From: Methylocystis sp. L43
GTDB taxonomy: Bacteria > Pseudomonadota > Alphaproteobacteria > Rhizobiales > Beijerinckiaceae
Reading direction: 5' to 3'
Assembly (NCBI RefSeq): GCF_015709525.1
Contig: NZ_JADNRA010000031.1
Span: 1 to 64,000 of the forward strand
Length of the DNA: 64,000 bases
Position 1 is the first letter of the stretch. Every line of letters begins with the position of its first letter. Positions 1 through 64,000 of this stretch are shown here, piece by piece. The notes beneath the pieces were generated by a model. It saw only the letters and a program-made list of their open reading frames with translations. It was not told where the DNA came from and ran no database searches. Both the position numbers and the translations under genes were made by a program.

Positions 1-481
1 CGCCGCCACAGCCGACAGTCTCACGCGCCATCTCGCCTGGCTCGACAAGGAGATCGAAGCGCTCGAGGACGGCATTCGCGCCGCCATTGCCGCCGACGAG
101 TCCTTGCGCAAAGCCGAGCGGCGTCTGCGAAGCGTGCCCGGCATTGGTCCCGTCGCCGCCGTCACCTTGTTGGCGCTGATGCCAGAACTTGGGCGCCGCT
201 CGCCAAAAGCCATTGCGGCGCTCGCAGGGCTTGCGCCCTTCAACAACGATAGTGGAAAGCGTCGTGGTCAGCGCATGATCAAAGGCGGGCGGACGCGTGT
301 GCGCAAAGCCCTCTACATGGCGGCGCTGGCCGCCGCCAATTCGAAGACGCGTTTGGGCGATTTTGCCCGCAAACTACGCGCCGCCGGAAAACCGCCAAAA
401 CTGGTTCTCATTGCGCTCGCACGAAAAATCCTCGTTATTCTCAATGCCATCTGCCGCGAAAATGCGTCCTTCGCATGCTAA
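1..481 (+). CDS. IS110-family transposase, C-terminal part (5' end outside window)
   Basis: The reading frame is open to the left edge, so only the last ~160 residues are visible. They carry the C-terminal Tnp_20 domain of IS110/IS116/IS902 transposases: a short helical stretch, the hallmark SVPGIGPVAAVTLLA, then LAGLAPFNNDSGKRRG and GRTRVRKALYMAAL, ending normally at a TAA. The N-terminal RuvC-like DEDD catalytic domain would lie outside the window. IS110 elements generally lack long terminal inverted repeats, so the right boundary of the element cannot be placed from sequence alone. A REP-type palindrome begins 14 bases after the stop. No frameshift is visible, so the copy may be intact. 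Confidence 0.9.
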   Translation, partial: AATADSLTRHLAWLDKEIEALEDGIRAAIAADESLRKAERRLRSVPGIGPVAAVTLLALMPELGRRSPKAIAALAGLAPFNNDSGKRRGQRMIKGGRTRVRKALYMAALAAANSKTRLGDFARKLRAAGKPPKLVLIALARKILVILNAICRENASFAC

Positions 482-495
482 CCAATACACAGTTG

Positions 496-524
496 CCCGA
501 TCGCGCGCTTGGCGCGCGATCGGG
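496..524. repeat. REP-type palindrome
   Basis: A perfect 13-base stem (496-508 with 512-524) with a TTG loop, followed by AATGAC. The GGGAATGAC flank is shared with palindromes at 24824-24930 and 39218-39323, so this is one of a dispersed family. It sits between the transposase end and the convergent kinase gene and could act as a bidirectional terminator. Confidence 0.7.
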
Positions 525-531
525 AATGACA

Positions 532-2037
532 TCACAGTTTGGCGGCTTGCGATGACGACTTCAAAGCATTCTCAATCTCAGCGGCGATGATCGCTGTATC
601 TTTCGACGCGTCGATCTTGAACCATTCGATTTCGCCGGTCGGCTTCTCCATTTGCGACTCGAGCACGTCGCGCGTGGCGTCCGACACGTCGTTGATGCGC
701 GCATCGACGCGCGCGGCGCGCCGGTCGAGATCGAGATCGAGCCAGACGCCAAGAAACGGCGCGCGCGCAATCTCGGCCGCGGCTCTTATCGCTGCGCGAT
801 CTTGAGAACGGTCGAAGACGGCGTCGACGATCACCGGCCAGCCGCGCGCGGCCGTTCGCGCCGCAATCTCGAACATTTCGCCATAGACCTGCGCCGACAC
901 GGCGCTCGCGTAGGCCTCCTGCGGAAGACGCGCGGTCGGCGCGACGCCGAAGAGCCGTTTGCGAATGCGATCGCTGTTGATGACGCGCGCGCCTGGCGGA
1001 CATCCGATGACGGGCGCAAGCGCCGCGGCGACGCTCGATTTTCCTGACCCGCTGAGACCTCCGATTGCAATGACGGCGGCTTTGGCCGGCGCGAGCAGCT
1101 TCATCGCGAGATCGAAGTAGAGGCGCGCGCGTTCGGCGTTGTGTTGCGACGCCTCGACATGCGCGCGGATGGCGGCGCGCAGCGACATGAAGAAGGGAAG
1201 CAGCGGTAGGCCGTCAGTTTCGTCGCGCGCGTCGAGATAGCGGTTCAACGCCAGATTGGCGCAGCCAAATGCGCCGACGCGCCAGAGATCCATCAGCAGG
1301 AAGCTGACGTCGTACAGCACGTCGATCGTTGCGATCTCGTCGTCGAACTCTAGGCAGTCGAAGAGCGTCGGCGCGCCCTCGAACAGACAGATATTGCGCA
1401 GCGTCAGATCGCCGTGGCAGCGGCGCACCTTGCCCCGCGCCTTTCGCGCGTCGAGAAGCGCGCTTTGCGCGTCGAGCGCTCCGCCGAGGCGCGCGACAAG
1501 CACATCGATTTGCTCTGCGCTTGCTGGCGCCGCGTTGCGCAAGCTCAAAGCCGTATCGTCCAGAGTCCGGCGCATCGCCGCCGCGCCGCCCTTTTCATAG
1601 TCCGGCCTGGTTTCGTCGTGGGTCTTGGCGACTAGACGCGCAAGGGCCTCCACCATCGCTTGCGTCAGGCGGCGGTCTTTCGCAATCTGTTCGAAGAGGT
1701 CTTGGTCGGCGAAGCGCCGCATGACGACCACGGCGTCGATCATCTCGCCCGCGCCGTCGAGCGCCAGCCGCCCATCCGCCTCGCGGGTCACGCGATGTGC
1801 GCCGAGATAAAGTTCGGGCGCGAAGCTTGTATTGAGCGCCGCTTCACGCGCGCACATCTCCCATCGGCGGCTCGGCGTCGAGAAGTCGAGATAGGGGAAG
1901 CGCACCGCTTTCTTCAGCTTGTAGGCGTGCGTTCCGCAGAGCGCGACGACCGAAATGTGAGTCGTGACGATTCTCTCCGCGCCGCCCTCGAGCGAGGCGA
2001 GAAAGCGCACGACCTCATCCTGCGCGCCAAAATCCAT
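532..2037 (-). CDS. Fused aminoglycoside-phosphotransferase-like / P-loop kinase protein
   Basis: A 501-residue two-domain protein. The N-terminal ~310 residues resemble COG2187, an APH-like kinase fold, with the catalytic loop CHGDLTLRNICLFEG and the metal-binding FDCLEFDD. The C-terminal part carries a P-loop, GGLSGSGKSSVA, and resembles COG0645 small-molecule kinases. This fused architecture is widespread in proteobacteria and actinobacteria and its substrate is not established. The start ATG at 2037 gives MDFGAQDEV, typical for the family. The gene is monocistronic as far as visible and converges on the transposase. An antibiotic-resistance role should not be assumed. Confidence 0.85.
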   Translation of the reverse strand: MDFGAQDEVVRFLASLEGGAERIVTTHISVVALCGTHAYKLKKAVRFPYLDFSTPSRRWEMCAREAALNTSFAPELYLGAHRVTREADGRLALDGAGEMIDAVVVMRRFADQDLFEQIAKDRRLTQAMVEALARLVAKTHDETRPDYEKGGAAAMRRTLDDTALSLRNAAPASAEQIDVLVARLGGALDAQSALLDARKARGKVRRCHGDLTLRNICLFEGAPTLFDCLEFDDEIATIDVLYDVSFLLMDLWRVGAFGCANLALNRYLDARDETDGLPLLPFFMSLRAAIRAHVEASQHNAERARLYFDLAMKLLAPAKAAVIAIGGLSGSGKSSVAAALAPVIGCPPGARVINSDRIRKRLFGVAPTARLPQEAYASAVSAQVYGEMFEIAARTAARGWPVIVDAVFDRSQDRAAIRAAAEIARAPFLGVWLDLDLDRRAARVDARINDVSDATRDVLESQMEKPTGEIEWFKIDASKDTAIIAAEIENALKSSSQAAKL

Positions 2038-2118
2038 GTGGGGGTCTCGAACTTGCGTCCGCTGATGCCGCGCATGAGGCGAGCCCCAGCGGCCAGTCCT
2101 TTTTGCGAGTGACTGAGC

Positions 2119-2361
2119 CTATTCCATCCCGAGCGCGGAAAGATAGAGGTCGAGGATTTCCTCCTCTTCCTCCCGCTTGTGCTTATCCAAGCGGCGCAGC
2201 GACACGATCTTGCGCATCACCTTGGGGTCGAACCCGGTCCCTTTCGCTTCCGCGTAGACGTCCTTGATGTCGTCGCTGATCGCACGCTTTTCCTCCTCGA
2301 GCTTCTCGATCCGCTCGATGAAGGCGCGCAAATGTCCGCCGTCGACGGCGTTGCTGGTCAT
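2119..2361 (-). CDS. gapR: GapR-like DUF2312 nucleoid protein
   Basis: An 80-residue helical protein of the DUF2312 (UPF0335) family, whose Caulobacter member GapR is a nucleoid-associated protein that recognises overtwisted DNA ahead of replication and transcription. The core [19 protein letters not shown] is followed by the conserved [22 protein letters not shown] 2361 is chosen; an in-frame TTG two codons upstream is less likely. Length matches the family. It lies between two unrelated genes, and the 187 bases upstream of it to the divergent RDD gene must hold both promoters. Confidence 0.9.
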
Positions 2362-2548
2362 GTGCAATTCCCGAGGCTGCTCCGGGCGGGCGGGGCGCGC
2401 GCCGGCTGGGCGAGCCTTGCGACAAACCGGCGGCGCTCGTCAAGGCGGCAGGGCCACTAATCCCCGAATTCCGCACCCCGAGCGGCGCACTTGAAACCGG
2501 CCTTCAGGTCGCCGATCTTTGGCGGGCCACCAGAAAGGCCGTAAATTG

Positions 2549-3031
2549 ATGAACGAGCGGGATCCCTTTTCCAGTCACGACCGCCCAATGCCCCCGATCG
2601 GGGCGCGCGCCGCCCCTTACATCCCGCCACAGGCGCTCGAGGGCGTGCGCACGCGCCGCGTCATCGCCGTCACGCTTGATTTGATTCTTGTCGCCGGCAT
2701 GTCGGCGGCGCTGTTCGTCGCGCTCTTCATCCTCAGCGCCGGATTGTCTGCATTCATCCTGCCGCCGCTGTTTCCGATCGTCGCCTTTTTTTACAATGGC
2801 CTGACAGTGTCGGGACGGAGAATGGCGACGCCCGGCATGGCCTTCATGGACCTGGAGATGCGCACGATGGAAGGAGACCCTGTGCCGTTTCTGCAGGCGG
2901 CCGTCCACGCCGTGCTGTTTTATGTCACCTGGCTGTTCCCGCCGCTGCTGCTCGTTTCGCTGTTTGCAGGCGACAAGCGCTGCCTGCACGACATGCTGGC
3001 GGACGTCATCGTCTTGCGGCGCTCGTCTTAA
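2549..3031 (+). CDS. RDD-family membrane protein
   Basis: About 160 residues beginning MNERDPF. After a proline-rich cytosolic start comes the RDD motif region (RTRRVIAVTLDLILVAG) and three hydrophobic segments at roughly residues 40-65, 70-85 and 115-140. The C-terminal DKRCLHDMLADVIVLRR is typical of RDD proteins. The family is made of small inner-membrane proteins, some implicated in Na+/Li+ tolerance, but function is generally unknown. ATG 2549 is preferred to an in-frame TTG at 2519. The gene lies 85 bases upstream of bpt and may be cotranscribed with it. Confidence 0.8.
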   Translation: MNERDPFSSHDRPMPPIGARAAPYIPPQALEGVRTRRVIAVTLDLILVAGMSAALFVALFILSAGLSAFILPPLFPIVAFFYNGLTVSGRRMATPGMAFMDLEMRTMEGDPVPFLQAAVHAVLFYVTWLFPPLLLVSLFAGDKRCLHDMLADVIVLRRSS

Positions 3032-3116
3032 AATCCGCAACTTCGACGCCGAATCTGCCCTTGGCGCGCGCCGGGTGGGCGCTCTAGATAAATTTTGGGA
3101 TTTGGGATTTTAGAGC

Positions 3117-3848
3117 GTGACGAAAGAGCCGCGCGACGCGCCGCAATTCTATCTGACCTCTCCGGCGCCGTGCCCCTATTTGCCGGGCCGCGAGGAGCGG
3201 AAGGTCTTTACGCATCTGATCGGGCTGCGCGCGCCGGCGCTCAATGACACGCTGACGCAATCCGGCTTCCGTCGCTCGCAGACCATCGCCTATCGCCCCG
3301 CTTGCGAGCAGTGCCGAGCCTGCGTCTCGGTGCGCGTCAAGATCGACGAGTTCACGCCGTCGCGCGGCATGCGTCGCGTCCGCCGGCGCAACGCCGAACT
3401 CGTCGCGGAAACACGGCCGGCGCGGGCGACGCAGGAGCAATACGCCTTGTTTCGCCGCTACGTCAGCGCCCGCCATTCCGATGGCGGCATGGCCGACATG
3501 AGCATGATCGACTATCAGATGATGATCGAAGACAGCCACGTCGACACGCGGCTCGTCGAATATCGTCTCGCCCAAGGCAATGGCGAGATTGGCGCGCTGG
3601 TCGCCTGCTGCTTGACCGACCGGCTCTCCGACGGGCTGTCCATGGTCTATTCCTTCTATGAGCCTGAACTCGAGCACAGGTCGCTCGGGGCCTTCATGAT
3701 TCTGGACCATGCGGAGCGCGCCCGCGCCTTTGGTCTGCCGCATGTGTACCTTGGCTATTGGGTCGAAGGTTCGCGCAAAATGGAATATAAGTCGCGCTTC
3801 CTGCCTCAAGAGCGCCTGGGCATGAGCGGCTGGGTCCGGGTGGACTAG
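3117..3848 (+). CDS. bpt: Aspartate/glutamate leucyltransferase (N-end rule)
   Basis: A 243-residue Bpt/ATE-type aminoacyl-tRNA-protein transferase. It transfers leucine from Leu-tRNA to N-terminal Asp or Glu and so marks proteins for ClpS/ClpAP degradation. The N-terminal ATE domain shows [17 protein letters not shown] and the cysteine cluster [13 protein letters not shown]. The C-terminal GNAT-like half contains [17 protein letters not shown] and [17 protein letters not shown], both strongly conserved in the family. The start is GTG 3117. Length and motifs are complete. Confidence 0.93.
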
Positions 3849-4007
3849 CCGGCAGGAATGGGAGCGAAGACTTGGCGGCGGCCCTTCGCCGCGCTCCGGC
3901 AGGTCACAAAATCGCCGGACTATTCGTCCCTTGTTAACGCCGAAGATGCACAACTCGATCGAAAGAGCCGGCGCGGTCCTCTAGGAGGCGTCGTCTTTCG
4001 GCTTGAC

Positions 4008-4027
4008 CGCCGGAGCATGCTCCGGCG
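4008..4027. promoter_or_regulatory. Perfect 20-base palindrome abutting the transpeptidase gene
   Basis: CGCCGGAGCA followed by its exact reverse complement, ending on the base before the ATG at 4028. It leaves no room for a ribosome binding site in front of that ATG, which argues that translation starts downstream at GTG 4046. It could be an operator or a leader hairpin. Confidence 0.5.
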
Positions 4028-4045
4028 ATGCGATTGGAGCGATCT

Positions 4046-5374
4046 GTGCGAGAATCCGCAATTTTCCAGTTTGCCGGCGCCGCGCTCGTCCTTGGCGCGG
4101 TCGCTCTCACGCCCGCTGCAGCCGCTTGGGACCAGGACGGACAGGCTGAATGGGCGCAGCGCTACGACGCCGACGCCCGCTTGACCGTGTCGCGATCGAC
4201 GACCCCCATCCTGTCCACTCATACGGTGGCCGCCACGGAAGCGGCGATCGAGCGTTTGCGCGAAATCGCGGCCAATGGCGGCTGGCCGCAGGTGCCGGGC
4301 GGCCAACAGCTACGGCTGGGCTCGAACAGTCCGGCGGTCTCGGCGTTGCGCCGCCGCCTGATCGTCTCCGGCGACATTGGGGCCGAAACTGGCGCGAGCC
4401 CGGTGTTCGACTCCTATGTCGAAGCGGCGGTGCGCCGGTTCCAGGCGCGCCACGGCATCATTTCGACTGGCGTCGTCAATCAGCAGACCATTCAGGCGAT
4501 GAATGTGCCGGCCGAGACCCGGCTGAAGCAGCTCGAGACCAATTTGGTGCGTCTGCGCAGTTTTTCGCATGACCTCGGCAACCGCTACGTCACCGCCAAC
4601 ATCCCCGCCGCTTCGGTCGAGACAGTCGAGAACGGCGAGGTCGTCACCCATCACATGGCCGGCGTCGGCAAGATCGACCGCCAGTCGCCGGTGATGCAGA
4701 CCAAGGCGATCCAGGTCAACTTCAATCCGTTCTGGACCGTGCCGGCGTCGGTGATCCGCAAGGATCTGATCCCCAAGATGCAGGCGGATCCAAACTATCT
4801 CACCGCCAATCACATCCGCGTCTACAGCAAGGACAATCAGGAGTTACAGCCCGAGCAGATCAATTGGCGCTCGCTCGACGCGCTTAATTTCCGCTTCCGG
4901 CAGGACATCGGCGGCGACTTCAACTCGCTTGGCGTCGTGCGCATCGACATCGCCAATCCCTACGGCGTTTACATGCACGACACGCCCGCTAAAGGCGTTT
5001 TTGGCGACGACTTCCGCTTCGTCTCGTCGGGCTGCATACGGCTTCAGAACGTTCGCGACTATGTCGCCTGGCTGCTGAAGGAGACGCCCGGCTGGGACCG
5101 CGACCACATTGACCAGGTCATCGCCTCCGGCGAACGCGTGGACGTCAAGATCACGCCCGCCGTGCCGGTCTACTGGGTCTATATTACGGCATGGGCGGCG
5201 CCGGACGGCGTCACCCAGTTCCGCGACGACATCTACCAGCGCGACGGGCTTGGCGTGCGATCCGCCGGGGCCGATTCGCCGGCGCCGACGGTGGTGCAGG
5301 CGGCGCGTCCGGCGCGCGGCGAAGGGCTGTTCCCGAGCGACGACGACAGCTACTTCGAGGAGCGCACCCGGTAA
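4046..5374 (+). CDS. L,D-transpeptidase (YcbB/LdtD-like) with PG-binding domain
   Basis: About 442 residues. It cross-links peptidoglycan stem peptides through a cysteine acyl-enzyme in the periplasm. A signal peptide ends near LTPAAAAWDQ. A peptidoglycan-binding-1 repeat follows (LRLGSNSPAVSALRRRL to GIISTGVVNQQTIQAMNVP). The YkuD catalytic domain contains HMAGVGKIDRQSPVM, YMHDTPAKGVFGDDFRF and the active-site SSGCIRLQNVRDY. GTG 4046 is chosen because GGAG at 4036-4039 sits six bases before it; the alternative ATG 4028 directly abuts a perfect palindrome and lacks a ribosome binding site. It is monocistronic. Confidence 0.88.
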   Translation: MRESAIFQFAGAALVLGAVALTPAAAAWDQDGQAEWAQRYDADARLTVSRSTTPILSTHTVAATEAAIERLREIAANGGWPQVPGGQQLRLGSNSPAVSALRRRLIVSGDIGAETGASPVFDSYVEAAVRRFQARHGIISTGVVNQQTIQAMNVPAETRLKQLETNLVRLRSFSHDLGNRYVTANIPAASVETVENGEVVTHHMAGVGKIDRQSPVMQTKAIQVNFNPFWTVPASVIRKDLIPKMQADPNYLTANHIRVYSKDNQELQPEQINWRSLDALNFRFRQDIGGDFNSLGVVRIDIANPYGVYMHDTPAKGVFGDDFRFVSSGCIRLQNVRDYVAWLLKETPGWDRDHIDQVIASGERVDVKITPAVPVYWVYITAWAAPDGVTQFRDDIYQRDGLGVRSAGADSPAPTVVQAARPARGEGLFPSDDDSYFEERTR

Positions 5375-5384
5375 AACTGCGGCC

Positions 5385-5807
5385 CTACTGCGCCGCAGCG
5401 GCGCTGCGCGAGGCGCGCCAGGTTCCGCCGCAAAGGTCGGTCGACGATGACCAAGGGCCGGAGCCCCTGCCGCCGCGCAGCGTTCCGTGGAAGCGCACGA
5501 CCCGCTCGCCGGCGCCGGTGAATCGCGCCACGATTGTGCCGTCCTCGTCGACATAGCCCCAAAATGAGGCAGCCGGCCCCGACGCTGCCGCGATTTTATT
5601 GCCGACGATGTCGAAAGACGGCGGAATGAGACTGCGACACTCTCCGACGGTCGTCGTCGCTTCGATATTCCATCTGCCGTTTGGATCGCCGACCGGGCCG
5701 GACAGGGCTCGTTCGTTGTCCGGCTGCGCCTTTTGGCCCCGCGGCTGCTTGGCGGACGCTCCCTGGGCCGCTACGCAGACCGCAAGCGCCAACGCTAGAG
5801 TTCTCAT
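5385..5807 (-). CDS. Hypothetical secreted protein
   Basis: A 140-residue protein starting MRTLALALAVCVAAQGASA, a clear Sec signal peptide. The mature part has two cysteines (VGECRSLIPP and STDLCGGTWR) that could pair, and a beta-rich WGYVDEDGTIVARFTG stretch. No family recognised. Its ATG overlaps the TGA of mutA by four bases (ATGA), so it is the second gene of that operon and probably translationally coupled. Nothing in the sequence ties it to acyl-CoA metabolism. Confidence 0.75.
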   Translation of the reverse strand: MRTLALALAVCVAAQGASAKQPRGQKAQPDNERALSGPVGDPNGRWNIEATTTVGECRSLIPPSFDIVGNKIAAASGPAASFWGYVDEDGTIVARFTGAGERVVRFHGTLRGGRGSGPWSSSTDLCGGTWRASRSAAAAQ

Positions 5808-7669
5808 TTGGCCTCCGAAAGCGCGCGTCGCAGCGCGTCGTGCATGTCGCAGCCTGCGTAGATAAATTCTGTCACGCCCGCATGGCGCAGACGCTCCTCG
5901 AGGTCGCCCGGCCGGCCGGCGAGATAAAGCCCAGCGCCTGCGCCCTTTAGCGCCAGCGCCGCCGTTTCCGCCGAGTCTCCGTAGATCCTGTCGGACGAAC
6001 AGAGGCAAGCGAGTTTGGCGCCACACTTCCGGTAGGCGTCGACCAATTCGGTCGTGGATTCAGTTTCGGGTCCAAAAACCGCTTCGACGCCGCCGGCCTC
6101 GAAAAAATTCTTGGCGAAATTCGCCCGCGCGGTGAATGCGGCGACCGGGCCGAGATTTGCGAGGAAAATCTTCGGTCGATCGCCCAACTCAGCGAGGCTG
6201 ACGTCCGACTCTTCACGCAGCCGCTCGAAAGGCTCGGCGAGACGGCTTGGCGCGAGCGGAGCGCTCCTCAGCGCGGCTGTTGGCGTCTCAATGGTCTCAG
6301 CGGCTGCGTCATAGGGCGCGAGAACGTCGAGCGCGCCCTCGTGAATATCGGGAAACTGATTCGCGCCGATGAGCTTATCCTTGGCGCGCGCGACGTTCTT
6401 CGCCCGCAACGCGGCGGCTTCGGCGACTCGCGACTGAAAGGCTCCCGTCTCCAACGCTTTGGGAAGGCCGCCTTCCGCCTCGATCTGCTGAAAAAGCCCC
6501 CACGCCCGCGCGCACAGCTCGTCTGTCAGCGCCTCGAAGCCGCCCGCGCCGCTCGTCGGATCGTCGACGGCGTCGATATGCGATTCGTCCTGCAGCACGA
6601 GCTGGGTGTCTCGCGCCAGCCGCCGCGCGAATTCGTCGGGGGCGCCGAGCGCCTGGGTGAAGGGGAGGACGGCGACGGCGTCGGCGCCGCCGATCGCCGC
6701 GGAGAACGCGGCGAGCGTCCCACGCAGAATATTGTTCCACGGGTCGCGCCGCGACATCATCCGCCACGCCGTCTCGGCGAAGACCAGAGCTGGTTTGGGA
6801 GGGAGGCCGCAGGCCTCTTCTACGCGCGCCCAAAGGCGACGCGCGGCGCGGAATTTCGCCACGCCCAGCAACTCGTCGGCGTCGGCGCAGAATCGAAACG
6901 CGATCAGTCCGCGCGCGGCATCAAGGTCGACTCCGGCGTCCGCCAGCGCCCGCAAATAGGCGAGCGCCGACGAAAGCGCGAAAGCGAGCTCCTGCGACTC
7001 GGTCCCGCCCGCCGAATGCACGACGCGGGCGTCGGTGACGGCGGTCGCGTAGATGAAGCCGGCGTCTGCCGCCGCCTTCACGTCCCGCGCGAAGTTCTTG
7101 GAAGCTTGCGCCCAGGGCTCCGCAGCGAATCCGTGCCGCGCCTGCGCGCCCAGCGGATCGAAGCCCATCGAAACGCGGGTGAGCGACGGTTCAATATGTT
7201 GGCGGTCGACAAAACGCATGAGCGCCTGCGCGGCGCCAGGCGCGCGCGGCGAAGAGTCGAGCGTCAGCGGAATGCCGTAGTCGAGGCGAACATTGGCGAG
7301 CGCGTGAGCGATTGCGTCATCGTCGTCGCCGACGAGCCCCCCGCCGTAGGCGCCGATCGAACCGGCAAAGACGAGATGCAATCCGTCGGCGCCGCCGTCG
7401 AGGTCCTGGAGAGCCAAGCGGTTGGCGGCGTCAGCGTTGGGGACGTCGACGCGCGCGAGAATCGCCCAGCGGCCGGGGTTTTTGCGCAGGACCGGGACAG
7501 GCGAACCCGCGGCGCGGGCGTAAATGGGCTCAATGGAAAGCCCGTCGTAGCTCTTGGAGACGAGCGTTTCGAAGGACGCGCCTTTGAGCGCCCGCTCAAC
7601 AAGGACGCGCCACTGCGCGTCAGTGGCCTGCGGAAAGACCCCCGCCAGCGCCGTCTCCTGTCCCGTCAT
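5804..7669 (-). CDS. mutA: Methylmalonyl-CoA mutase, small (beta) subunit
   Basis: A 621-residue protein of the small subunit type. The TIM-barrel region spans roughly residues 30-450, and a degenerate cobalamin-domain-like C-terminus begins near RPKIFLANLGPVAAFTARA. The DxHxxG cobalamin ligand motif of catalytic subunits is absent, as expected for MutA. In the holoenzyme it pairs with MutB to interconvert methylmalonyl-CoA and succinyl-CoA. ATG 7669 is preferred to an in-frame ATG at 7711 because GGAGGG lies just upstream. No mutB is visible on either side, which is unusual since mutA and mutB are normally adjacent. Confidence 0.87.
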   Translation of the reverse strand: MTGQETALAGVFPQATDAQWRVLVERALKGASFETLVSKSYDGLSIEPIYARAAGSPVPVLRKNPGRWAILARVDVPNADAANRLALQDLDGGADGLHLVFAGSIGAYGGGLVGDDDDAIAHALANVRLDYGIPLTLDSSPRAPGAAQALMRFVDRQHIEPSLTRVSMGFDPLGAQARHGFAAEPWAQASKNFARDVKAAADAGFIYATAVTDARVVHSAGGTESQELAFALSSALAYLRALADAGVDLDAARGLIAFRFCADADELLGVAKFRAARRLWARVEEACGLPPKPALVFAETAWRMMSRRDPWNNILRGTLAAFSAAIGGADAVAVLPFTQALGAPDEFARRLARDTQLVLQDESHIDAVDDPTSGAGGFEALTDELCARAWGLFQQIEAEGGLPKALETGAFQSRVAEAAALRAKNVARAKDKLIGANQFPDIHEGALDVLAPYDAAAETIETPTAALRSAPLAPSRLAEPFERLREESDVSLAELGDRPKIFLANLGPVAAFTARANFAKNFFEAGGVEAVFGPETESTTELVDAYRKCGAKLACLCSSDRIYGDSAETAALALKGAGAGLYLAGRPGDLEERLRHAGVTEFIYAGCDMHDALRRALSEAK

Positions 7670-7775
7670 GTTCGCTGTCGCCCTCCGTTGTTTCGGGCGG
7701 CGTTTTCGCATGAAGCGCTCCGCCGGGCCACTGCAAATCGGCCGGGAGCGCGGCGGGCTTTATTTTCGGGACCAA

Positions 7776-7878
7776 ACGCCTTAACCAGTGCCGACTGCGC
7801 CCGAGGGCGGGAAACGGGGCGCTGGAGCGGAAGAGCCAGAGGCGGGCGGTTCTGGCCACGCGCCCGGAATTAAGGCGT
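7776..7878. promoter_or_regulatory. Spaced inverted repeat between divergent mutA and ACP operon
   Basis: ACGCCTTAA at 7776-7784 and its exact reverse complement at 7870-7878 lie 85 bases apart in the 290-base divergent region. They could be paired operator half-sites. Nine-base arms this far apart could also be chance, so this is weak. Nothing else was recognised in this intergenic region. Confidence 0.25.
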
Positions 7879-7959
7879 CGGATCGGCGCCGCCGCGTCAA
7901 TGCGTTGCGCGCGAGCGCGGGTTGTCGTCGGCGGCGAAGAGCCTGAAACGGAGGGATTC

Positions 7960-8235
7960 GTGACTGATAATCCGCAGGACAAGAATCAGCTCGTCGACGA
8001 GATCATCGAAGTGATCGCGTCGGAAGGCATGGTCGACAAAAGCAAGATCACCCCCGACGCGTCGATCGAGAGCCTCGACCTCAAATCCGTCGACATCGTT
8101 ATGATTCTCACTGCGCTCGAGGAGAAGTTCAACGTTTACATCCCCATGGACGGGTCGCTGCAGGAAGCCAAAGACGTCAAAAGTCTGATCGAGGCGATCG
8201 CCGACCACATCCAGAAAGAGCGCGAGAAGCAGTAG
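7960..8235 (+). CDS. Acyl carrier protein of the lipid operon
   Basis: A 91-residue acidic helical carrier protein starting at GTG 7960, preceded by CGGAGGGA. Aligning ESLDLKSVDIVMILTALEEK with E. coli AcpP puts Ser43 at the phosphopantetheine attachment site, but the usual DSL triad reads KSV. The serine needed for modification is retained. The variant suggests a specialised carrier rather than the general fatty-acid ACP. It is the first gene of a seven-gene operon; the ketosynthase ATG follows its TAG without a gap. Confidence 0.88.
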   Translation: MTDNPQDKNQLVDEIIEVIASEGMVDKSKITPDASIESLDLKSVDIVMILTALEEKFNVYIPMDGSLQEAKDVKSLIEAIADHIQKEREKQ

Positions 8236-9471
8236 ATGGCATTCTCGCGAGCGCGGGCCGAGGGGCGCCGCGTCGTTATTTCGGGCATGGGCGCGGTCTG
8301 CGCCTCTGGGGTCGGCGCGCAAAAGCTATGGGAAGCGGCGCGCGACGGCGTCGCCCAGATTCGTCCGCTCAAGACGGAGCGCCCTTATGACGGGCGCATC
8401 AAGATCGCGGCGCAGGTGCCCGACTTCAATCCCGCCGACTATATCGAAGCCAACGTTCTTCCGTTCTGCGATCCTTTTACGCAGTTCTGCATCGTCGCCG
8501 CCGACGAAGCGGTGGCGCAGGCGGGTTTTGGACGCAAGGACGTCGCCGGGCCGAGAACGGCCGTCATCATCGGCTCCGGCATCGGCGGCATGACGACGAT
8601 CGAGGACGGCATCTACCGCTATTATGTCGAAGGCACGCGGCCCGAGATGCTGAGCGTTCCCAAGCTCATCCCGAGCGCGGCGCCTGCGACCCTGGGGATG
8701 CGCTATTCCTGCCACGGCCCGACATTCTCGATCGGCAGCGCCTGCTCCTCGGCGTCGCAGTCGATCGGACTTGGCATGCAGATGATCCGCCAGGGCCTTG
8801 TGGACAAGGCCATCGTCGGCGGCGCCGAGGCCTGCGTCATCAACGCGACGATCCGCGCGTGGGAAGGCCTTCGCGTGCTGAGTCCGAATTTGTGCCGCCC
8901 CTTTTCCAAGGGCCGCAACGGCATGTCGCTTGGCGAAGGCGCGGCGGTTTTCGTGCTGGAGACGGAGGAGGCGGCGCGGGCGCGCGGCCACGCGCCCCTA
9001 TGCGAACTCGCCGGCTACGGCACGACGAGCGACGCCAAGGACCCCGTGCGGCCGGATCTTGAAGGCGCCTCGAACGCGATCGCTTTGGCGCTCGAAGACG
9101 CCGGAATGGCTCCGCAGGAGATTCACTACGTCAACGCGCACGGCACCGCGACCCACGCCAACGACATCACCGAGGCCGAAGCGATTCTGCGCGTGTTCGG
9201 CGATTATGGACGGGTCGTGCCGGTCTCGTCCACGAAACCTATTCACGGTCACGCGCTCGGCGCGAGCGGCGGCTTGGAGCTCGCCATCACCATACAGGCG
9301 CTTCGCGAACAGATCGCGCCGCCGACCATCAATTTCCTGGAGCCGGACCCCAGGTGCCCGCTCGATGTCGTCCCGAATGCGGCGCGCAAGCACAAGATTG
9401 ACGCCGCCATGTCGAACTCCTTCGCCTTCGGAGGGATCAACGCCGTGTTGATCGTGCGTCATGCAGCCTGA
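8236..9471 (+). CDS. Beta-ketoacyl-ACP synthase (FabF/KAS II-like)
   Basis: A 411-residue condensing enzyme that would extend an acyl chain held on the preceding carrier protein. The catalytic triad is complete: Cys170 in GSACSSASQS, His302 in NAHGTATHAND and His339 in HGHALGASGG. The N-terminal VVISGMGAVCASGVG and C-terminal NSFAFGGINAVLIV are typical. It is translationally coupled on both sides: it starts directly after the ACP stop and overlaps the next gene by 11 bases. A second-copy KAS beside its own ACP argues for a dedicated pathway, not bulk fatty-acid synthesis. Confidence 0.92.
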   Translation: MAFSRARAEGRRVVISGMGAVCASGVGAQKLWEAARDGVAQIRPLKTERPYDGRIKIAAQVPDFNPADYIEANVLPFCDPFTQFCIVAADEAVAQAGFGRKDVAGPRTAVIIGSGIGGMTTIEDGIYRYYVEGTRPEMLSVPKLIPSAAPATLGMRYSCHGPTFSIGSACSSASQSIGLGMQMIRQGLVDKAIVGGAEACVINATIRAWEGLRVLSPNLCRPFSKGRNGMSLGEGAAVFVLETEEAARARGHAPLCELAGYGTTSDAKDPVRPDLEGASNAIALALEDAGMAPQEIHYVNAHGTATHANDITEAEAILRVFGDYGRVVPVSSTKPIHGHALGASGGLELAITIQALREQIAPPTINFLEPDPRCPLDVVPNAARKHKIDAAMSNSFAFGGINAVLIVRHAA

Positions 9472-9856
9472 GCCGCCGCTGGCGCTCGGGCCTTTCCGGT
9501 TGCGCGTCGATCCGGCGCGCGCCGCGGCCTATGCGCAAGAAACCGGCGGCGACGGCGCGAGCGTTCCGCTCGCCTATCCGGCGATCTGGCTCGCCGAGCC
9601 TTCGCTTTTTTCCGTTGTGCGCGACCTCTGCGCGAAGCGCGACGTCGTGCCCGTGCATGAGTCGCAGAGCTTCTTCTATGACGCGCCCCTCGTCGCCGGC
9701 GAGAGCTACGATTTAAGCGTCACCATGAGCAGCGAGGAGACGCCGCCGCGTTTGACGATGGTCGGGACAGTCGCAACGCCCGAAGGGGAGCCCTGCGCAC
9801 GAATCGAAACCATATTGCGGCTCGTGCCGCGCGCGGGATTTGGGAGCGCGTCATGA
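9461..9856 (+). CDS. Hot-dog-fold protein (MaoC N-terminal/FAS1_DH-like)
   Basis: A 131-residue protein recognised mainly from context and from a weak resemblance to the N-terminal hot-dog half of MaoC dehydratases (YPAIWLAEPSLFSVV, then HESQSFFYDAPLVAGESYDL). No catalytic Asp/His pair is evident. It overlaps the ketosynthase by 11 bases and the next hot-dog gene by four (ATGA). The two hot-dog genes probably form one heterodimeric dehydratase, with this subunit non-catalytic. A thioesterase-like role is the alternative. Confidence 0.65.
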   Translation: MQPEPPLALGPFRLRVDPARAAAYAQETGGDGASVPLAYPAIWLAEPSLFSVVRDLCAKRDVVPVHESQSFFYDAPLVAGESYDLSVTMSSEETPPRLTMVGTVATPEGEPCARIETILRLVPRAGFGSAS

Positions 9857-10257
9857 GCGATCCCATCAAGGTCGGCGACAAACTGCCCGAGACCGTCATT
9901 GGCCCGTTCGACGCGCCTTCGCTAGTGCGCTACGCCGAGGTCTCGGGCGACGCCAATCCATTGCATCTCGACGACGCCGTGGCGGCGGCGATCGGGCTGG
10001 CCGCGCCGCCGGTGCATGGCATGAAGCTTCTGGCCGCGTTTGAACCGATGCTGAGGGCCTGGCGCGGCGACCTCGTCATTTCTTCGATCGCCGGAAAGTT
10101 CGTGCAGCCGATCCTGCGCGGCGAGACCGTCAGGCTGTCGGGGCGCGTGCTGCGCGCGACCGAGAACGAGATTTTCGTCCGTCTGGTGGCCTATGGCGCG
10201 GCGCGGGCGCCCGGCATCGTCGGCGAAGCGACCTTGCGGCCGAGGCTGGCCACATGA
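9853..10257 (+). CDS. MaoC-like (R)-hydratase/dehydratase
   Basis: A 134-residue MaoC hot-dog protein. The catalytic region VSGDANPLHLDDAVA carries the Asp and His of the hydratase motif, and PPVHGMKLLAAF is the usual second element. In the operon it would dehydrate the 3-hydroxyacyl-ACP made by the downstream SDR. It overlaps the preceding gene by ATGA and is separated from the SDR gene by 33 bases. Confidence 0.85.
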   Translation: MSDPIKVGDKLPETVIGPFDAPSLVRYAEVSGDANPLHLDDAVAAAIGLAAPPVHGMKLLAAFEPMLRAWRGDLVISSIAGKFVQPILRGETVRLSGRVLRATENEIFVRLVAYGAARAPGIVGEATLRPRLAT

Positions 10258-10290
10258 AACTTCTGCTGCGCCGCGGGGCGGGGCGCGCAT

Positions 10291-11151
10291 ATGGCTAAGA
10301 GCGCTGTTCGGGTTCTTATCACCGGCGCCTCCAGCGGGATTGGCCGCGCCTTGGCGCTCGCCTATGCGCAAGAAGGCGCGAGCCTTGTCTTGCTCGGGCG
10401 CGACGCCGAGCGGCTCGAGGGCGCCGCGCGCGCCTGTCTCGCCGCCGGCGCAGAGGAGGCGGAGACTCACCTCGCCGACGTGCGGGATCGCGATGCCATG
10501 GCGCGCATCGTTCGCTCTGCGCATGAACAGCGCCCCATCGACGTTCTGGTCGCCAACGCCGGCGTCGCGACGGGCCTTTCGCCCGGCCAGCTTCTCGAAA
10601 CGTCCGAGGCGGTCCGAGCAATGCTCAAGATCAATGTCGAGGGCGTCTTCAACACGGTCGAGCCGGCGATTCTCCCGATGTGCGCCCGTAAGAGCGGCAG
10701 AATCGCTATTGTCGGCTCGATGGCCGGCGTGCGCGCGCTCCCGCATTCGCCGGCCTATTGTGCGGCGAAGGCGTGCGTGCACATGTGGGCCGACTCCCTG
10801 CGCGCCCAGCTCGCAGCCCATGGCGTGCATGTCGCGCTGATCGTGCCCGGGTATGTGAAGACGCCCATGTCGGCGCGCACCATCGTGAAGACGCCCTTTT
10901 CGGCGCGCGCTCTCCCAAAGACGCCAGCGTCAGCGGGCGTCGAATCCTGGCAGCCCGGCGCCCTTTCTGACGGAGAAGCCGCGCGCATCATCAAGAACGG
11001 GCTGGACCGCCGTCGCAACGTCATCGCCTTTCCGCGTTACATGTATTGGGCGATGCGCCTCTTCTCCCTCTTGCCGGCGGCGCTCGTCGACGGCGTCATG
11101 CGCCAGTTTCCTGCCGAAGTGCCGGAGACGCCGGAACGAGAGATTTCGTGA
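10291..11151 (+). CDS. Short-chain dehydrogenase/reductase with internal repeat
   Basis: A 286-residue classical SDR. Cofactor motif TGASSGIGRALALAYAQ, NAG motif VANAGVATG, catalytic Ser in VGSMAG, and the YCAAK Tyr/Lys pair are all present. The C-terminal extension (FPRYMYWAMRLFSLLPAALV) is hydrophobic and resembles membrane-associated KDSR/CerR-like reductases. It probably reduces a 3-ketoacyl intermediate. Residues ~190-219 consist of a threefold 10-residue repeat (KTPMSARTIV and variants) right after PGYV, in the substrate-loop region. Its stop overlaps the GTG of the next gene. Confidence 0.88.
   Translation: MAKSAVRVLITGASSGIGRALALAYAQEGASLVLLGRDAERLEGAARACLAAGAEEAETHLADVRDRDAMARIVRSAHEQRPIDVLVANAGVATGLSPGQLLETSEAVRAMLKINVEGVFNTVEPAILPMCARKSGRIAIVGSMAGVRALPHSPAYCAAKACVHMWADSLRAQLAAHGVHVALIVPGYVKTPMSARTIVKTPFSARALPKTPASAGVESWQPGALSDGEAARIIKNGLDRRRNVIAFPRYMYWAMRLFSLLPAALVDGVMRQFPAEVPETPEREIS
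10858..10947 (+). repeat. Three 30-base tandem repeats inside the SDR gene
   Basis: Units start at 10858, 10888 and 10918. Each begins AAGACGCC and encodes KTPxSAxxxx. Units 1 and 2 are most alike (both contain CGGCGCGC). The repeat keeps the frame and adds 20 residues to the SDR substrate loop. Confidence 0.8.
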
Positions 11152-12308
11152 CGGCCTACACCGTCCTCGCTTGGGCCGCAGGCGCTTATTGGATGATCGC
11201 CGTCGTTTTGCTTGTCGTCTCCGTCGCGGCGACGGTCGCGCAGCCCTGGCTCGCCGCGCGCCGTGGCACGCGCCGAGACCAGCCGCCGATCTCGGTGGTG
11301 CTTCCCGTCAAGATGCTCGAGGACCAGTTCGACCGCACGCAAGAGTCGGCGCTGACGCAGCACTACGGCGATTTCGACGTGACCGTCTCTGCAACCGACA
11401 TCGATGGACCGGCAGTCCAGCGCATGCGCGCCATTCTCGCGCGTCACCCGACTGTGCCGGCGCGCATTCTGCGTTCGACAGCGAAATTCGCGGTCAGTCC
11501 GAAGGTCGACAATCTTTATGCGCCGTTCATGCAGGCGACGCACGACGTCATACTGATGAAGGACGCCAATGTGCTGCTCGAGCCCGACGCGCTGGCGCAG
11601 CACGTCAGGCAGCTGACGGACGAGGTCGGGCTCGTCTGCGCCATTCCCTATTGCGCACGCCTTGAAAATTTCGCCGCGCAAGTCGAGGCTGCGATCATTA
11701 ACGGTCCGCATGCCCGCATGCTGTTTCTCGCCTCGGCGCTGGGGCAGGGGCATGGCGTCGGCAAGATCATGTTGTTTCGACGTTCGGACTTCCTGCGCGC
11801 GGGAGGCTTTGACGCGATTTCCCATACGGTCGGCGAAGACAACGCCTTGGCCAAGGCGATGCGGCGGATCGGCAAACGGCCGGTCTTTTCTCACAGGCTG
11901 GTGCGCCAGGAACTCGGCGCGCGCGCGTTCGAGGATGTTTATCAGCGGCAATTGCGCTGGAGCGTCGTTCGCCGCAGCGATGAGCTCATCTCCTTCCTCG
12001 CCGAGCCAATATGCCAAGCAGTTCCAGCAGTTATCGCTTCGGCGATCGCGGCGCCGCTCGTCGGGATCGCGCCACTTGCCGCCGCTTCGGCGACGCTTCT
12101 GCTGTGGTTTGCGCTTGAGACATTGCTTTCCGTGGCCAAAGGATGGCAGTTATCGTGGGCCGCGCCTGCGGTGTTTGTGGTTCGCGAGGCGACGATGCTG
12201 GCGGTCTGGTTGAACGCCTGGGTCACTGACCAGGTGGTTTGGGCGAAGGACAGCGTGAATGCGCGCGCCGGGGCGAAGCCCTCGCCGGTTCCGCACGAAG
12301 AAGGATAG
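11148..12308 (+). CDS. hpnI: HpnI-type glycosyltransferase (GT21/ceramide glucosyltransferase-like)
   Basis: About 386 residues starting at GTG 11148, overlapping the SDR stop (GTGA). A membrane anchor at the start (IAVVLLVVSVAATVAQPW) precedes a GT2/GT21 catalytic domain with ISVVLPVKM, the metal-binding MKDANVLLEPDAL, GEDNALAKAM and the RQLRW motif. Membrane segments follow at the C-terminus. HpnI homologues are linked to glycosylation of bacteriohopanetetrol and the fold is shared with ceramide glucosyltransferases. Here the neighbours point to a lipid made on the operon's own ACP as acceptor. Hopanoid is the alternative acceptor. Confidence 0.8.
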   Translation: MTAYTVLAWAAGAYWMIAVVLLVVSVAATVAQPWLAARRGTRRDQPPISVVLPVKMLEDQFDRTQESALTQHYGDFDVTVSATDIDGPAVQRMRAILARHPTVPARILRSTAKFAVSPKVDNLYAPFMQATHDVILMKDANVLLEPDALAQHVRQLTDEVGLVCAIPYCARLENFAAQVEAAIINGPHARMLFLASALGQGHGVGKIMLFRRSDFLRAGGFDAISHTVGEDNALAKAMRRIGKRPVFSHRLVRQELGARAFEDVYQRQLRWSVVRRSDELISFLAEPICQAVPAVIASAIAAPLVGIAPLAAASATLLLWFALETLLSVAKGWQLSWAAPAVFVVREATMLAVWLNAWVTDQVVWAKDSVNARAGAKPSPVPHEEG

Positions 12309-12313
12309 GCCGT

Positions 12314-13609
12314 TTGCTGGGGCTTTTTCAATTCCTCGTCGACTCGGTCGCGATGATCTGCGCTTCAATCCTGATGGCGATCGGAATCGGCTATCTGATC
12401 GTCATCGGCCGCTTCTGTTACGACCAGCTGCGCGGCGTGCGCGATCCGGAGGCGCCCGCCATCCCAGACACGGATCTGCCGCAGGTCGTGCTTCAAATTC
12501 CCGTCTTCAACGAGCCGCTCGTCACCGAGCAGTCGTTGCGCTGCGTCGCGCTTCTCGACTGGCCCAAGGACCGGCTGCGCATTCAGCTTCTCGATGATTC
12601 GACCGACGAGACAAGCGCTCGGGCGGACGCAGTGGCGGCGGAGCTGCGCATCGGCGGCGCCGTGATCGACCATGTGCGGCGCGCCGATCGCTCGGGTTTC
12701 AAGGCGGGCGCCTGCGCGCATGGCCTCACGCTGACCGACGAGCCCTTCATCGCCATGCTCGACGCCGACTTTCGTCCGCCGCCCAATTGGCTGAAGCGAA
12801 CGGTCCCGCTTTTTCTGACCGACGATCGCATCGGCTTCGTGCAGTCGCGCTGCGAGTTCCAGAATTTCGAGAAAAACTGGCTGACGCGCGCCCAGGGCCT
12901 CGTGCAGGACGGCCATTATCTCGTCGAACAACGCTCCCGCGCGCATGCCGGCTGGCTCTTTCAATTCAACGGCACTGGCGGAATTTGGCGACGCGCGACA
13001 GTCGAGGACGCCGGCGGCTGGTCCGACTATTCGCTATGCGAGGACCTCGACCTCACCGTGCGCGCGGCGCTCCAGGGATGGCATGGGCTGTTTGTCTCGG
13101 AGCCGCCGATTCCCGGTCAGGTGCCGGAGGGAATCCGCGATTTCCGCCGCCAGCAAAGGCGATGGTCGAACGGATTCGTGCAGGTCGCGCAAAAGACCGT
13201 CCTGCCGATCTGGCGTTCGCCATGGAGCCTGACGCGCCGCGTCATGGCGATCTCGCTGATCGCTCATCAGATTTTCTTCCCCACAGCCGCCATCGGACTC
13301 ATCGCCTTCGTCCTTGGCGTGATTCTCCACGGATCGCTCGCGCCCTTCGCCGGGATGTTGGAGATCATCGGACTCATGACGGTCCTGGTGGCGCTCGGCA
13401 TCACGCTGCCGCCCTATCTGGCGCTCAAGCGCGGGACCCTCGCCGATTATGTGAAAACGGTCGCGTCAATTCCGCCGCTGATGATCTATCTCGCCTTCGC
13501 CAATGGCGCGAAGATCCTCCAGACTTTGCGCGGGCGCAAATCGACGTTCAAGCGCACGCCCAAGCTCGACCACGAAGCTGCGACGCCGATCGACGCTGAG
13601 GTGGAGTAG
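12314..13609 (+). CDS. Membrane GT2 glycosyltransferase (cellulose-synthase-like)
   Basis: About 431 residues. TTG 12314, six bases after the previous stop and preceded by AAGGATA, is chosen so that the N-terminal membrane segment (SVAMICASILMAIGIGYLIV) is kept; an ATG at 12353 is possible. The processive-type GT2 domain shows LQIPVFNEPLVTEQ, LLDDSTDE, MLDADFRPP, CEDLDLTVRAA and the RQQRRW motif, followed by 3-4 C-terminal membrane helices. The resemblance is to CsbB/BcsA-like beta-glycosyltransferases. Last gene of the operon; it would add the second sugar or make the head group. Confidence 0.85.
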   Translation: MLGLFQFLVDSVAMICASILMAIGIGYLIVIGRFCYDQLRGVRDPEAPAIPDTDLPQVVLQIPVFNEPLVTEQSLRCVALLDWPKDRLRIQLLDDSTDETSARADAVAAELRIGGAVIDHVRRADRSGFKAGACAHGLTLTDEPFIAMLDADFRPPPNWLKRTVPLFLTDDRIGFVQSRCEFQNFEKNWLTRAQGLVQDGHYLVEQRSRAHAGWLFQFNGTGGIWRRATVEDAGGWSDYSLCEDLDLTVRAALQGWHGLFVSEPPIPGQVPEGIRDFRRQQRRWSNGFVQVAQKTVLPIWRSPWSLTRRVMAISLIAHQIFFPTAAIGLIAFVLGVILHGSLAPFAGMLEIIGLMTVLVALGITLPPYLALKRGTLADYVKTVASIPPLMIYLAFANGAKILQTLRGRKSTFKRTPKLDHEAATPIDAEVE

Positions 13610-13627
13610 GGCGAAGGCCGGTCGCGC

Positions 13628-14434
13628 TCACTCCAGCCGCGCCGGCGCCTCGAAAGCGCCGGCGTCGGTGACGATCGTTAACGTCGCGTCCGCGGCCTTG
13701 GCGGTTTTGCTTCCGGAAAAAAGCTTAAGCTCGAATCCCTCTCCCGCGCGCGTGCTTTCAATGAATAGCGGCTCAGGCGCTTCGGCAAAGACGTCTTCGG
13801 CCTTGCCGGGTCCAAGGTAGCGCAGCCGCCATGACCCCTCCGCCCTATTCCGCGAAACCGCAAAGCGCTTTTTGGCCTCGGCTGCGGTGAGCTTGCTGGG
13901 CACCAGCCGTTCCGCTTCGGCGATCGCCGCCGCATGGGGCGAAGCGCCGTCGCGCGGCAGCTCCAGAGATAAATCGGCGCGCGCCGGCAGGCAGATCTTG
14001 CCGCATGAGGCGTAGTCGAGCACGAGATTGAGCGTCACCGGCGCGTTGGGATCGCGCGGCGTCACCTTCAACGGCAGGACGACGCGCGCATCATAGCCGG
14101 CGACGATGGTTCCCGCCTCGTCGATATGTTTCGGCGCGGGGAAGGACGGTTCGACTTTGGCGACATTGACCGATTTCGAGAAATCGAACGCAGGGGCCGA
14201 GCCCGCCTCGCCGGGCTGGCGCCAATAGGTGATGGTTTCCGGCGCGAGTGCGATCTCGACGGCGGCGCGGTAAGCGTCGCCCTGCAGAGGGCCGGCGGAC
14301 AAAAGCCGGGCGCTCGACGCCGCGCCCTTTACGATCGCCGACGCGAAGGCTGTGTTCTCGGCGAGCGACGCCGCCGGAAAGCTCTGCGCCAGCGTGACGG
14401 CTAGGGGCGCGTAGAGAAAGAATTTTGAGCGCAT
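13628..14434 (-). CDS. DsbD-alpha/ScsB-like periplasmic domain protein
   Basis: A 268-residue exported protein with a Sec signal peptide ending near AASLAEN. The core is the N-terminal DsbD/ScsB domain: the cysteine pair in LDYASCGKICLPARADLSLE sits where DsbD-alpha and ScsB have their redox cysteines. The transmembrane beta and thioredoxin gamma domains of full DsbD are absent, so an electron donor must be encoded elsewhere. ScsB relatives are associated with copper tolerance in other proteobacteria. It converges on the lipid operon (18 bases between stops). Confidence 0.82.
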   Translation of the reverse strand: MRSKFFLYAPLAVTLAQSFPAASLAENTAFASAIVKGAASSARLLSAGPLQGDAYRAAVEIALAPETITYWRQPGEAGSAPAFDFSKSVNVAKVEPSFPAPKHIDEAGTIVAGYDARVVLPLKVTPRDPNAPVTLNLVLDYASCGKICLPARADLSLELPRDGASPHAAAIAEAERLVPSKLTAAEAKKRFAVSRNRAEGSWRLRYLGPGKAEDVFAEAPEPLFIESTRAGEGFELKLFSGSKTAKAADATLTIVTDAGAFEAPARLE

Positions 14435-14530
14435 CGTGATCCTTCGGCGCCCCCGGTCCCCCAGTCAAGGCAGTCGGTTACGTGATTTGCGCCGCTTGTC
14501 CTGAGGACGCGGCGGGCGTAGCATGACCCT

Positions 14531-15181
14531 ATGAGGCCGAGCGGTAAGAAGCAAGATTTCGCGGAGAGGGTGAGCGAGCGCCGCAGCGGTCGTCCCGAGG
14601 AGCGCCGCTTTCTCGATGGCCAATTGCTGATCGCGATGCCGAGCATGTTGGATCAGCGCTTTGCGCGCTCGGTGATCTATCTTTGCGCCCATTCCGAAGA
14701 AGGGGCCATGGGCATCGTCGTCAATCAGCCGGCCCGTGTGCGCAATTTTCCCGATTTGCTCGTTCAGCTGCAAGTGATCGCGCCCCAGGAGCGCATCAGC
14801 CTGCCGAGCGGCGCCGAAGACATCCAGGTGCTGTCGGGCGGGCCGGTTCAGACCGACCGCGGTTTCGTGCTGCATACGCCGGATTTCTTCCTCGACAATT
14901 CCACCTTGCCGATCGACGACGGCGTCTCGCTCACGGCGACCATCGACATTCTGCGCGCGATCGCGGCGGGGCGCGGTCCGGATCGCGCGCTGCTGGCGCT
15001 CGGCTATGCGGGTTGGGACCCGGGTCAGCTCGAAGAAGAGATCCAGCGCAATGGCTGGCTGAATTGTCCAACCGATCCCGCGTTGCTGTTCGATCACGAC
15101 CTCGAGACGAAATATGCCCGTGCGCTGCGCTCGATCGGCGTCGATCCACAACGGCTGTCGACACACGCGGGACACGCCTGA
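14531..15181 (+). CDS. YqgE/AlgH (UPF0301) family protein
   Basis: A 216-residue member of UPF0301 with [45 protein letters not shown] and [17 protein letters not shown], all signature stretches. The biochemical function is unknown; the name AlgH comes from an alginate regulation phenotype in Pseudomonas. The start ATG 14531 gives a charged ~30-residue N-terminal extension common in alphaproteobacteria. Monocistronic, 97 bases from the divergent DsbD-alpha gene. Confidence 0.9.
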
Positions 15182-15189
15182 GCGTCGAT

Positions 15190-15684
15190 TCAGAGTCGTT
15201 CGAAGGCTGGCGCATAGTCTACCGGTCCCACCTTGGCTGGAAGCGCGCCGTTGAGCGCCAGCGCCATGAAATGCGGCCCCGCATATGGCGAGTTAAAGTC
15301 GGCCGCAAGTTCTGGTTTAAATCCGAAACGGCCGTAAAAGGCGCTCTCGCCCAACACAAAAATCGCGCGCCACTGGTCGTCCTGCGCACGCGCCAAGCTC
15401 CAGCGCAAAAGCGCGCTGGCGACGCCTTTTTGGCGAAGCGTCGCTGCGACCGCCACCGGACCGAGCCCGAGCGCCGGAATGGGTGCGTTCATCCTGGATA
15501 GGGCGGCGTAGCCGACGATGACGCCGTTGACAGTCGCGACGCCGCCAAAAACCAGGTCGCCTTCCTTGCGCAGCGCCTCGACGAGTTCGGCCTCGCCGTA
15601 TCGTTCGAAAGCCGCAACGAGCAGCCCGTGTATGGCGGAATGATCCTCCGGCGTTTCCGCGCGAAGAGTCGCGCCTCCGGTCAT
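15190..15684 (-). CDS. GNAT-family N-acetyltransferase (YhbS-like)
   Basis: A 164-residue acetyltransferase. The N-terminal LRAETPEDHSAIHGLLVAAF and the acetyl-CoA loop in LRQKGVASALLRWSLARA, followed by VLGESAFYGRFGFKP, place it with YhbS-type GNATs. The substrate cannot be told. It is the last gene of a minus-strand operon and its ATG overlaps the stop of the aldo-keto reductase (ATGA). Confidence 0.85.
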   Translation of the reverse strand: MTGGATLRAETPEDHSAIHGLLVAAFERYGEAELVEALRKEGDLVFGGVATVNGVIVGYAALSRMNAPIPALGLGPVAVAATLRQKGVASALLRWSLARAQDDQWRAIFVLGESAFYGRFGFKPELAADFNSPYAGPHFMALALNGALPAKVGPVDYAPAFERL

Positions 15685-16730
15685 GGCGCAGGGTTGCTGT
15701 GGAGATGGTGGATGGCGTCAATACGCCGCTCGATTTCAGGCGTGATCCTGAACTCCACCGACGCGAGGTCGGCTTTGAGCTGCGCCATCGTCGTCGCGCC
15801 AATGATATTCGACGTCACGAAGGGCCGGGACGTCACGAAGGCGATGGCGAGCTGCGCCGGATCGACTCCCATATCTTGCGCGAGCGCCAGATAAGCGGCG
15901 ATCGCTTTTTCGACTTCCGGCTTCTCATAACGCTGGGCGCGCTCGAACAGCGTCGTGCGCGCGCCGGGCGGCCGTGCGCCGCCCTGATATTTTCCGGTGA
16001 GATAACCTTGCGCCAGCGGCGAATAGGCGAGCAATCCGACGCGTTCGCGCTCAGCGAACTCAGCGAGTCCGATCTCGAAGGTGCGGTTGACGAGGTTGTA
16101 GGCGTTTTGAATCGAGACGACGCGGGGCCCAAGGCCGAGTTCCGCAGCGCGCAGAAAGCGCGCTACGCCCCACGGCGTTTCATTGGACAGGCCGATATGC
16201 CGAACCTTGCCGGCCTGGACGAGCCGCGCCAGCGCTTCGAGCGTCTCTTCGATGGGAATTTCGTCGCGCTTCGTCGGCCGTCGATAGACCGTGCCGCCAG
16301 CGCCCCACAGCGGCAGCGAACGGTCCGGCCAATGCAATTGATAGAGATCGATGTAGTCGGTCTGCAGACGCTTGAGCGATCCCTCGATCGCGGAGTCGAT
16401 GTTCTTGGCGTCGAGAACCGTTCCGGCGCCTGCGGGACGCAGCCAGTTGGCGTCGCCGCGGCCGGCGACCTTAGTGGCGATGATCGCCTTGTCGCGGTTC
16501 TTACGTGCGGCGAGCCAACTCCCGATGATGCGCTCGGAGGCGCCTTGAGTTTCTTGCCTCGGCGGAATGGAATAGATTTCCGCCGTGTCGATGAAATTGA
16601 CGCCGCAATCGAAGGCGTAATCCAATTGCGTGTGGCCTTCGGCTTCGCTGTTCTGCTGTCCCCACGTCATTGAGCCGAGACAGATGGCGGAAACGGAGAG
16701 ATCGCTGTCGCCAAGTTTGCGGTATTCCAC
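15681..16730 (-). CDS. NADP(H)-dependent aldo-keto reductase (Tas-like)
   Basis: A 349-residue TIM-barrel oxidoreductase of the Tas/YeaE type. MEYRKLGDSDLSVSAICLG and FIDTAEIYS (catalytic Asp and Tyr) are present, the Lys is in IIATKVAGRG, and the His in YQLHWPDRS completes the tetrad. The NADPH site region is SRPFVTSNIIGATTMAQL. The natural substrate is unknown. It lies 12 bases after the second ParA-like gene, so all four minus-strand genes are probably one transcript. Confidence 0.9.
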   Translation of the reverse strand: MEYRKLGDSDLSVSAICLGSMTWGQQNSEAEGHTQLDYAFDCGVNFIDTAEIYSIPPRQETQGASERIIGSWLAARKNRDKAIIATKVAGRGDANWLRPAGAGTVLDAKNIDSAIEGSLKRLQTDYIDLYQLHWPDRSLPLWGAGGTVYRRPTKRDEIPIEETLEALARLVQAGKVRHIGLSNETPWGVARFLRAAELGLGPRVVSIQNAYNLVNRTFEIGLAEFAERERVGLLAYSPLAQGYLTGKYQGGARPPGARTTLFERAQRYEKPEVEKAIAAYLALAQDMGVDPAQLAIAFVTSRPFVTSNIIGATTMAQLKADLASVEFRITPEIERRIDAIHHLHSNPAP

Positions 16731-16742
16731 GGCGCCCGTCCC

Positions 16743-17456
16743 TTAACGAAGCCATTCGCTCGACTGCAGCGCAAGCCGCAATTCGAAGCTCTGAAATTGG
16801 GTGAAGATTGGCGACAGCCATGCTTTGAGCGCCGCGCGAACCACCATGGACATTTCCGGCGGCGGCTCTCTCGTGAAGCGGGACAGCGACAGATCGACGT
16901 CGTCGAGCGCGCGCGCGATCGGCGCCTCAAGACGCGGGATCACGAATTTGCCGCTCGCCGGATAGCGCGCAAGAATCGCCAAGGAGTCGCGGCCGAGCGG
17001 CGAGGCGCCGCGATTGTGGATGATGCTCATCATGAGATCCGGCCATGTGGTCTTAAGGACGAGCGCGCTGTTCGCCGCGCTCTCCGTGACGTCCGTTTGA
17101 AAGAGCACGATCGGCTCAACGCCGCGCCTGCGCGCTTCTTCGAGAAAGCCGATTTCGGCGATGGTCGCGAACAGGCGCTCATAGGAGCGATGCCAGACGT
17201 CGACGATCTTTGGCGTCTCGTCGGCGACCAGCAGGCGGTCGAAGAGCGAAATCTGGCCCTTGATCTCGCTGATATCGACGATGCGCGTCGCTTCCGGAAA
17301 GAACAATGCATAGAGCGGCTCCCGAAAACCCGTGTCGAAGCCTTCCACGTCGACATTGCGCGACAGATAATAATCGGTCAGCAAACGCGCCGCTGTCGTC
17401 ACGCCTGTTCGCGAGTGCGGCGAGCAAACGAAGAACGCAAGAGTGCGAGGCGTCAT
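16743..17456 (-). CDS. ParA/MinD-fold protein with degenerate P-loop
   Basis: A 237-residue protein. Its N-terminus LAFFVCSPHSRTGVTTAARL lines up with the deviant Walker A of ParA/MinD proteins, but the KGGxGKT residues are replaced by HSRTGVT, so the signature lysines are missing. The rest (VEGFDTGFREPLYALFFP, then VDVWHRSYERLFATIAEI) keeps the order of an SIMIBI-class domain. ATP hydrolysis is doubtful; it may be a regulatory partner of the canonical ATPase encoded 38 bases upstream. Function unknown. Confidence 0.65.
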   Translation of the reverse strand: MTPRTLAFFVCSPHSRTGVTTAARLLTDYYLSRNVDVEGFDTGFREPLYALFFPEATRIVDISEIKGQISLFDRLLVADETPKIVDVWHRSYERLFATIAEIGFLEEARRRGVEPIVLFQTDVTESAANSALVLKTTWPDLMMSIIHNRGASPLGRDSLAILARYPASGKFVIPRLEAPIARALDDVDLSLSRFTREPPPEMSMVVRAALKAWLSPIFTQFQSFELRLALQSSEWLR

Positions 17457-17494
17457 ATGGTCTTCGCGGAGACGATGCGCGTCGCCGCGACCCT

Positions 17495-18331
17495 CTATCG
17501 CCTCTTATCGCCAACAAGATCGAGAAGGCCGACCCGTTCGAACTCGTCGGCGACGCGCGCCAGCCATGTGCGGACGTAGCCGCGCAACACGAACGAATGC
17601 TCCGCCGGTTTGCCCTGCGCGTCCTGATTGCCGATGAATGTCGAGAACGGCGTGCCGGATAGCTCGACCTGCTCGTAGGCGAGTTCGCTGAGCTTGGGGA
17701 TCGTGATCTCGCCCGAGGTGACGACGTGCTCGAAATATTTCGCGTGCGTTTTCGGATCCCACTCGAAGAAGGTCGTGTCGTTGACGTGATTCTTCACCAT
17801 GAAATAATTGGCGTCCGCGACATAGGGCGCGATTTCGGCGATCTCCTCCAACGAAGCGATGGAGGGCCCGATCACATGCAGCAGCACGAAGCGGAATTCG
17901 CCGCTTTTCACCGCATCGAAGAAGCCGATTTCGTCGAGCGCCCCGAGCGCCGGGCTCAATCCGCCAGCGCGCACGTCGATGACGCTGACCTTGGCTTGCG
18001 ACGTATTCAGCGTGTCGATGATCTTCATCTGGTCCGAGGGTTCGGTCAGATCGACGATCATCGTCTCGTCAGGGTGGAAGCGGTGAAGCGTTCCGCGCGG
18101 CGTCTCGGTGTCGAACGCGCGCGTATGGATGTCATTGAGCGAAAGAAAGTCGAGGATGGCTCTGGCGATCGTGGTTTTGCCCACGCCGCCCTTGTCCGCG
18201 CCAACGACGATGACCGCCGGGCGCGCGGCGGCGTTCGCGGCGGCGGCCGGAGCCTCGGCCTTTCGCGGTCGGCTTTCCGGCTCCCGTTTCGCTGGCGCTT
18301 CCCTGGTGATTTTGACCGGTTTCTTAACCAT
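17495..18331 (-). CDS. ParA-like ATPase
   Basis: A 278-residue protein. A 35-residue basic, Ala/Pro-rich N-terminal tail precedes a perfect deviant Walker A, VVGADKGGVGKTTIARA, and FDTETPRGTLHRFHPDE. VSVIDVRAGGLSPAL takes the place of Walker B. It resembles ParA-type ATPases with cargo other than the chromosome; no parB or parS is nearby. First gene of the minus-strand operon, followed by the degenerate paralogue. The cargo is unknown. Confidence 0.75.
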   Translation of the reverse strand: MVKKPVKITREAPAKREPESRPRKAEAPAAAANAAARPAVIVVGADKGGVGKTTIARAILDFLSLNDIHTRAFDTETPRGTLHRFHPDETMIVDLTEPSDQMKIIDTLNTSQAKVSVIDVRAGGLSPALGALDEIGFFDAVKSGEFRFVLLHVIGPSIASLEEIAEIAPYVADANYFMVKNHVNDTTFFEWDPKTHAKYFEHVVTSGEITIPKLSELAYEQVELSGTPFSTFIGNQDAQGKPAEHSFVLRGYVRTWLARVADEFERVGLLDLVGDKRR

Positions 18332-18373
18332 GGGTGCTCCTATCGCATGTCGCGCTGGCGCCGCTGTTTATGA

Positions 18374-18414
18374 ATGACAAGCGCTCAACAAACATGGTTT
18401 TTGGCGCTTGTCAT
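18374..18414. promoter_or_regulatory. 11-base inverted repeat between parA-like and cys operons
   Basis: ATGACAAGCGC at 18374-18384 is repeated in exact inverse orientation at 18404-18414 with a 19-base spacer. It sits 43 bases upstream of the ParA-like start and ~190 bases upstream of the ferredoxin gene, in a divergent promoter region, so an operator or leader hairpin is plausible. Confidence 0.5.
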
Positions 18415-18515
18415 GCTCTGTTTCAGCTAACTGCGGATGGCGCTGCAATTGTGACGCGCCTAAAACAACGAATAAAATATGTAGTTAAATACAAGCACCA
18501 CAATATGATCGTGAA

Positions 18516-18544
18516 TTGACATTCGTGCGGTTTGGAGGTTTATG
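18516..18544 (+). promoter_or_regulatory. Possible sigma-70 promoter of the cys operon
   Basis: A perfect TTGACA (18516-18521) is followed after 17 bases by TTTATG (18539-18544), a weak -10. It lies ~60 bases before the ferredoxin start in an AT-rich stretch. The consensus -35 and spacing support it; the poor -10 could reflect activator dependence. Confidence 0.35.
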
Positions 18545-18606
18545 CGTTCGAAATACAGAACGTCCGTGGCTGCTGGCTGGCGCGGACCAGGTCGGCGCGT
18601 CAAGGC

Positions 18607-18978
18607 ATGAGCAATATCGAGAATATCGTCGCGCGGCGGCCCGCCGAATCGTCGCAGCAGAGTCTGCCGACCCTGCACGTCGAGGATCGCGACGGCGTTG
18701 TCCATGAGCTCGAAGCGGTCGAAGGCTGGCGGCTGATGGAGATCTTGCGCGACCATGGCGTCGGCATGGACAACACTTGTGGCGGCGCTCTTGCATGTGC
18801 GGAGTGCCACGTCGTTCTCGACGCGGAATCGGCCCGCCGCGTGCCGCCGCCGCGCGAAGAGGAAGTCGAAAAGCTCGATGAATTGCCGATGCTTTACGAG
18901 AATTCGCGTCTCTCCTGCCAGATCATCTGGTCCGATGAGATGAGCGGCCTTCGGCTGAAGCTGGCGCAGGAGACGTGA
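18607..18978 (+). CDS. [2Fe-2S] ferredoxin of the sulfite reductase operon
   Basis: A 123-residue adrenodoxin-type ferredoxin. The cluster cysteines are visible in NTCGGALACAECHVVLD (Cx5CxxC) and in SRLSCQIIW. ATG 18607 is preferred over upstream in-frame codons that would add an unconserved tail. As first gene of the cys operon it is the likely electron donor to CysI, in place of the CysJ flavoprotein, which is absent. Its TGA shares one base with the next ATG. Confidence 0.88.
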   Translation: MSNIENIVARRPAESSQQSLPTLHVEDRDGVVHELEAVEGWRLMEILRDHGVGMDNTCGGALACAECHVVLDAESARRVPPPREEEVEKLDELPMLYENSRLSCQIIWSDEMSGLRLKLAQET

Positions 18979-19295
18979 TGCCCGTCTTCAAACATCCCCA
19001 GATCCTTATCGCCTCGAACTTGACGGATGGCGAAGTGGTGTTTCTCGGCCCCACGGGCTGGGAGCGCGACCACCGTCGCGCGCGCGTAGCGCTGAAGTCC
19101 GACGAGGCGACCGCGCTCGAAACCTTGGGCAAGCGTGACATTTCAGCCAATCGCGTGGTCGACGTCTATCTCGCCGATGTCGAGATCGGGAGCGACGGCG
19201 CGCCGACGCCGTTACATTATCGAGAGAAGATGCGCGTGAAGGGACCGAGCATTCGCCTTGATCTTGGCAAACAAGCGGGCGAGGGCGCGTTATGA
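18978..19295 (+). CDS. DUF2849 protein (CysI-associated)
   Basis: A 105-residue protein of DUF2849, found almost only next to alphaproteobacterial cysI genes. Typical stretches are ILIASNLTDGEVVFLGPTGW and RDISANRVVDVYLADVE. The molecular role is unknown; context suggests an accessory to sulfite reduction or siroheme-enzyme assembly. It starts at ATG 18978 and overlaps cysI by ATGA. Confidence 0.88.
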   Translation: MPVFKHPQILIASNLTDGEVVFLGPTGWERDHRRARVALKSDEATALETLGKRDISANRVVDVYLADVEIGSDGAPTPLHYREKMRVKGPSIRLDLGKQAGEGAL

Positions 19296-21016
19296 CAGCG
19301 GTCGATCTGCGTGTGGCGCAGCGGCCCAATGCGCCGATGACCACCTATCGCTACGATGAATATGACGCGGCTTTTGTCAGCGAACGCGTCGCGGAATTTC
19401 GTGAGCAGGTGCGCCGGCGGCTTTCCGGAGCCCTGACGGAAGAGGAGTTCCGCCCGTTTCGGCTGATGAACGGGCTCTATCTGCAGCTACACGCCTATAT
19501 GCTGCGCGTCGCTATTCCCTATGGCACGCTGACGGCGCGGCAGATGCGTCGGCTCGCCGATATCGCGGATAAGTGGGACAAAGGCTACGGCCATTTCACG
19601 ACGCGCCAGAACCTCCAGTACAATTGGCCCAAGCTCGTCGATACGCCGGACATTCTGGAATCGCTGGCGGAAGTGGAGATGCACGCCATCCAGACGTCGG
19701 GCAACTGCATTCGCAATGTGACGGCCGATCATTTCGCCGGCGTCGCGCCGGACGAGATCGAAGATCCGCGGCCGACGGCGGAGTTTCTCCGCCAATGGTC
19801 GAGCCTGCATTCGGAGTTCTCGTTCCTGCCGCGCAAGTTCAAGATCGCGGTGACAGGCGCCGAGCATGATCGCGCCGCGATTCTGGTGCATGACATCGGC
19901 CTGCGCATCGTCAAGAACGATACGGGCGAGATCGGCTATCAGGTCGTGGTCGGCGGCGGACTTGGCCGTTCGCCCTTTATCGGCAAGGTCGTCGGCGACT
20001 TCGTGCCGCGCGAGGATCTGCTCGCCTTTCTCGAGGCGATCCTGCGCGTCTATAACCGCTTCGGCAGGCGCGACAACAAATACAAGGCGCGAGTGAAAAT
20101 TCTCGTCCACGAGAAGGGAATCGACGAAATCCGCGCCGCGGTCGAAGCCGAGTTCGCGGCGATGGACCGCTCGGCATTTACCCACGACCCGGAGGAGTTT
20201 GAGCGCATCGCCGCCTTCTTCGCGCCGCCGCCCTATGAGTCGCTGCCGGCGACCTCCGCCTTGCTGCGCGCCGCGAAATTGGAGACGCCGGCTTTCGCGA
20301 ATTTCGTCGACGTCAACGTCGGCGCGCACAAGATCCCCGGCTACGCTGTTGTCACTGTTTCATTGAAGCCCATCGGCGGCGTCCCCGGCGACGCCACGTC
20401 CGATCAGATGCGGGTGCTGGCCGACGCCAGCGAGCGTTTCGGCTTCGGCGAACTGCGCGTCAGCCATGAGCAGAACATCATCTTGCCGCATGTGAAGCAG
20501 GACGATCTTTTCGCCCTGTGGACCATGCTCGACGCAGCCGGTCTTGCGACGGCCAACGCCGGTCTCGTCTCCGACATCATCTCGTGCCCCGGCCTCGACT
20601 ATTGCTCGCTCGCCACCGCGCGCTCGATTCCCATCGCGCAGGCGATCTCGAAGCGCTTCTCCGACATGTCCAGGCAGCGGCGCATCGGCAAGCTCGGCGT
20701 CAAGATCTCAGGCTGCATCAACGCCTGCGGCCATCACCACGTCGGCGCGATTGGCATTCTCGGCCTGGAGAAGAAGGGCCAGGAATCCTATCAGATCACG
20801 CTCGGCGGCGATCCGACCTTCTCCGCGTCGATCGGCGAAATTCTGGGACCTGGGGTCACCGCCGAGCAGGTGCCCGACGTCGTCGAACATCTCGTCGACT
20901 ACTATCTCGCCGAACGCGAGGAGGGCGAAGCCTTCATCGACACCTGGCGCCGCATCGGCCATGCGCGATTCAAAGACGTTCTGCGTCGGGAGGGCGAAGA
21001 TGGCGCTGATATCTGA
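19292..21016 (+). CDS. cysI: Sulfite reductase hemoprotein (ferredoxin-type)
   Basis: A 574-residue siroheme/[4Fe-4S] reductase that converts sulfite to sulfide. Both half-repeats of the family are present. The cluster/siroheme cysteines are in ISCPGLDYCSLA (Cx5C) and ISGCINACGHHHVG (CxxxC). FTTRQNLQYNWPK and SGNCIRNVTADHFAGV mark the substrate and siroheme side. It lies between DUF2849 (4-base overlap) and DUF934 (17-base overlap). With a ferredoxin as first operon gene and no cysJ, ferredoxin is the likely donor. Confidence 0.93.
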   Translation: MTAVDLRVAQRPNAPMTTYRYDEYDAAFVSERVAEFREQVRRRLSGALTEEEFRPFRLMNGLYLQLHAYMLRVAIPYGTLTARQMRRLADIADKWDKGYGHFTTRQNLQYNWPKLVDTPDILESLAEVEMHAIQTSGNCIRNVTADHFAGVAPDEIEDPRPTAEFLRQWSSLHSEFSFLPRKFKIAVTGAEHDRAAILVHDIGLRIVKNDTGEIGYQVVVGGGLGRSPFIGKVVGDFVPREDLLAFLEAILRVYNRFGRRDNKYKARVKILVHEKGIDEIRAAVEAEFAAMDRSAFTHDPEEFERIAAFFAPPPYESLPATSALLRAAKLETPAFANFVDVNVGAHKIPGYAVVTVSLKPIGGVPGDATSDQMRVLADASERFGFGELRVSHEQNIILPHVKQDDLFALWTMLDAAGLATANAGLVSDIISCPGLDYCSLATARSIPIAQAISKRFSDMSRQRRIGKLGVKISGCINACGHHHVGAIGILGLEKKGQESYQITLGGDPTFSASIGEILGPGVTAEQVPDVVEHLVDYYLAEREEGEAFIDTWRRIGHARFKDVLRREGEDGADI

Positions 21017-21506
21017 CGGCCGCTTCATCGAGGATGCATGGCGCCGACTTGCCGACGAGGAAGCGCTGCCGAAGACGGGCAAGTTCATCGTGTCATTGCC
21101 GCGACTCGAACATGCCGTGGAGGTCCTTGGACCGACGGCCACGTTCGGCGTGATCGTTCCGAACACGACGGAGCCGTCGGCGCTCATCGCCGCCTTGCCG
21201 CGGCTCGACCTCATCTCGATCACTTTCCCGGCTTTCGCTGACGGCCGCGGCTTCTCTTTGGCGCGCCTGTTGCGGCGGGCGGAGTTTAAAGGCGAGTTGC
21301 GGGCCAGTGGGCGGCTTGTCGCCGACCAGTATCCTCACGCGATCGGTTGCGGCTTTGATACGATCGAAATTCCCGACGATCTCGCCGATCGCCAGGACGA
21401 AGAGCAGTGGCGCGCCGCGCTCAACGCCTATTCAATGAGCTATCAGCGCGGCTACGCCGGGCGCGGCTCCATCCTCGACGCGCGCCGAAAGGCGGTGCGT
21501 TCATGA
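21000..21506 (+). CDS. DUF934 protein
   Basis: A 168-residue member of DUF934, regularly encoded between cysI and cysH in alpha- and betaproteobacteria. Conserved stretches are FPAFADGRGFSLARLLR, LRASGRLVADQYPHAIGCGF and AYSMSYQRG. No enzymatic activity is established. ATG 21000 lies inside the cysI end; its TGA overlaps the cysH ATG. The operon position suggests an accessory role in sulfite or APS reduction. Confidence 0.88.
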   Translation: MALISDGRFIEDAWRRLADEEALPKTGKFIVSLPRLEHAVEVLGPTATFGVIVPNTTEPSALIAALPRLDLISITFPAFADGRGFSLARLLRRAEFKGELRASGRLVADQYPHAIGCGFDTIEIPDDLADRQDEEQWRAALNAYSMSYQRGYAGRGSILDARRKAVRS

Positions 21507-22252
21507 AGCCTTCGATCCCCGAAACGCTGGCGCCGCGACTGGCGCCGCTCGATCTCGATCATCGTTTGCTGCTCGTGCGCGAGTTCATTCCCGGCCGGAT
21601 CGTCTTCACCACGAGTTTTGGCGTCGAGGATCAGTTCATCGCGCATTCGATCTTCACGCAGGGTCTCGATATCGACGTCGCGACGATCGACACGGGGCGG
21701 CTCTTTCCCGAAACCTACGAGCTGTGGGAGCGCACCGAAGCGCGCTATGCGCGGCGTATTCGCGCGGTTTACCCGCAGGCCGCGCCGCTCGAAGCGCTCA
21801 TCGAGGAGCAGGGGATCAACGGCTTTTATAAGTCCGTGGACGCGCGCAAGGCCTGCTGTCATGTTCGCAAGGTTGAACCGCTGTCGCGGCTGCTCGCGGG
21901 CGTTTCGGGCTGGGTGACGGGGCTTCGAGCGGACCAGTCGCAGGCGCGCGCCGAGGCGCCGCTCATCGCCTTCGATGAGACCCACAGAGTGCTCAAGCTT
22001 AATCCGCTTGCCGATTACACGCGCGACGCGGTCGTCGCTGCGGTCGAGGAGTTTTCAGTGCCGATCAACGATCTCCACGCCAAGGGGTTTCTATCGATCG
22101 GCTGCGCGCCGTGCACGCGCGCGGTGCTGCCCGGCGAGGATGAACGCGCCGGCCGCTGGTGGTGGGAAGAAGACAACAAGAAAGAATGCGGCCTGCATGT
22201 CGGCGAAGACGGCGTATTGCGCCGCGGCGCGCCGCAAGAGGCGAGCCTATGA
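21503..22252 (+). CDS. cysH: Adenylyl-sulfate (APS) reductase
   Basis: A 249-residue CysH of the assimilatory APS reductase subtype. The [4Fe-4S]-binding cysteines are present as [12 protein letters not shown] (CC) and [11 protein letters not shown] (CxxC), which PAPS-specific enzymes lack. The catalytic cysteine is in [12 protein letters not shown]. The substrate loop is [15 protein letters not shown]. It uses APS directly, which agrees with the absence of an APS kinase (cysC) in this operon. The start ATG 21503 overlaps the DUF934 stop. Confidence 0.92.
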
Positions 22253-23166
22253 CGGCGCTGGCGACACGTCCGCTCGGCCATCTCGACCGACTCGAGGCCG
22301 AGAGCATCCACATCATGCGCGAGACCGTCGCTGAGTGCGAACGGCCGGTGATGCTCTATTCCATCGGCAAGGACTCGGCGGCGATGCTGCACGTCGCAAT
22401 GAAGGCCTTTTATCCCTCCAAGCCGCCGTTTCCGCTGCTCCATGTCAATACGACCTGGAAATTTCGCGAGATGATCGAGTTTCGCGATCGTCGCATGAAA
22501 GAGCTTGGCCTCGAACTCATCGAATATATCAATCCCAAAGGGATTGAGATGAACATCAGCCCCTTCGTTCATGGTTCGAAGCTTCACACCGAGATCATGA
22601 AGACAGAGGCGCTGAAGCAGGCGCTGGACAAGTATAAATTCGACGCCGCTTTTGGCGGCGCGCGTCGCGACGAGGAAAAATCCCGCGCCAAGGAGCGTGT
22701 GCTGTCCTTTCGCACGGCGCAGCACCGCTGGGACCCGAAGAATCAGCGGCCCGAATTCTGGCGTCTTTACAATACGCGAAAGGCGCCGGGCGAGAGCCTG
22801 CGCGTCTTCCCGATGTCGAATTGGACGGAGGCCGATATCTGGGACTACGTCGCGCGCGAAAGCATCCCCGTCGTTCCGCTCTATTTCGCCAAGGAGCGGC
22901 CGGTCGTGCGCCGTGGCGGCACGCTCATCATGGTCGACGACGCGCGCATGGAGCTCGTGCCCGGCGAATCCATCGAACATAAGATGGTGCGCTTTCGCAC
23001 GCTTGGCTGCTATCCGTTGACCGGGGGCATCGAAAGCGATGCGGCCAGTCTCGAAGAGATCATCGCGGAGATGCGCGAAAGCCGCTCCTCGGAGCGCCAG
23101 GGGCGGCTGATCGATCACGACGGCTCCAGCTCCATGGAGCAAAAGAAGCAGGAAGGATATTTCTAA
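22249..23166 (+). CDS. cysD: Sulfate adenylyltransferase subunit 2
   Basis: A 305-residue ATP sulfurylase small subunit, which forms APS from ATP and sulfate. PP-loop [18 protein letters not shown], then [34 protein letters not shown] and [12 protein letters not shown] are all family signatures. ATG 22249 overlaps the cysH stop by ATGA. Directly followed by cysN one base after the stop. Confidence 0.94.
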
Positions 23167-23167
23167 C

Positions 23168-24796
23168 ATGCACGGCGCCGTCGCTGCCGCATCGCCGTCG
23201 CGCGCGCCCGCGCGCCTGGTCGGCGAAAAGCCGCTCTTGCGGTTCATCACCTGCGGCTCGGTCGACGACGGCAAATCGACGCTGATCGGCCGTCTGCTGT
23301 ACGACGCCGATCTTGCGCCCGACGACATTATCGCGGCGCTGGAAAGCGATTCGAAAAAGCATGGCACTCAGGGCGAAGATCTGGATTTCGCCTTGCTCGT
23401 CGACGGGCTTGCGGCCGAGCGCGAACAGGGCATCACCATCGACGTCGCCTATCGCTATTTCGCGACCGACAGGCGCAAGTTCATCGTCGCCGACACGCCC
23501 GGCCACGAGCAATACACCCGCAACATGGCCGTCGGCGCCTCGACCGCGGAACTCGCCATTCTGCTTGTCGACGCGCGCAAGGGAATCCTGCCGCAAACGC
23601 GACGTCACAGCGTCATCACCTCGATGTTCGGCGTCCGCCATGTGGTGGTCGCCGTCAACAAGATGGATCTCGTCGGCTACAGCGAAGAGGAGTTCCGCAA
23701 AATCGAAGCGGATTTTCATGCCTTCGCCGACCATCTTCGCTTCGCGTCGATTTACGTCGCGCCGCTTGTCGCCAAGGATGGCGATAATCTTGTCCACCAC
23801 AGCGCCCATATGCCTTGGCACGATGGGCCGCCGCTGCTCTCCTATCTTGAGGGCGTCGCGGTGGAGGACGCCACGCGGATTGCGCCCTTCCGCATGCCCG
23901 TACAATGGGTGAATCGGCCCAATCTCGACTTCCGCGGGTTTTCGGGCTTCATCAGCGGCGGCAATATTCAGCCGGGGGACATCGTGCGCGTTCTGCCCTC
24001 GGGGCGCGACACCCGCGTGGCGAGGATCGTGACCTTCGACGGCGATCTCGAAAGCGCCGTTTCGGGTCAGTCGGCGACCCTCACGCTCACCGAAGAGATA
24101 GACATTTCGCGCGGCGATCTCTTGTGTTCGCCGGTCTCGCCGGCGAAGACCGGGGATCGTCTCGAAGCGAGGCTGTTGTGGCTGGTGCGTGAGCCTCTTG
24201 TCGTCGGCAAGAGCTATCTTTTAAAGCTCGGGACGAAGACTGCGCCGGCCGCCGTGACCGCGGTCGATGCGCGCATCGACATCGAAACCGGCCTGCCGCA
24301 GCCGCTCCCTGAAGGGTCGACGCTCGCCTTCAACGAGATCGGCGGCGCGCGCCTGTCGCTCGAGACCGTGATCGCCTGCGATCCCTATGGCGAGAACCGC
24401 GAGACCGGCGGATTCATTCTCATCGACCGCATCACCAATGAAACGGTCGCGGTCGGCATGGTCAAAGCCGTCGCCGCATCGAACGGCCGCGTCGCGCCGC
24501 CGCTGACGGACCTCAGCTACGCCTCCATGGAAGGACTGCCGCTGGCGCGGGAGTCGTTTCGACCGACCCCGACGCGCAGCCTGGTGAAGGCGCTGTCCTG
24601 GCTCCTGCCGGCGAGCATTTCGACCTTTCTGATCGTCTACGCTTTCGTTCAGAGCGCCGCACTCGCCGCCGAAATCACTGGCGTTGAAATGATCGCGATC
24701 TTCGCGCTCTATTATCTTCACGAGCGGTTCTGGTTGCGATTGAGCTTCGGGCTGGGGACCGAAGACGCGCCGGACCGAGATGACCCCAGCCTGTAA
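23168..24796 (+). CDS. cysN: Sulfate adenylyltransferase subunit 1 fused to DUF2061
   Basis: A 542-residue protein. Residues ~1-450 are a complete CysN GTPase that drives APS formation by CysD: P-loop FITCGSVDDGKSTLIGRLL, G3 VADTPGHEQYTRNM, G4 VAVNKMDLVGY and beta-barrel domains to ITNETVAVGMV. The last ~80 residues are not CysC but a DUF2061 membrane module: RSLVKALSWLLPASISTFLI, a second helix, and FALYYLHERFWLRLSF. This would tether the ATP sulfurylase to the membrane. Last gene of the cys operon. Confidence 0.92.
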   Translation: MHGAVAAASPSRAPARLVGEKPLLRFITCGSVDDGKSTLIGRLLYDADLAPDDIIAALESDSKKHGTQGEDLDFALLVDGLAAEREQGITIDVAYRYFATDRRKFIVADTPGHEQYTRNMAVGASTAELAILLVDARKGILPQTRRHSVITSMFGVRHVVVAVNKMDLVGYSEEEFRKIEADFHAFADHLRFASIYVAPLVAKDGDNLVHHSAHMPWHDGPPLLSYLEGVAVEDATRIAPFRMPVQWVNRPNLDFRGFSGFISGGNIQPGDIVRVLPSGRDTRVARIVTFDGDLESAVSGQSATLTLTEEIDISRGDLLCSPVSPAKTGDRLEARLLWLVREPLVVGKSYLLKLGTKTAPAAVTAVDARIDIETGLPQPLPEGSTLAFNEIGGARLSLETVIACDPYGENRETGGFILIDRITNETVAVGMVKAVAASNGRVAPPLTDLSYASMEGLPLARESFRPTPTRSLVKALSWLLPASISTFLIVYAFVQSAALAAEITGVEMIAIFALYYLHERFWLRLSFGLGTEDAPDRDDPSL

Positions 24797-24823
24797 TAAG
24801 AAATTCGTTCGAACTGCTCGGGT

Positions 24824-24930
24824 GTCATTCCCGACGCGCGCAACGCGCGCGATCGGGAATTCAGAGCGCACCCGATATTCTTGTTGTGGCTCTAGATTCC
24901 CGGTCAGGCCTTCGGCCTGCCGGGAATGAC
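24824..24930. repeat. Pair of REP palindromes (BIME-like) between cysN and polA
   Basis: Two palindromes in opposite orientation, 24824-24860 and 24895-24930. Each is built on ATTCCCGG-type arms flanked by GTCATT or AATGAC. The same paired arrangement occurs at 39218-39323. It lies between converging genes and may serve as a bidirectional terminator. Confidence 0.75.
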
Positions 24931-24964
24931 ACGGCCCGAGCGAACGGATCAGCCGGACGCGCCG

Positions 24965-27958
24965 TCAGTGGGCTTCGTCCCAATTGGCGGCGGCGCGCGC
25001 ATCGACTTTCAGCGGCACGGCAAGATGGACGGCGGGCGCGGGCGCCTGCTCCATGACGCGGCGCGCGAGTTCGATCGTCGCCTCGGCTTCATCGTTCGGC
25101 GCTTCGAAGACAAGCTCGTCATGCACCTGCAGAAGCATCTGCGCCGAGAGGCCGGCGCGAATGAGCGCGTCATCCATTCGGATCATCGCCCGACGGATGA
25201 TGTCAGCGGCTGCGCCCTGGATCGGCGCGTTGATCGCCGCGCGCTCATAGAAGGCGCGGTCTGACGCATTGGCCGATGAGATGCCGGGAAAGTGGTAGAC
25301 CCGGCCGAAAATCGTCGAGACTTCGCCCTTCTCGCGCACCGTCTTGCGGGTTGAATCCATATAGTCCCGAATGCCGGGAAAGCGTTCGAAATAGCGCTTG
25401 ATATAGGCGCTCGCCTCTTCGCGCGGAATGCTCAGCTGATTGGCGAGGCCGAAGGCGGAAATGCCATAGATGATGCCGAAGTTGATCGCCTTGGCGCGGC
25501 GGCGCGTCTCGGCCGGCATGTCCTTGATGGGCACGTTGAACATTTCGCTCGCCGTCATCGCGTGAATGTCGAGATTTTCGGCGAAGGCGCGTCTGAGCTG
25601 AGGAATGTCGGCGATATGTGCGAGCAGCCGCAACTCGATCTGCGAGTAATCCGCCGAGATCAGCACATGGCCGGGCGTCGAGATAAAGGCCTTGCGGATT
25701 TTGCGGCCGGCCTCATTGCGTACGGGAATGTTCTGCAGATTGGGCTCGGATGAAGAGAGCCGCCCCGTCGTCGTGGCGGCGAGCGCATAGCTCGTGTGCA
25801 CGCGACCGGTCTCGGCGTTGATATAGCCGGGCAGGGCGTCGGCGTAGGTGCTCTTGAGCTTGGAGAGCTGTCGCCAATCGAGAATGCGGCGCGAAAAATC
25901 ATTGCCGGCGACGGCGAGGTCTTCGAGAACGCTTGCGGAAGTCGACCAGGCGCCGGTCGCCGTTTTCTTCGCGCCGGGCAGCCCCATCTTGCCGAAAAGT
26001 ATGTCGCCCAATTGCTTCGGCGAGCCAAGGTTGAAACTCTCGCCGGCGAGTTCGAAGATCTCGGCTTCGAGCCGCGCCATGTCCTGCGCAAATTCGCCCG
26101 AGAGTCGCGACAAGGTCGCGCGCTCGACCATGACGCCTCTTCGCTCCATGCGCGCGAGCGTCGCGACCATCGGCCGCTCCAAAGTCTCGTAGACCGTGGT
26201 CATGCGCTCGGCCAAGAGCCGCGGCTTCAGCACGCGCCAAAGGCGCAGGGAAATGTCGGCCTGTTCCGCGGCGTATTCCGTCGCCGCTGTGAGCGCAGCG
26301 CGGGCAAAGCCGAGGAAATTGCGGCCCGCGCCGGCGACGGAGGCGAAGGTCAGAGCGTCATGGCCGCAATAGTTGCGCGCCAGCTCTTCGAGACGATGAT
26401 CGCCACGCCCCGAGTCCAGCGCGTAGGACATGAGCATGGCGTCGTCGATCGGCGCGACGTTGATTCCGTAGCGCGAAAGAACCAGCAGATCATGCTTCAT
26501 ATTATGCGCGATTTTGAGGATCGAGGCGTCCTCAAACAGCGGCTTTAATCGCGCGAGCGCCGCGTCGAGCGGGATCTGTCCCTCGACCAAATTGGCGCCG
26601 GAAAAAAGGTCAGCCGAGTCGCCGGAGCGATGCTGCAGCGGGACATAGCAGGCGCGTCCCGGCGCGGTCGCCAGGGAGACGCCGATGAGTTCGCAGCGCA
26701 TCGGATCCGGCAAGGTCGTTTCGACATTGATCGCGACGAGTCCTGCGCCAGCGGCTTCCGTGATCCAATCATCCAGACGCTCGGCCGAGATGACCGTTTC
26801 ATAAGCCGAGCGGTCGATCTTGACCGACTTCGCTTCGGCGAGACGCGCGGCGACGAGATTCGCGGGCGTGAGCGCGTCGCTTGTCGGCTTCTCCGCGCGG
26901 TTCGGCGCTTCAGCAGCGGGCGCTGCGATCTCGGACAATTCGCCGTTGCGCCCGCGCCAGCCGGCGGCGCCCAGAAATCGGGGATCGGGCTCGATATCCT
27001 GCGCCTGGACCCCATACATCTCGGCGACGCGGCGGGTGATCGTCGTGAACTCCATCGCCTGCAGAAAAGCGATAAGCTTCGCCGCGTCAGGTTGATGAAG
27101 GCCGAGGTCCTCGAGCGGCGTTTGGAGCGGCGCGTCGCGAACGAGTTCGCAGAGCTTCTTCGAAAGAAGGATGCGCGCGACGGCGTCCGGCTCGGTCAGC
27201 GCCTCGCGGCGCTTGGGCTGCTTGATGCCCGGCGCTTTGGCGAGCAGCGTTTCGAGATCGCCATATTCGTTGATGAGCTGAGCAGCGGTTTTGACGCCGA
27301 TGCCTTTGGCGCCCGGCACATTGTCAGTGGAATCGCCCGCGAGCGCCTGCACGTCGACGACCTTGTCCGGCGTAACGCCGAAATAGTCGACGACCTCGGC
27401 TTCGCCGATGAGGCGTTCTTCGCGCGCGCCTTTCGTTCCCGCCGTCCCCGAGGCGGGGTCGTACATTCTGACCCCGGCTCCGACGAGCTGCATCAGATCC
27501 TTGTCGGCCGAGACGATCAGCACGTCCGCGCCCTTGGCCTGCGCCTGCGTCGCATAGGTGGCGATGAGATCGTCGGCCTCGTAGACGTCCTGTTCAATCG
27601 GGGTGAGGCCGAAAGCGCGCACGACGGCGCGCATCAGCGGGAATTGCGGAATGAGATCGTCCGGGGGCTCGGTGCGGTGCGCCTTGTAGTCGGGATAAAG
27701 GTCTTTTCGAAAGGAGTGCTCGCTCTTGTCGAAGATGATGGCGAGATGCGTGGGCTTCACGCCGGCCGCGCCTTCGCGCACGAACTGCAACAGCTTCGTG
27801 CAGAACAGCCGCACGGCGCCGGTCGGCAGCCGGTCGGAGCGATAGTTATATTTCGCATCCTGTCGGATCGACTGGAAATAGGCGCGAAAGACGAAGGAGG
27901 AGCCGTCAACGAGGAAGATGTGGCTCCCGGGGCCGACGGGCTTATGCGTGAGGGTCAT
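24965..27958 (-). CDS. polA: DNA polymerase I, proofreading domain apparently inactivated
   Basis: A 997-residue Pol I with all three domains: 5' nuclease at ~1-300 (IFLVDGSSFVFRAYF, ALAGDSTDNVPGAKGIG), 3'-5' exonuclease fold at ~380-590, polymerase at ~600-997 (SADYSQIELRLLAHI, INFGIIYGISAFGLA, LLQVHDELVFE). Polymerase catalytic residues are intact. In the exonuclease domain, Exo I reads INVET (Asn411 where E. coli has Asp355), Exo II keeps Asp490 in NMKHDL, and Exo III reads YAAEQAD (Gln566 for Asp501). Loss of two metal ligands predicts a proofreading-deficient enzyme. Confidence 0.95.
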   Translation of the reverse strand: MTLTHKPVGPGSHIFLVDGSSFVFRAYFQSIRQDAKYNYRSDRLPTGAVRLFCTKLLQFVREGAAGVKPTHLAIIFDKSEHSFRKDLYPDYKAHRTEPPDDLIPQFPLMRAVVRAFGLTPIEQDVYEADDLIATYATQAQAKGADVLIVSADKDLMQLVGAGVRMYDPASGTAGTKGAREERLIGEAEVVDYFGVTPDKVVDVQALAGDSTDNVPGAKGIGVKTAAQLINEYGDLETLLAKAPGIKQPKRREALTEPDAVARILLSKKLCELVRDAPLQTPLEDLGLHQPDAAKLIAFLQAMEFTTITRRVAEMYGVQAQDIEPDPRFLGAAGWRGRNGELSEIAAPAAEAPNRAEKPTSDALTPANLVAARLAEAKSVKIDRSAYETVISAERLDDWITEAAGAGLVAINVETTLPDPMRCELIGVSLATAPGRACYVPLQHRSGDSADLFSGANLVEGQIPLDAALARLKPLFEDASILKIAHNMKHDLLVLSRYGINVAPIDDAMLMSYALDSGRGDHRLEELARNYCGHDALTFASVAGAGRNFLGFARAALTAATEYAAEQADISLRLWRVLKPRLLAERMTTVYETLERPMVATLARMERRGVMVERATLSRLSGEFAQDMARLEAEIFELAGESFNLGSPKQLGDILFGKMGLPGAKKTATGAWSTSASVLEDLAVAGNDFSRRILDWRQLSKLKSTYADALPGYINAETGRVHTSYALAATTTGRLSSSEPNLQNIPVRNEAGRKIRKAFISTPGHVLISADYSQIELRLLAHIADIPQLRRAFAENLDIHAMTASEMFNVPIKDMPAETRRRAKAINFGIIYGISAFGLANQLSIPREEASAYIKRYFERFPGIRDYMDSTRKTVREKGEVSTIFGRVYHFPGISSANASDRAFYERAAINAPIQGAAADIIRRAMIRMDDALIRAGLSAQMLLQVHDELVFEAPNDEAEATIELARRVMEQAPAPAVHLAVPLKVDARAAANWDEAH

Positions 27959-28053
27959 GCGCCCATCTTAGCGGCGCGCGCGCGCCGCGTCATGACGCGG
28001 GGGCCCTAAAACCGCCCGTTTGACCCTCGCCGGCGCCAAGCCTAGAAGATCGC

Positions 28054-29136
28054 ATGTCCCACAACAGTTTCGGCCATCTTTTCCGCGTCACCACCTTCGG
28101 CGAGAGCCACGGGCCGGCGCTCGGCGCGATCGTTGACGGATGTCCGCCGAACATCCCGCTCGAAGCGCAGGAGATCCAGGGATTTCTGGACAAGCGCAAG
28201 CCTGGACAGTCGCGCTTCACCACGCAGCGGCGGGAGGCCGATGAGGTAAAGATTCTTTCGGGCGTTTTTGCCGACCGCGACGGCCGACAGGTGACGACCG
28301 GCGCGCCGATCGCGCTCATGATCGAAAATACCGACCAGCGCTCCAAGGATTATGGAGAGATCGCCGACAAATATCGGCCCGGCCATGCCGATTACGTCTA
28401 CGACGCAAAATATGGCGTCCGGGACTATCGCGGCGGCGGGCGCTCCTCGGCGCGGGAAACCGCGGCGCGAGTCGCCGCCGGGGCTGTCGCGCGCAAGGTC
28501 ATCGCCGGCGTGAGGATTCGCGGCGCGCTGGTGCAGATTGGCCCGCATAAAATCGATCGCGCGCGTTTCGATTGGGCGGAGGTTGAGCGCAATCCGCTGT
28601 TTTGCCCCGACGCGCGCGCGGCGGAATTATGGGCGGATTATCTCGATGGCGTGCGCAAGGACGGCTCCTCCATCGGCGCGGTGATCGAAATTATCGCCGA
28701 GGGCGTTCCGGTCGGCTGGGGCGCGCCGATTTACGGCAAGCTCGACGCCGATCTCGCCGCAGCGATGATGTCGATCAACGCGGTGAAGGGCGTCGAGATT
28801 GGCGCGGGCTTCGTCGCCGCCGAGCTGACCGGCGAAGACAACGCCGACGAGATGCGCGCCGGACAAAATGGACCGCAGTTTTTGTCGAACAACGCCGGCG
28901 GCGTGCTCGGCGGCATTTCGACTGGTCAGCCCATCGTCGTGCGCTTTGCAGTGAAGCCGACGTCGTCAATCCTGACGCCGCGCCGCACGATCGATCGCTT
29001 TGGCAAGGAAACCGACATCGTCACCAAGGGCCGTCACGATCCCTGCGTCGGCATTCGCGCCGTTCCGGTGGGCGAAGCGATGATGGCGTGCGTGCTCGCC
29101 GATCATTTCCTGCGCCATCGCGGGCAGGTGGGGTGA
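28054..29136 (+). CDS. aroC: Chorismate synthase
   Basis: A 360-residue enzyme that makes chorismate from EPSP using reduced FMN. All three family signatures are present: [17 protein letters not shown], the [18 protein letters not shown] region, and the C-terminal [17 protein letters not shown]. The start ATG 28054 gives [16 protein letters not shown], standard for the family. It is monocistronic, divergent from polA by 95 bases. Confidence 0.96.
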
Positions 29137-29178
29137 CGGCCGCGTCGCGGGGCTGATCTCGCGTTGTCGCGAGTCGAC

Positions 29179-32025
<2,847 letters not shown>

Positions 32026-32347
32026 AGCTTTTCCACTCGTGCGCCGCATAACGCGTCACCCGATAGAACTATGGTCGCGCCTGCGACTCGGCGAGTCTGC
32101 TCGGCGGAACATCGTGTTCAGCCGGAAGGCCGATCGAAGGTTGCGCCCCTCACAGTGACGTCAAAGCTGGCCCGACTCATCGTTCCTGAGTCCGACCAAA
32201 TCGGATCAAGCGCGAGCGATTGGAGCCAAGCGCGAAGCGGCGTCGCGCATTCGCTTTGTCTTGCAGTAAGAATTGACGCGTCGCTTCGTCGCACAGAGGT
32301 TTTTCGTCACTTCGCTTGACCGCGCCCAAGATTGAAACCTAAGTTCG
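32026..32347. other. Intergenic region, 322 bases, nothing recognised
   Basis: This lies between the acyl-ligase fusion (minus) and the small secreted protein (plus). No RNA, repeat or convincing promoter was recognised. A TTGACG and a TTGACC occur near 32272 and 32318 but neither has a good -10. Short open frames here look like chance. Confidence 0.5.
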
Positions 32348-32755
32348 ATGCTTGGAACCCGAGAGGCGGCGGTGGATCCAATCTTCCAGCGAACGAGTCA
32401 GCGCGCGCGCATTTTTGCGGCGCTCCTCGCCTTGCTTATGCTGGTGCAGACCACGATCGCAGGCGCCGGCGCCCTTGCGCTGGGAGAAGGCGTCGCTTTC
32501 GGAACGATCTGCGCGCCGCAGGATGCGGTGAACGACGAGCCGCCGCTTGTCCCGAATGAACGCCACCGCCATGGATTTTGTTGCGTTCTTCACAGTGGCG
32601 CGTTGGACGCGCCGCCTTCCAAGCCAGTTGTTTCGATCGCTCTGATTTTTCCCACTGAGGCTCATTCGCCTCGGCCGGACACGTCCAGTCACGCGCCGCG
32701 CATCGCGCCAAAGCGCGCGCCTCAATCGCCACGAGCGCCTCCCCGCGAGGGCTGA
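32348..32755 (+). CDS. Small secreted Cys/His protein (DUF2946-like)
   Basis: A 135-residue protein. After ~20 charged residues a hydrophobic segment (IFAALLALLMLVQTTIAGAG) acts as signal or anchor. The rest carries AFGTICAPQ and HRHGFCCVLHSG, a Cys/His arrangement reminiscent of DUF2946 proteins often found near copper genes, then a proline-rich tail. The family call is tentative. It lies 196 bases upstream of the orphan pmoC in the same direction, which makes a link to copper handling plausible. Confidence 0.55.
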   Translation: MLGTREAAVDPIFQRTSQRARIFAALLALLMLVQTTIAGAGALALGEGVAFGTICAPQDAVNDEPPLVPNERHRHGFCCVLHSGALDAPPSKPVVSIALIFPTEAHSPRPDTSSHAPRIAPKRAPQSPRAPPREG

Positions 32756-32951
32756 AGTTTTTCTCGCGCTGAAATTTCAACGCAGCCGCCATCCTTGCGA
32801 TGGCGATGCCCGCGAGAGCGCGTTCGCGAAATCTTTCAAACGGATCCTGTCGCCACGGCTGCGAGAGCAGACGCGACGACTGCCGAGCGCGCGCATCAAA
32901 CCGTTCGAAGGGGCGTGCAGCCCCGCAAAACCAGAATTTTGGAGATGACTT

Positions 32952-33725
32952 ATGAGCATGACAAAAACGGAAGCTCGTTCCGCCGCCCGAAGCGCTGAAC
33001 GAATTATCGACACCAGGCCCGTTCTTATCGGCGTTCCAGCCTTGATGTTCTTCGTGGCCTGCCTGCGCCTCTACGAACAACTTTTCGCCTGGAGATTTGG
33101 CCTCGATTCCTTCTCGCCAGAGTTTCAGCTCTACTGGATGGGCCTGTTGCAGTTTGCGATTCTCGCGTCGTGCTTGGGTGCGGTCGGCCTTGTCGGCTTT
33201 CTGTGGCGCACGCGCGATCGCGATCTGGCGAAGTTAGGAGCTGCGGCCGAAACGCGACGGCTCGTTTATCTCGTCCAGTGGCTGCTCGTTTTCTCGCTCG
33301 CCCTGTTTTGGGGCTTAAGCTTCTTTTCGGAGCAGACGGCTGTCTGGCACATGACCGCCGTGCGCGACACGGATTTCACGCCGAGCAATATCATCACCTT
33401 CTATATTGCATATCCGCTCTTTGCGATCATCGGTCTCGGCGCGTTCTTCTATGCGAAAACGCGCCTGCCGACTTTCGCGAAGGGATATTCTCTCGCCTTC
33501 GTGGTTCTTGTCGTCGGCGTCTTCATGACGATCCCGAATGTGGGATTCAATGAATGGGGTCACACGTTCTGGGCGATGGACGAAGGCTTTGCAGGTCCGC
33601 TGCACTGGGGCTTCGTCTTTTTCGGCTGGATGTCGCTGGCGACTTTCGGCGTCGTGCTGCTGATCCTTGGCCGTCTTCGCGAACTCCTCGGCGCAGATGC
33701 GCTAGAGCAGCTCTATCGACGCTAA
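32952..33725 (+). CDS. pmoC: Orphan PmoC: methane monooxygenase subunit C homologue
   Basis: A 257-residue PmoC with LDSFSPEFQLYWMGLLQF, RDTDFTPSNIITFY, IPNVGFNEWGHTFW and GPLHWGFVFFGWM, and about six membrane segments. GGAG at 32941-32944 precedes ATG 32952. No pmoA or pmoB follows; a strong hairpin ends the unit. Compared with pMMO structures, the CuC ligands Asp/His/His are Thr129, His133 and Asn146 here, so two are lost. The CuD ligands Asn/His/His (Asn200, His204, His218) are kept. Extra pmoC copies are known in type II methanotrophs; this one is divergent and may be a stress-induced or regulatory paralogue rather than a catalytic subunit. Confidence 0.9.
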   Translation: MSMTKTEARSAARSAERIIDTRPVLIGVPALMFFVACLRLYEQLFAWRFGLDSFSPEFQLYWMGLLQFAILASCLGAVGLVGFLWRTRDRDLAKLGAAAETRRLVYLVQWLLVFSLALFWGLSFFSEQTAVWHMTAVRDTDFTPSNIITFYIAYPLFAIIGLGAFFYAKTRLPTFAKGYSLAFVVLVVGVFMTIPNVGFNEWGHTFWAMDEGFAGPLHWGFVFFGWMSLATFGVVLLILGRLRELLGADALEQLYRR

Positions 33726-33752
33726 GTTCGCTCGCGCTTCAGCCGCATGCGA

Positions 33753-33784
33753 AGCCGGCGCCGCTCGTTGGAGCGGCGCCGGCT
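33753..33784 (+). terminator. Terminator hairpin after pmoC
   Basis: A perfect 14-base stem (33753-33766 with 33771-33784) and a GTTG loop, 28 bases after the pmoC stop. No T-run follows, so it may be Rho-assisted or mainly protect the 3' end. Confidence 0.65.
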
Positions 33785-33832
33785 GCATTCTCAGGTTTGA
33801 GTGGCCAACGCGTCATGTGGCGGACATCTGCC

Positions 33833-34348
33833 TCACGGCAGCGCGTGCTGCATCAGAACGGCCGGGAATGACACCTGCGAGTCGAGAGGGATATCTGCCC
33901 CCGCTACGGTTTTGAAGCCTAGCGCCTTGTAAAAATTTTCGGCGGCGAACGTTGAGCAACAATGAAGTTCGCTTACGTCTCGAGCCTTGGCGTCCATGCA
34001 GCACCGATTCATAATCGAACGCGCGACGCCCAAGCGAGTCCAGCCGGGATGGGTGGCGAAATGGCGGATATGCGCTTCCCCTCGGACGATCTTTGCTGTT
34101 CCTGGACGCTCAAGCGACCAGCCTCCGCACCCGATGAGTTCGCCGTGGCTGCTCTGCGCGACGTAAAAGGCGCCAGAGGCGAGGAGTGTTGGATTCGCCC
34201 TTGTCATGAAAGGCAAGGCTCGATCGAGCAGCACCTTTTCGTAATGCGGCGCCAACAGAGTTGAGTAGCTCGCCGCCAGAAGGGCGCTCACCGCGTCTGC
34301 GTCAGAGGGAGCGGAGAGCCTTACGATGTAGGTCACTGTCGCGACCAT
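33833..34348 (-). CDS. GNAT-family N-acetyltransferase
   Basis: A 171-residue GNAT protein starting MVATVTYIVRLSAPSDA. The acetyl-CoA-binding region is IRHFATHPGWTRLGVARSIM, and CSTFAAENFYKALGFK is the usual beta6-alpha4 element. The substrate is not predictable. It is convergent with pmoC, separated from it by the hairpin, and 24 bases downstream of the hemW start. Confidence 0.85.
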   Translation of the reverse strand: MVATVTYIVRLSAPSDADAVSALLAASYSTLLAPHYEKVLLDRALPFMTRANPTLLASGAFYVAQSSHGELIGCGGWSLERPGTAKIVRGEAHIRHFATHPGWTRLGVARSIMNRCCMDAKARDVSELHCCSTFAAENFYKALGFKTVAGADIPLDSQVSFPAVLMQHALP

Positions 34349-34372
34349 TGCGACAAGAACGGCGGAGCGCCG

Positions 34373-35542
34373 CTACGCCGCGAGATCGGCGACGACAGCA
34401 TCGAGCACCGGAAAGCCTTCGGAGCTGACGCGCAGCCTGTTGTCGCGGGTGAATTCGACCAGACCGTCGCCGATAAGTTCGCTGATGCGCGACTGCGACA
34501 GGCGTTTGCCGGTCAGCAGGAAATAGCGCTGCGGATCGACGCCTTCGCGCAGCCGCAGCCCCATCAGCAGGAACTCATCGCCTTCCTGCTCGGACGAGAG
34601 CAATTCGTCCTCAATGATGCCGTGGCCTTCGGTCTCGACGCAGGTCAGCCACATCTCTGGATGCCGCTCGGTGGACTGGGCGCGGCGTCCGCGCGGCGTG
34701 ACCACCCGCCCATGCGCGCCGGGACCGACGCCGACATATTCGCCGTAGCGCCAATACACCAGATTGTGCCGACACTCGGCGCCGGGCCGCGCATGGTTCG
34801 AGACTTCGTAAGCTGGCAGGCCGGCGCGGGCGGTGACTTCCTGCGTCACGTCCCAGAGCGCCCGCTGCGTGTCCGCGTCGGGCAGCGCCATCTTGCCGGT
34901 GTTGACCATGCGCTCGAACATTGTGTCCGGCTCGATCGTCAGCTGATAGAGCGAGACATGCTCGGGCGAACGGGTGAGCGCCAGCTCCAGCTCTTTTCGC
35001 CAGGCGGCGGCGGTCTGGCCCGAGCGGCCGTAGATCAGATCGAAGGACGTGCGCTCAAAAACCGAATTGGCGACGTCGAGCGCCATCAGGGCTTCCGCGA
35101 CCGAGTGCTGCCGGCCGAGCGCGCGCAGGTCAATGTCGTTCAGAGCCTGCACGCCGAGCGAGACGCGGTTGACGCCTGCGGCTTTGAAGCCCTTGAAACG
35201 CGAAGCCTCGACGCTCGTCGGATTGGCTTCGAGCGTGATTTCGCAGTCCTTGGCGAGGGGCCAGTGGCTCGAAATCTGGGAGAGAATGGCTTGAGCGGTC
35301 GAAGGCGCCATCAATGACGGCGTGCCGCCGCCAAAGAAGATCGAGCGGACTTCGCGCCCGGGCGTCAGGGCGGCGCGATGCGCAAGCTCCGCGCTGAAGG
35401 CCTCGACGAAGCGGTCCTCGTCGACGTCGCCGCGCCTCACGTGGCTGTTGAAGTCGCAATAGGGGCATTTCGACAGGCAGAACGGCCAATGGACATAAAC
35501 GCCAAAGCCTGGATCGAATGCGTTGCGAATCGGTGTCGCCAT
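34373..35542 (-). CDS. hemW: HemW-like radical SAM protein
   Basis: A 389-residue radical SAM protein of the HemW (formerly HemN-like) group. The cluster motif is CLSKCPYCDFNSH (CxxxCxxC), then RSIFFGGGTPSLM and ANPTSVEASRFKGFKAAGVN. A C-terminal HemN domain ends in the winged-helix part LVEFTRDNRLRVSSEG. The Cys after CxxC that oxygen-independent coproporphyrinogen oxidases need is absent (FNSH), so a heme chaperone role is more likely. Monocistronic. Confidence 0.9.
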   Translation of the reverse strand: MATPIRNAFDPGFGVYVHWPFCLSKCPYCDFNSHVRRGDVDEDRFVEAFSAELAHRAALTPGREVRSIFFGGGTPSLMAPSTAQAILSQISSHWPLAKDCEITLEANPTSVEASRFKGFKAAGVNRVSLGVQALNDIDLRALGRQHSVAEALMALDVANSVFERTSFDLIYGRSGQTAAAWRKELELALTRSPEHVSLYQLTIEPDTMFERMVNTGKMALPDADTQRALWDVTQEVTARAGLPAYEVSNHARPGAECRHNLVYWRYGEYVGVGPGAHGRVVTPRGRRAQSTERHPEMWLTCVETEGHGIIEDELLSSEQEGDEFLLMGLRLREGVDPQRYFLLTGKRLSQSRISELIGDGLVEFTRDNRLRVSSEGFPVLDAVVADLAA

Positions 35543-35618
35543 GGCCCTTTATCGCATGGAATGGCGGGAAGGGCACGGCGATGGGCGCTGGCATAGAAAG
35601 GGCTGGGCGTTTGCGTAT

Positions 35619-35776
35619 CCCTCCCCTTTACGGGGAGGGTGGCCCCGCGAAGCGGGGACGGGTGGGGAAAAATTTCGCTTGAGGACGTGAGGTCCCCCAC
35701 CCGGCGATCCCGCAGCCAAGTTTACGCAGGTTGCGTCAACTGCCTGGGATCGCCGACCTCCCCGCAAGGGGGAGGT
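35619..35776. repeat. Cluster of intergenic palindromes
   Basis: Four inverted repeats lie close together: 35619-35626 with 35632-35639 (CCCTCCCC), 35643-35648 with 35652-35657 (CCCCGC), 35703-35711 with 35746-35754 (GGCGATCCC), and 35756-35763 with 35769-35776 (ACCTCCCC). The outer pair resemble each other in inverse orientation, as in a composite intergenic repeat. It fills the gap between divergent hemW and the next gene. Confidence 0.65.
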
Positions 35777-35811
35777 ATCTCGCGCCAAACATTGGGATCG
35801 TGTGAGATCGT

Positions 35812-36303
35812 ATGATGGGGTTTTGGGAGGTCTTGCGGTTCTGGCGGAGGACGCCGGCGGCTCAACAGCCGGACCCAGCGATGCTGGCGATCGCCGAGGC
35901 GATCTCCCGCAATCTCGTGGCTCTCGGCCTCTTTGTCGACGCGCGGTCCTACGGGCGTGGGTTCTTTGAAATCAAAGCCTCGACCTCCTCGAAATTGATC
36001 ACCACCCCAGACGGGACGGAGGCGTCGGGGATCGCGCTTTTGCTCGCCGGCGCGTATGAGCCGCCATCGCTGGTTTTCGAACAGATCAACTCTTTGCAGC
36101 GCGGCTTGGGGCGGGCGATGGTGGAGGCGGTCATCGCCGGGGTAAAGGACCGTCCCGGCGCGTTCCGGCGGCTGCGGGTCAACGATCTTTCGCCGCGCTT
36201 GCAGGACGGCCGGCGATGGTGGGAGCATGTCGCCGCGGCGCATCCGGAGTTCGATTGGGTGATCACGCATGAGGAGCCGTTCGGAAGTGCGCCTAGGACG
36301 TGA
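35812..36303 (+). CDS. Hypothetical protein
   Basis: A 163-residue soluble protein beginning MMGFWEVLRFWRR. No family recognised. It contains SYGRGFFEIKASTSSK and INSLQRGLGRAMVEAVIAGV and ends with FDWVITHEEPFG. A short region with conserved-looking aromatic and charged residues suggests a folded domain of mixed alpha/beta type. It overlaps the downstream HExxH gene by 35 bases, so the two are probably translated together. Confidence 0.6.
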   Translation: MMGFWEVLRFWRRTPAAQQPDPAMLAIAEAISRNLVALGLFVDARSYGRGFFEIKASTSSKLITTPDGTEASGIALLLAGAYEPPSLVFEQINSLQRGLGRAMVEAVIAGVKDRPGAFRRLRVNDLSPRLQDGRRWWEHVAAAHPEFDWVITHEEPFGSAPRT

Positions 36304-36970
36304 GCGGCGGGGTTTTGACCCGCTGTCTTTGCTCCGCTCAAGGCTTGCCGCACGGCGCATGCCGCACGCCGACCCGGAGCCCGTGCAGAGCGTGAGCGAG
36401 ATCGAAAACGCGCCCGATTTCTTAAGGAAGCGGCGAACGCTCGCAGCGCTCGTGGCGGAGTTCGGTTACGACGTCGGCAAAGTGACCCTCAGCCCACAGA
36501 AAAAGACATTCAACTTTCTCGGCCAAAGCTTCACGTCGGAGGGACAGTCTTTCCCCGACGGCCGCATTGAAATCTATTATGACTCGAACATGAGCGACGC
36601 GCGGCTGGGCTGCTGCCTCGCGCATGAATTGCAGCATGTACGCTATTTCGCGGTGCGTCACGCCTATCGCGCGGAAAAGTCGGACGGACCTTTGCGCCGG
36701 CGCTTCGCCAAATATGCGCCGAAACTGCTCGCCGCGCAGCGCGGCGTCTCGATCTATTCAAATGAACATTGGGACGCATGGAAAGGCGATGCGCCGCCGA
36801 GGCTTTTCTCTTTCGAGTTGGAGGAGGGGGACAGCGAACCCATCAATGAGACGATCGCGGAGGTCGCCAAGGCGCTCTACAATTGGGGGCCGGACGTGCA
36901 CATCAACGCTCTGTGGAAAGAGCTGCATGACGCGATCAATGAAGAACATGCCGCGCTGCGAAGCGCGTAG
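36269..36970 (+). CDS. Putative zincin metalloprotease (HExxH)
   Basis: Up to 233 residues. The motif AHELQHVRYFAV supplies HELQH (His119 to His123), the zinc/catalytic motif of zincins; Glu in EPINETIAEVAKALYNWG is a candidate third ligand. It is not secreted: no signal peptide is visible. No family was recognised. ATG 36269 overlaps the preceding gene; ATG 36359 (MPHADPEP) would shorten it by 30 residues. Partner and substrate are unknown; the overlap with the upstream hypothetical suggests a functional pair. Confidence 0.6.
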   Translation: MRSRSEVRLGRERRGFDPLSLLRSRLAARRMPHADPEPVQSVSEIENAPDFLRKRRTLAALVAEFGYDVGKVTLSPQKKTFNFLGQSFTSEGQSFPDGRIEIYYDSNMSDARLGCCLAHELQHVRYFAVRHAYRAEKSDGPLRRRFAKYAPKLLAAQRGVSIYSNEHWDAWKGDAPPRLFSFELEEGDSEPINETIAEVAKALYNWGPDVHINALWKELHDAINEEHAALRSA

Positions 36971-36979
36971 TGCGCCCGT

Positions 36980-38068
36980 TCACGGCTTGCGTTCACGTTC
37001 GAGCAGCTCGCGTTTGCGCTCCACGCCCCAATAGTAGCCGGAAAGCGCGCCGTCGCTGCGCACGACGCGATGGCAGGGAACCGCGAGCGACACCGGATTA
37101 GCCGCGCAAGCGCCCGCGACGGCGCGCGTCGCCTTTGGCGCGCCGATGCGTTTCGCGATCTCGGCGTAGCTTGCCGTCTCTCCCGCGGGAATTTCGCGCA
37201 GCGCAGCCCAGACGCGCTGCTGAAAGGCCGTGCCGCGCATGTCGAGCGGCAGATCGAAAGATGATTGCGGCCGCTCCACCATGCCTACCGCTGCGGCGAC
37301 ATAGCGTTCGAACGACTCATCGCCGCCGATGAGATTCGCGAGCGGAAATCGAATTTGCAGATCGCGCAGCAGCTCTTCGGGGTCATCGCCGAGCGAAATG
37401 GCGCACACGCCCTTCGCGCTGGCCGCGACGAGCACCGCGCCCAGAGACGATTGGCCGATCGCGAAGCGGATGGTTTCGCGCGGCGCTCCCGCGCGATAGG
37501 CGCTTGGCGTCATGCCCAATGTTTCGCCAGCCGTTGCATAGAGGCGCGCGCTTGAATGATAGCCCGAGTCATAGATCGCATCGGTCACGGTGCGGCTTTC
37601 CTTCAGTTCTCTGCGCAGGCGCATGCGTCGGTGCGCCAGCGCATAGGCTTTGGGCGTCACGCCCGCTATGCGCGAAAACAGTCGGTGGAAATGATAGGGG
37701 CTAAGCCCGATCGTGCGCGCCAGTTGCGCAAGCGTCGGCGGCGCTTCCGCCGCTTCGATCATTCGGCAGGCGCGGGTGATTTTCTCCGCGTCCCGCTCTT
37801 GCTGAGATGGCGCCTCCGGCCGGCAGCGGCGGCAGGGACGAAAACCTGCCGCCTCCGCTTCGGCGGCTGTGGCGCAAAAGCGCACATTGGCGCGCTTCGC
37901 CGGCCGAGACGGGCAGGAGGGACGGCAATAGACGCCGGTCGTTTCGACGCAATAGTAGAAATCGCCATCGCGGCGGGCGTCGCGCGCGACAACCGCCGCC
38001 CAGCGCATCTCGTCGAGGTCGAGTGCATTTGCCTGCGTCATGTCGTTCGTCTGCATGTCGCGCATCAT
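36980..38068 (-). CDS. ada: Ada: alkylation-response regulator / O6-methylguanine methyltransferase
   Basis: A 362-residue full-length Ada. N-terminal zinc/phosphotriester domain: TTGVYCRPSCPSRP, then VRFCATAAEAEAAGFRPCRR. An AraC-type helix-turn-helix follows (LAQLARTIGLSPYHFHRLFS). The C-terminal methyltransferase contains AFQQRVWAALREIPAGE and the acceptor-cysteine motif PCHRVVRSDGALSGY. It repairs O6-methylguanine and methylphosphotriesters and, once methylated, activates alkylation-response genes. No alkB or alkA is next to it. Start choice among several near ATGs is uncertain. Confidence 0.93.
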   Translation of the reverse strand: MMRDMQTNDMTQANALDLDEMRWAAVVARDARRDGDFYYCVETTGVYCRPSCPSRPAKRANVRFCATAAEAEAAGFRPCRRCRPEAPSQQERDAEKITRACRMIEAAEAPPTLAQLARTIGLSPYHFHRLFSRIAGVTPKAYALAHRRMRLRRELKESRTVTDAIYDSGYHSSARLYATAGETLGMTPSAYRAGAPRETIRFAIGQSSLGAVLVAASAKGVCAISLGDDPEELLRDLQIRFPLANLIGGDESFERYVAAAVGMVERPQSSFDLPLDMRGTAFQQRVWAALREIPAGETASYAEIAKRIGAPKATRAVAGACAANPVSLAVPCHRVVRSDGALSGYYWGVERKRELLERERKP

Positions 38069-38179
38069 CGAACTTTTGCGCCCACCGCCGCAATGCGTTT
38101 CTTGCTGTCAAATCCAAATTGGCTGACAGTCCCTGTGGCGATCCTATGCTGTATCTTGAAGCGACGGGCCGGACTGGAG

Positions 38180-39202
38180 ATGGCGCGAATAATTTACGAA
38201 GCCGCCTTCACGCGCCGAGCGGCAATCGCCGGCGCCGGCGCATGTCTCGCCTTCGGCGCGCGCGCTGAAACGACCTCAACCCTGCTCGTCACCCACGCCG
38301 CGGGGTTGGCGCATGACATGGGGCCGGCGCATGTCGAACGGCCGGAGCGTCTTCGCGCCATTCTCCACGCGCTTGACGACCCGCGCTTCGCGGGCCTCAT
38401 GCGCGCCGAGGCGCCTCTGGCGTCGCAGGAGGCGTTATTGCGCGCGCATAGTTCTGAACACCTCGCGCGTCTCGCGCGATCGGCGCCTTCACAGGGATAT
38501 GCGCGCATCGGTCCGGACGTCGCCATGAACGGCGCCACGCATGAAGCGGCGTTGCGCGCCGCGGGCGGCGCTCTAGCGGCCGTCGATGCGGTGATGCGCG
38601 GCGACGCCAAGAACGCTTTCGTCGCCATGCGGCCGCCGGGCCATCATGCGACGCGCGATGCGCCGATGGGCTTTTGTTTTTTTAACAACGCCGCCATGGC
38701 GGCGCTGCATGCGCGCGCGGCGCATGGCGCGTCGCGCGTCGCCATCGTCGATTTCGACGTGCATCACGGCAATGGCGTGCAGGAGATTTTCTGGAGCGAT
38801 CGAAATGTGCTGTACGCGTCGACGCATCAGATGCCGCTCTATCCCGGCACGGGGGCGGTGAGCGAAACCGGCGCGCATGACACGATCGTCAACGCGCCGC
38901 TCGCCAAGGGCGATGGCGGCGCGCAATTCCGCGAGGCGCTGGCGTCTTGCATTCTGCCGCGGCTCGATGCGTTTTCGTCCGATCTCATCATTCTTTGCGC
39001 CGGCTTCGACGCGCATCTGCATGATCCGCTCGGCGGATTAAGGTTCGTCGCCGAAGATTTCAGGGACGTCACGCTGCGCGTGATGGAGATCGCCGCGCGC
39101 CGCTGCAAGGGACGCATCGTCTCGTTGCTCGAAGGCGGCTATCGGCCGGAAGATCTCGCGCGCAGCGCTGCGGCGCATGTCGGCGCATTGATGGAAGCGT
39201 GA
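38180..39202 (+). CDS. Histone deacetylase-family hydrolase with Tat-like signal
   Basis: About 340 residues. The class II HDAC/acetylpolyamine amidohydrolase fold is complete: MRPPGHHATRDAPMGFCFFN (His pair), IVDFDVHHGNGVQEIF (zinc Asp and His), LIILCAGFDAH (second Asp) and LLEGGYRPEDL. The N-terminus from ATG 38180 is unusual: FTRRAAIAGAGACLAFGARA looks like a twin-arginine signal peptide, so the enzyme may act in the periplasm, on polyamines or other acetylated small molecules. Most bacterial relatives are cytosolic. Divergent from ada. Confidence 0.85.
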   Translation: MARIIYEAAFTRRAAIAGAGACLAFGARAETTSTLLVTHAAGLAHDMGPAHVERPERLRAILHALDDPRFAGLMRAEAPLASQEALLRAHSSEHLARLARSAPSQGYARIGPDVAMNGATHEAALRAAGGALAAVDAVMRGDAKNAFVAMRPPGHHATRDAPMGFCFFNNAAMAALHARAAHGASRVAIVDFDVHHGNGVQEIFWSDRNVLYASTHQMPLYPGTGAVSETGAHDTIVNAPLAKGDGGAQFREALASCILPRLDAFSSDLIILCAGFDAHLHDPLGGLRFVAEDFRDVTLRVMEIAARRCKGRIVSLLEGGYRPEDLARSAAAHVGALMEA

Positions 39203-39217
39203 ATCGGTTTGCGGTTT

Positions 39218-39323
39218 GTCATTCCCGGCGGACCGTAGGTCCGACCGGGAATCCAGAACGACTTCCAAAATGTTCGTTGCGACTCTGGATTCCCGGTCAG
39301 GTCTTCGACCTGCCGGGAATGAC
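39218..39323. repeat. Pair of REP palindromes (BIME-like) between HDAC gene and hisG
   Basis: Two palindromes, 39218-39252 and 39288-39323, in opposite orientation, of the same sequence family and arrangement as 24824-24930 (GTCATTCCCGG and CCGGGAATGAC arms). They again lie between converging gene ends. Confidence 0.75.
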
Positions 39324-39330
39324 ATTCGGG

Positions 39331-40305
39331 TCACCCAAGCCGCGCCGATAGCTTGCTCCACAAGGCGTTCTCCGCCTGAAAGATATAATCAAGCCGCGCG
39401 CTGGTGACGCTTTTGGCGCCTCGGGCGATCAGCCAGTCGGCGAGCGCCGCCACCTTTTGCGCCGGACAGGAGAACGTCGCTGACTCGTCGTCGATGTTGC
39501 GCAATCCGGCGCCGAAGTTCGCTTCCGCTTCTCGCAGGATATGTTCGCTCGGCGCAGGCAGGGTCGCGCGCACATCGCGCGTCGTGCGCGCTTCTTCTTC
39601 TGCGGCGATGCGGGAGAGAATGACGCGCGCTGCTTCGCGCGCCGCATTGTCCCACGGGGCTGTTAGCGAGGCGACGAGATTGGCCTGCGAGCGTAGAATG
39701 ACGCCGTCCTCGATGATCTTCAGCGCATTCGCCGCGAGCGTCGCGCCTGTCGTCGTGATGTCGACGATGAGATCGGCGGAGCCGGCGGCGGGCGCGCCTT
39801 CGGTGGCGCCGGAGCTCTCGACGATGCGATAGTCCGATACGTCATGAGTGGCAAAGAAGCGCCGCGTCGTATTGATGTATTTCGTCGCGACCCGCAGCCC
39901 GCGGCCGTGGCGCGCGCGAAATCCATCGGCGACGTCGGCGAGATCGCTCATATAGCGCACGTCGATCCAGGCCTGCGGCACCGCGACGACGACATTCGCG
40001 GCGCCAAAGCCGAGCGGCGCGAGAAGCTCCACTTTGTTGTCGGCGTCGGCGATCTCCTCGCGCACCAGATCTTCGCCGGTGACGCCGAGATGGGCTTCGC
40101 CCAAGGCCAGACGACGCGTAATCTCGGAAGCGGAGAGATAGGCGACTTCCGCGCCTTCGACTCCAGCGACGGCGCCGCGATAGTCGCGCGCGCCGCGGCC
40201 TTGCGTCAGCTCCAGGCCGGCGCGCGCGAAGAAGGCTGCGGCGTTCTCCTGCAGCCGGCCCTTTGAAGGAGAGGCGATGATGAGTTTTTGCGCGGGCGTC
40301 ATCAT
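39331..40305 (-). CDS. hisG: ATP phosphoribosyltransferase catalytic subunit
   Basis: A 324-residue HisG, first enzyme of histidine synthesis (ATP plus PRPP to phosphoribosyl-ATP). [19 protein letters not shown] and the PRPP loop [20 protein letters not shown] are present. At this length it is longer than the classic short form, but an adjacent hisZ shows it belongs to the HisG-HisZ hetero-octameric system common in alphaproteobacteria. Its ATG overlaps the hisZ stop (ATGA). Confidence 0.9.
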
Positions 40306-41447
40306 GCTTGTCTCGCGCTCGGGGAAAGACGGTCGATCCAGATCGCGGCGCCGACAGCCGGTATGTCCGACGCCGCGCCGAGCGTCTTGAGCAGCCTGTC
40401 GTAGCGTCCGCCGCCGATCACCGGCGCGCCGTCGCTGGAGTGGCGGGCCTCGAAAACGAAGCCGGTGTAATAGTCGAGATGACGCGCAAAGCCTGCCGAA
40501 AAGCGGATCTCGTGAACGGCGAGGCCGCGCACGCTAATGGCCTCAGCGCGCGCGTCAAACGCGTCCAGCGCGGCGGAGAGGTCAAGCTGCGCGTCGGCGG
40601 CCAGCCAGCGCATGGCTGCGGAAGCTGACGCGGGCGCGCCTTCGATGGCGAAAAAAGTCTCCGCCAGCGCGCGCGTCTCGTTGGAAACGCCCGCGCCTTC
40701 GGCGAGCGTCGCTTGATCGAGAAAGCGTTCGGCGATTTCAGCCGCGCTGCGGCCGCCGACGGCGGTGATGCCGGCGATGGATAACAAGTCTTCGACGAGA
40801 CGGCGCGCATCGGACGGGTCGACTTTGGTCAGCGCCGCCAATACGCCCGACTGTTCCGATCCGCCATTGCGTTCGGGCGAGGCAAAAATATCGGATATCC
40901 TCTGGCCGCGCGCGTGCCCGGCCGCGAGACGCCGGCGCCAGACCGGCGGCATCTCGAGACGTTCGAGGAAGGCGGCGACGAGCCCGGCGTCGCCGATCAG
41001 AACCTTGAGCGCCGTCGCGCCAGCCGCCGCCGCGGCGTCGAGCGAAGCGGCGAGAATCTCGGCGTCCGCGGCTTCGCGGTCCTGGCGGCCGAAGCTCTCC
41101 AGCCCCGCCTGAAGAAACTCGCCGTCGCCGGTCGCGCCATGTTCAGGCGCGCGAAAGATCGAGCCGCCGTAAGCAAATGCCGCCGGATCGCCCGCCCGAG
41201 CGGAGGCGAGATAATCGAGACAGACCGGAATCGTATATTCCGGCCGCAGGCAAAATTCCGCGCCGGAGCCATCGCTCGTCAGATAGAGCCGGCCGCGGAA
41301 ATCCTCTCCAGATCGATCGAGGAAGACATGCGCCGGCTGCAGGAGACTTGGCTCGCAGCGCGCGAACCCCTCCCGCGCGAAATGCGCAAGGATGGCCGCA
41401 AGGCTCGTAGCTTCGCGTTCTGCTGAAGTGGCGGTGACGGCGTTCAA
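40302..41447 (-). CDS. hisZ: ATP phosphoribosyltransferase regulatory subunit
   Basis: About 381 residues, a catalytically inert HisRS paralogue that activates HisG and carries histidine feedback. Class II synthetase-like core: [50 protein letters not shown] and [15 protein letters not shown] 41447 is chosen as start: GAGGG lies nine bases upstream. That ribosome binding site sits in the loop of an 8-base hairpin (41448-41471), suggesting translational control. First gene of the hisZ-hisG operon. Confidence 0.88.
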
Positions 41448-41471
41448 GCGCAAATCCCTCAAAATTTGCGC
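41448..41471 (-). promoter_or_regulatory. hisZ: Hairpin presenting the hisZ ribosome binding site
   Basis: GCGCAAAT at 41448-41455 and its reverse complement at 41464-41471 form an 8-base stem immediately upstream of the TTG start. In the mRNA the 8-base loop reads UUUGAGGG and so contains the Shine-Dalgarno sequence. Confidence 0.45.
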
Positions 41472-41589
41472 TCTCTTTAGCAAGTGCGCCGCGCGCGCGC
41501 ACCCCTGCTCCGGGCGAAAGGTGAACGCCCCACAGCAAGGCCGCGGTCCGGAGCCTTGCATCCCGCGCGCTCGTCTGCCAAATAAGGGG

Positions 41590-41690
41590 TCGGGAGGTTG
41601 GCGGTGGACGCTTCACTCGCCAACCGGGTCAGGTCCGGAAGGAAGCAGCCCTAACGAGCTTGGGCGGGTCTTCGTTCAGCCTCCCACCTT
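41590..41690 (+). ncRNA. ffs: Small signal recognition particle RNA (4.5S)
   Basis: The universally conserved SRP domain IV is plain: GGGTCAGGTCCGGAAGGAAG followed by CAGCCCTAA, in which GGTCAGG and the GGAA tetraloop bind Ffh. Flanking halves pair into the usual long hairpin: GGGAGG near 41592 with CCTCCC at 41680-41685. It lies just upstream of dnaX, a common bacterial arrangement. Ends are estimated from the base-paired stem. Confidence 0.93.
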
Positions 41691-41758
41691 CTTCGGCGAG
41701 CAGCGAATGGCGTGGCGCAATATACTGCGCTGTTCGTCGCTCGTCTGCCGCCGGATGG

Positions 41759-43633
41759 ATGCAGATGGACCACGAGCACGATCCGCCGAGGCCATCGCTG
41801 GCGCCCGATGACGGGCCTTCGCTGTTTGGCGCCGATCAGGCGCCGCCGTCGGCCTATCGCGTGCTGGCGCGCAAATATCGACCGACCACCTTCGCAGACC
41901 TGATCGGCCAAGAGCCGATGGTGCGCACGCTCGAAAACGCATTCGATCTCAACCGAATTCATCAGGCCTATCTGCTGACCGGCGTGCGCGGCGTCGGCAA
42001 GACGACGACCGCGCGCATTCTCGCGCGCGCATTCAATTATGAACTGCCGGCGGGAGACGCGCGGCCCGCGATCAATCAGCCGACGATTCATATGGAGGAG
42101 CTCGGCGTCCACTGTCAGGCCATCATCGACTCGCGCCATGTCGACGTGCTCGAAATGGACGCCGCCTCGCACACGGGCATCGACGACATCCGCGAGATCA
42201 TCGACAACGCCCGCTACCGCCCGGTCATGGCGCGCACCAAAGTCTACATCATCGACGAAGTGCATATGCTCTCGAAGGCCGCGTTCAACGGTCTCCTGAA
42301 GACGCTCGAAGAGCCGCCCGAGCATGTGAAGTTCATCTTCGCGACGACCGAAATCGACAAGGTGCCGGTGACGGTGCGTTCGCGTTGCCAGCGCTTTGAT
42401 CTGCGCCGCATCGACGCCGGTCTGCTCGCCAATCACCTGCTTGGCGTCTGCAAGGCCGAAGGCGTCGCCATCGAGCCGGATGCGCTCGCTATGATCGCGC
42501 GTGCGGCGGAAGGCTCGGCCCGCGATGCGCTGTCCTTGCTCGATCAGGCGATCGCCTATGGCGCGGGGCATTCGGGGGGCGGCGCGATCGCCGCCGAGGA
42601 TCTGCGGCTGATGCTCGGCGTCGCCGACAAGGCGCGAATCATCGACCTTTTCGAAGCGGCGATGTCGGGCGACGTCGCCAAGGCGATCGCCATTCTCGAA
42701 GATCAATACAACGGCGGCGCCGATCCGGCGCAGGTGCTGCTCGAACTCGCCGAATTCACGCATCTCGCGACGCGCCTGAAGCTTGCGCCTGAGACCGCCC
42801 ATTCGGCGGCGCTGACGCCCGAAGAGAGACGCCGTGGCGAAGAGGCCGCAACGCGCCTCTCGGTTCCTGCGCTCACGCGCGCCTGGCAAATCTTGATGAA
42901 AGGCGTCGATGAATTGCGCGGCGCGCAGCGACCATTGGCGGCGGCCGACATGGTGCTGGTGCGGCTCGCTTACGCCTCCGATATGCCCTCGCCGGCGGAG
43001 GCGCTGCGGCGCCTTGGTTTCGCCGAGAGCGCGCCGAGCGCCGACTCCGCGGCGCCCTCGACGCGAAGCGCAGGGCCTGCCGGACTCGGCGCTGCGCCGC
43101 AAGTGCGCGGCGGCCAGGGACTCGCGCCGGCGCCGCGCTCCGCCGCGCCTCAGCCCTCTGCGGCGCCGGCGCCAAGATCTGCGGCGCCGGAGCCAAGAAT
43201 CATCATCGAGAGCTTCGATGCGCTTGTCGCGCTTGCCGCGCAGAAGCGGGACATGCGCCTTAAGATCGGGCTCGAGTCCGAAGTGCGGCTGCTGCGATTT
43301 GAACAGGGGCGGATCGAGTTTGAACTCGCGCCGGGCGGCGCGCGTGAACTGGCTTCGACTCTGATGCAGAGGCTTCAGGCCTGGACCGGCGAGCGCTGGA
43401 TGGTGTCGGTCGTGGCCTCCGGCGGCGCGCCGACGCTCAAGGAACTGCGCGACGCGGAGCAGCGCAAGCGCCGCTCCTCGCTCGAGTCGGATCCGCTGGT
43501 TGCGAGCGTTCTTGCGCGTTTTCCCGGCGCGCAGATCGTCGCCGTGCGGGGCAGGGACGAGGGCGCGGCGCCCGCTGAAACGCTCTATGATGAGGCGTCG
43601 CCAATCGAGGAAGACGACGGAGAAGCGCAATGA
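41759..43633 (+). CDS. dnaX: DNA polymerase III subunit gamma/tau
   Basis: About 624 residues; clamp-loader ATPase. Walker A LTGVRGVGKTTTARILARAF, the alphaproteobacterial form of the zinc region (ELGVHCQAIIDSRHVDV), Walker B region KVYIIDEVHMLSKAAFNGLL, sensor FIFATTEIDKVPVTVRSRCQ. A Pro/Ala-rich linker with repeated APRSAAP around residue 480 leads to the tau C-terminal domain that contacts the polymerase. ATG 41759 is chosen; ATG 41765 is equally possible, and frames upstream of it overlap the SRP RNA. First of dnaX-ybaB-recR. Confidence 0.93.
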   Translation: MQMDHEHDPPRPSLAPDDGPSLFGADQAPPSAYRVLARKYRPTTFADLIGQEPMVRTLENAFDLNRIHQAYLLTGVRGVGKTTTARILARAFNYELPAGDARPAINQPTIHMEELGVHCQAIIDSRHVDVLEMDAASHTGIDDIREIIDNARYRPVMARTKVYIIDEVHMLSKAAFNGLLKTLEEPPEHVKFIFATTEIDKVPVTVRSRCQRFDLRRIDAGLLANHLLGVCKAEGVAIEPDALAMIARAAEGSARDALSLLDQAIAYGAGHSGGGAIAAEDLRLMLGVADKARIIDLFEAAMSGDVAKAIAILEDQYNGGADPAQVLLELAEFTHLATRLKLAPETAHSAALTPEERRRGEEAATRLSVPALTRAWQILMKGVDELRGAQRPLAAADMVLVRLAYASDMPSPAEALRRLGFAESAPSADSAAPSTRSAGPAGLGAAPQVRGGQGLAPAPRSAAPQPSAAPAPRSAAPEPRIIIESFDALVALAAQKRDMRLKIGLESEVRLLRFEQGRIEFELAPGGARELASTLMQRLQAWTGERWMVSVVASGGAPTLKELRDAEQRKRRSSLESDPLVASVLARFPGAQIVAVRGRDEGAAPAETLYDEASPIEEDDGEAQ

Positions 43634-43953
43634 TGGACTTCATGGGCCTGATGAAGCAGGCGCAGCAGATGCAGGCCAAAATGGCCGAAGCGCAGCTGGA
43701 GCTCGAACAGATCGTCGTGGAAGGCGAGGCCGGCGGCGGCATGGTGAGGGTCGCGCTCACCGCCAAAGGCGGGATGAAAAGCATCTCCATCGACCCGAGT
43801 CTGTTGACGCCTGACGAGAAGGAAATTCTTCAAGACCTGATCCTCACGGCCCACATGCAGGCGCGCGCCAAAGCCGAGGAGGCCATGGCCGAAAAAATGA
43901 AGGCGCTCACCGGCGGGCTGCCGTTGCCGCCGGGGTTCAAATTGCCGTTTTGA
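43630..43953 (+). CDS. ybaB: YbaB/EbfC nucleoid-associated protein
   Basis: A 107-residue protein with FMGLMKQAQQMQAKMAEAQ, the conserved helix with a coiled-coil character, and GGGMVRVALTAKGGMKSISI. The family binds DNA as a dimer. It starts within the dnaX stop (ATGATGGA) and completes the widely conserved dnaX-ybaB-recR order. Length is normal. Confidence 0.92.
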   Translation: MMDFMGLMKQAQQMQAKMAEAQLELEQIVVEGEAGGGMVRVALTAKGGMKSISIDPSLLTPDEKEILQDLILTAHMQARAKAEEAMAEKMKALTGGLPLPPGFKLPF

Positions 43954-43978
43954 TGCGTATTGCTGCAATTCTCGCGTC

Positions 43979-44077
43979 ATGGCCGGCCTTGAGCCGGCCA
44001 TCCAGGTGATGACGCCGCCCAAAGCTTCCAATTATACGTAGCATTCTGACGTGGATGCCCGCGACAAGCGCGGGCAT
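43979..44077. repeat. Two intergenic palindromes between ybaB and recR
   Basis: ATGGCCGGC at 43979-43987 pairs with 43993-44001, and ATGCCCGCG at 44055-44063 pairs with 44069-44077, each with a 5-base loop. Both are followed by or contain GATGAC/ATGAC, which relates them to the REP family elsewhere. They interrupt the otherwise tight dnaX-ybaB-recR cluster. Confidence 0.65.
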
Positions 44078-44109
44078 GACGCGAAACCACATGAGGCGTT
44101 GATCCGGCT

Positions 44110-44715
44110 ATGGCGGAAAAGGTGGCCGGTCCCGAGATCGAAAAACTCGTGCAGCTCCTGGCCAAATTGCCGGGGCTCGGCCCGCGATCGGCGCGGCGCG
44201 CGGTGTTGCATCTCATCCGCAAACGCGAAGAACTGCTGGCGCCGCTCGCCGAAGCGATGCGCGTCGCTCAAGAGCGCATCGTCCTTTGCTCGGTCTGCGG
44301 CAATATCGATACGAGCGATCCCTGCACGATTTGTCGTGACGCGCGCCGCGACGAATCGATTCTGGTTGTCGTCGAGACGGTCGCCGATCTCTGGGCGCTG
44401 GAGCGGGCAGGGCTGCTCAATGCGCGTTATCACGTGCTCGGCGGCGTGCTGTCGCCGCTCGATGGCGTCGGTCCCGACGATCTCACCGTCGCGAGCCTCG
44501 TCACGCGCGTGCGCGCCGGAGAGACTCGCGAAGTCGTGCTCGCGGTCAACGCCACCGTCGACGGCCAGACGACCGCGCATTACATCGCCGATGTGCTGGC
44601 GCCGTCAGGCGTGAAGGTGACGCGGCTCGCCCATGGCGTGCCGGTCGGCGGCGAACTCGACTATCTTGACGAGGGAACGCTTGCGGCCGCGCTGGAGCGG
44701 CGGACAGCGTTCTAG
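44110..44715 (+). CDS. recR: Recombination mediator RecR
   Basis: A 201-residue RecR of the RecFOR pathway, which loads RecA at gaps. Helix-hairpin-helix [18 protein letters not shown], zinc finger [16 protein letters not shown], and the Toprim domain with [16 protein letters not shown] and [19 protein letters not shown]. All are complete. ATG 44110 lacks a strong ribosome binding site. The gene follows ybaB after a 156-base spacer holding two palindromes. Confidence 0.95.
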
Positions 44716-44773
44716 AGGGCGTTTTGAGAGCCGTCAGGGCAGGCTTGAAACCGCCGTCCAGCGCAGAAAGCGA

Positions 44774-45427
44774 TTACTTCGCTGCGGTTTTCGATGTGAT
44801 GATCGTTTCCCAGTCCTCGACGCCGATCTCGCCGGTGTATTTGTCGCCATTGACGAAGAAGGTCGGCGTCGAGTTGACGCCGAATTTCTCGGCGGCGCGA
44901 TTACGCACCTTATTGACGTTCTCGTAAAGCGTCTGATCCTTTAGGACGGCCTCGAACTTCTCCTGGCCGATCCCAGCCTGTTTCAAGACATTGGCCAAGC
45001 CGTCGAGCGGCTTGTCGGAGAAGGCCCAATTCTTCTGCTGCGAGAACAGAAGATCGACCGTCGCGTCACGCTTGTCGCCGAGTTCGCGCGCCAGCATGAA
45101 AGCGGCCGTCGCGAGCGGATCGAGCGGGAACTCACGCAGAATGAATTTCGCCTTGCCCGTGTCGATATATTTCTTCTTGAGCTCCGGATACACGTCGTGA
45201 TGGAACGCCGCGCAGTGGCTGCACGTCATCGAAGCATATTCGACGATCGTCACGGGAGCGTCCGCCGCGCCTTCCACCACGTCCGGCAGGGCGTTGGGCG
45301 CCATCAGCTCGTCAATTGCGACCTTGCCCGAAGCAGACTTTTCGGCAAGGGCGGGCATTGCGGCGAGGAGCGCGCAGGCGGCGCCGACAAGAAAACCACG
45401 ACGGGGCATAATAAAAGCGAAGGGCAT
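44774..45427 (-). CDS. DsbA-family periplasmic thiol oxidoreductase
   Basis: About 217 residues. A signal sequence with adjacent arginines (MPRRGFLVGAACALLAAMPA) precedes a thioredoxin-fold DsbA domain: active site EYASMTCSHCAAFHHDV (CSHC), conserved FILREFPLDPLATAAFML and the cis-proline loop NSTPTFFVNG. It probably introduces or exchanges disulfides in exported proteins. ATG 45427 or ATG 45409 may be the start. No dsbB is adjacent. It converges on recR. Confidence 0.9.
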   Translation of the reverse strand: MPFAFIMPRRGFLVGAACALLAAMPALAEKSASGKVAIDELMAPNALPDVVEGAADAPVTIVEYASMTCSHCAAFHHDVYPELKKKYIDTGKAKFILREFPLDPLATAAFMLARELGDKRDATVDLLFSQQKNWAFSDKPLDGLANVLKQAGIGQEKFEAVLKDQTLYENVNKVRNRAAEKFGVNSTPTFFVNGDKYTGEIGVEDWETIITSKTAAK

Positions 45428-45519
45428 GTTCGGTCCGTAACTGTTGCGACGCCAAAGACCATATCGTCTTCGACAATTGTGGCAAATCAAATCTGGCGAG
45501 GAGGGGCGCTAACCGGGCG

Positions 45520-45723
45520 CTACAGCCCGTGTTTCGGCCGAATGAACCAGTAAAGCACGCCGATAAAAGCGAGCACGACGCCGAACCAGAAAACGACATC
45601 GCCGAGCATCAGGTCCCGCATGGTGTAGCTGATTACGCTGACCAGCAAGCCGCCGATCGCAATCCAGAGGGGACGCTGACCGCGTTCCTGCTCCGCCGGC
45701 GGCTTCTTCGATAGCCCGGACAC
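45520..45723 (-). CDS. Small membrane protein
   Basis: A 67-residue protein with a short charged start (SGLSKKPPAEQERGQ) and two membrane helices (PLWIAIGGLLVSVISY and VVFWFGVVLAFIGVLYWFI). GTG 45723 is chosen because AAGGAGAGG lies just upstream; a longer frame would run through the rpsD terminator. The function is unknown. It sits between rpsD and the DsbA-like gene, all on the minus strand, but the rpsD terminator separates it from rpsD. Confidence 0.7.
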   Translation of the reverse strand: MSGLSKKPPAEQERGQRPLWIAIGGLLVSVISYTMRDLMLGDVVFWFGVVLAFIGVLYWFIRPKHGL

Positions 45724-45840
45724 ACGCCTCTCCTTCGCGTTTCCCTTGGTTCGGCCGTCTTCAGCTTGCTCGCAAGCGATGACAGCGCTTTTGCGCGTTA
45801 GACTTTCCGATTGCGGACCCACAGTCAAGAATTCGGGCAT

Positions 45841-45869
45841 AAAAAAACAGCCGCTCGAAGCGGCTGTTT
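45841..45869 (-). terminator. Intrinsic terminator of rpsD
   Basis: An 11-base stem (45845-45855 with 45859-45869) with a 3-base loop. On the minus strand it is followed by a run of seven T. Placed 24 bases after the rpsD stop. Confidence 0.9.
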
Positions 45870-45892
45870 GATCGCCATTGCTGCGCGCCAAA

Positions 45893-46510
45893 TTAGCGCG
45901 AATAGAATTCGATGACGAGGTTCGGCTCCATTTGCACGGGGTAGGGCACCTCCGTCGCATGCGGCACCCGAACGAGCTTCGCGGTCATCTTGGAGTGATC
46001 GACGTCGTAATATTCCGGCGCGTCGCGTTCGGCGAGCTGAACCGCCTCAAGCACGGTCACGGCCTGTTTCGAGGCTTCCTTCACCTCGATCACGTCGCCG
46101 ACCTTCACCTGATAAGACGGAATGTTGACGCGCTTGCCGTTGACGCGGATGTGGCCGTGATTGACGAACTGGCGCGCGGCGAAAACCGTCGGGACAAATT
46201 TCGCGCGATAGACGATCGCGTCAAGGCGCCGCTCCAAAAGGCCGATCAGATTGTCGCCCGAGTCGCCCTTCAAGCGGATCGCTTCCGCATAATATTTGCG
46301 AAACTGCTTTTCGGAGATATTGCCGTAATAGCCCTTGAGCTTCTGCTTGGCTTTGAGCTGCGTGCCATAGTCAGAAAGCTTGCCCTTGCGCCGCTGTCCG
46401 TGCTGTCCCGGGCCATATTCGCGGCGGTTAACCGGGCTCTTCGGGCGGCCCCAGATGTTCTGGCCCAGGCGGCGGTCGAGCTTATATTTTGATTCTGCGC
46501 GCTTCGTCAC
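45893..46510 (-). CDS. rpsD: Ribosomal protein S4
   Basis: A 205-residue S4, the canonical length with GTG 46510 as start ([14 protein letters not shown]). N-terminal [20 protein letters not shown] and the S4 RNA-binding domain [18 protein letters not shown] with [18 protein letters not shown] are present. It nucleates 30S assembly on 16S rRNA. Transcribed alone, with a terminator right behind. A 278-base region precedes it and contains two hairpins. Confidence 0.96.
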
Positions 46511-46568
46511 TTTGACTGTCGTCCTCTCATGGTCGCGTTGTGGCGTGCGAGAGGCGAAAGACGAAATG

Positions 46569-46695
46569 CGTCCGGAGCGTTGCGCTCGGACGTCGTCTAT
46601 ATTCGCGTCTCTCGCCGCCCCCGGCCAGCGCCGGGGCTTCAAGAACGCGCCCTCCTCTGCCGTTAACCGGCCGACAGGCGTTTGCAGCAAACGCC
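46569..46695 (-). promoter_or_regulatory. Hairpins in the rpsD upstream region
   Basis: Two inverted repeats: CGTCCGGAGCG around 46569-46579 pairs with CGCTCGGACG at 46583-46592 with one bulge, and GGCGTTTG at 46677-46684 pairs perfectly with 46688-46695. They may form an rpsD leader structure, or the distal one may terminate the upstream minus-strand gene. No known S4-binding pseudoknot was recognised. Confidence 0.35.
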
Positions 46696-46788
46696 ACGGG
46701 TGCTGGCCTGGCGCGAACGGGTCGCGTCAGGCTCGTGGGGAGCTAAAGGAAAGCGCTCCCTAAGTCAAGATTCTTGAGAAAAGCCGAC

Positions 46789-47127
46789 TTACGGCCACCA
46801 GAACGGAAAACCCTCGTCGTAAGGCACGATCATGCTCGCGTTGTAGGGCGGCCGCTGCGGAAGCGTCTCCTGCATATACCAGCTGCGCTGGTTGCGCTCG
46901 ATGGGATCGTGATTGAGGTAGGTCTGCTGGACCATGTAGCGGTTGGTGCTGCCCACCGGCACCTGGGTGCCGGGATCAAGCCAGCTGCGGCGCTGGATGT
47001 CGATCGGACCGCGGCCGCAACACGCATCGCCCGAGGCGACCCGATAACGAGACTTGGCGAGCGCATCGCCCGCCGCGAACAACACCAGACAGGCGAGCCC
47101 CGCCGACAGCACTTTATTCCTGCGCAT
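46789..47127 (-). CDS. Hypothetical secreted protein
   Basis: A 112-residue protein. ATG 47127 follows AAGGGGA and gives MRRNKVLSAGLACLVLFAAG, a Sec signal peptide ending near DALA. The mature part contains a CC pair in SGDACCGRGPIDIQRR and is rich in Tyr, Pro and Arg (RYMVQQTYLNHDP, ETLPQRPPYN). No family recognised. Monocistronic between rpsD and a membrane protein gene. Confidence 0.65.
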   Translation of the reverse strand: MRRNKVLSAGLACLVLFAAGDALAKSRYRVASGDACCGRGPIDIQRRSWLDPGTQVPVGSTNRYMVQQTYLNHDPIERNQRSWYMQETLPQRPPYNASMIVPYDEGFPFWWP

Positions 47128-47242
47128 CACGATCCCCTTTCGGACTGAACGCCGTATCTCATAATAGCGGATCGTTTCGCAAAAGCGAATTGAAGCGGGC
47201 TTTTCCCGCCAGCAATCCGTCGTCAGGGTGAATGCGGAACGC

Positions 47243-48178
47243 CTAGCGCGTGATCTGTGCGCCTTGGCGCGATGGCCGCGCATGCGCGCGGCGCGGGCCC
47301 TGCGCTGGCCGCGCGGCGTTCTTTTGCGCTGGGATGGTCGCGGTCAGGTCGTCGCGCGAGATGTTGCCGCAGCCAATGGCGCGCGTCGACGCCGCTTGCG
47401 CGAAGAAGTCGTTCAGCGCCGGATGATCCGGACTCGCCGTATAGTTGATGCGGTCGAGCAGGCAGCCGAGCGCGACGCGGTCGATCGGTTTCGCCGATTC
47501 GCCGCAGGCCAGTCCGGCGATTTCGAGAGCGAGCTTCCCATCGATGAAACGCGCCGCGAGGCAGCTGCGCTCGCTCGCTGCGACGCCCTCGGACGCGGTT
47601 TGCGACAGCCGTATTTCAGCGGTCTCAAACGCGCCGAATTTGGTGATGAGCGCGTTCGGCTGGCCGATTTTCGCGACGTTAAGGCCGGCCTGGGCGGCGT
47701 GTCGGGTCATGTCGAGGAAGAAATCGGACGTCTTTTCCTTGTCGATTATATCCTGATGAATATCGACGCGCATGAAGGGCGCGCCCATTGCGAACTGACC
47801 GACGGCGATCGTGTCGATACGGCCGGAGCCGTTCTCGCTGTCGCGCACGGCGATGGTTTTTTTCTCCCGGTCGAATTCCGGCGCGGCGATGTCGAATGCG
47901 CTGAAGGGCTTCGCCATCAGCGCCGAGGCCTCGATGGCTTCGACGGAAACCTTGGTGGAAATCTTGCGCGAGGGCGCGACAGGGACGCGCGGTTGCTCGA
48001 CGTTCGCCGCGACTTTCGGTTCCGCGATCCTGGGGCCGCGCGGAAGAAAGACGAGTGCGGCGAGGAGAATGAGCGTCGCGCCGACGCCCATTCCGATCGC
48101 TGCGCGAACGCCCGCCGGGCGGGCGCGCAGCGGCTGCGCATAACGCCTGTAGTTGGGGTCGACTTCAGCAACGCTCAT
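47243..48178 (-). CDS. Hypothetical membrane-anchored protein
   Basis: A 311-residue protein. A cytosolic stretch of ~25 residues is followed by one membrane helix (AAIGMGVGATLILLAALVFL), then a large periplasmic part with VDIHQDIIDKEKTSDFFLDM and cysteines in SERSCLAARF, IAGLACGESA, VALGCLLDR and RAIGCGNI, which could form two disulfides. The C-terminus is basic and low-complexity. It looks like a conserved Rhizobiales protein of unknown function. It lies downstream of the rpsA terminator. Confidence 0.65.
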   Translation of the reverse strand: MSVAEVDPNYRRYAQPLRARPAGVRAAIGMGVGATLILLAALVFLPRGPRIAEPKVAANVEQPRVPVAPSRKISTKVSVEAIEASALMAKPFSAFDIAAPEFDREKKTIAVRDSENGSGRIDTIAVGQFAMGAPFMRVDIHQDIIDKEKTSDFFLDMTRHAAQAGLNVAKIGQPNALITKFGAFETAEIRLSQTASEGVAASERSCLAARFIDGKLALEIAGLACGESAKPIDRVALGCLLDRINYTASPDHPALNDFFAQAASTRAIGCGNISRDDLTATIPAQKNAARPAQGPRRAHARPSRQGAQITR

Positions 48179-48310
48179 GGGACGCGACTCCGGCGGCCCG
48201 CGGTGGACGCGGGCTGAAAACGCGCCGAGTTTGCCCAGGAGTTTCAGAAGTTAGCGTTAACGGCCCCGCGCGAATTGAGGCATGGTGAATGAAAGGTTTA
48301 CGCGGGGCGC

Positions 48311-48342
48311 AAAGAAAAGCCCGCGCCTTGAGGGCGCGGGCT
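48311..48342 (-). terminator. Intrinsic terminator of rpsA
   Basis: A 10-base GC-rich stem (48318-48327 with 48333-48342), followed on the minus strand by TTTCTTT. It begins 23 bases after the rpsA stop. Confidence 0.88.
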
Positions 48343-48364
48343 GAAACCGCCGGTCGAGGAGTTC

Positions 48365-50110
48365 TTACTCTTCGTCGTCCTTCTTGGCTTTCTTGGGCGT
48401 CTCTTCGCGGGCTTTGAGCGCCGCGCCGAGAATGTCGCCGAGCGAAGCGCCGGAGTCGGCCGAGCCATATTGCGCGATGGCCTCCTTCTCTTCAGCGACT
48501 TCGAGCGCCTTGATCGAGACGGAGACCTTGCGGGCCTTGCGGTCGAACAGCGTCACGCGGGCGTCGACCTTCTCGCCGACGGCGAACCGTTCAGGGCGCT
48601 GGTCGGCGCGGTCGCGAGCGAGTTCGCTGCGCTTGATGAAGGTGGAGAGATCGGTGCCGGCGATCTTCACGTCGATGCCGGACTCCTTCACCTCGATCAC
48701 TTCGCAGGTGACGACGAGGCCCTTTCTGAGCTCGCCGCCTTCTTCGGCGCTGACGGAAGCGAACGGATCGCCCGCAAGCTGCTTGACGCCGAGCGAGATG
48801 CGCTCCTTCTCAACGTCGACGTCGAGGACCTGGGCGTTGATCGTGTCGCCCTTCTTATACTCCTCGATGACCTGCTCGCCGGGACGGTTCCAGTCGAGAT
48901 CCGACAGATGGACCATGCCGTCCACGTCGCCGTCGAGGCCGATGAAGAGCCCGAACTCGGTCTTGTTCTTCACTTCGCCAGAGACGGTCGAGCCGACCGG
49001 ATGCTTCTCGGCGAAGGCTTCCCACGGATTCTGCAGGCACTGCTTGAGGCCCAGCGAGATTCGGCGTTTGACCGGATCGACTTCGAGCACCTGAACGTCG
49101 ACTTCCTGGCTCGTCGAGACGATCTTGCCGGGATGGACGTTCTTTTTCGTCCAGCTCATTTCCGAAACGTGGACGAGGCCTTCGATGCCAGGCTCCAGTT
49201 CGACGAAAGCGCCGTAGTCGGTGATGTTGGTCACGCGGCCGTGGAATCTGGCGCTGATCGGATATTTCGCCTCGATGCCCTGCCAGGGATCCTCGAGGAG
49301 CTGCTTCATGCCGAGCGAGATGCGGTGCGTCTCGTGATTGATCTTGATGATCTTCACCTTGACGGTCTGACCGATGGTCAGCACCTCGGACGGGTGATTG
49401 ACGCGCCGCCAGGCGATGTCGGTGACATGCAGCAGACCGTCGATGCCGCCGAGATCCACGAAGGCGCCGTAGTCGGTGATATTCTTCACGACGCCGTCGA
49501 TCACCTGACCCTCTTCGAGGTTGGCGACTATCTCGTGGCGCTGCTCGGCGCGGCTCTCTTCAAGCACGGTGCGGCGCGATACGACGATATTGCCGCGCCG
49601 GCGGTCCATCTTCAGGATGTGGAACGGCTGCGGCACGTTCATCAGCGGGCCGACGTCGCGGATCGGTCGGATGTCGACCTGGCTGCGCGGCAGAAAGGCC
49701 ACGGCGCCGTCGAGGTCGACGGTGAAGCCGCCCTTAACCTGATTGAAGATGACGCCCTCGACCTTTTCATTGGTCTCGAAGGCCTTTTCGAGCTTGACCC
49801 AGCTCTCTTCGCGGCGCGCCTTGTCGCGCGAAATGACGGCTTCGCCGAGCGCGTTCTCGACGCGCTCCAGGTAGACTTCGACCTCTTCGCCCACTTGGGG
49901 GGCGGGGTCCCGGCCATAGCCGGTGAATTCCTTGATAGCGACGCGGCCCTCGGTCTTGAGGCCAATGTCGATGACGGCGACATCCTTTTCGATGGCGACG
50001 ACGCGGCCCTTGATGACGGAACCTTCAAAGGCCTCGTTCTGGCCATAGCTCTCATCAAGCAGAGCGGCGAAATCTTCGCGCGTAGGCGCGCGATCGGTCG
50101 TGGCGGACAT
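48365..50110 (-). CDS. rpsA: Ribosomal protein S1
   Basis: A 581-residue S1 with six S1 RNA-binding domains; repeats such as VIDGVVKNITDYGAFVDLGG and RFHGRVTNITDYGAFVELEP are evident. It helps mRNA bind the 30S subunit. The start ATG 50110 gives MSATTDRAPTREDFAALLDE, usual in alphaproteobacteria. An acidic/lysine-rich tail (KKAKKDDEE) ends the protein. A clear terminator follows. Confidence 0.96.
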   Translation of the reverse strand: MSATTDRAPTREDFAALLDESYGQNEAFEGSVIKGRVVAIEKDVAVIDIGLKTEGRVAIKEFTGYGRDPAPQVGEEVEVYLERVENALGEAVISRDKARREESWVKLEKAFETNEKVEGVIFNQVKGGFTVDLDGAVAFLPRSQVDIRPIRDVGPLMNVPQPFHILKMDRRRGNIVVSRRTVLEESRAEQRHEIVANLEEGQVIDGVVKNITDYGAFVDLGGIDGLLHVTDIAWRRVNHPSEVLTIGQTVKVKIIKINHETHRISLGMKQLLEDPWQGIEAKYPISARFHGRVTNITDYGAFVELEPGIEGLVHVSEMSWTKKNVHPGKIVSTSQEVDVQVLEVDPVKRRISLGLKQCLQNPWEAFAEKHPVGSTVSGEVKNKTEFGLFIGLDGDVDGMVHLSDLDWNRPGEQVIEEYKKGDTINAQVLDVDVEKERISLGVKQLAGDPFASVSAEEGGELRKGLVVTCEVIEVKESGIDVKIAGTDLSTFIKRSELARDRADQRPERFAVGEKVDARVTLFDRKARKVSVSIKALEVAEEKEAIAQYGSADSGASLGDILGAALKAREETPKKAKKDDEE

Positions 50111-50666
50111 ATGTTCTCCTGAGAGCCCAGAGAGGGCGGCGCCGGCAAGGGTTAGCGTTGCAGATCGGCTTTCGGCATCGGACGTCCCCCGCGGCTAAAA
50201 CGCGAGGCTGGACGAAAAGTTCGCTAAGCGAACTGCCGGCGCGGCCCGATGTCGAAAACCAAAGCGAATGCCCCAGCTTGGTTACCGAGGCGGGGCCTAT
50301 CTACCAGCGGCGCGCCGCCGTCGCAAGCGCGCCGAAAAGAAAAGAGTCGACGCAGCCTTCGCAAAGCCATGATATTGCGGTGCAATAAGTTAACAATAGA
50401 CTGTTTTAATATAATAATCATATCGCGAAAAGGCACGCCTATTGGCGAATTTCTCGCTAGCGGAATCGCAGCTGCACGCATAGTCTGCGCCCTACTGCCA
50501 CGCTTCGGCGCGCCGCCAAACGTCAGCGGCGGGGCGCCGCCGCCCGGAGCAACATTGGCGCGCCGGGCCGCTTGGCCGAAGCCCAGTAGAACTTCGCGTT
50601 CGCCGTCTAGACGGCGAGAGCGTCGACTTCCCGTCGTTGCGATAGGGATATAAAGAGGAGAAAGAG
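50111..50666. other. 556-base intergenic region between rpsA and the bufferin operon
   Basis: Holds the divergent promoters of rpsA and the buf-like operon. The stretch around 50370-50425 is strikingly AT-rich for this genome and carries the best promoter match (entry at 50390). Open frames in the rest have no ribosome binding site or homology I recognise. A strong Shine-Dalgarno, AGAGGAG, ends the region at 50654-50660. Confidence 0.6.
50390..50418 (+). promoter_or_regulatory. Candidate sigma-70 promoter of the bufferin operon
   Basis: TTAACA (50390-50395) and AATAAT (50413-50418), 17 bases apart, each one mismatch from consensus. An overlapping TATAAT starts at 50410. A start here would give a ~240-base leader before the precursor gene. 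The AT-rich block could also serve rpsA on the other strand. Confidence 0.45.
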
Positions 50667-50897
50667 ATGAAGACGAATATTATTTCAGGTTCGGCTCTCG
50701 CCGCCGCCGCCGTCGCCCTTGCTTTGAGCGGCGCGTCGATTGCGCCCGCCCACGCGCATTCCGCGAAGTCGACCCATGCGAAGACGCATTGCGGCGCCAA
50801 GGGAACATGCCGCGGCATGGCCAAGTGCCACCACAAGGCGCAGTGTCACCACCACAAGGGCCGCTGCAACATGAAGAGCCGCTGCCACAGCAAGTAA
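50667..50897 (+). CDS. bufA: Bufferin-like RiPP precursor (His/Cys-rich, Sec signal)
   Basis: A 76-residue peptide. Residues 1-30 form a signal peptide ending SIAPAHA. The core is extremely basic and His-rich with six cysteines at 42, 48, 54, 60, 67 and 73, spaced 6-6-6-7-6 (for example CHHKAQCHHHKGRC). It is followed by MNIO (DUF692) and DUF2063 genes, the BufB/BufC pair that modifies cysteines of exported copper-binding bufferins. The EGKCG repeat of well-studied precursors is absent, so this is a distinct precursor type. A strong AGAGGAG lies six bases before ATG 50667. Confidence 0.82.
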   Translation: MKTNIISGSALAAAAVALALSGASIAPAHAHSAKSTHAKTHCGAKGTCRGMAKCHHKAQCHHHKGRCNMKSRCHSK

Positions 50898-50906
50898 TCG
50901 CCTTGC

Positions 50907-50935
50907 GCGGGGGCGGCTCCTACGGCCGTCCCCGC
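50907..50935 (+). terminator. Hairpin between precursor and bufB (possible attenuator)
   Basis: An 11-base stem with one G-T pair (50907-50917 with 50925-50935) and a 7-base loop, 9 bases after the precursor stop. There is no T-run. It could limit readthrough or stabilise the precursor mRNA so that more precursor than enzyme is made. Confidence 0.5.
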
Positions 50936-50987
50936 CACGCTGATGCGGCTCCGGCATGAGCGGCGATGCCTGAGAGGGGAACACGTC

Positions 50988-51833
50988 ATGGAAAAACCCG
51001 CGCCGCTTGGCTACGGCTTGGGTCTGCGGCCGATCTACTATGAAGAGATCCTGTCGTCGCGCCCGCCGATCGACTGGTTCGAAATCATTTCTGAAAACTA
51101 CATGCTCGCCGGCGGCCGGCCTCTGGCGATGTTGGAGCGGATACGCGCCGATTACCCCGTCGTCATGCATGGCGTCTCGATGTCGCTTGCGTCAACCGAC
51201 CCGCTCAACTTCGACTATTTGCGGCAGCTGAAGACGCTCGCCGAACGCGTCCAGCCGGCATGGGTTTCAGATCACATCGCTTGGACAGGCGTTCATGGCG
51301 TGACGCTCCACGATCTGCTGCCCATTCCCTACACGCGCGAATCGCTTGCGCATGTCGTCGAGCGCATTCAGCGGGTGCAGGACTTTCTCAAGCGCCGGCT
51401 TGTCGTTGAAAACGCCTCAACCTACGTGTCCTTCGTCGATTCGGAGATGAGCGAACACGAGTTCGTTCGCGAAATGGCCGAGCGCGCCGACTGCCTGTTG
51501 CTGCTCGACGTCAACAATGTTTTTGTTTCGAGCTTCAACCACGGCTTCGATCCCGTCGCCTTCATCGATGGCGTTCCGGCCGAGCGCGTCGTGCAATTTC
51601 ACATGGCGGGTCATACCAATAATGAGACGCATCGCGTGGACACACACGACCAGCCGGTCTGTGACGAGGTCTGGGCGCTCTACGAGCACGCGCGTCGGCG
51701 CTGCGGCGACGTCTCCGCCATGATTGAGCGCGACGACAATTATCCGCCACTTGCGGAGCTTCTCGACGAACTCCAGAATATGCGCGACATCGACGCCCGC
51801 ATCTCAAAAGAGCGAGCGCTCAGCGCGGCATGA
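50988..51833 (+). CDS. bufB: MNIO-family (DUF692) peptide-modifying oxidase, BufB-like
   Basis: A 281-residue TIM-barrel protein of DUF692, the multinuclear non-heme iron-dependent oxidases (MbnB, TglH, BufB), which rewrite cysteines in RiPP precursors. Conserved metal-site stretches: VVMHGVSMSLASTDPL, WVSDHIAWTG, LVVENASTYV, LLLLDVNNVFVSSFNHG, VVQFHMAGH and IERDDNYPPL. ATG 50988 follows GAGGGGAA. It overlaps bufC by ATGA. The presence of a signal-peptide precursor and DUF2063 partner fits BufB rather than MbnB. Confidence 0.92.
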   Translation: MEKPAPLGYGLGLRPIYYEEILSSRPPIDWFEIISENYMLAGGRPLAMLERIRADYPVVMHGVSMSLASTDPLNFDYLRQLKTLAERVQPAWVSDHIAWTGVHGVTLHDLLPIPYTRESLAHVVERIQRVQDFLKRRLVVENASTYVSFVDSEMSEHEFVREMAERADCLLLLDVNNVFVSSFNHGFDPVAFIDGVPAERVVQFHMAGHTNNETHRVDTHDQPVCDEVWALYEHARRRCGDVSAMIERDDNYPPLAELLDELQNMRDIDARISKERALSAA

Positions 51834-52672
51834 AGCTCGCAGATTTTCAGTCTCTGTTTCAGCAGCGTGTGCTGGCCGGCTCTGGAGAGGCGGACAAGCC
51901 TCTCCTGAAAAAATTGCGGCCGTCGCCGCGCGGCGCCGCGCCAGAGACGTTGCTCGACGTCTATCAGACCGGCTACCGCATACGGCTGGCCGACTTTGTT
52001 TCGCAGGATCACCCGGGGCTGCGCGCGATTCTCGGAGACGAGGCGTTTGACGCGCTGGTCGACGACTACATCGACCATTGTCCGTCGCGCGATCCGAACG
52101 CGCGCTGGTTTACGACCGGACTGCCGGACTTCATGCGCGAAAATGCGCGCTGGCGCGACGATGTTGCGGCCGCGTCCATGGCGCTGTTTGAGCGCGCCAT
52201 GGTCGACGCCTTCGACACGGCTGACGAAACGCCGTTGACGGTGCAGGCGCTGGCGGGCTTTGCGCCCGACGATTGGGCGCGGCTGGCCTTCGACTTCGAC
52301 CCGAGCCTCACGCTGCTCGAACTCGCCGCCGGCACGATCGAGGCTTACGGCGCGGCGATCAGCGAGGAGGCGCCGGCGAAAGTCGATAAGCCCGCGGCGG
52401 GCGATCACATCGAATATGCCGCCGTATGGCGCGTCGATCATGAATCCGCCTATCGCCAGCTCGAGCCCGACGAATATGTCGCGCTTTCCGAAGCGCGCGC
52501 CGGCCACGCCTTCGGCGACATTTGTCAGATGACCGCCTTTCAGCAGGCTGGCGAGATTGCGCCAGAGCGGCTGGCGCAATGTTTGTCGAGCTGGTTCGAG
52601 GACGGCATGATTATCGGCGTGCGCGTCCGCGAGGACGATGATCAGTCTTCGAACACGCCTTCAAGCGCGTAA
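51830..52672 (+). CDS. bufC: DUF2063 partner protein, BufC-like
   Basis: A 280-residue protein whose N-terminal half is DUF2063: FQSLFQQRVLAGSG, TLLDVYQTGYRIRLADFV, HPGLRAILGDEAFDALVDDY and WFTTGLPDFM. In the bufferin and Hvf systems this partner binds the precursor leader and presents it to the oxidase. The C-terminal half, with EYAAVWRVDHESAYRQLEPD, is the usual second domain. Despite its Pfam name no DNA-binding role is implied. It starts within the bufB stop; its last 31 bases overlap the convergent Fae-like gene. No DoxX-like bufD follows. Confidence 0.88.
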   Translation: MKLADFQSLFQQRVLAGSGEADKPLLKKLRPSPRGAAPETLLDVYQTGYRIRLADFVSQDHPGLRAILGDEAFDALVDDYIDHCPSRDPNARWFTTGLPDFMRENARWRDDVAAASMALFERAMVDAFDTADETPLTVQALAGFAPDDWARLAFDFDPSLTLLELAAGTIEAYGAAISEEAPAKVDKPAAGDHIEYAAVWRVDHESAYRQLEPDEYVALSEARAGHAFGDICQMTAFQQAGEIAPERLAQCLSSWFEDGMIIGVRVREDDDQSSNTPSSA

Positions 52673-53184
52673 TGCTGGACGCTCTTGCGGTTGGCGATAA
52701 GCTCGTCGGCCGTCGGCTCGCCCTTCATGGCGCGAGAGATTGCGAGCTTCGTCGCTTCGTAATTGGTGCGATAGAGATCTTTCTTGTCGAGCTCCGCATG
52801 GGTGGCGCAACGCGGATCGAGCCAGACCATGATGATCATGCAGAGCTCGTTGAGCTGATCCTTGGGGAGTATCCCTTCGGCGATGCAGTCGACGATGGCG
52901 TCGCCGGTCGCCGCCTGCACCACTCCGCCGAGAAGCTCGACGTAATCTTCCGATTTAACCGTCATCTTCGTGGTCATCATGGTCGACGGCCGCACCTGCT
53001 GGTTGAGGTCGCGGATGACGAACATGCGCGGATGGCCGGCGACCTGGCCGGCCATGCTGGCGAAGGCGTGCCCAACCGGACCCTTGACGTTGCCGATCAT
53101 CACTTCCGGCATGGCGTCGGTGTATTGTCCGTCCGCGGCCAGAACTGTCGCTTCGCCTGTCGCCAGCCAGATATGCTCGGTCAT
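52642..53184 (-). CDS. Formaldehyde-activating enzyme paralogue lacking catalytic His
   Basis: A 180-residue Fae-family protein. Fae couples formaldehyde to tetrahydromethanopterin. Conserved here: PSTMMTTKMTVKSED, IAEGILPKDQLNEL, MVWLDPRC and NYEATKLAISRAMKGEP. At the site of the catalytic His17 of Methylorubrum Fae (VAHIDLIIG) this protein reads DAMPEVMIG, with Met25 instead. It is therefore more likely a Fae2/Fae3-type paralogue with a binding or sensing role. ATG 53184 follows AGGGGATGG. It converges on bufC with a 31-base overlap. Confidence 0.85.
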   Translation of the reverse strand: MTEHIWLATGEATVLAADGQYTDAMPEVMIGNVKGPVGHAFASMAGQVAGHPRMFVIRDLNQQVRPSTMMTTKMTVKSEDYVELLGGVVQAATGDAIVDCIAEGILPKDQLNELCMIIMVWLDPRCATHAELDKKDLYRTNYEATKLAISRAMKGEPTADELIANRKSVQHYALEGVFED

Positions 53185-53313
53185 TTTCCATCCCCTGCAA
53201 TGAAGTGGCAGGGAAATAGCATTGAGGCAGGCAGTAGGGAAGGCCAAGTGTGGCCGCCCTTTCAGTTGGAAAAACGGCGTGGAGAGCAAAGTCGATTTGT
53301 GAAGGATACAAAT

Positions 53314-54141
53314 ATGGCGGTACTTTTGCGAGAGTTCCAATCGTTCGTTTGCTCAGTGGCCATCGCCTTGCTGGCTGCGGCCGCGCCAATGTTCGGATTT
53401 TACTTTCTTCTGACAAGCCAGCTGGCGCCCGTTCGCGAACCTCTCTGGAGTTTGCCGACGATCTTCATACCGGCGGTTTATTGCTGCCTTTGGCTCTTGA
53501 GGCGCGAACGCAGTTTCCGCTCGGCGAGCTTTGCTCTAAAACTGACATTGGTTCACGCCGCCGCGATGCTGGCGCTTCTGGCGCTCGGTTGGTGGCGGAA
53601 CGTCGCGGTCGCGGCTCTGTTCTTTGACAGCCTGCTCCTTTTTGCGCTGCTTGGCCCTGTCACCGAGAAGCGAGAATCATCGGAGCGCTACGCTTTTTCG
53701 AAAGCCACTATCTTTTGGATCGGAACTATTCTCGCTATTTTTTTGCCGCTCGGCTTTCTCAATTCGGTCGTCGTTGTTTTTCGCGCCGAGCAACTGGCTG
53801 GAGAGCGACCCTATTGCATCCAGTATGCAAACGACGCAGACCACGGTCCTCGTTACGATTCGGCGCGCAGCGTCTTTGATCTCTCCATTTTTAGGTTGCT
53901 AAACAGATCCAGCGGCGGAGGCAATACCGGCGTGACGTTTGAATGGGAGCACCACGGCCTGCTCGCGCTTGATGATGACGTTCGTCGCTACTACAACTGG
54001 TCTTATACTTATGAGGAATTTCGTAATGAGGTTGTCAATCGCGGGTTGTTCGAGAACGACGTTTTCCGACCCGAAATAGTTTGTCGCGTTGAACCTCATT
54101 TCGCGATGAAACTGCCGCTCTGGAGTGGATCGCGCGATTAA
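53314..54141 (+). CDS. Hypothetical membrane protein
   Basis: A 275-residue protein; ATG 53314 follows GAAGGA. Four to five membrane segments fill the first ~155 residues (VAIALLAAAAPMFGFYFLL, PTIFIPAVYCCLWLL, LVHAAAMLALLALGWW, VAALFFDSLLLFALLG, IFWIGTILAIFLPLGFL). The last ~110 residues form a soluble, probably periplasmic, domain (AGERPYCIQYANDAD, EIVCRVEPHF). No family recognised. Base composition is slightly more AT-rich than the neighbours, so it may be accessory. Divergent from the Fae-like gene. Confidence 0.65.
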   Translation: MAVLLREFQSFVCSVAIALLAAAAPMFGFYFLLTSQLAPVREPLWSLPTIFIPAVYCCLWLLRRERSFRSASFALKLTLVHAAAMLALLALGWWRNVAVAALFFDSLLLFALLGPVTEKRESSERYAFSKATIFWIGTILAIFLPLGFLNSVVVVFRAEQLAGERPYCIQYANDADHGPRYDSARSVFDLSIFRLLNRSSGGGNTGVTFEWEHHGLLALDDDVRRYYNWSYTYEEFRNEVVNRGLFENDVFRPEIVCRVEPHFAMKLPLWSGSRD

Positions 54142-54213
54142 CGGACACATTGTTCCAGCATAGCTGAGCAGTCCCCACTCAGAGCGCGTGCGCGACGGTT
54201 TCGCTGGTTTGTG

Positions 54214-55284
54214 TCACGGCATTGACGCACTCGCGAACGCCACTGCATTTCTGCCAAGCACCGTCGAAAGCATCGTTTTTTCGTTCGCAAGTTGTTCCAC
54301 CAATCCGCGGTTGATGCGCGTGACCAGCCCTGACCCCTCATAGATGAGCGCCGAATAAAGCTGCACCAGCGTCGCGCCGGCGTCGATTTTGGCGAGCGCC
54401 GCTTCCGCGCTGTCGACGCCGCCGACCCCGATCAGCGGGAACTGTCCTTCAACGCGCAAAAATGTTTGCGCGAGCATGCGCGTCGAGAGATCGAACAGCG
54501 GCGCCCCCGACAGGCCGCCGCTCTCCTTCGCCAATGGCGAGCGCAGCGTTAGGGGCCGCGAAATCGTCGTGTTCGACACGATCATGCCGTCGATGCGCCG
54601 ATCGCGCGCGACGCGCACGATGGCGTCGAGCTGCGCGAGCGTGAGGTCCGGCGCGATTTTGAGGAGCAGGGGCCGCCGAACCGGCGCCGCGTCGCGCGCC
54701 TCGACGACACGCGCCAACAAATCTGAAAGCGCTTCCGGCTCCTGCAGATCGCGCAGGCCCGGCGTATTCGGCGAACTCACATTGATCGTGAAGTAGCTCG
54801 CGACGTCGGCGAAGGCGTGAACGCCCGCGACATAGTCTGCCACGCGATCGCCAGCGTCCTTGTTGGCGCCGATATTGACGCCGACGATTCCTCCCTGCGC
54901 GCGCTTCGAGAGGCGCGCCAGCGCCGGCGCATGGCCCTCATTGTTGAAGCCGTAGCGATTGACGACGGCGCGATCCTCGATCAGTCGAAAGGCGCGCGGA
55001 CGCGGATTGCCGGGCTGGGCGCGCGGCGTGAGCGTGCCGACTTCCACGAAGCCAAACCCCAAACCGAGCATCGCGTCTGGGACTTCGGCATTTTTGTCGA
55101 AGCCCGCCGCGAGGCCGATCGGGTTGGGAAAGTCGAGCCCGAAGGCGTGGACCGCGAGACGCGGATCATTCGCCGGCGGCGCGCGACGGGGCAGCAGTTT
55201 CAGCGCCGCGATCGTCGCGCGATGCGCCGTTTCAGCGTCGAGCAGACGCAAAAGCGGCGATGCGATCGCGAAGGCGTCCGTCAT
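54214..55284 (-). CDS. pyrD: Dihydroorotate dehydrogenase (quinone)
   Basis: A 356-residue class 2, membrane-associated DHODH, which oxidises dihydroorotate with transfer to ubiquinone. [54 protein letters not shown] (catalytic Ser region) and [19 protein letters not shown] are family signatures. The N-terminal helix ([20 protein letters not shown]) inserts in the membrane. Its ATG overlaps the DUF952 stop. Confidence 0.95.
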
Positions 55285-55625
55285 TTCAGGACGGCCGAAA
55301 AATCGTGCCGGCCGTCCGCGCCTATGGGCAGCGGATCGACGCGCGCAACCGACTCGAGAGGAAGCGGCGCATAAAGATGCGGGAAAGGCGCGCTACCGCG
55401 CGAAACCTCCCATCTGAGCGCCTCGCCGAGCGCGGCGGAATCCACGGCGACGAGCAGCAGATCGGTTTGGCCGGCGAAATATTTCGCCGCTGTTTCCTCG
55501 ACCTGATCCGCGGCCGAAAAGTGAATGAAGCCGTCGGCGAGATCGACCGCCGCGCCGCTAAAGACGCCGGCCGCTTCCGCCGCACGCCACTCGGACTGCG
55601 AAATGATTTTGTAGATATGAGTCAC
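55281..55625 (-). CDS. DUF952 protein
   Basis: A 114-residue protein of DUF952: [45 protein letters not shown] and [13 protein letters not shown]. The family fold resembles ADP-ribosyl-binding or transferase domains but its function is not known. It regularly sits upstream of pyrD in alphaproteobacteria and here overlaps it by ATGA. Confidence 0.88.
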
Positions 55626-55657
55626 GAACCCATCAGCCTTGTCTTACGCCCGCCGAG

Positions 55658-57886
55658 TCACTCCGCGGCGCGCGGGGTTCTCTGCGCAGCGGCCGCCAGC
55701 GCGGCGCGGCGCGGCAGACGCGCGATCATGCCGATGAGCGCACGGTCGGAGAGCGCCACGAGCCGTTCGCCGCGGTTCAGCCAATTGACGGCGTCTTCGA
55801 TCGTCTCGGCGTCGGCGATCTTGGTTTCGGCCAAGGCGCGGTCCGCGCTGATCTGCCCGCGCTGTCTCGAGCGTCGCGTCGGCAGCCAGCTTTCATGCAG
55901 CGCGCGCAACTCGGGATCGGCGTGGAGCGCCAGCAAACCATTGACGTCGTCTTCGCCAGCGCGCGCCAGCGCTTTGGAGAGCGCCTTGCCGCGCTTGGCG
56001 ATCGGCGGCGTCGTGGTTTCTTCGGGAGTCGTCAGCACGCCGGCGCGACGAAAAACGAGGCCGAGCCAACGTTGACTCGTGGCCCAGGAAATCAGGATCG
56101 CGAGCACGAGGCCGGCGATCGTCGGCGACATCCAGGCGACGAGCGAGGGCGAAATCATGAAGCCCGCGATGAGGCTTAAGAGGCCGAGCGCTACGTGCCA
56201 TATGTGGCGACGGACGATATCGGTAAACGGCACCGAACCGTCGTCGCGTCGCTGCGGATCCCAGCCGGTGTCAAAACCGAAAACGATGTGCAGCACATGG
56301 CCGGTCTGGATCAGCATCATGATCGGCGCCAGCAGAGCGGACAGCACGACTTCGAAAAGGGTCGAGATCAGCAGCATGATCACGCCGCCGGAGCCTTTGC
56401 GCGTTTCCGGCTCATAGATGGCGACGATCAGGCCCAACATCTTGGGGGCGAGCAGAATGCCCATCGTCAGTCCGAAGAGTTCGAGCGACCGTTCGGCGTC
56501 GAACCGCGGGAAGGTCGGAAAGAGCGCAAATTCGCCGGTAAAATATTCCGGTCGGAAATAGCTCGCCTGGAAGACGATGACGATGCCGATGAGAAGTTGC
56601 AGCAGCCAGAGCGGCGACGTCAGATAGCCGAAGATGCCGGTGAGGAAATGCTGCCGCGACGCCCAGTGAAAGCCTTTGCCGCTCAACACGCGCGCATGTT
56701 GCAGGTTGCCCTGACACCAGCGGCGGTCGCGAATCGACAAATCGATCAGCGAAGGCGGGCTTTCCTCATAGGAGCCGCCGAGCGTCGGCGTCATGTAGAC
56801 CGCATATCCGGCGCGGCGGATAAGCGCGGCTTCGACGAAGTCATGGCTCAGGATATGGCCGCCCCAGGGCGGTCGGCCGCGCAGGTCGGGCAGGCCGCAG
56901 TAGCGGGCGAAGGCCTCGGTGCGGATGATCGCGTTATGCCCCCAATAATTGCCGTCGCGGCCCATCCAGGCCGTTAGGCCCATCGCGATGACGGGGCCGT
57001 AGATGCGCGCGGCGAATTGCTGGACGCGGGCGAAGAGCGTGTTGCGGTTGATGATCAGCGGCAGGGTCTGGATGATGCCGCTGTCAGGGTCGGCCTCCAT
57101 GGCGGCGGCGAGCTGCACGATCGTCGGCCCGCTCATCAGACTGTCGGCGTCGAGCACCACCATGTGCTTATAGGCCCCGCCCCAGCGCGAGACGAAATCT
57201 TCAATATTGCCCGCCTTGCGCCCCGTGTTCTTTTCGCGGCGGCGGTAAAAGATTCGCGCCTGTGGGCCGAGCCGACGGCGAATGCCGATGAAGGCGCGCT
57301 CTTCGGCGATCCAGATGTCGGGATTGGTGGTGTCTGAGAGGAAGAACCAGTCGAAATGCGCGCCAAGGCCGGTCGCTTGCACGTCTTCGTAGATCGTCTG
57401 CAGGGCGGCGAAGACGCGGCTCGGCGCCTCATTGTAGATCGGCATGACCACGGCGGTGGTCTCGGCGAGCGCCGACGGCAGGGGCGGGCGCCAACGCTGG
57501 CGCATCAGCAAGGCGAAGCCGACGATGCAACTTGTGAAGGACAGCGCGATCCAGGAGAAGTTCAGCACGAACAGCCCCAGCAGGGCCCACTTCAAGGTCG
57601 TCACCCCGCCGACGTCGACGACCTTATACATCTCGTGAGCGCCATAGGCGGTCAGCGCCAAGCCGCCGCCAAAAGTCAAAATCCTCGCAAGCCATGGCGT
57701 GCGCCACAGCCAAGGCGCCTCAGCTTTGCGCCGCTGGCGCTTGTCGAATTTGAAAAGATTTTGCGCCGGCATCGACAGCCGGTTTTCGATCGGGGTCGGC
57801 GGCGCCGCGGCGGGATCGGAGCTGGCGGTCCGCCATTCCATTGCCCGCGGCGGATCGTCTGAAGGAGCGAGGGTCACGACGTCCAT
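55658..57886 (-). CDS. opgH: Osmoregulated periplasmic glucan glucosyltransferase
   Basis: A 742-residue OpgH/MdoH membrane GT2 enzyme that polymerises UDP-glucose into the glucan backbone and exports it. Catalytic motifs: VVMPIYNEAPSRVFAAL, MVVLDADSLMSG, ILSHDFVEAALIRRAGY and RDRRWCQGNLQH. About eight membrane segments surround them (for example LWLLQLLIGIVIVFQ). The C-terminal cytosolic tail is family-typical. Its ATG overlaps the opgG stop by 13 bases, so both are cotranscribed. Confidence 0.93.
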   Translation of the reverse strand: MDVVTLAPSDDPPRAMEWRTASSDPAAAPPTPIENRLSMPAQNLFKFDKRQRRKAEAPWLWRTPWLARILTFGGGLALTAYGAHEMYKVVDVGGVTTLKWALLGLFVLNFSWIALSFTSCIVGFALLMRQRWRPPLPSALAETTAVVMPIYNEAPSRVFAALQTIYEDVQATGLGAHFDWFFLSDTTNPDIWIAEERAFIGIRRRLGPQARIFYRRREKNTGRKAGNIEDFVSRWGGAYKHMVVLDADSLMSGPTIVQLAAAMEADPDSGIIQTLPLIINRNTLFARVQQFAARIYGPVIAMGLTAWMGRDGNYWGHNAIIRTEAFARYCGLPDLRGRPPWGGHILSHDFVEAALIRRAGYAVYMTPTLGGSYEESPPSLIDLSIRDRRWCQGNLQHARVLSGKGFHWASRQHFLTGIFGYLTSPLWLLQLLIGIVIVFQASYFRPEYFTGEFALFPTFPRFDAERSLELFGLTMGILLAPKMLGLIVAIYEPETRKGSGGVIMLLISTLFEVVLSALLAPIMMLIQTGHVLHIVFGFDTGWDPQRRDDGSVPFTDIVRRHIWHVALGLLSLIAGFMISPSLVAWMSPTIAGLVLAILISWATSQRWLGLVFRRAGVLTTPEETTTPPIAKRGKALSKALARAGEDDVNGLLALHADPELRALHESWLPTRRSRQRGQISADRALAETKIADAETIEDAVNWLNRGERLVALSDRALIGMIARLPRRAALAAAAQRTPRAAE

Positions 57887-59418
57887 CGATAAAGCCAGGT
57901 CTCGCTGATCGGTCGCTCGTCGGACTGCAAGACGAGCCGAAGCTCGCAGAAGTTCTCGCCGGCAGGGTCTACGTCAAAGGCGACGCGGCAGGACTTTGAC
58001 GACGGAGTCAAATAGGTCCGAATATTTGTCGCCAATCCCGGAGAGGTCGTCAACGCCGCTTTCAGCTGCGTTGTGCGTTGAGGGTCCGCCAACACGTCGC
58101 CGGAAAAGACGACAATAAAACGGCGGAGCTTGCCGCCCGGCGCGCGGCCTGAGCGTGCGCGCGTGGCGATCGCCAGCGGCGGCCGCGTCGGCGGCTCCCA
58201 GCACCAGAACTGGCGATAGGCGAAGGACGTCTCCTTGCCGGCGACGAGAGCGGTCTTGGGCCGCCAATAGGCGACGATATTGGCGTTGATTTCGGATTCC
58301 GAGGGAATTTCGACGAGCTGCAGGCCGCCTTCGCCCCACTCGCCGAGCGGTTCGATCCACAGCGACGGACGTTTCTCCCAGTGCTGCTGATCATCCTCGT
58401 AGTCGTCGATGTCGCGCTGCCGGATCAGCGAGCCGAAGCCCTGCGGATTGTCGTCCACGAAGGAGGAGAATTGCAGAATCTCGCGGTTCGACACCGGTCG
58501 CCAGAGCCATTCGCCCTGGCCGGAGAGCATCTGAATGCCGTTGATGTCGGCGACCATCGGCCGCCAGTCGTCGAGCCTGGGGCGGTCGAGCGGCGTAAAC
58601 AGCGAAGCCCCGGCAAAGCCGGCGAGCCCGAAATGATCGACCGCCGTGCGCGGGAAGAGCGTCAATTCGGTGTCGATGAGCGTCGCTTCGCCCGGCCGCA
58701 GCGTGAAGCGGTAGACTCCGGCGACGCTGGGCGAATCGAGCAGAGCGTGAATGACGAGCGCATTGTCGCCGAGCGCGGGCTTCTCGATCCAGAAACTGCG
58801 GAAGGCGGGGAATTCCTCGCCGCGCGGATCGGCCGTTCGAATGGAGAGACCGCGGGCTGTGACGCCGAGATTCTGCCCGCGCGCGACAGCCCGATAGAAG
58901 CTCGCCCCCTGGAATATGGCGAGCTCCGCTTCGGCGCCGCCATTTTGGGCGTGAAGCACCCGAAAGCCCGAAAAGCTGAGGTCTGGCAGCGACTCCGGGA
59001 CATTGAGGGCGCCATAGTCGAAGCGGCTCGCCTCATAAGGAAGTCGCGCGGCGGCGCCGTTCTCCACAACATAGATGTCCACCGCAGCCGCAAAAATATG
59101 GCCGCGATGAAGCGGCTCGATACTGAAACCCGTGTTGTCGTGACGCCAAATCGCCGCATCGGGCTTTGTCTTGATCCCGACGAATTGCTCATAGGAGAGA
59201 TTGGCGAAGGGTTCGGGCAGGTCAGTTCGCGGCGCCGTAAATGGTTTCGCGGCCAACGCGCGGGCAAGTTCGACGACCATGTCGCGCGAGAATGGCGCAG
59301 GCTTTTGAACCGTCGGGGGAGCCGCCTGACCGGCGGTCCCCGCGCTTGACGGCGGCGGAACGATCCCCGCCGCGATGACGCCCAAGCCCGCTTTCAAAAC
59401 ATCTCGACGTTCAAACAT
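57874..59418 (-). CDS. opgG: Periplasmic glucan biosynthesis protein (OpgG/OpgD)
   Basis: A 514-residue MdoG-family protein. A twin-arginine signal (FERRDVLKAGLGVIAAGIVP) suggests Tat export, a feature of OpgD rather than OpgG. The conserved core includes FANLSYEQFVGIKTKPDAAI, HRGHIFAAAVDIYVVENG, WIEPLGEWGEGGLQLVEIPS and AYRQFWCWEPPTRPP. It acts with OpgH on the periplasmic glucan, probably introducing or processing linkages. First gene of the opgGH operon, divergent from glmU. Confidence 0.9.
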   Translation of the reverse strand: MFERRDVLKAGLGVIAAGIVPPPSSAGTAGQAAPPTVQKPAPFSRDMVVELARALAAKPFTAPRTDLPEPFANLSYEQFVGIKTKPDAAIWRHDNTGFSIEPLHRGHIFAAAVDIYVVENGAAARLPYEASRFDYGALNVPESLPDLSFSGFRVLHAQNGGAEAELAIFQGASFYRAVARGQNLGVTARGLSIRTADPRGEEFPAFRSFWIEKPALGDNALVIHALLDSPSVAGVYRFTLRPGEATLIDTELTLFPRTAVDHFGLAGFAGASLFTPLDRPRLDDWRPMVADINGIQMLSGQGEWLWRPVSNREILQFSSFVDDNPQGFGSLIRQRDIDDYEDDQQHWEKRPSLWIEPLGEWGEGGLQLVEIPSESEINANIVAYWRPKTALVAGKETSFAYRQFWCWEPPTRPPLAIATRARSGRAPGGKLRRFIVVFSGDVLADPQRTTQLKAALTTSPGLATNIRTYLTPSSKSCRVAFDVDPAGENFCELRLVLQSDERPISETWLYRWTS

Positions 59419-59664
59419 GAGCTACCGAAGGAGGCCGATCCGCGCGGTCCATGAACGTGTGATTGAGCCATTTTGCGGCGCTGAGCTGGCGACAGCCCCT
59501 CTATACAAGAAACCTAACGAGACAAAATGGTTTTCTTGGCGGTTTTTGAGGGCTGCGCGCGAAAGCCGCGGCGGCTTGCGCTCCGCCGCTCGAATCTGCC
59601 AGAACCGCGGCCTGAGCGGCGTCGCGACGCCGGCTCCTACGCCAACGTCTAGCCTGGGCGCCAG

Positions 59665-61026
59665 ATGCCGACAGAAAGAAGCGCGCTCGCGATCGTCCTT
59701 GCCGCCGGCGAAGGCACGCGGATGAAATCCGACCGGCCGAAGGCGCTGCACGAGGTCGCCGGGCGCTCGATGCTTGGCAATGTGCTCTCAAGCGCCATGT
59801 CGGCGGGCGTCGGCAGAGTCGCCGTGATCGTCGGGCCCGGTCGCGATGACGTCGGCGGGGAGGCGCGCCGCTTCATCCCTGAGGCGGAAATCTTCGTGCA
59901 GAGCGAAAGACGCGGCACGGCGCACGCCGTTCTCGCCGCGCGCGCCGCCATCGCACAAGGATGCGACGACCTGCTGGTGCTCTTCGCGGACACGCCGCTC
60001 GTGACCGCACCGACGATCGGCGCGTTGCGCGCCGCCCTGCGCGAAGGCGCCGCCGTCGCCGTTCTGGGTTTTCAGGCGTCCGACCCCTCCGGCTACGGAC
60101 GGCTGCTGTGTGACGCCGCCGGGCGTCTCGCCGCCATCCGCGAAGAGAAAGACGCCAGCGATGAAGAACGCGCGGTCACGCTCTGCAACGGCGGTCTGAT
60201 GGCGATCGACGGCGGAGAGGCGCTGCGCCTGCTTGAGAAGATCGACAACAAAAACGCCAAGGGCGAGTTCTATCTCACCGACGTTGTGGAGCTTGCGCGC
60301 GCGGACGGACGCGAAACGCGAGTCGTCATCGCCGACGAAGCCGAAGTTCTCGGCGTCAACGACCGTATGCAGCTCGCGCAGGCTGAGGCCGTCGCGCAGA
60401 CGCGGCTTCGCCGCGCCGCCATGGCGGGGGGCGCGACGATGATCGCGCCGGAAACCGTTTTTCTTGCGGCCGACGCCGTGATCGGCCGCGACGTCGTCAT
60501 CGAGCCGCATGTCGTCATCGGACCGGGCGTTGAAATCGCCGACGGCGCCGTGATCCACGCCTTCTCGCATCTTGAAGGCGCGCGCGTCGGCGAACGCGCG
60601 AGCGTCGGTCCCTTCGCGCGCCTGCGTCCCGGCGCCGAGATTGCGGAAAAAGCCAAGGTCGGGAATTTCGTCGAGATCAAGAACGCCAATGTCGCGCGAG
60701 GCGCCAAGGTCAATCACCTGTCCTACATCGGCGACGCCGACATCGGCGCCAACGCCAATATCGGCGCGGGAACCATCACCTGCAATTACGACGGCTTCCT
60801 AAAATATCGCACGACGATCGGCGAAAACGCCTTCATTGGCTCAAACTCGTCGCTTGTCGCGCCGGTGACGATAGGGCAGGGCGCCTATGTCGGCTCCGGC
60901 TCCGTCATCACCAAGGATGTTGCGCCCGACGCGCTCGCCGTGGCGCGCGGGCGGCAGATGGAAAAATCGGGGTGGGCGGTCTCGTTTCGTACGGCGCAGG
61001 CGGAGAAGAAGGCGAAAGGAAAATAA
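59665..61026 (+). CDS. glmU: Bifunctional GlmU
   Basis: A 453-residue enzyme: glucosamine-1-P acetyltransferase and GlcNAc-1-P uridylyltransferase, making UDP-GlcNAc for peptidoglycan and lipid A. N-terminal nucleotidyltransferase [36 protein letters not shown] and [10 protein letters not shown]. The C-terminal left-handed beta-helix has hexapeptide repeats and [37 protein letters not shown]. It lies near glmS, forming a UDP-GlcNAc gene pair interrupted by the cupin gene. Confidence 0.95.
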
Positions 61027-61121
61027 CGGTTCGGGTTGAGTCAGACTAATCCGTACCCGGCTTTGCAGGTTCGAACACGCGGCCTGACAAAGGACGCCCG
61101 ATCGCATGAAAGGTGAAACTC

Positions 61122-61613
61122 ATGAGAATCCTTGCGTCAGCCATGATTTTGCTCGCTATTGCAGGCTCTGTATACGCGCAGGGCGATCAAAAAATTGATC
61201 GCATGACCGTAGACGCCGCGGAAACATTCACGAAGGACAGGCTTCCATGGACAGACGAGCCGATCCTTCCCAAAGGCGCCAAGAGCGTTCTGCTCGTCGG
61301 CGATCCAAGCAAAGCTGGCGTGTTTATCGCCTATCTGAAGTTTCCGCCGAACTATAAAATCCCACCTCACTCGCATCCCTTCGCCGAGGTCATCACCATC
61401 CTGAGTGGGAAATTAGGGAATGGCATGGGCGAAAAATTCGATGCGCAAAAAGGCGGTGTGCTGAATGCGGGCTCCAGTTTCGCCTTGCCGGCGGGTCATG
61501 CGCATTTTGTCTGGACGACAGATGAGGAAACGCTCGTTGAGTTGATCGCGACCGGGCCATGGGGCATCGCCTATACCGAACCCAAGGAAGATCCGCGCAA
61601 GGAGAACAAGTAA
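61122..61613 (+). CDS. Secreted cupin-domain protein
   Basis: A 163-residue protein starting at ATG 61122 after AAAGGTGA, with a Sec signal peptide (MRILASAMILLAIAGSVYAQ). One cupin barrel: YKIPPHSHPFAEVITILSGK carries the two-His plus Glu metal site and FALPAGHAHFVWTTDEETLV the third His. The ligand is unknown; such small periplasmic cupins may bind a metal or a small molecule. It separates glmU and glmS. Confidence 0.85.
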   Translation: MRILASAMILLAIAGSVYAQGDQKIDRMTVDAAETFTKDRLPWTDEPILPKGAKSVLLVGDPSKAGVFIAYLKFPPNYKIPPHSHPFAEVITILSGKLGNGMGEKFDAQKGGVLNAGSSFALPAGHAHFVWTTDEETLVELIATGPWGIAYTEPKEDPRKENK

Positions 61614-61698
61614 GCGCGTCCCTGTCCCTGAATCCCGTCTCGCTCCCGCGCCCATCCGCTCAGGCGGCGCTCTTGCTATTATGGCTTCGGAGGTCGTC

Positions 61699-63528
61699 AT
61701 GTGCGGCATTGTCGGAATTCTTGGAACCGGTCCGGTCGCGGACAAAATCGTCGAATCGCTGAAGCGTCTCGAATATCGCGGTTATGATTCCGCCGGGATC
61801 GCCACCCTGGAGAACGGTCGGCTCACCCGTGTGCGGGCGAGCGGCAAGCTCAAGAATCTCGAAGAAAAGCTCGCAGCGGCGCCGCTCTCCGGCGCCATCG
61901 GCATCGGCCATACCCGCTGGGCGACCCATGGCCGCCCCACCGAAAACAACGCCCATCCGCACGCCAACGACCACGTCGCGGTGGTTCACAATGGGATCAT
62001 CGAAAACTTTCGCGAACTGCGCGCCGAGCTGACGGCGAAGGGCCATGTCTTTTCGAGCGAGACCGACTCCGAGGCCGTGGTTCATCTCGTCTCCGACGAA
62101 CTGCGTAACGGCGCCACGCCGGAAAAAGCTGTCGCGGCGGCGTTGAAACGGCTCAAGGGCGCCTTTGCGCTGGCCTTTCTCTTCGAGGGCGAAAGCGACC
62201 TTTTGATCGGCGCGCGGCGCGGTTCGCCGCTCGCCGTCGGTCGGAGCGACGAAGGCGTCTATCTCGGCTCCGACGCTTTGGCGCTCGCGCCCTTCGCGAC
62301 CTCCATCGCCTATCTCGACGAGGGCGACTGGGTGACGCTGACGCGCGAAGGCGTGCGTTTCCATGACGCCAATGACGCTTTGGTCGAGCGGCGCTTTCTG
62401 CCGCTGCTCGCCGGATCTTTGCTGGTCGACAAGGGCAACTATCGCCATTTCATGGCCAAGGAGATCCACGAGCAGCCGGAGGTCGTCGGCCGCACGCTCG
62501 CGCATTATCTCGATCTCGCCGAGGGCGTCGTGCGCCTGCCGTTCCAATTCACATTCGATCCGCGGACGCTCTCGCGCGTGACCATTTCGGCCTGCGGCAC
62601 CGCCTATTACGCCGGGCTCGTGGCGCGCTACTGGCTGGAGCGTTTCGCCCGACTTTCCGTCGAAATCGACATCGCGTCGGAATTTCGCTACCGCGAAGCG
62701 CCGCTGCCCGAGAATGGATTGACGATTCTGGTCTCGCAGTCGGGCGAAACGGCGGATACGCTCGCGGCGCTGCGCTACGCCCGCGAGCAGGGCCAGCACA
62801 TTCTCTCGATCGTCAACGTCGAGACCTCCACGATCGCCCGCGAGAGCGACACGGTGGCGCAGACATTGGCGGGCCCCGAGATCGGGGTCGCCTCGACCAA
62901 GGCCTTCACCTGTCAGCTCGCGGTTTTCGCGTGTCTGGCATTGGCGCTGGGCCGCGCGCGCGGCGTTCTGAGCAAGGAGCGCGAACGCGAACTTGTCGCC
63001 GAGCTCGTCGCCGCGCCGGGGCAGATGGCGCAGGCGCTCGCCCATGAGGCGCAGATCGAACCCGTGGCGCGCGACGTGGCGCGGGCTTCGAGCGTGCTCT
63101 ATCTCGGGCGTGGACCGGCCTTTCCTCTGGCGCTCGAAGGCGCGCTGAAGCTCAAGGAGCTTTCCTATATCCACGCGGAGGGCTATGCGGCCGGCGAGCT
63201 GAAGCACGGGCCCATCGCGCTGATCGACTACGCCATGCCGGTGATCGTGCTGGCGCCGCCGGACGCGAGCCTGGAAAAAACTGTCTCGAATCTCCAGGAA
63301 GTCGCCGCGCGCGGCGGCCATTTGATTCTGATCGGCTCGCCGCATGCTCGGGACGCCGCGGCCGCCGAACTCGCCGGTTTCATCGAAATGCCGGAAAGCG
63401 TCGCGGGCCCTTTCGCGGTCATCGTCTACGCGGTTCCCGCGCAGCTCCTCGCTTATCACGTCGCGACATTCATGGGCAAAGACGTGGATCAGCCGCGCAA
63501 TCTCGCCAAGAGCGTGACGGTGGAGTAG
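61699..63528 (+). CDS. glmS: Glutamine-fructose-6-phosphate aminotransferase
   Basis: A 609-residue GlmS that makes glucosamine-6-P from fructose-6-P and glutamine. ATG 61699 gives MCGIVGILGTG, whose Cys2 becomes the N-terminal nucleophile; an in-frame upstream ATG would bury it. Glutaminase domain GIGHTRWATHGRPTENNAHP, two SIS domains with VTISACGTAYYAGLVARYWL and LVSQSGETADTLAALRYARE, and a C-terminal LAKSVTVE are all present. No glmS ribozyme was seen. Confidence 0.96.
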   Translation: MCGIVGILGTGPVADKIVESLKRLEYRGYDSAGIATLENGRLTRVRASGKLKNLEEKLAAAPLSGAIGIGHTRWATHGRPTENNAHPHANDHVAVVHNGIIENFRELRAELTAKGHVFSSETDSEAVVHLVSDELRNGATPEKAVAAALKRLKGAFALAFLFEGESDLLIGARRGSPLAVGRSDEGVYLGSDALALAPFATSIAYLDEGDWVTLTREGVRFHDANDALVERRFLPLLAGSLLVDKGNYRHFMAKEIHEQPEVVGRTLAHYLDLAEGVVRLPFQFTFDPRTLSRVTISACGTAYYAGLVARYWLERFARLSVEIDIASEFRYREAPLPENGLTILVSQSGETADTLAALRYAREQGQHILSIVNVETSTIARESDTVAQTLAGPEIGVASTKAFTCQLAVFACLALALGRARGVLSKERERELVAELVAAPGQMAQALAHEAQIEPVARDVARASSVLYLGRGPAFPLALEGALKLKELSYIHAEGYAAGELKHGPIALIDYAMPVIVLAPPDASLEKTVSNLQEVAARGGHLILIGSPHARDAAAAELAGFIEMPESVAGPFAVIVYAVPAQLLAYHVATFMGKDVDQPRNLAKSVTVE

Positions 63529-63534
63529 GGCGCT

Positions 63535-64000
63535 TCAGCCCCTCTTGATGGTTTCGACGGCGCTCAGCGCTTCGACGATGGCACTCTCCACCGCCGGCAT
63601 GCCCTGGCCGTCGGAATGGGCGAGCAGCACATTGCCGAAGCGCTTCGGCAGCGCACGCATTGTCGCGACGATCCCCGGCGCGGCGATGAGGTGATGGTGG
63701 CCCCAGCGCGTCAGCCGCACCTCCGCGAGCCGCGCCCCGCCGAACGCCTCCGGCATGAAACGTCGCAGCTCTTCGACGATCGGCGCGGCGAAGCCGGCGC
63801 GGTCGCCGGCAAGCAGGCGCGCCCGCCCCGCGCCAGGGTCGGGGAACGGCGCGTAGACGGTCAGGACGCTGTGATCCTTGGGCCGCTCGGCGGCGGGCAG
63901 CACCGCAGTCGCGCTGATTGCGTCGCTGAAGCTCTGGGCGCCGAGCGCCCAGCTGTCGTAGGGCAGGTCCGCTGGCGTCCCCTCGAAGCAGCAATTGGCG
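63535..64000 (-). CDS. FAD-dependent amine-oxidase-like oxidoreductase, C-terminal part
   Basis: About 154 residues are visible; the frame is open to the right edge of the window. VRLTRWGHHHLIAAPGIVAT, GNVLLAHSDGQGMPAVESAI and VEALSAVETI resemble the C-terminal FAD-contact region of NAD(P)/FAD amine-oxidase-like flavoproteins (the place where WxxAxP and the final FAD helix occur). The N-terminal dinucleotide-binding fold is outside the window, so substrate and exact family cannot be stated. Converges on glmS with 6 bases between stops. Confidence 0.65.
   Translation of the reverse strand, partial: ANCCFEGTPADLPYDSWALGAQSFSDAISATAVLPAAERPKDHSVLTVYAPFPDPGAGRARLLAGDRAGFAAPIVEELRRFMPEAFGGARLAEVRLTRWGHHHLIAAPGIVATMRALPKRFGNVLLAHSDGQGMPAVESAIVEALSAVETIKRG

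Follow-up and report, generated by a model that had tools for sequence, protein, structure and literature searches.

A bufferin 2-like operon with a His-rich, six-cysteine precursor in the methanotroph Methylocystis sp. L43

Introduction

The operon described here most closely resembles bufferin 2 (Buf2), the Cys-Lys captophorin system in which the precursor BufA2 (NF050166, 'Buf_6/12Cys') carries a signal peptide, is of similar length with six cysteines, and is encoded in the order bufA-bufB-bufC with a DUF2063 partner and an MNIO maturase of the ERDD type. Bufferin 1 (Buf1) likewise combines an MNIO, a DUF2063 protein, and a signal-bearing precursor, the last with a DUF2282 domain, and preliminary data make the signal peptide part of what BufBC recognizes in that system (PMC12452194). 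Oxazolins and fontiphorins (Lys-Cys captophorins) also use an MNIO with a DUF2063 protein and contain Cys-derived heterocycles, but they are marked by EGKCG, a motif of that class and not of bufferins 1 and 2 (PMC12452194). Methanobactin (MbnABC) is another copper peptide made by an MNIO, but its precursor lacks a signal peptide, MbnC takes the place of the DUF2063 protein, its chemistry is of the oxazolone/thioamide kind, and its role is copper uptake (PMC12452194). The products of related MNIO-DUF2063 systems carry 5-thiooxazoles and bind copper (PMC13097082), while the authors of work on a Microbulbifer thiooxazole peptide are hesitant to assign it to copper protection (PMC12538549).

Here we follow up a sequence-only reading of the window, a 64,000-nucleotide stretch of Methylocystis sp. 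L43, which proposed that a methanotroph carries a bufferin-type operon whose precursor is His-rich and non-canonical. The host is of the Methylocystis type and does have its own methanobactin operon, with MbnA, MbnB, and MbnC on contig C33, each above cut-off. It also carries a Buf1 operon on C15 (PF10048, 87.9 bits) and two genes for ordinary BufA2, located on C15 and C35 (100.8 and 87.5 bits against NF050166, cut-off 60).

Results

Positions 50667-52672 of the window hold bufA, bufB, and bufC in that order on the forward strand, as judged from open reading frames and profile searches. The first gene, bufA (50667..50897), encodes a His-rich, six-Cys precursor of 76 aa, here called type W6, and AGAGGAG lies immediately 5' of its ATG at 50667. 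The MNIO (DUF692) maturase gene, bufB (50988..51833, 281 aa), scores 370.2 bits against PF05114 (cut-off 25) and 377.4 bits against NF050167 (MNIO_BufB, cut-off 310), and reaches 82 bits, below the cut-off of 325, with the MbnB profile. A second in-frame ATG occurs at 50943, and ortholog alignments begin at 50988. Downstream, bufC (51830..52672, 280 aa) encodes a DUF2063 partner protein of PME-type 1 (PF09836, 62.8 bits, cut-off 27.2) that matches NF050145 (HvfC) weakly, at 21.1 bits where 142 are needed. The ATGA overlap reported between the DUF692 and DUF2063 genes behind the precursor falls at 51830-51833, and the proposal of a bufferin-type operon holds, with bufB above the BufB cut-off, bufC a DUF2063 gene, and bufA upheld as an open reading frame. 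Genes for DoxX, a sigma factor, or a regulator are absent from the interval bounded by the opposite-strand genes that flank the operon.

The cysteines of BufA, at residues 42, 48, 54, 60, 67, and 73, have the 6-6-6-7-6 spacing first described for the 76-residue peptide. Residues 1-30 (50667..50756, forward strand) show a typical Sec pattern and resemble BufA2 signals, both by eye and in alignment; our guess, also by eye, is that cleavage would follow A-H-A30. Residues 31-76 contain 10 His and neither Asp nor Glu. The core, residues 42-76 (CGAKGTCRGMAKCHHKAQCHHHKGRCNMKSRCHSK, 50790..50894, forward strand), includes a stretch, CHHKxxCHHxKGxCNMKxxCHxK, that is common to W6 BufA and the 9-Cys paralogs. 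When eight sequences of each kind were compared, W6 precursors differed from BufA2 in Cys spacing (6-6-6-7-6 versus 6-6-7-6-13/14), in the frequency of Lys directly after Cys (0/48 versus 28/48), and from residue 31 onward in mean content of His (10.5 versus 1.0) and acidic residues (0 versus 4.5). The C-terminal Cys with GxGW found in BufA2 is gone from W6 BufA, and Arg or His follows four of the six cysteines in the window peptide, which has no Cys-Lys.

Against the BufA2 profile, BufA scores 17.7 bits (cut-off 60) and fails, with a weak match that spans residues 9-61. The DUF2282 profile (PF10048), which had been suggested as a check on the peptide and which characterizes Buf1 precursors, gave no match at E values up to 1. 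EGKCG is absent, as noted earlier, and so is the 5-mer repeat of the oxazolin/fontiphorin class; since EGKCG marks that other class, its absence does not make this bufferin noncanonical, and that part of the sequence-only reading falls. What does set it apart is that it falls short of the BufA2 profile and has lost both the Cys-Lys motifs and the C-terminal segment with Cys and GxGW. Membership in the CxxxxC precursor family was considered from spacing alone and rejected, the residues between BufA cysteines numbering 5, 5, 5, 6, and 5. AlphaFold2 modeled BufA poorly (mean pLDDT, 51.0) and did likewise for a BufA2 control (56.2), so no fold is claimed.

In an MNIO tree built without L061 (truncated, 164 aa) and L003 (C24 MNIO), every one of the 36 His-rich rows, like the window enzyme, fell within the Buf2 group, split from the Buf1 group with an SH-aLRT of 100; the sampled Buf1-type MNIOs are 38-49% identical to the window MNIO. 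Four genomes of the genus, whose MNIOs branch beside the His-rich clade, encode an ordinary BufA2 (84-90 bits) at the identical genomic locus, adjoined by rpsA and/or fae. Other precursors of this locus join a BufA2-like stretch (QCGGKxxCMTKxGVCK) to a CHHK module. Because of the MNIO tree, the synteny, and these mixed precursors, we reject an independent invention unrelated to bufferins; by all signs of sequence and gene order the window operon descends from Buf2 and its peptide derives from BufA2. The suggested "new type of copper-buffering RiPP" is better read as a reshaped variant of BufA2 than as a separate kind.

The nested MNIO, the shared operon order and locus, and the weak match over residues 9-61 would also suit a peptide that had merely diverged from other Buf2 bufferins, its chemistry, number of modified cysteines, and function unchanged and its His residues incidental. 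We regard this as distinctly improbable, as BufA lies far below the BufA2 cut-off, as 7 of 14 His-rich peptides gave any match to it (the strongest at an E value of 1.2e-5), with no His-rich locus above the cut-off among the matches listed, and as the C-terminal Cys with GxGW and every Cys-Lys have been lost while eight His are invariant.

Another 21 genomes of the genus have a bufA ortholog that is 75-99% identical over the full length, and each ortholog sits just upstream of an orthologous bufB. The pN/pS of bufA is 0.197 across 21 distinct sequences, lowest (0.137) for residues 1-30. Full-length orthologs, a fixed place before bufB, and this constraint together indicate a real gene and not a chance open reading frame. 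All six cysteines are invariant in 22 W6 loci, as are His 31, 37, 41, 55, 56, 61, 62, and 74. Among the 32 genomes of the genus with an orthologous MNIO, 28 have a His-rich precursor of 5-9 Cys at this locus and 4 have the ordinary BufA2, so relatives do keep a precursor upstream of bufB, the absence of which had been named as counterevidence. The CHH module is lost at the G011 locus, where 5 Cys remain, and no locus with such an MNIO occurs in G003 and G008, two members of the genus whose genomes are nearly complete. Within the family, strong profile matches come only from two genera, both with pMMO.

The motif ERDD at BufB residues 247-250 (51726..51737, forward strand) aligns with the catalytic-base Asp and adjacent Asp of Cys-Lys-type MNIOs; we mapped the residue numbering of this selectivity site onto BufB ourselves. 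Among distinct MNIOs it is present in 36 of 36 from His-rich loci and in 33 of 35 from Buf2 loci, the other two having ERDA, and Buf1-type rows show EWDN, EWDT, or EWDA at this position, one row being truncated. The window MNIO thus retains Asp250 even though its precursor has no Cys-Lys. No MNIO is known to us that takes Cys-His as its substrate. According to PMC13097082, the Asp next to the catalytic base reads the Lys after Cys; the paper also describes Phe at this site in a Lys-Cys-type MNIO, in contrast to the Asp of BufB, and a failure of FonBC, of the Lys-Cys class, to process substrates with a charged residue after Cys.

A retained Asp250 suits Cys-Lys, which W6 precursors lack at all 48 cysteines in eight sequences, and the enzyme could have been kept for ordinary BufA2 encoded elsewhere, BufA being an unmodified His/Cys-rich metal-binding peptide. 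Consistent with this, 18 of 22 W6 genomes have a single MNIO at least 60% identical to that of the window and carry one to three BufA2 genes above cut-off (in G016, which has two, one contains an internal stop), and in G000 one BufA2 gene lies on C35, where the 5 kb examined contain no match to bufB. We nevertheless consider an unmodified BufA unlikely: the His-rich precursor directly precedes bufB in all 28 genomes of that kind, its six cysteines are invariant in the W6 loci, and its signal region is BufA2-like.

Upstream of bufA, the palindrome TATTGC-N3-GCAATA (50373..50387), a possible operator, precedes a promoter-like site and is the single perfect copy in both the window and its own genome. 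Both arms are intact in 13 of 17 aligned window-clade loci, with one mismatch in the other 4. The looser TTGC-N3-GCAA occupies this position in 4/4 window-clade loci, is found in 1/9 remaining His-rich loci from the genus (in L103, at a different position, near bufB), and occurs in 0/4 loci of the genus that have an ordinary BufA2 in the rpsA-fae setting, 0/9 loci of genus g138 (possibly Methylosinus), and 0/3 further BufA2 loci. A common operator of bufferin loci was rejected, the palindrome at its position being confined, among these loci, to the window clade. The putative sigma-70-like promoter, TTAACA-17 nt-AATAAT (50390..50418, forward strand), is a consensus match only (10/12 positions); 2 such sites, one per strand, occur in 901 bases, against 0.2 expected, and TTAACA is kept in 10 of the 17 aligned loci and differs in 7.

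Discussion

Copper availability sets which methane monooxygenase many methanotrophs use. We propose, with a probability of roughly 0.6, that the product of this operon is a metal-binding peptide of Buf2 descent that is modified by the MNIO, exported through Sec, and handles copper in the periplasm. In favor of this are the profile matches of BufB and BufC, the nesting of the MNIO within the Buf2 group, the ordinary BufA2 at the same locus in four relatives, the mixed precursors, the constraint on bufA with its invariant Cys and His, the low pN/pS of a signal region of the kind that BufBC may recognize in Buf1, and the copper-binding 5-thiooxazole products of related systems. BufC would probably retain BufA in the cytoplasm by way of the signal peptide, and BufB, an O2-using iron enzyme, would meanwhile convert some cysteines to 5-thiooxazoles, each with a loss of 4 Da. 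The best candidates are the four cysteines that precede Arg or His, at residues 48, 54, 60, and 73; these pairs could stand in for the Cys-Lys that the retained Asp reads. BufA would then be exported and cut near Ala30, and its thiooxazole thiolates and neighboring His could bind periplasmic copper. We count against this proposal that the Asp may only serve ordinary BufA2 encoded elsewhere, and also the loss of CHH in G011, the BufA2 in 4 of 32 genomes, and the missing locus in G003 and G008. The failure of FonBC with charged residues after Cys, the absence of DoxX, sigma factor, and regulator genes beside the operon, the hesitation over the Microbulbifer peptide, and the poor AlphaFold2 models weigh on the same side.

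The metal or stress served might be another (Ni, Zn, Co, Hg, or redox), as CHH repeats are usual for Ni and Zn too. Bufferins have been tied to other metals through MerC fusions and gold-induced operons (PMC12452194). We hold a role apart from copper to be very unlikely, as bufferin 1 and related thiooxazole peptides bind copper in the published work available to us, and as the two genera with strong profile matches, both pMMO bearing, have an unusual copper demand.

A more speculative and rather doubtful extension of the copper proposal is a fourth recognition class, Cys-His, in type II methanotrophs, in which a Cys-Lys-type maturase was repurposed to read Cys-Arg/His and the product is a mixed thiooxazole-imidazole reservoir that keeps copper for pMMO in the periplasm, a role opposed to that of the methanobactin which the cell also makes. 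In that case a single BufBC pair would process two dissimilar kinds of precursor.

One genome encodes methanobactin for copper uptake, a reshaped bufferin, and ordinary bufferins, and the peptide may help a methanotroph handle the copper needed for methane oxidation. If it stores rather than removes copper, RiPP chemistry would be linked to methane oxidation. The locus also offers a natural series of precursors, from ordinary BufA2 through a 2-Cys companion and 9-Cys and 8-Cys forms to the 6-Cys His-rich peptide, and its maturases across the genus are 74-100% identical to that of the window, so MNIO substrate choice is directly testable by precursor swaps.

The main text of a copper-response transcriptome paper on Methylosinus OB3b (PMC12811070) contains none of the terms DUF692, DUF2282, DUF2063, and bufferin, and our literature search found no paper naming MNIO together with Methylocystis. 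The peptide may be in Supplementary Table S2 of PMC12452194, which covers small Cys-containing ORFs preceding MNIO genes. Papers that join Methylocystis with DUF692 concern methanobactin, judging by their titles.

Results

The operon and its flanks

The coordinates proposed from sequence for a bufferin-type operon with a His-rich, six-cysteine precursor, 50667..52672, were borne out. On the forward strand, bufA (50667-50897) encodes a precursor of 76 residues (MKTNIISGSALAAAAVALALSGASIAPAHAHSAKSTHAKTHCGAKGTCRGMAKCHHKAQCHHHKGRCNMKSRCHSK), bufB (50988-51833) encodes an MNIO of 281 amino acids scoring 377.4 bits against the bufferin maturase model NF050167 (cutoff, 310), and bufC (51830-52672) encodes a DUF2063 protein whose ATGA overlap with bufB was also as first described. 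The upstream flank carries, on the opposite strand, a gene whose product has six S1 domains and which we take as rpsA, and the downstream flank carries a convergent homolog of formaldehyde-activating enzyme (PF08714). A sigma-70-like promoter site is predicted by sequence match at 50390-50418 (+). Preceding it is a palindrome, TATTGC-N3-GCAATA (50373-50387), the sole perfect copy in the genome; among the loci scanned, it occupies this position only in the window clade. The window-type six-Cys precursor is termed W6 below.

Conservation within the genus

A close bufB (E of 1e-60 or better; best matches, 74% identity or more) is present in 32 of 39 genus genomes, and a His-rich precursor lies directly 5' of it in 28. 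When loci were matched manually to genomes, 20 of these had W6 as the sole His-rich precursor, 2 had a pair of 9-Cys and W6 precursors, 4 had a 9-Cys, 1 an 8-Cys, and 1 a 5-Cys precursor. The remaining four (G007, G024, G033, and G034) have an ordinary bufferin 2 precursor, BufA2, at that place (NF050166, 84 to 90 bits). The search for close bufB found no such locus in the other seven genomes, five of them 64 to 81% complete; incompleteness is no explanation for G003 (99% complete) or G008 (98%). Among named records, those with a W6 locus include Methylocystis silviterrae FS, M. rosea SV97, and M. suflitae NLS-7.

For bufA of the 22 W6 loci, which comprise 21 distinct DNA sequences, pN/pS was 0.197 overall, 0.137 for residues 1 to 30, and 0.228 for residues 31 to 76, as obtained by plain Nei-Gojobori counting totaled over nonindependent pairs. 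The six Cys do not vary, nor do eight His (31, 37, 41, 55, 56, 61, 62, and 74), and 12 of these 14 codons show silent changes.

Two observations concern other precursors in the genus. In G011, the bufferin locus (L029/L105) has a 5-Cys precursor that looks like the 9-Cys type minus its CHH module, beside a full-length bufB. A second signal-bearing peptide with 2 or 3 Cys (e.g., EKHKCGGKNGCPA), often with an Ala/Pro-rich tail, precedes the bufferin precursor in all 14 scanned genus loci outside the window clade (L098-L107, L125, and L137-L139), and it was not found in the 7 window-clade or 9 g138 loci scanned (g138 being a second genus with His-rich precursors). The example from G033 had no family match above cutoff; these companions are possibly further MNIO substrates.

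Descent from bufferin 2

The MNIO tree (82 rows after two were dropped; a quick search with SH-aLRT support only) is split at a support of 100 between a group with 8 rows of Buf1, the DUF2282 class, and a group that holds every His-rich row (36) together with the 35 Buf2 rows. Several long branches were flagged, most of them in the Buf1 part or leading to distant Buf2 rows, and the named outgroup does not by itself make up one side of a branch (two unlabelled rows fall within it). The genus contributes a single clade of 27 His-rich rows (support, 100), next to the four rows with ordinary BufA2 (joined at 91); the nine g138 rows cluster together (94) immediately outside these (joined at 88). 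The His-rich label thus requires two changes, and one origin followed by a return fits the tree as well as two separate origins. Since tandem precursors exist, a simple reading is that one of two was lost.

Synteny supports orthology of the locus: in the stretches examined, ordinary BufA2 loci are flanked by rpsA and fae in G024, by rpsA in G033, and by fae in G034 and G007. The peptides also include mixed forms. Precursors in g138 read HxCxMEKGQCGGKxKCMTKKGVCKHH...C..C and variants; with small variations, they share with 9-Cys peptides the stretch QCGGKxxCMTKxGVCKH, which is similar to the CKGKxDCMTPKNSCKG stretch of BufA2, and the terminal module of 9-Cys peptides, CHHKxxCHHxKGxCNMKxxCHxK, is the same as in W6.

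Enzyme selectivity and substrate cysteines

PMC13097082 divides MNIO-DUF2063 precursors into three classes (DUF2282, Lys-Cys repeats, and Cys-Lys), with 5-thiooxazoles demonstrated in several products. It gives the residue after the catalytic base as Phe for MNIOs of the Lys-Cys class and as Asp for those of the Cys-Lys class, the Asp contacting the substrate Lys in a model. In our reading, this site would be the last letter of ERDD, residues 247 to 250 of the window BufB. ERDD is found in 36 of 36 distinct MNIOs of His-rich loci and in 33 of 35 Buf2 rows (ERDA in the other 2); Buf1 rows have EWDN, EWDT, or EWDA, one row being truncated, and the Histophilus structure 3BWW has ERDF.

In chosen representative sequences, a subset, Lys follows 28 of 48 Cys in eight BufA2, 5 of 27 in three 9-Cys peptides, 5 of 18 in three g138 precursors, and 0 of 48 in eight W6, where the next residue is His (28), Gly (8), Asn (8), or Arg (4). 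Because four of the six Cys (numbers 2, 3, 4, and 6) precede Arg or His in all 22 W6 loci, four modified Cys might be expected, a weak expectation since FonBC, an enzyme pair of the other, Lys-Cys, class, failed on substrates with a charged residue after Cys (PMC13097082) and since Asp250 may have been retained to serve ordinary BufA2. Of the 22 W6 genomes, 18 (all but G004, G009, G014, and G020) have a single MNIO with 60% identity or more to that of the window, and the same W6 genomes carry 1 to 3 BufA2 genes above cutoff elsewhere.

Distribution and methane oxidation

With at most 14 candidates scored per genome, a 14-row profile matched at least 56 of 397 family genomes (E of 0.001 or better), many of the matches being ordinary BufA2 picked up mainly via the signal region. 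Beyond a threshold of 45 bits, chosen once scores were known, the matches listed come from the genus and g138 only, the latter with at least nine genomes (the best match of one has an internal stop). At an E of 1e-8, at least 1 of 385 genomes in the class sample (the host itself) and at least 2 of 398 in the phylum sample (both of this genus) matched. PF02461 (AMO/pMMO subunit A) occurs in 51 of the 397 family genomes and 3 of 43 genera: this genus, g138, and g136. No g136 match above 45 bits is among those listed, nor is the pMMO-positive g138 genome G332 among the genomes with a listed match; a PF02461 match is missing in three W6 genomes (G001, G016, and G022). The link between the precursor and methane oxidation thus depends on two related genera, which amount to one event at most, and is no more than suggestive.

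Discussion

The window BufA differs from Buf2 in profile, Cys arrangement, and Cys-Lys, and agrees with it by two enzyme criteria; we file it as a bufferin-like precursor of Methylocystis-type methanotrophs that derives from Buf2, is rich in His, and lacks Cys-Lys. Our search of a literature collection found no publication naming the peptide and none using the terms MNIO and Methylocystis together. It may already be among the hundreds of small signal-peptide open reading frames with 1 to 18 Cys that precede MNIO genes in PMC12452194.

Genes, descent, and constraint are what we observed for this operon, and its mechanism is borrowed from studied bufferins (PMC12452194). By that analogy, BufA would be bound via its signal peptide, undergo O2-dependent oxidation of its Cys, be exported by Sec, and bind copper in the periplasm. 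In PMC12452194, Buf2 chemistry is solved no further than mass loss and absorbance, and a copper-protective role is not established for all such peptides; in PMC12538549, the authors are hesitant about this role for a Microbulbifer peptide. AlphaFold2 was uninformative (mean pLDDT of 51.0 for BufA and 56.2 for BufA2).

The host genome (4.06 Mb, 35 contigs) has two PF02461 matches and four MNIO genes, that of the window included. The second, on C15, lies within a Buf1 operon (DUF2282 precursor, PF10048, 87.9 bits), and the third, on C24, adjoins a putative TIGR04222-type membrane protein, which has a Gly/Ser/Cys tail. The fourth is MbnB on C33 (456 bits; cutoff, 325), with MbnA (TIGR04071, 55.1 bits; cutoff, 24) and MbnC (297 bits; cutoff, 185). 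The methanobactin precursor there is encoded in frame as the C terminus of a sigma-factor open reading frame (L004:544-1377), an arrangement with its own NCBIfam model, NF040705; the 30-amino-acid end matches the last part of NF040705 and TIGR04071. C15 and C35 each carry an ordinary BufA2 gene, scoring 100.8 and 87.5 bits, respectively (cutoff, 60). The C35 gene (288611-288835, L096) has no bufB match in the 5 kb examined, and since four relatives have a BufA2 of similar sequence at the rpsA-fae locus, it may represent that gene after relocation.
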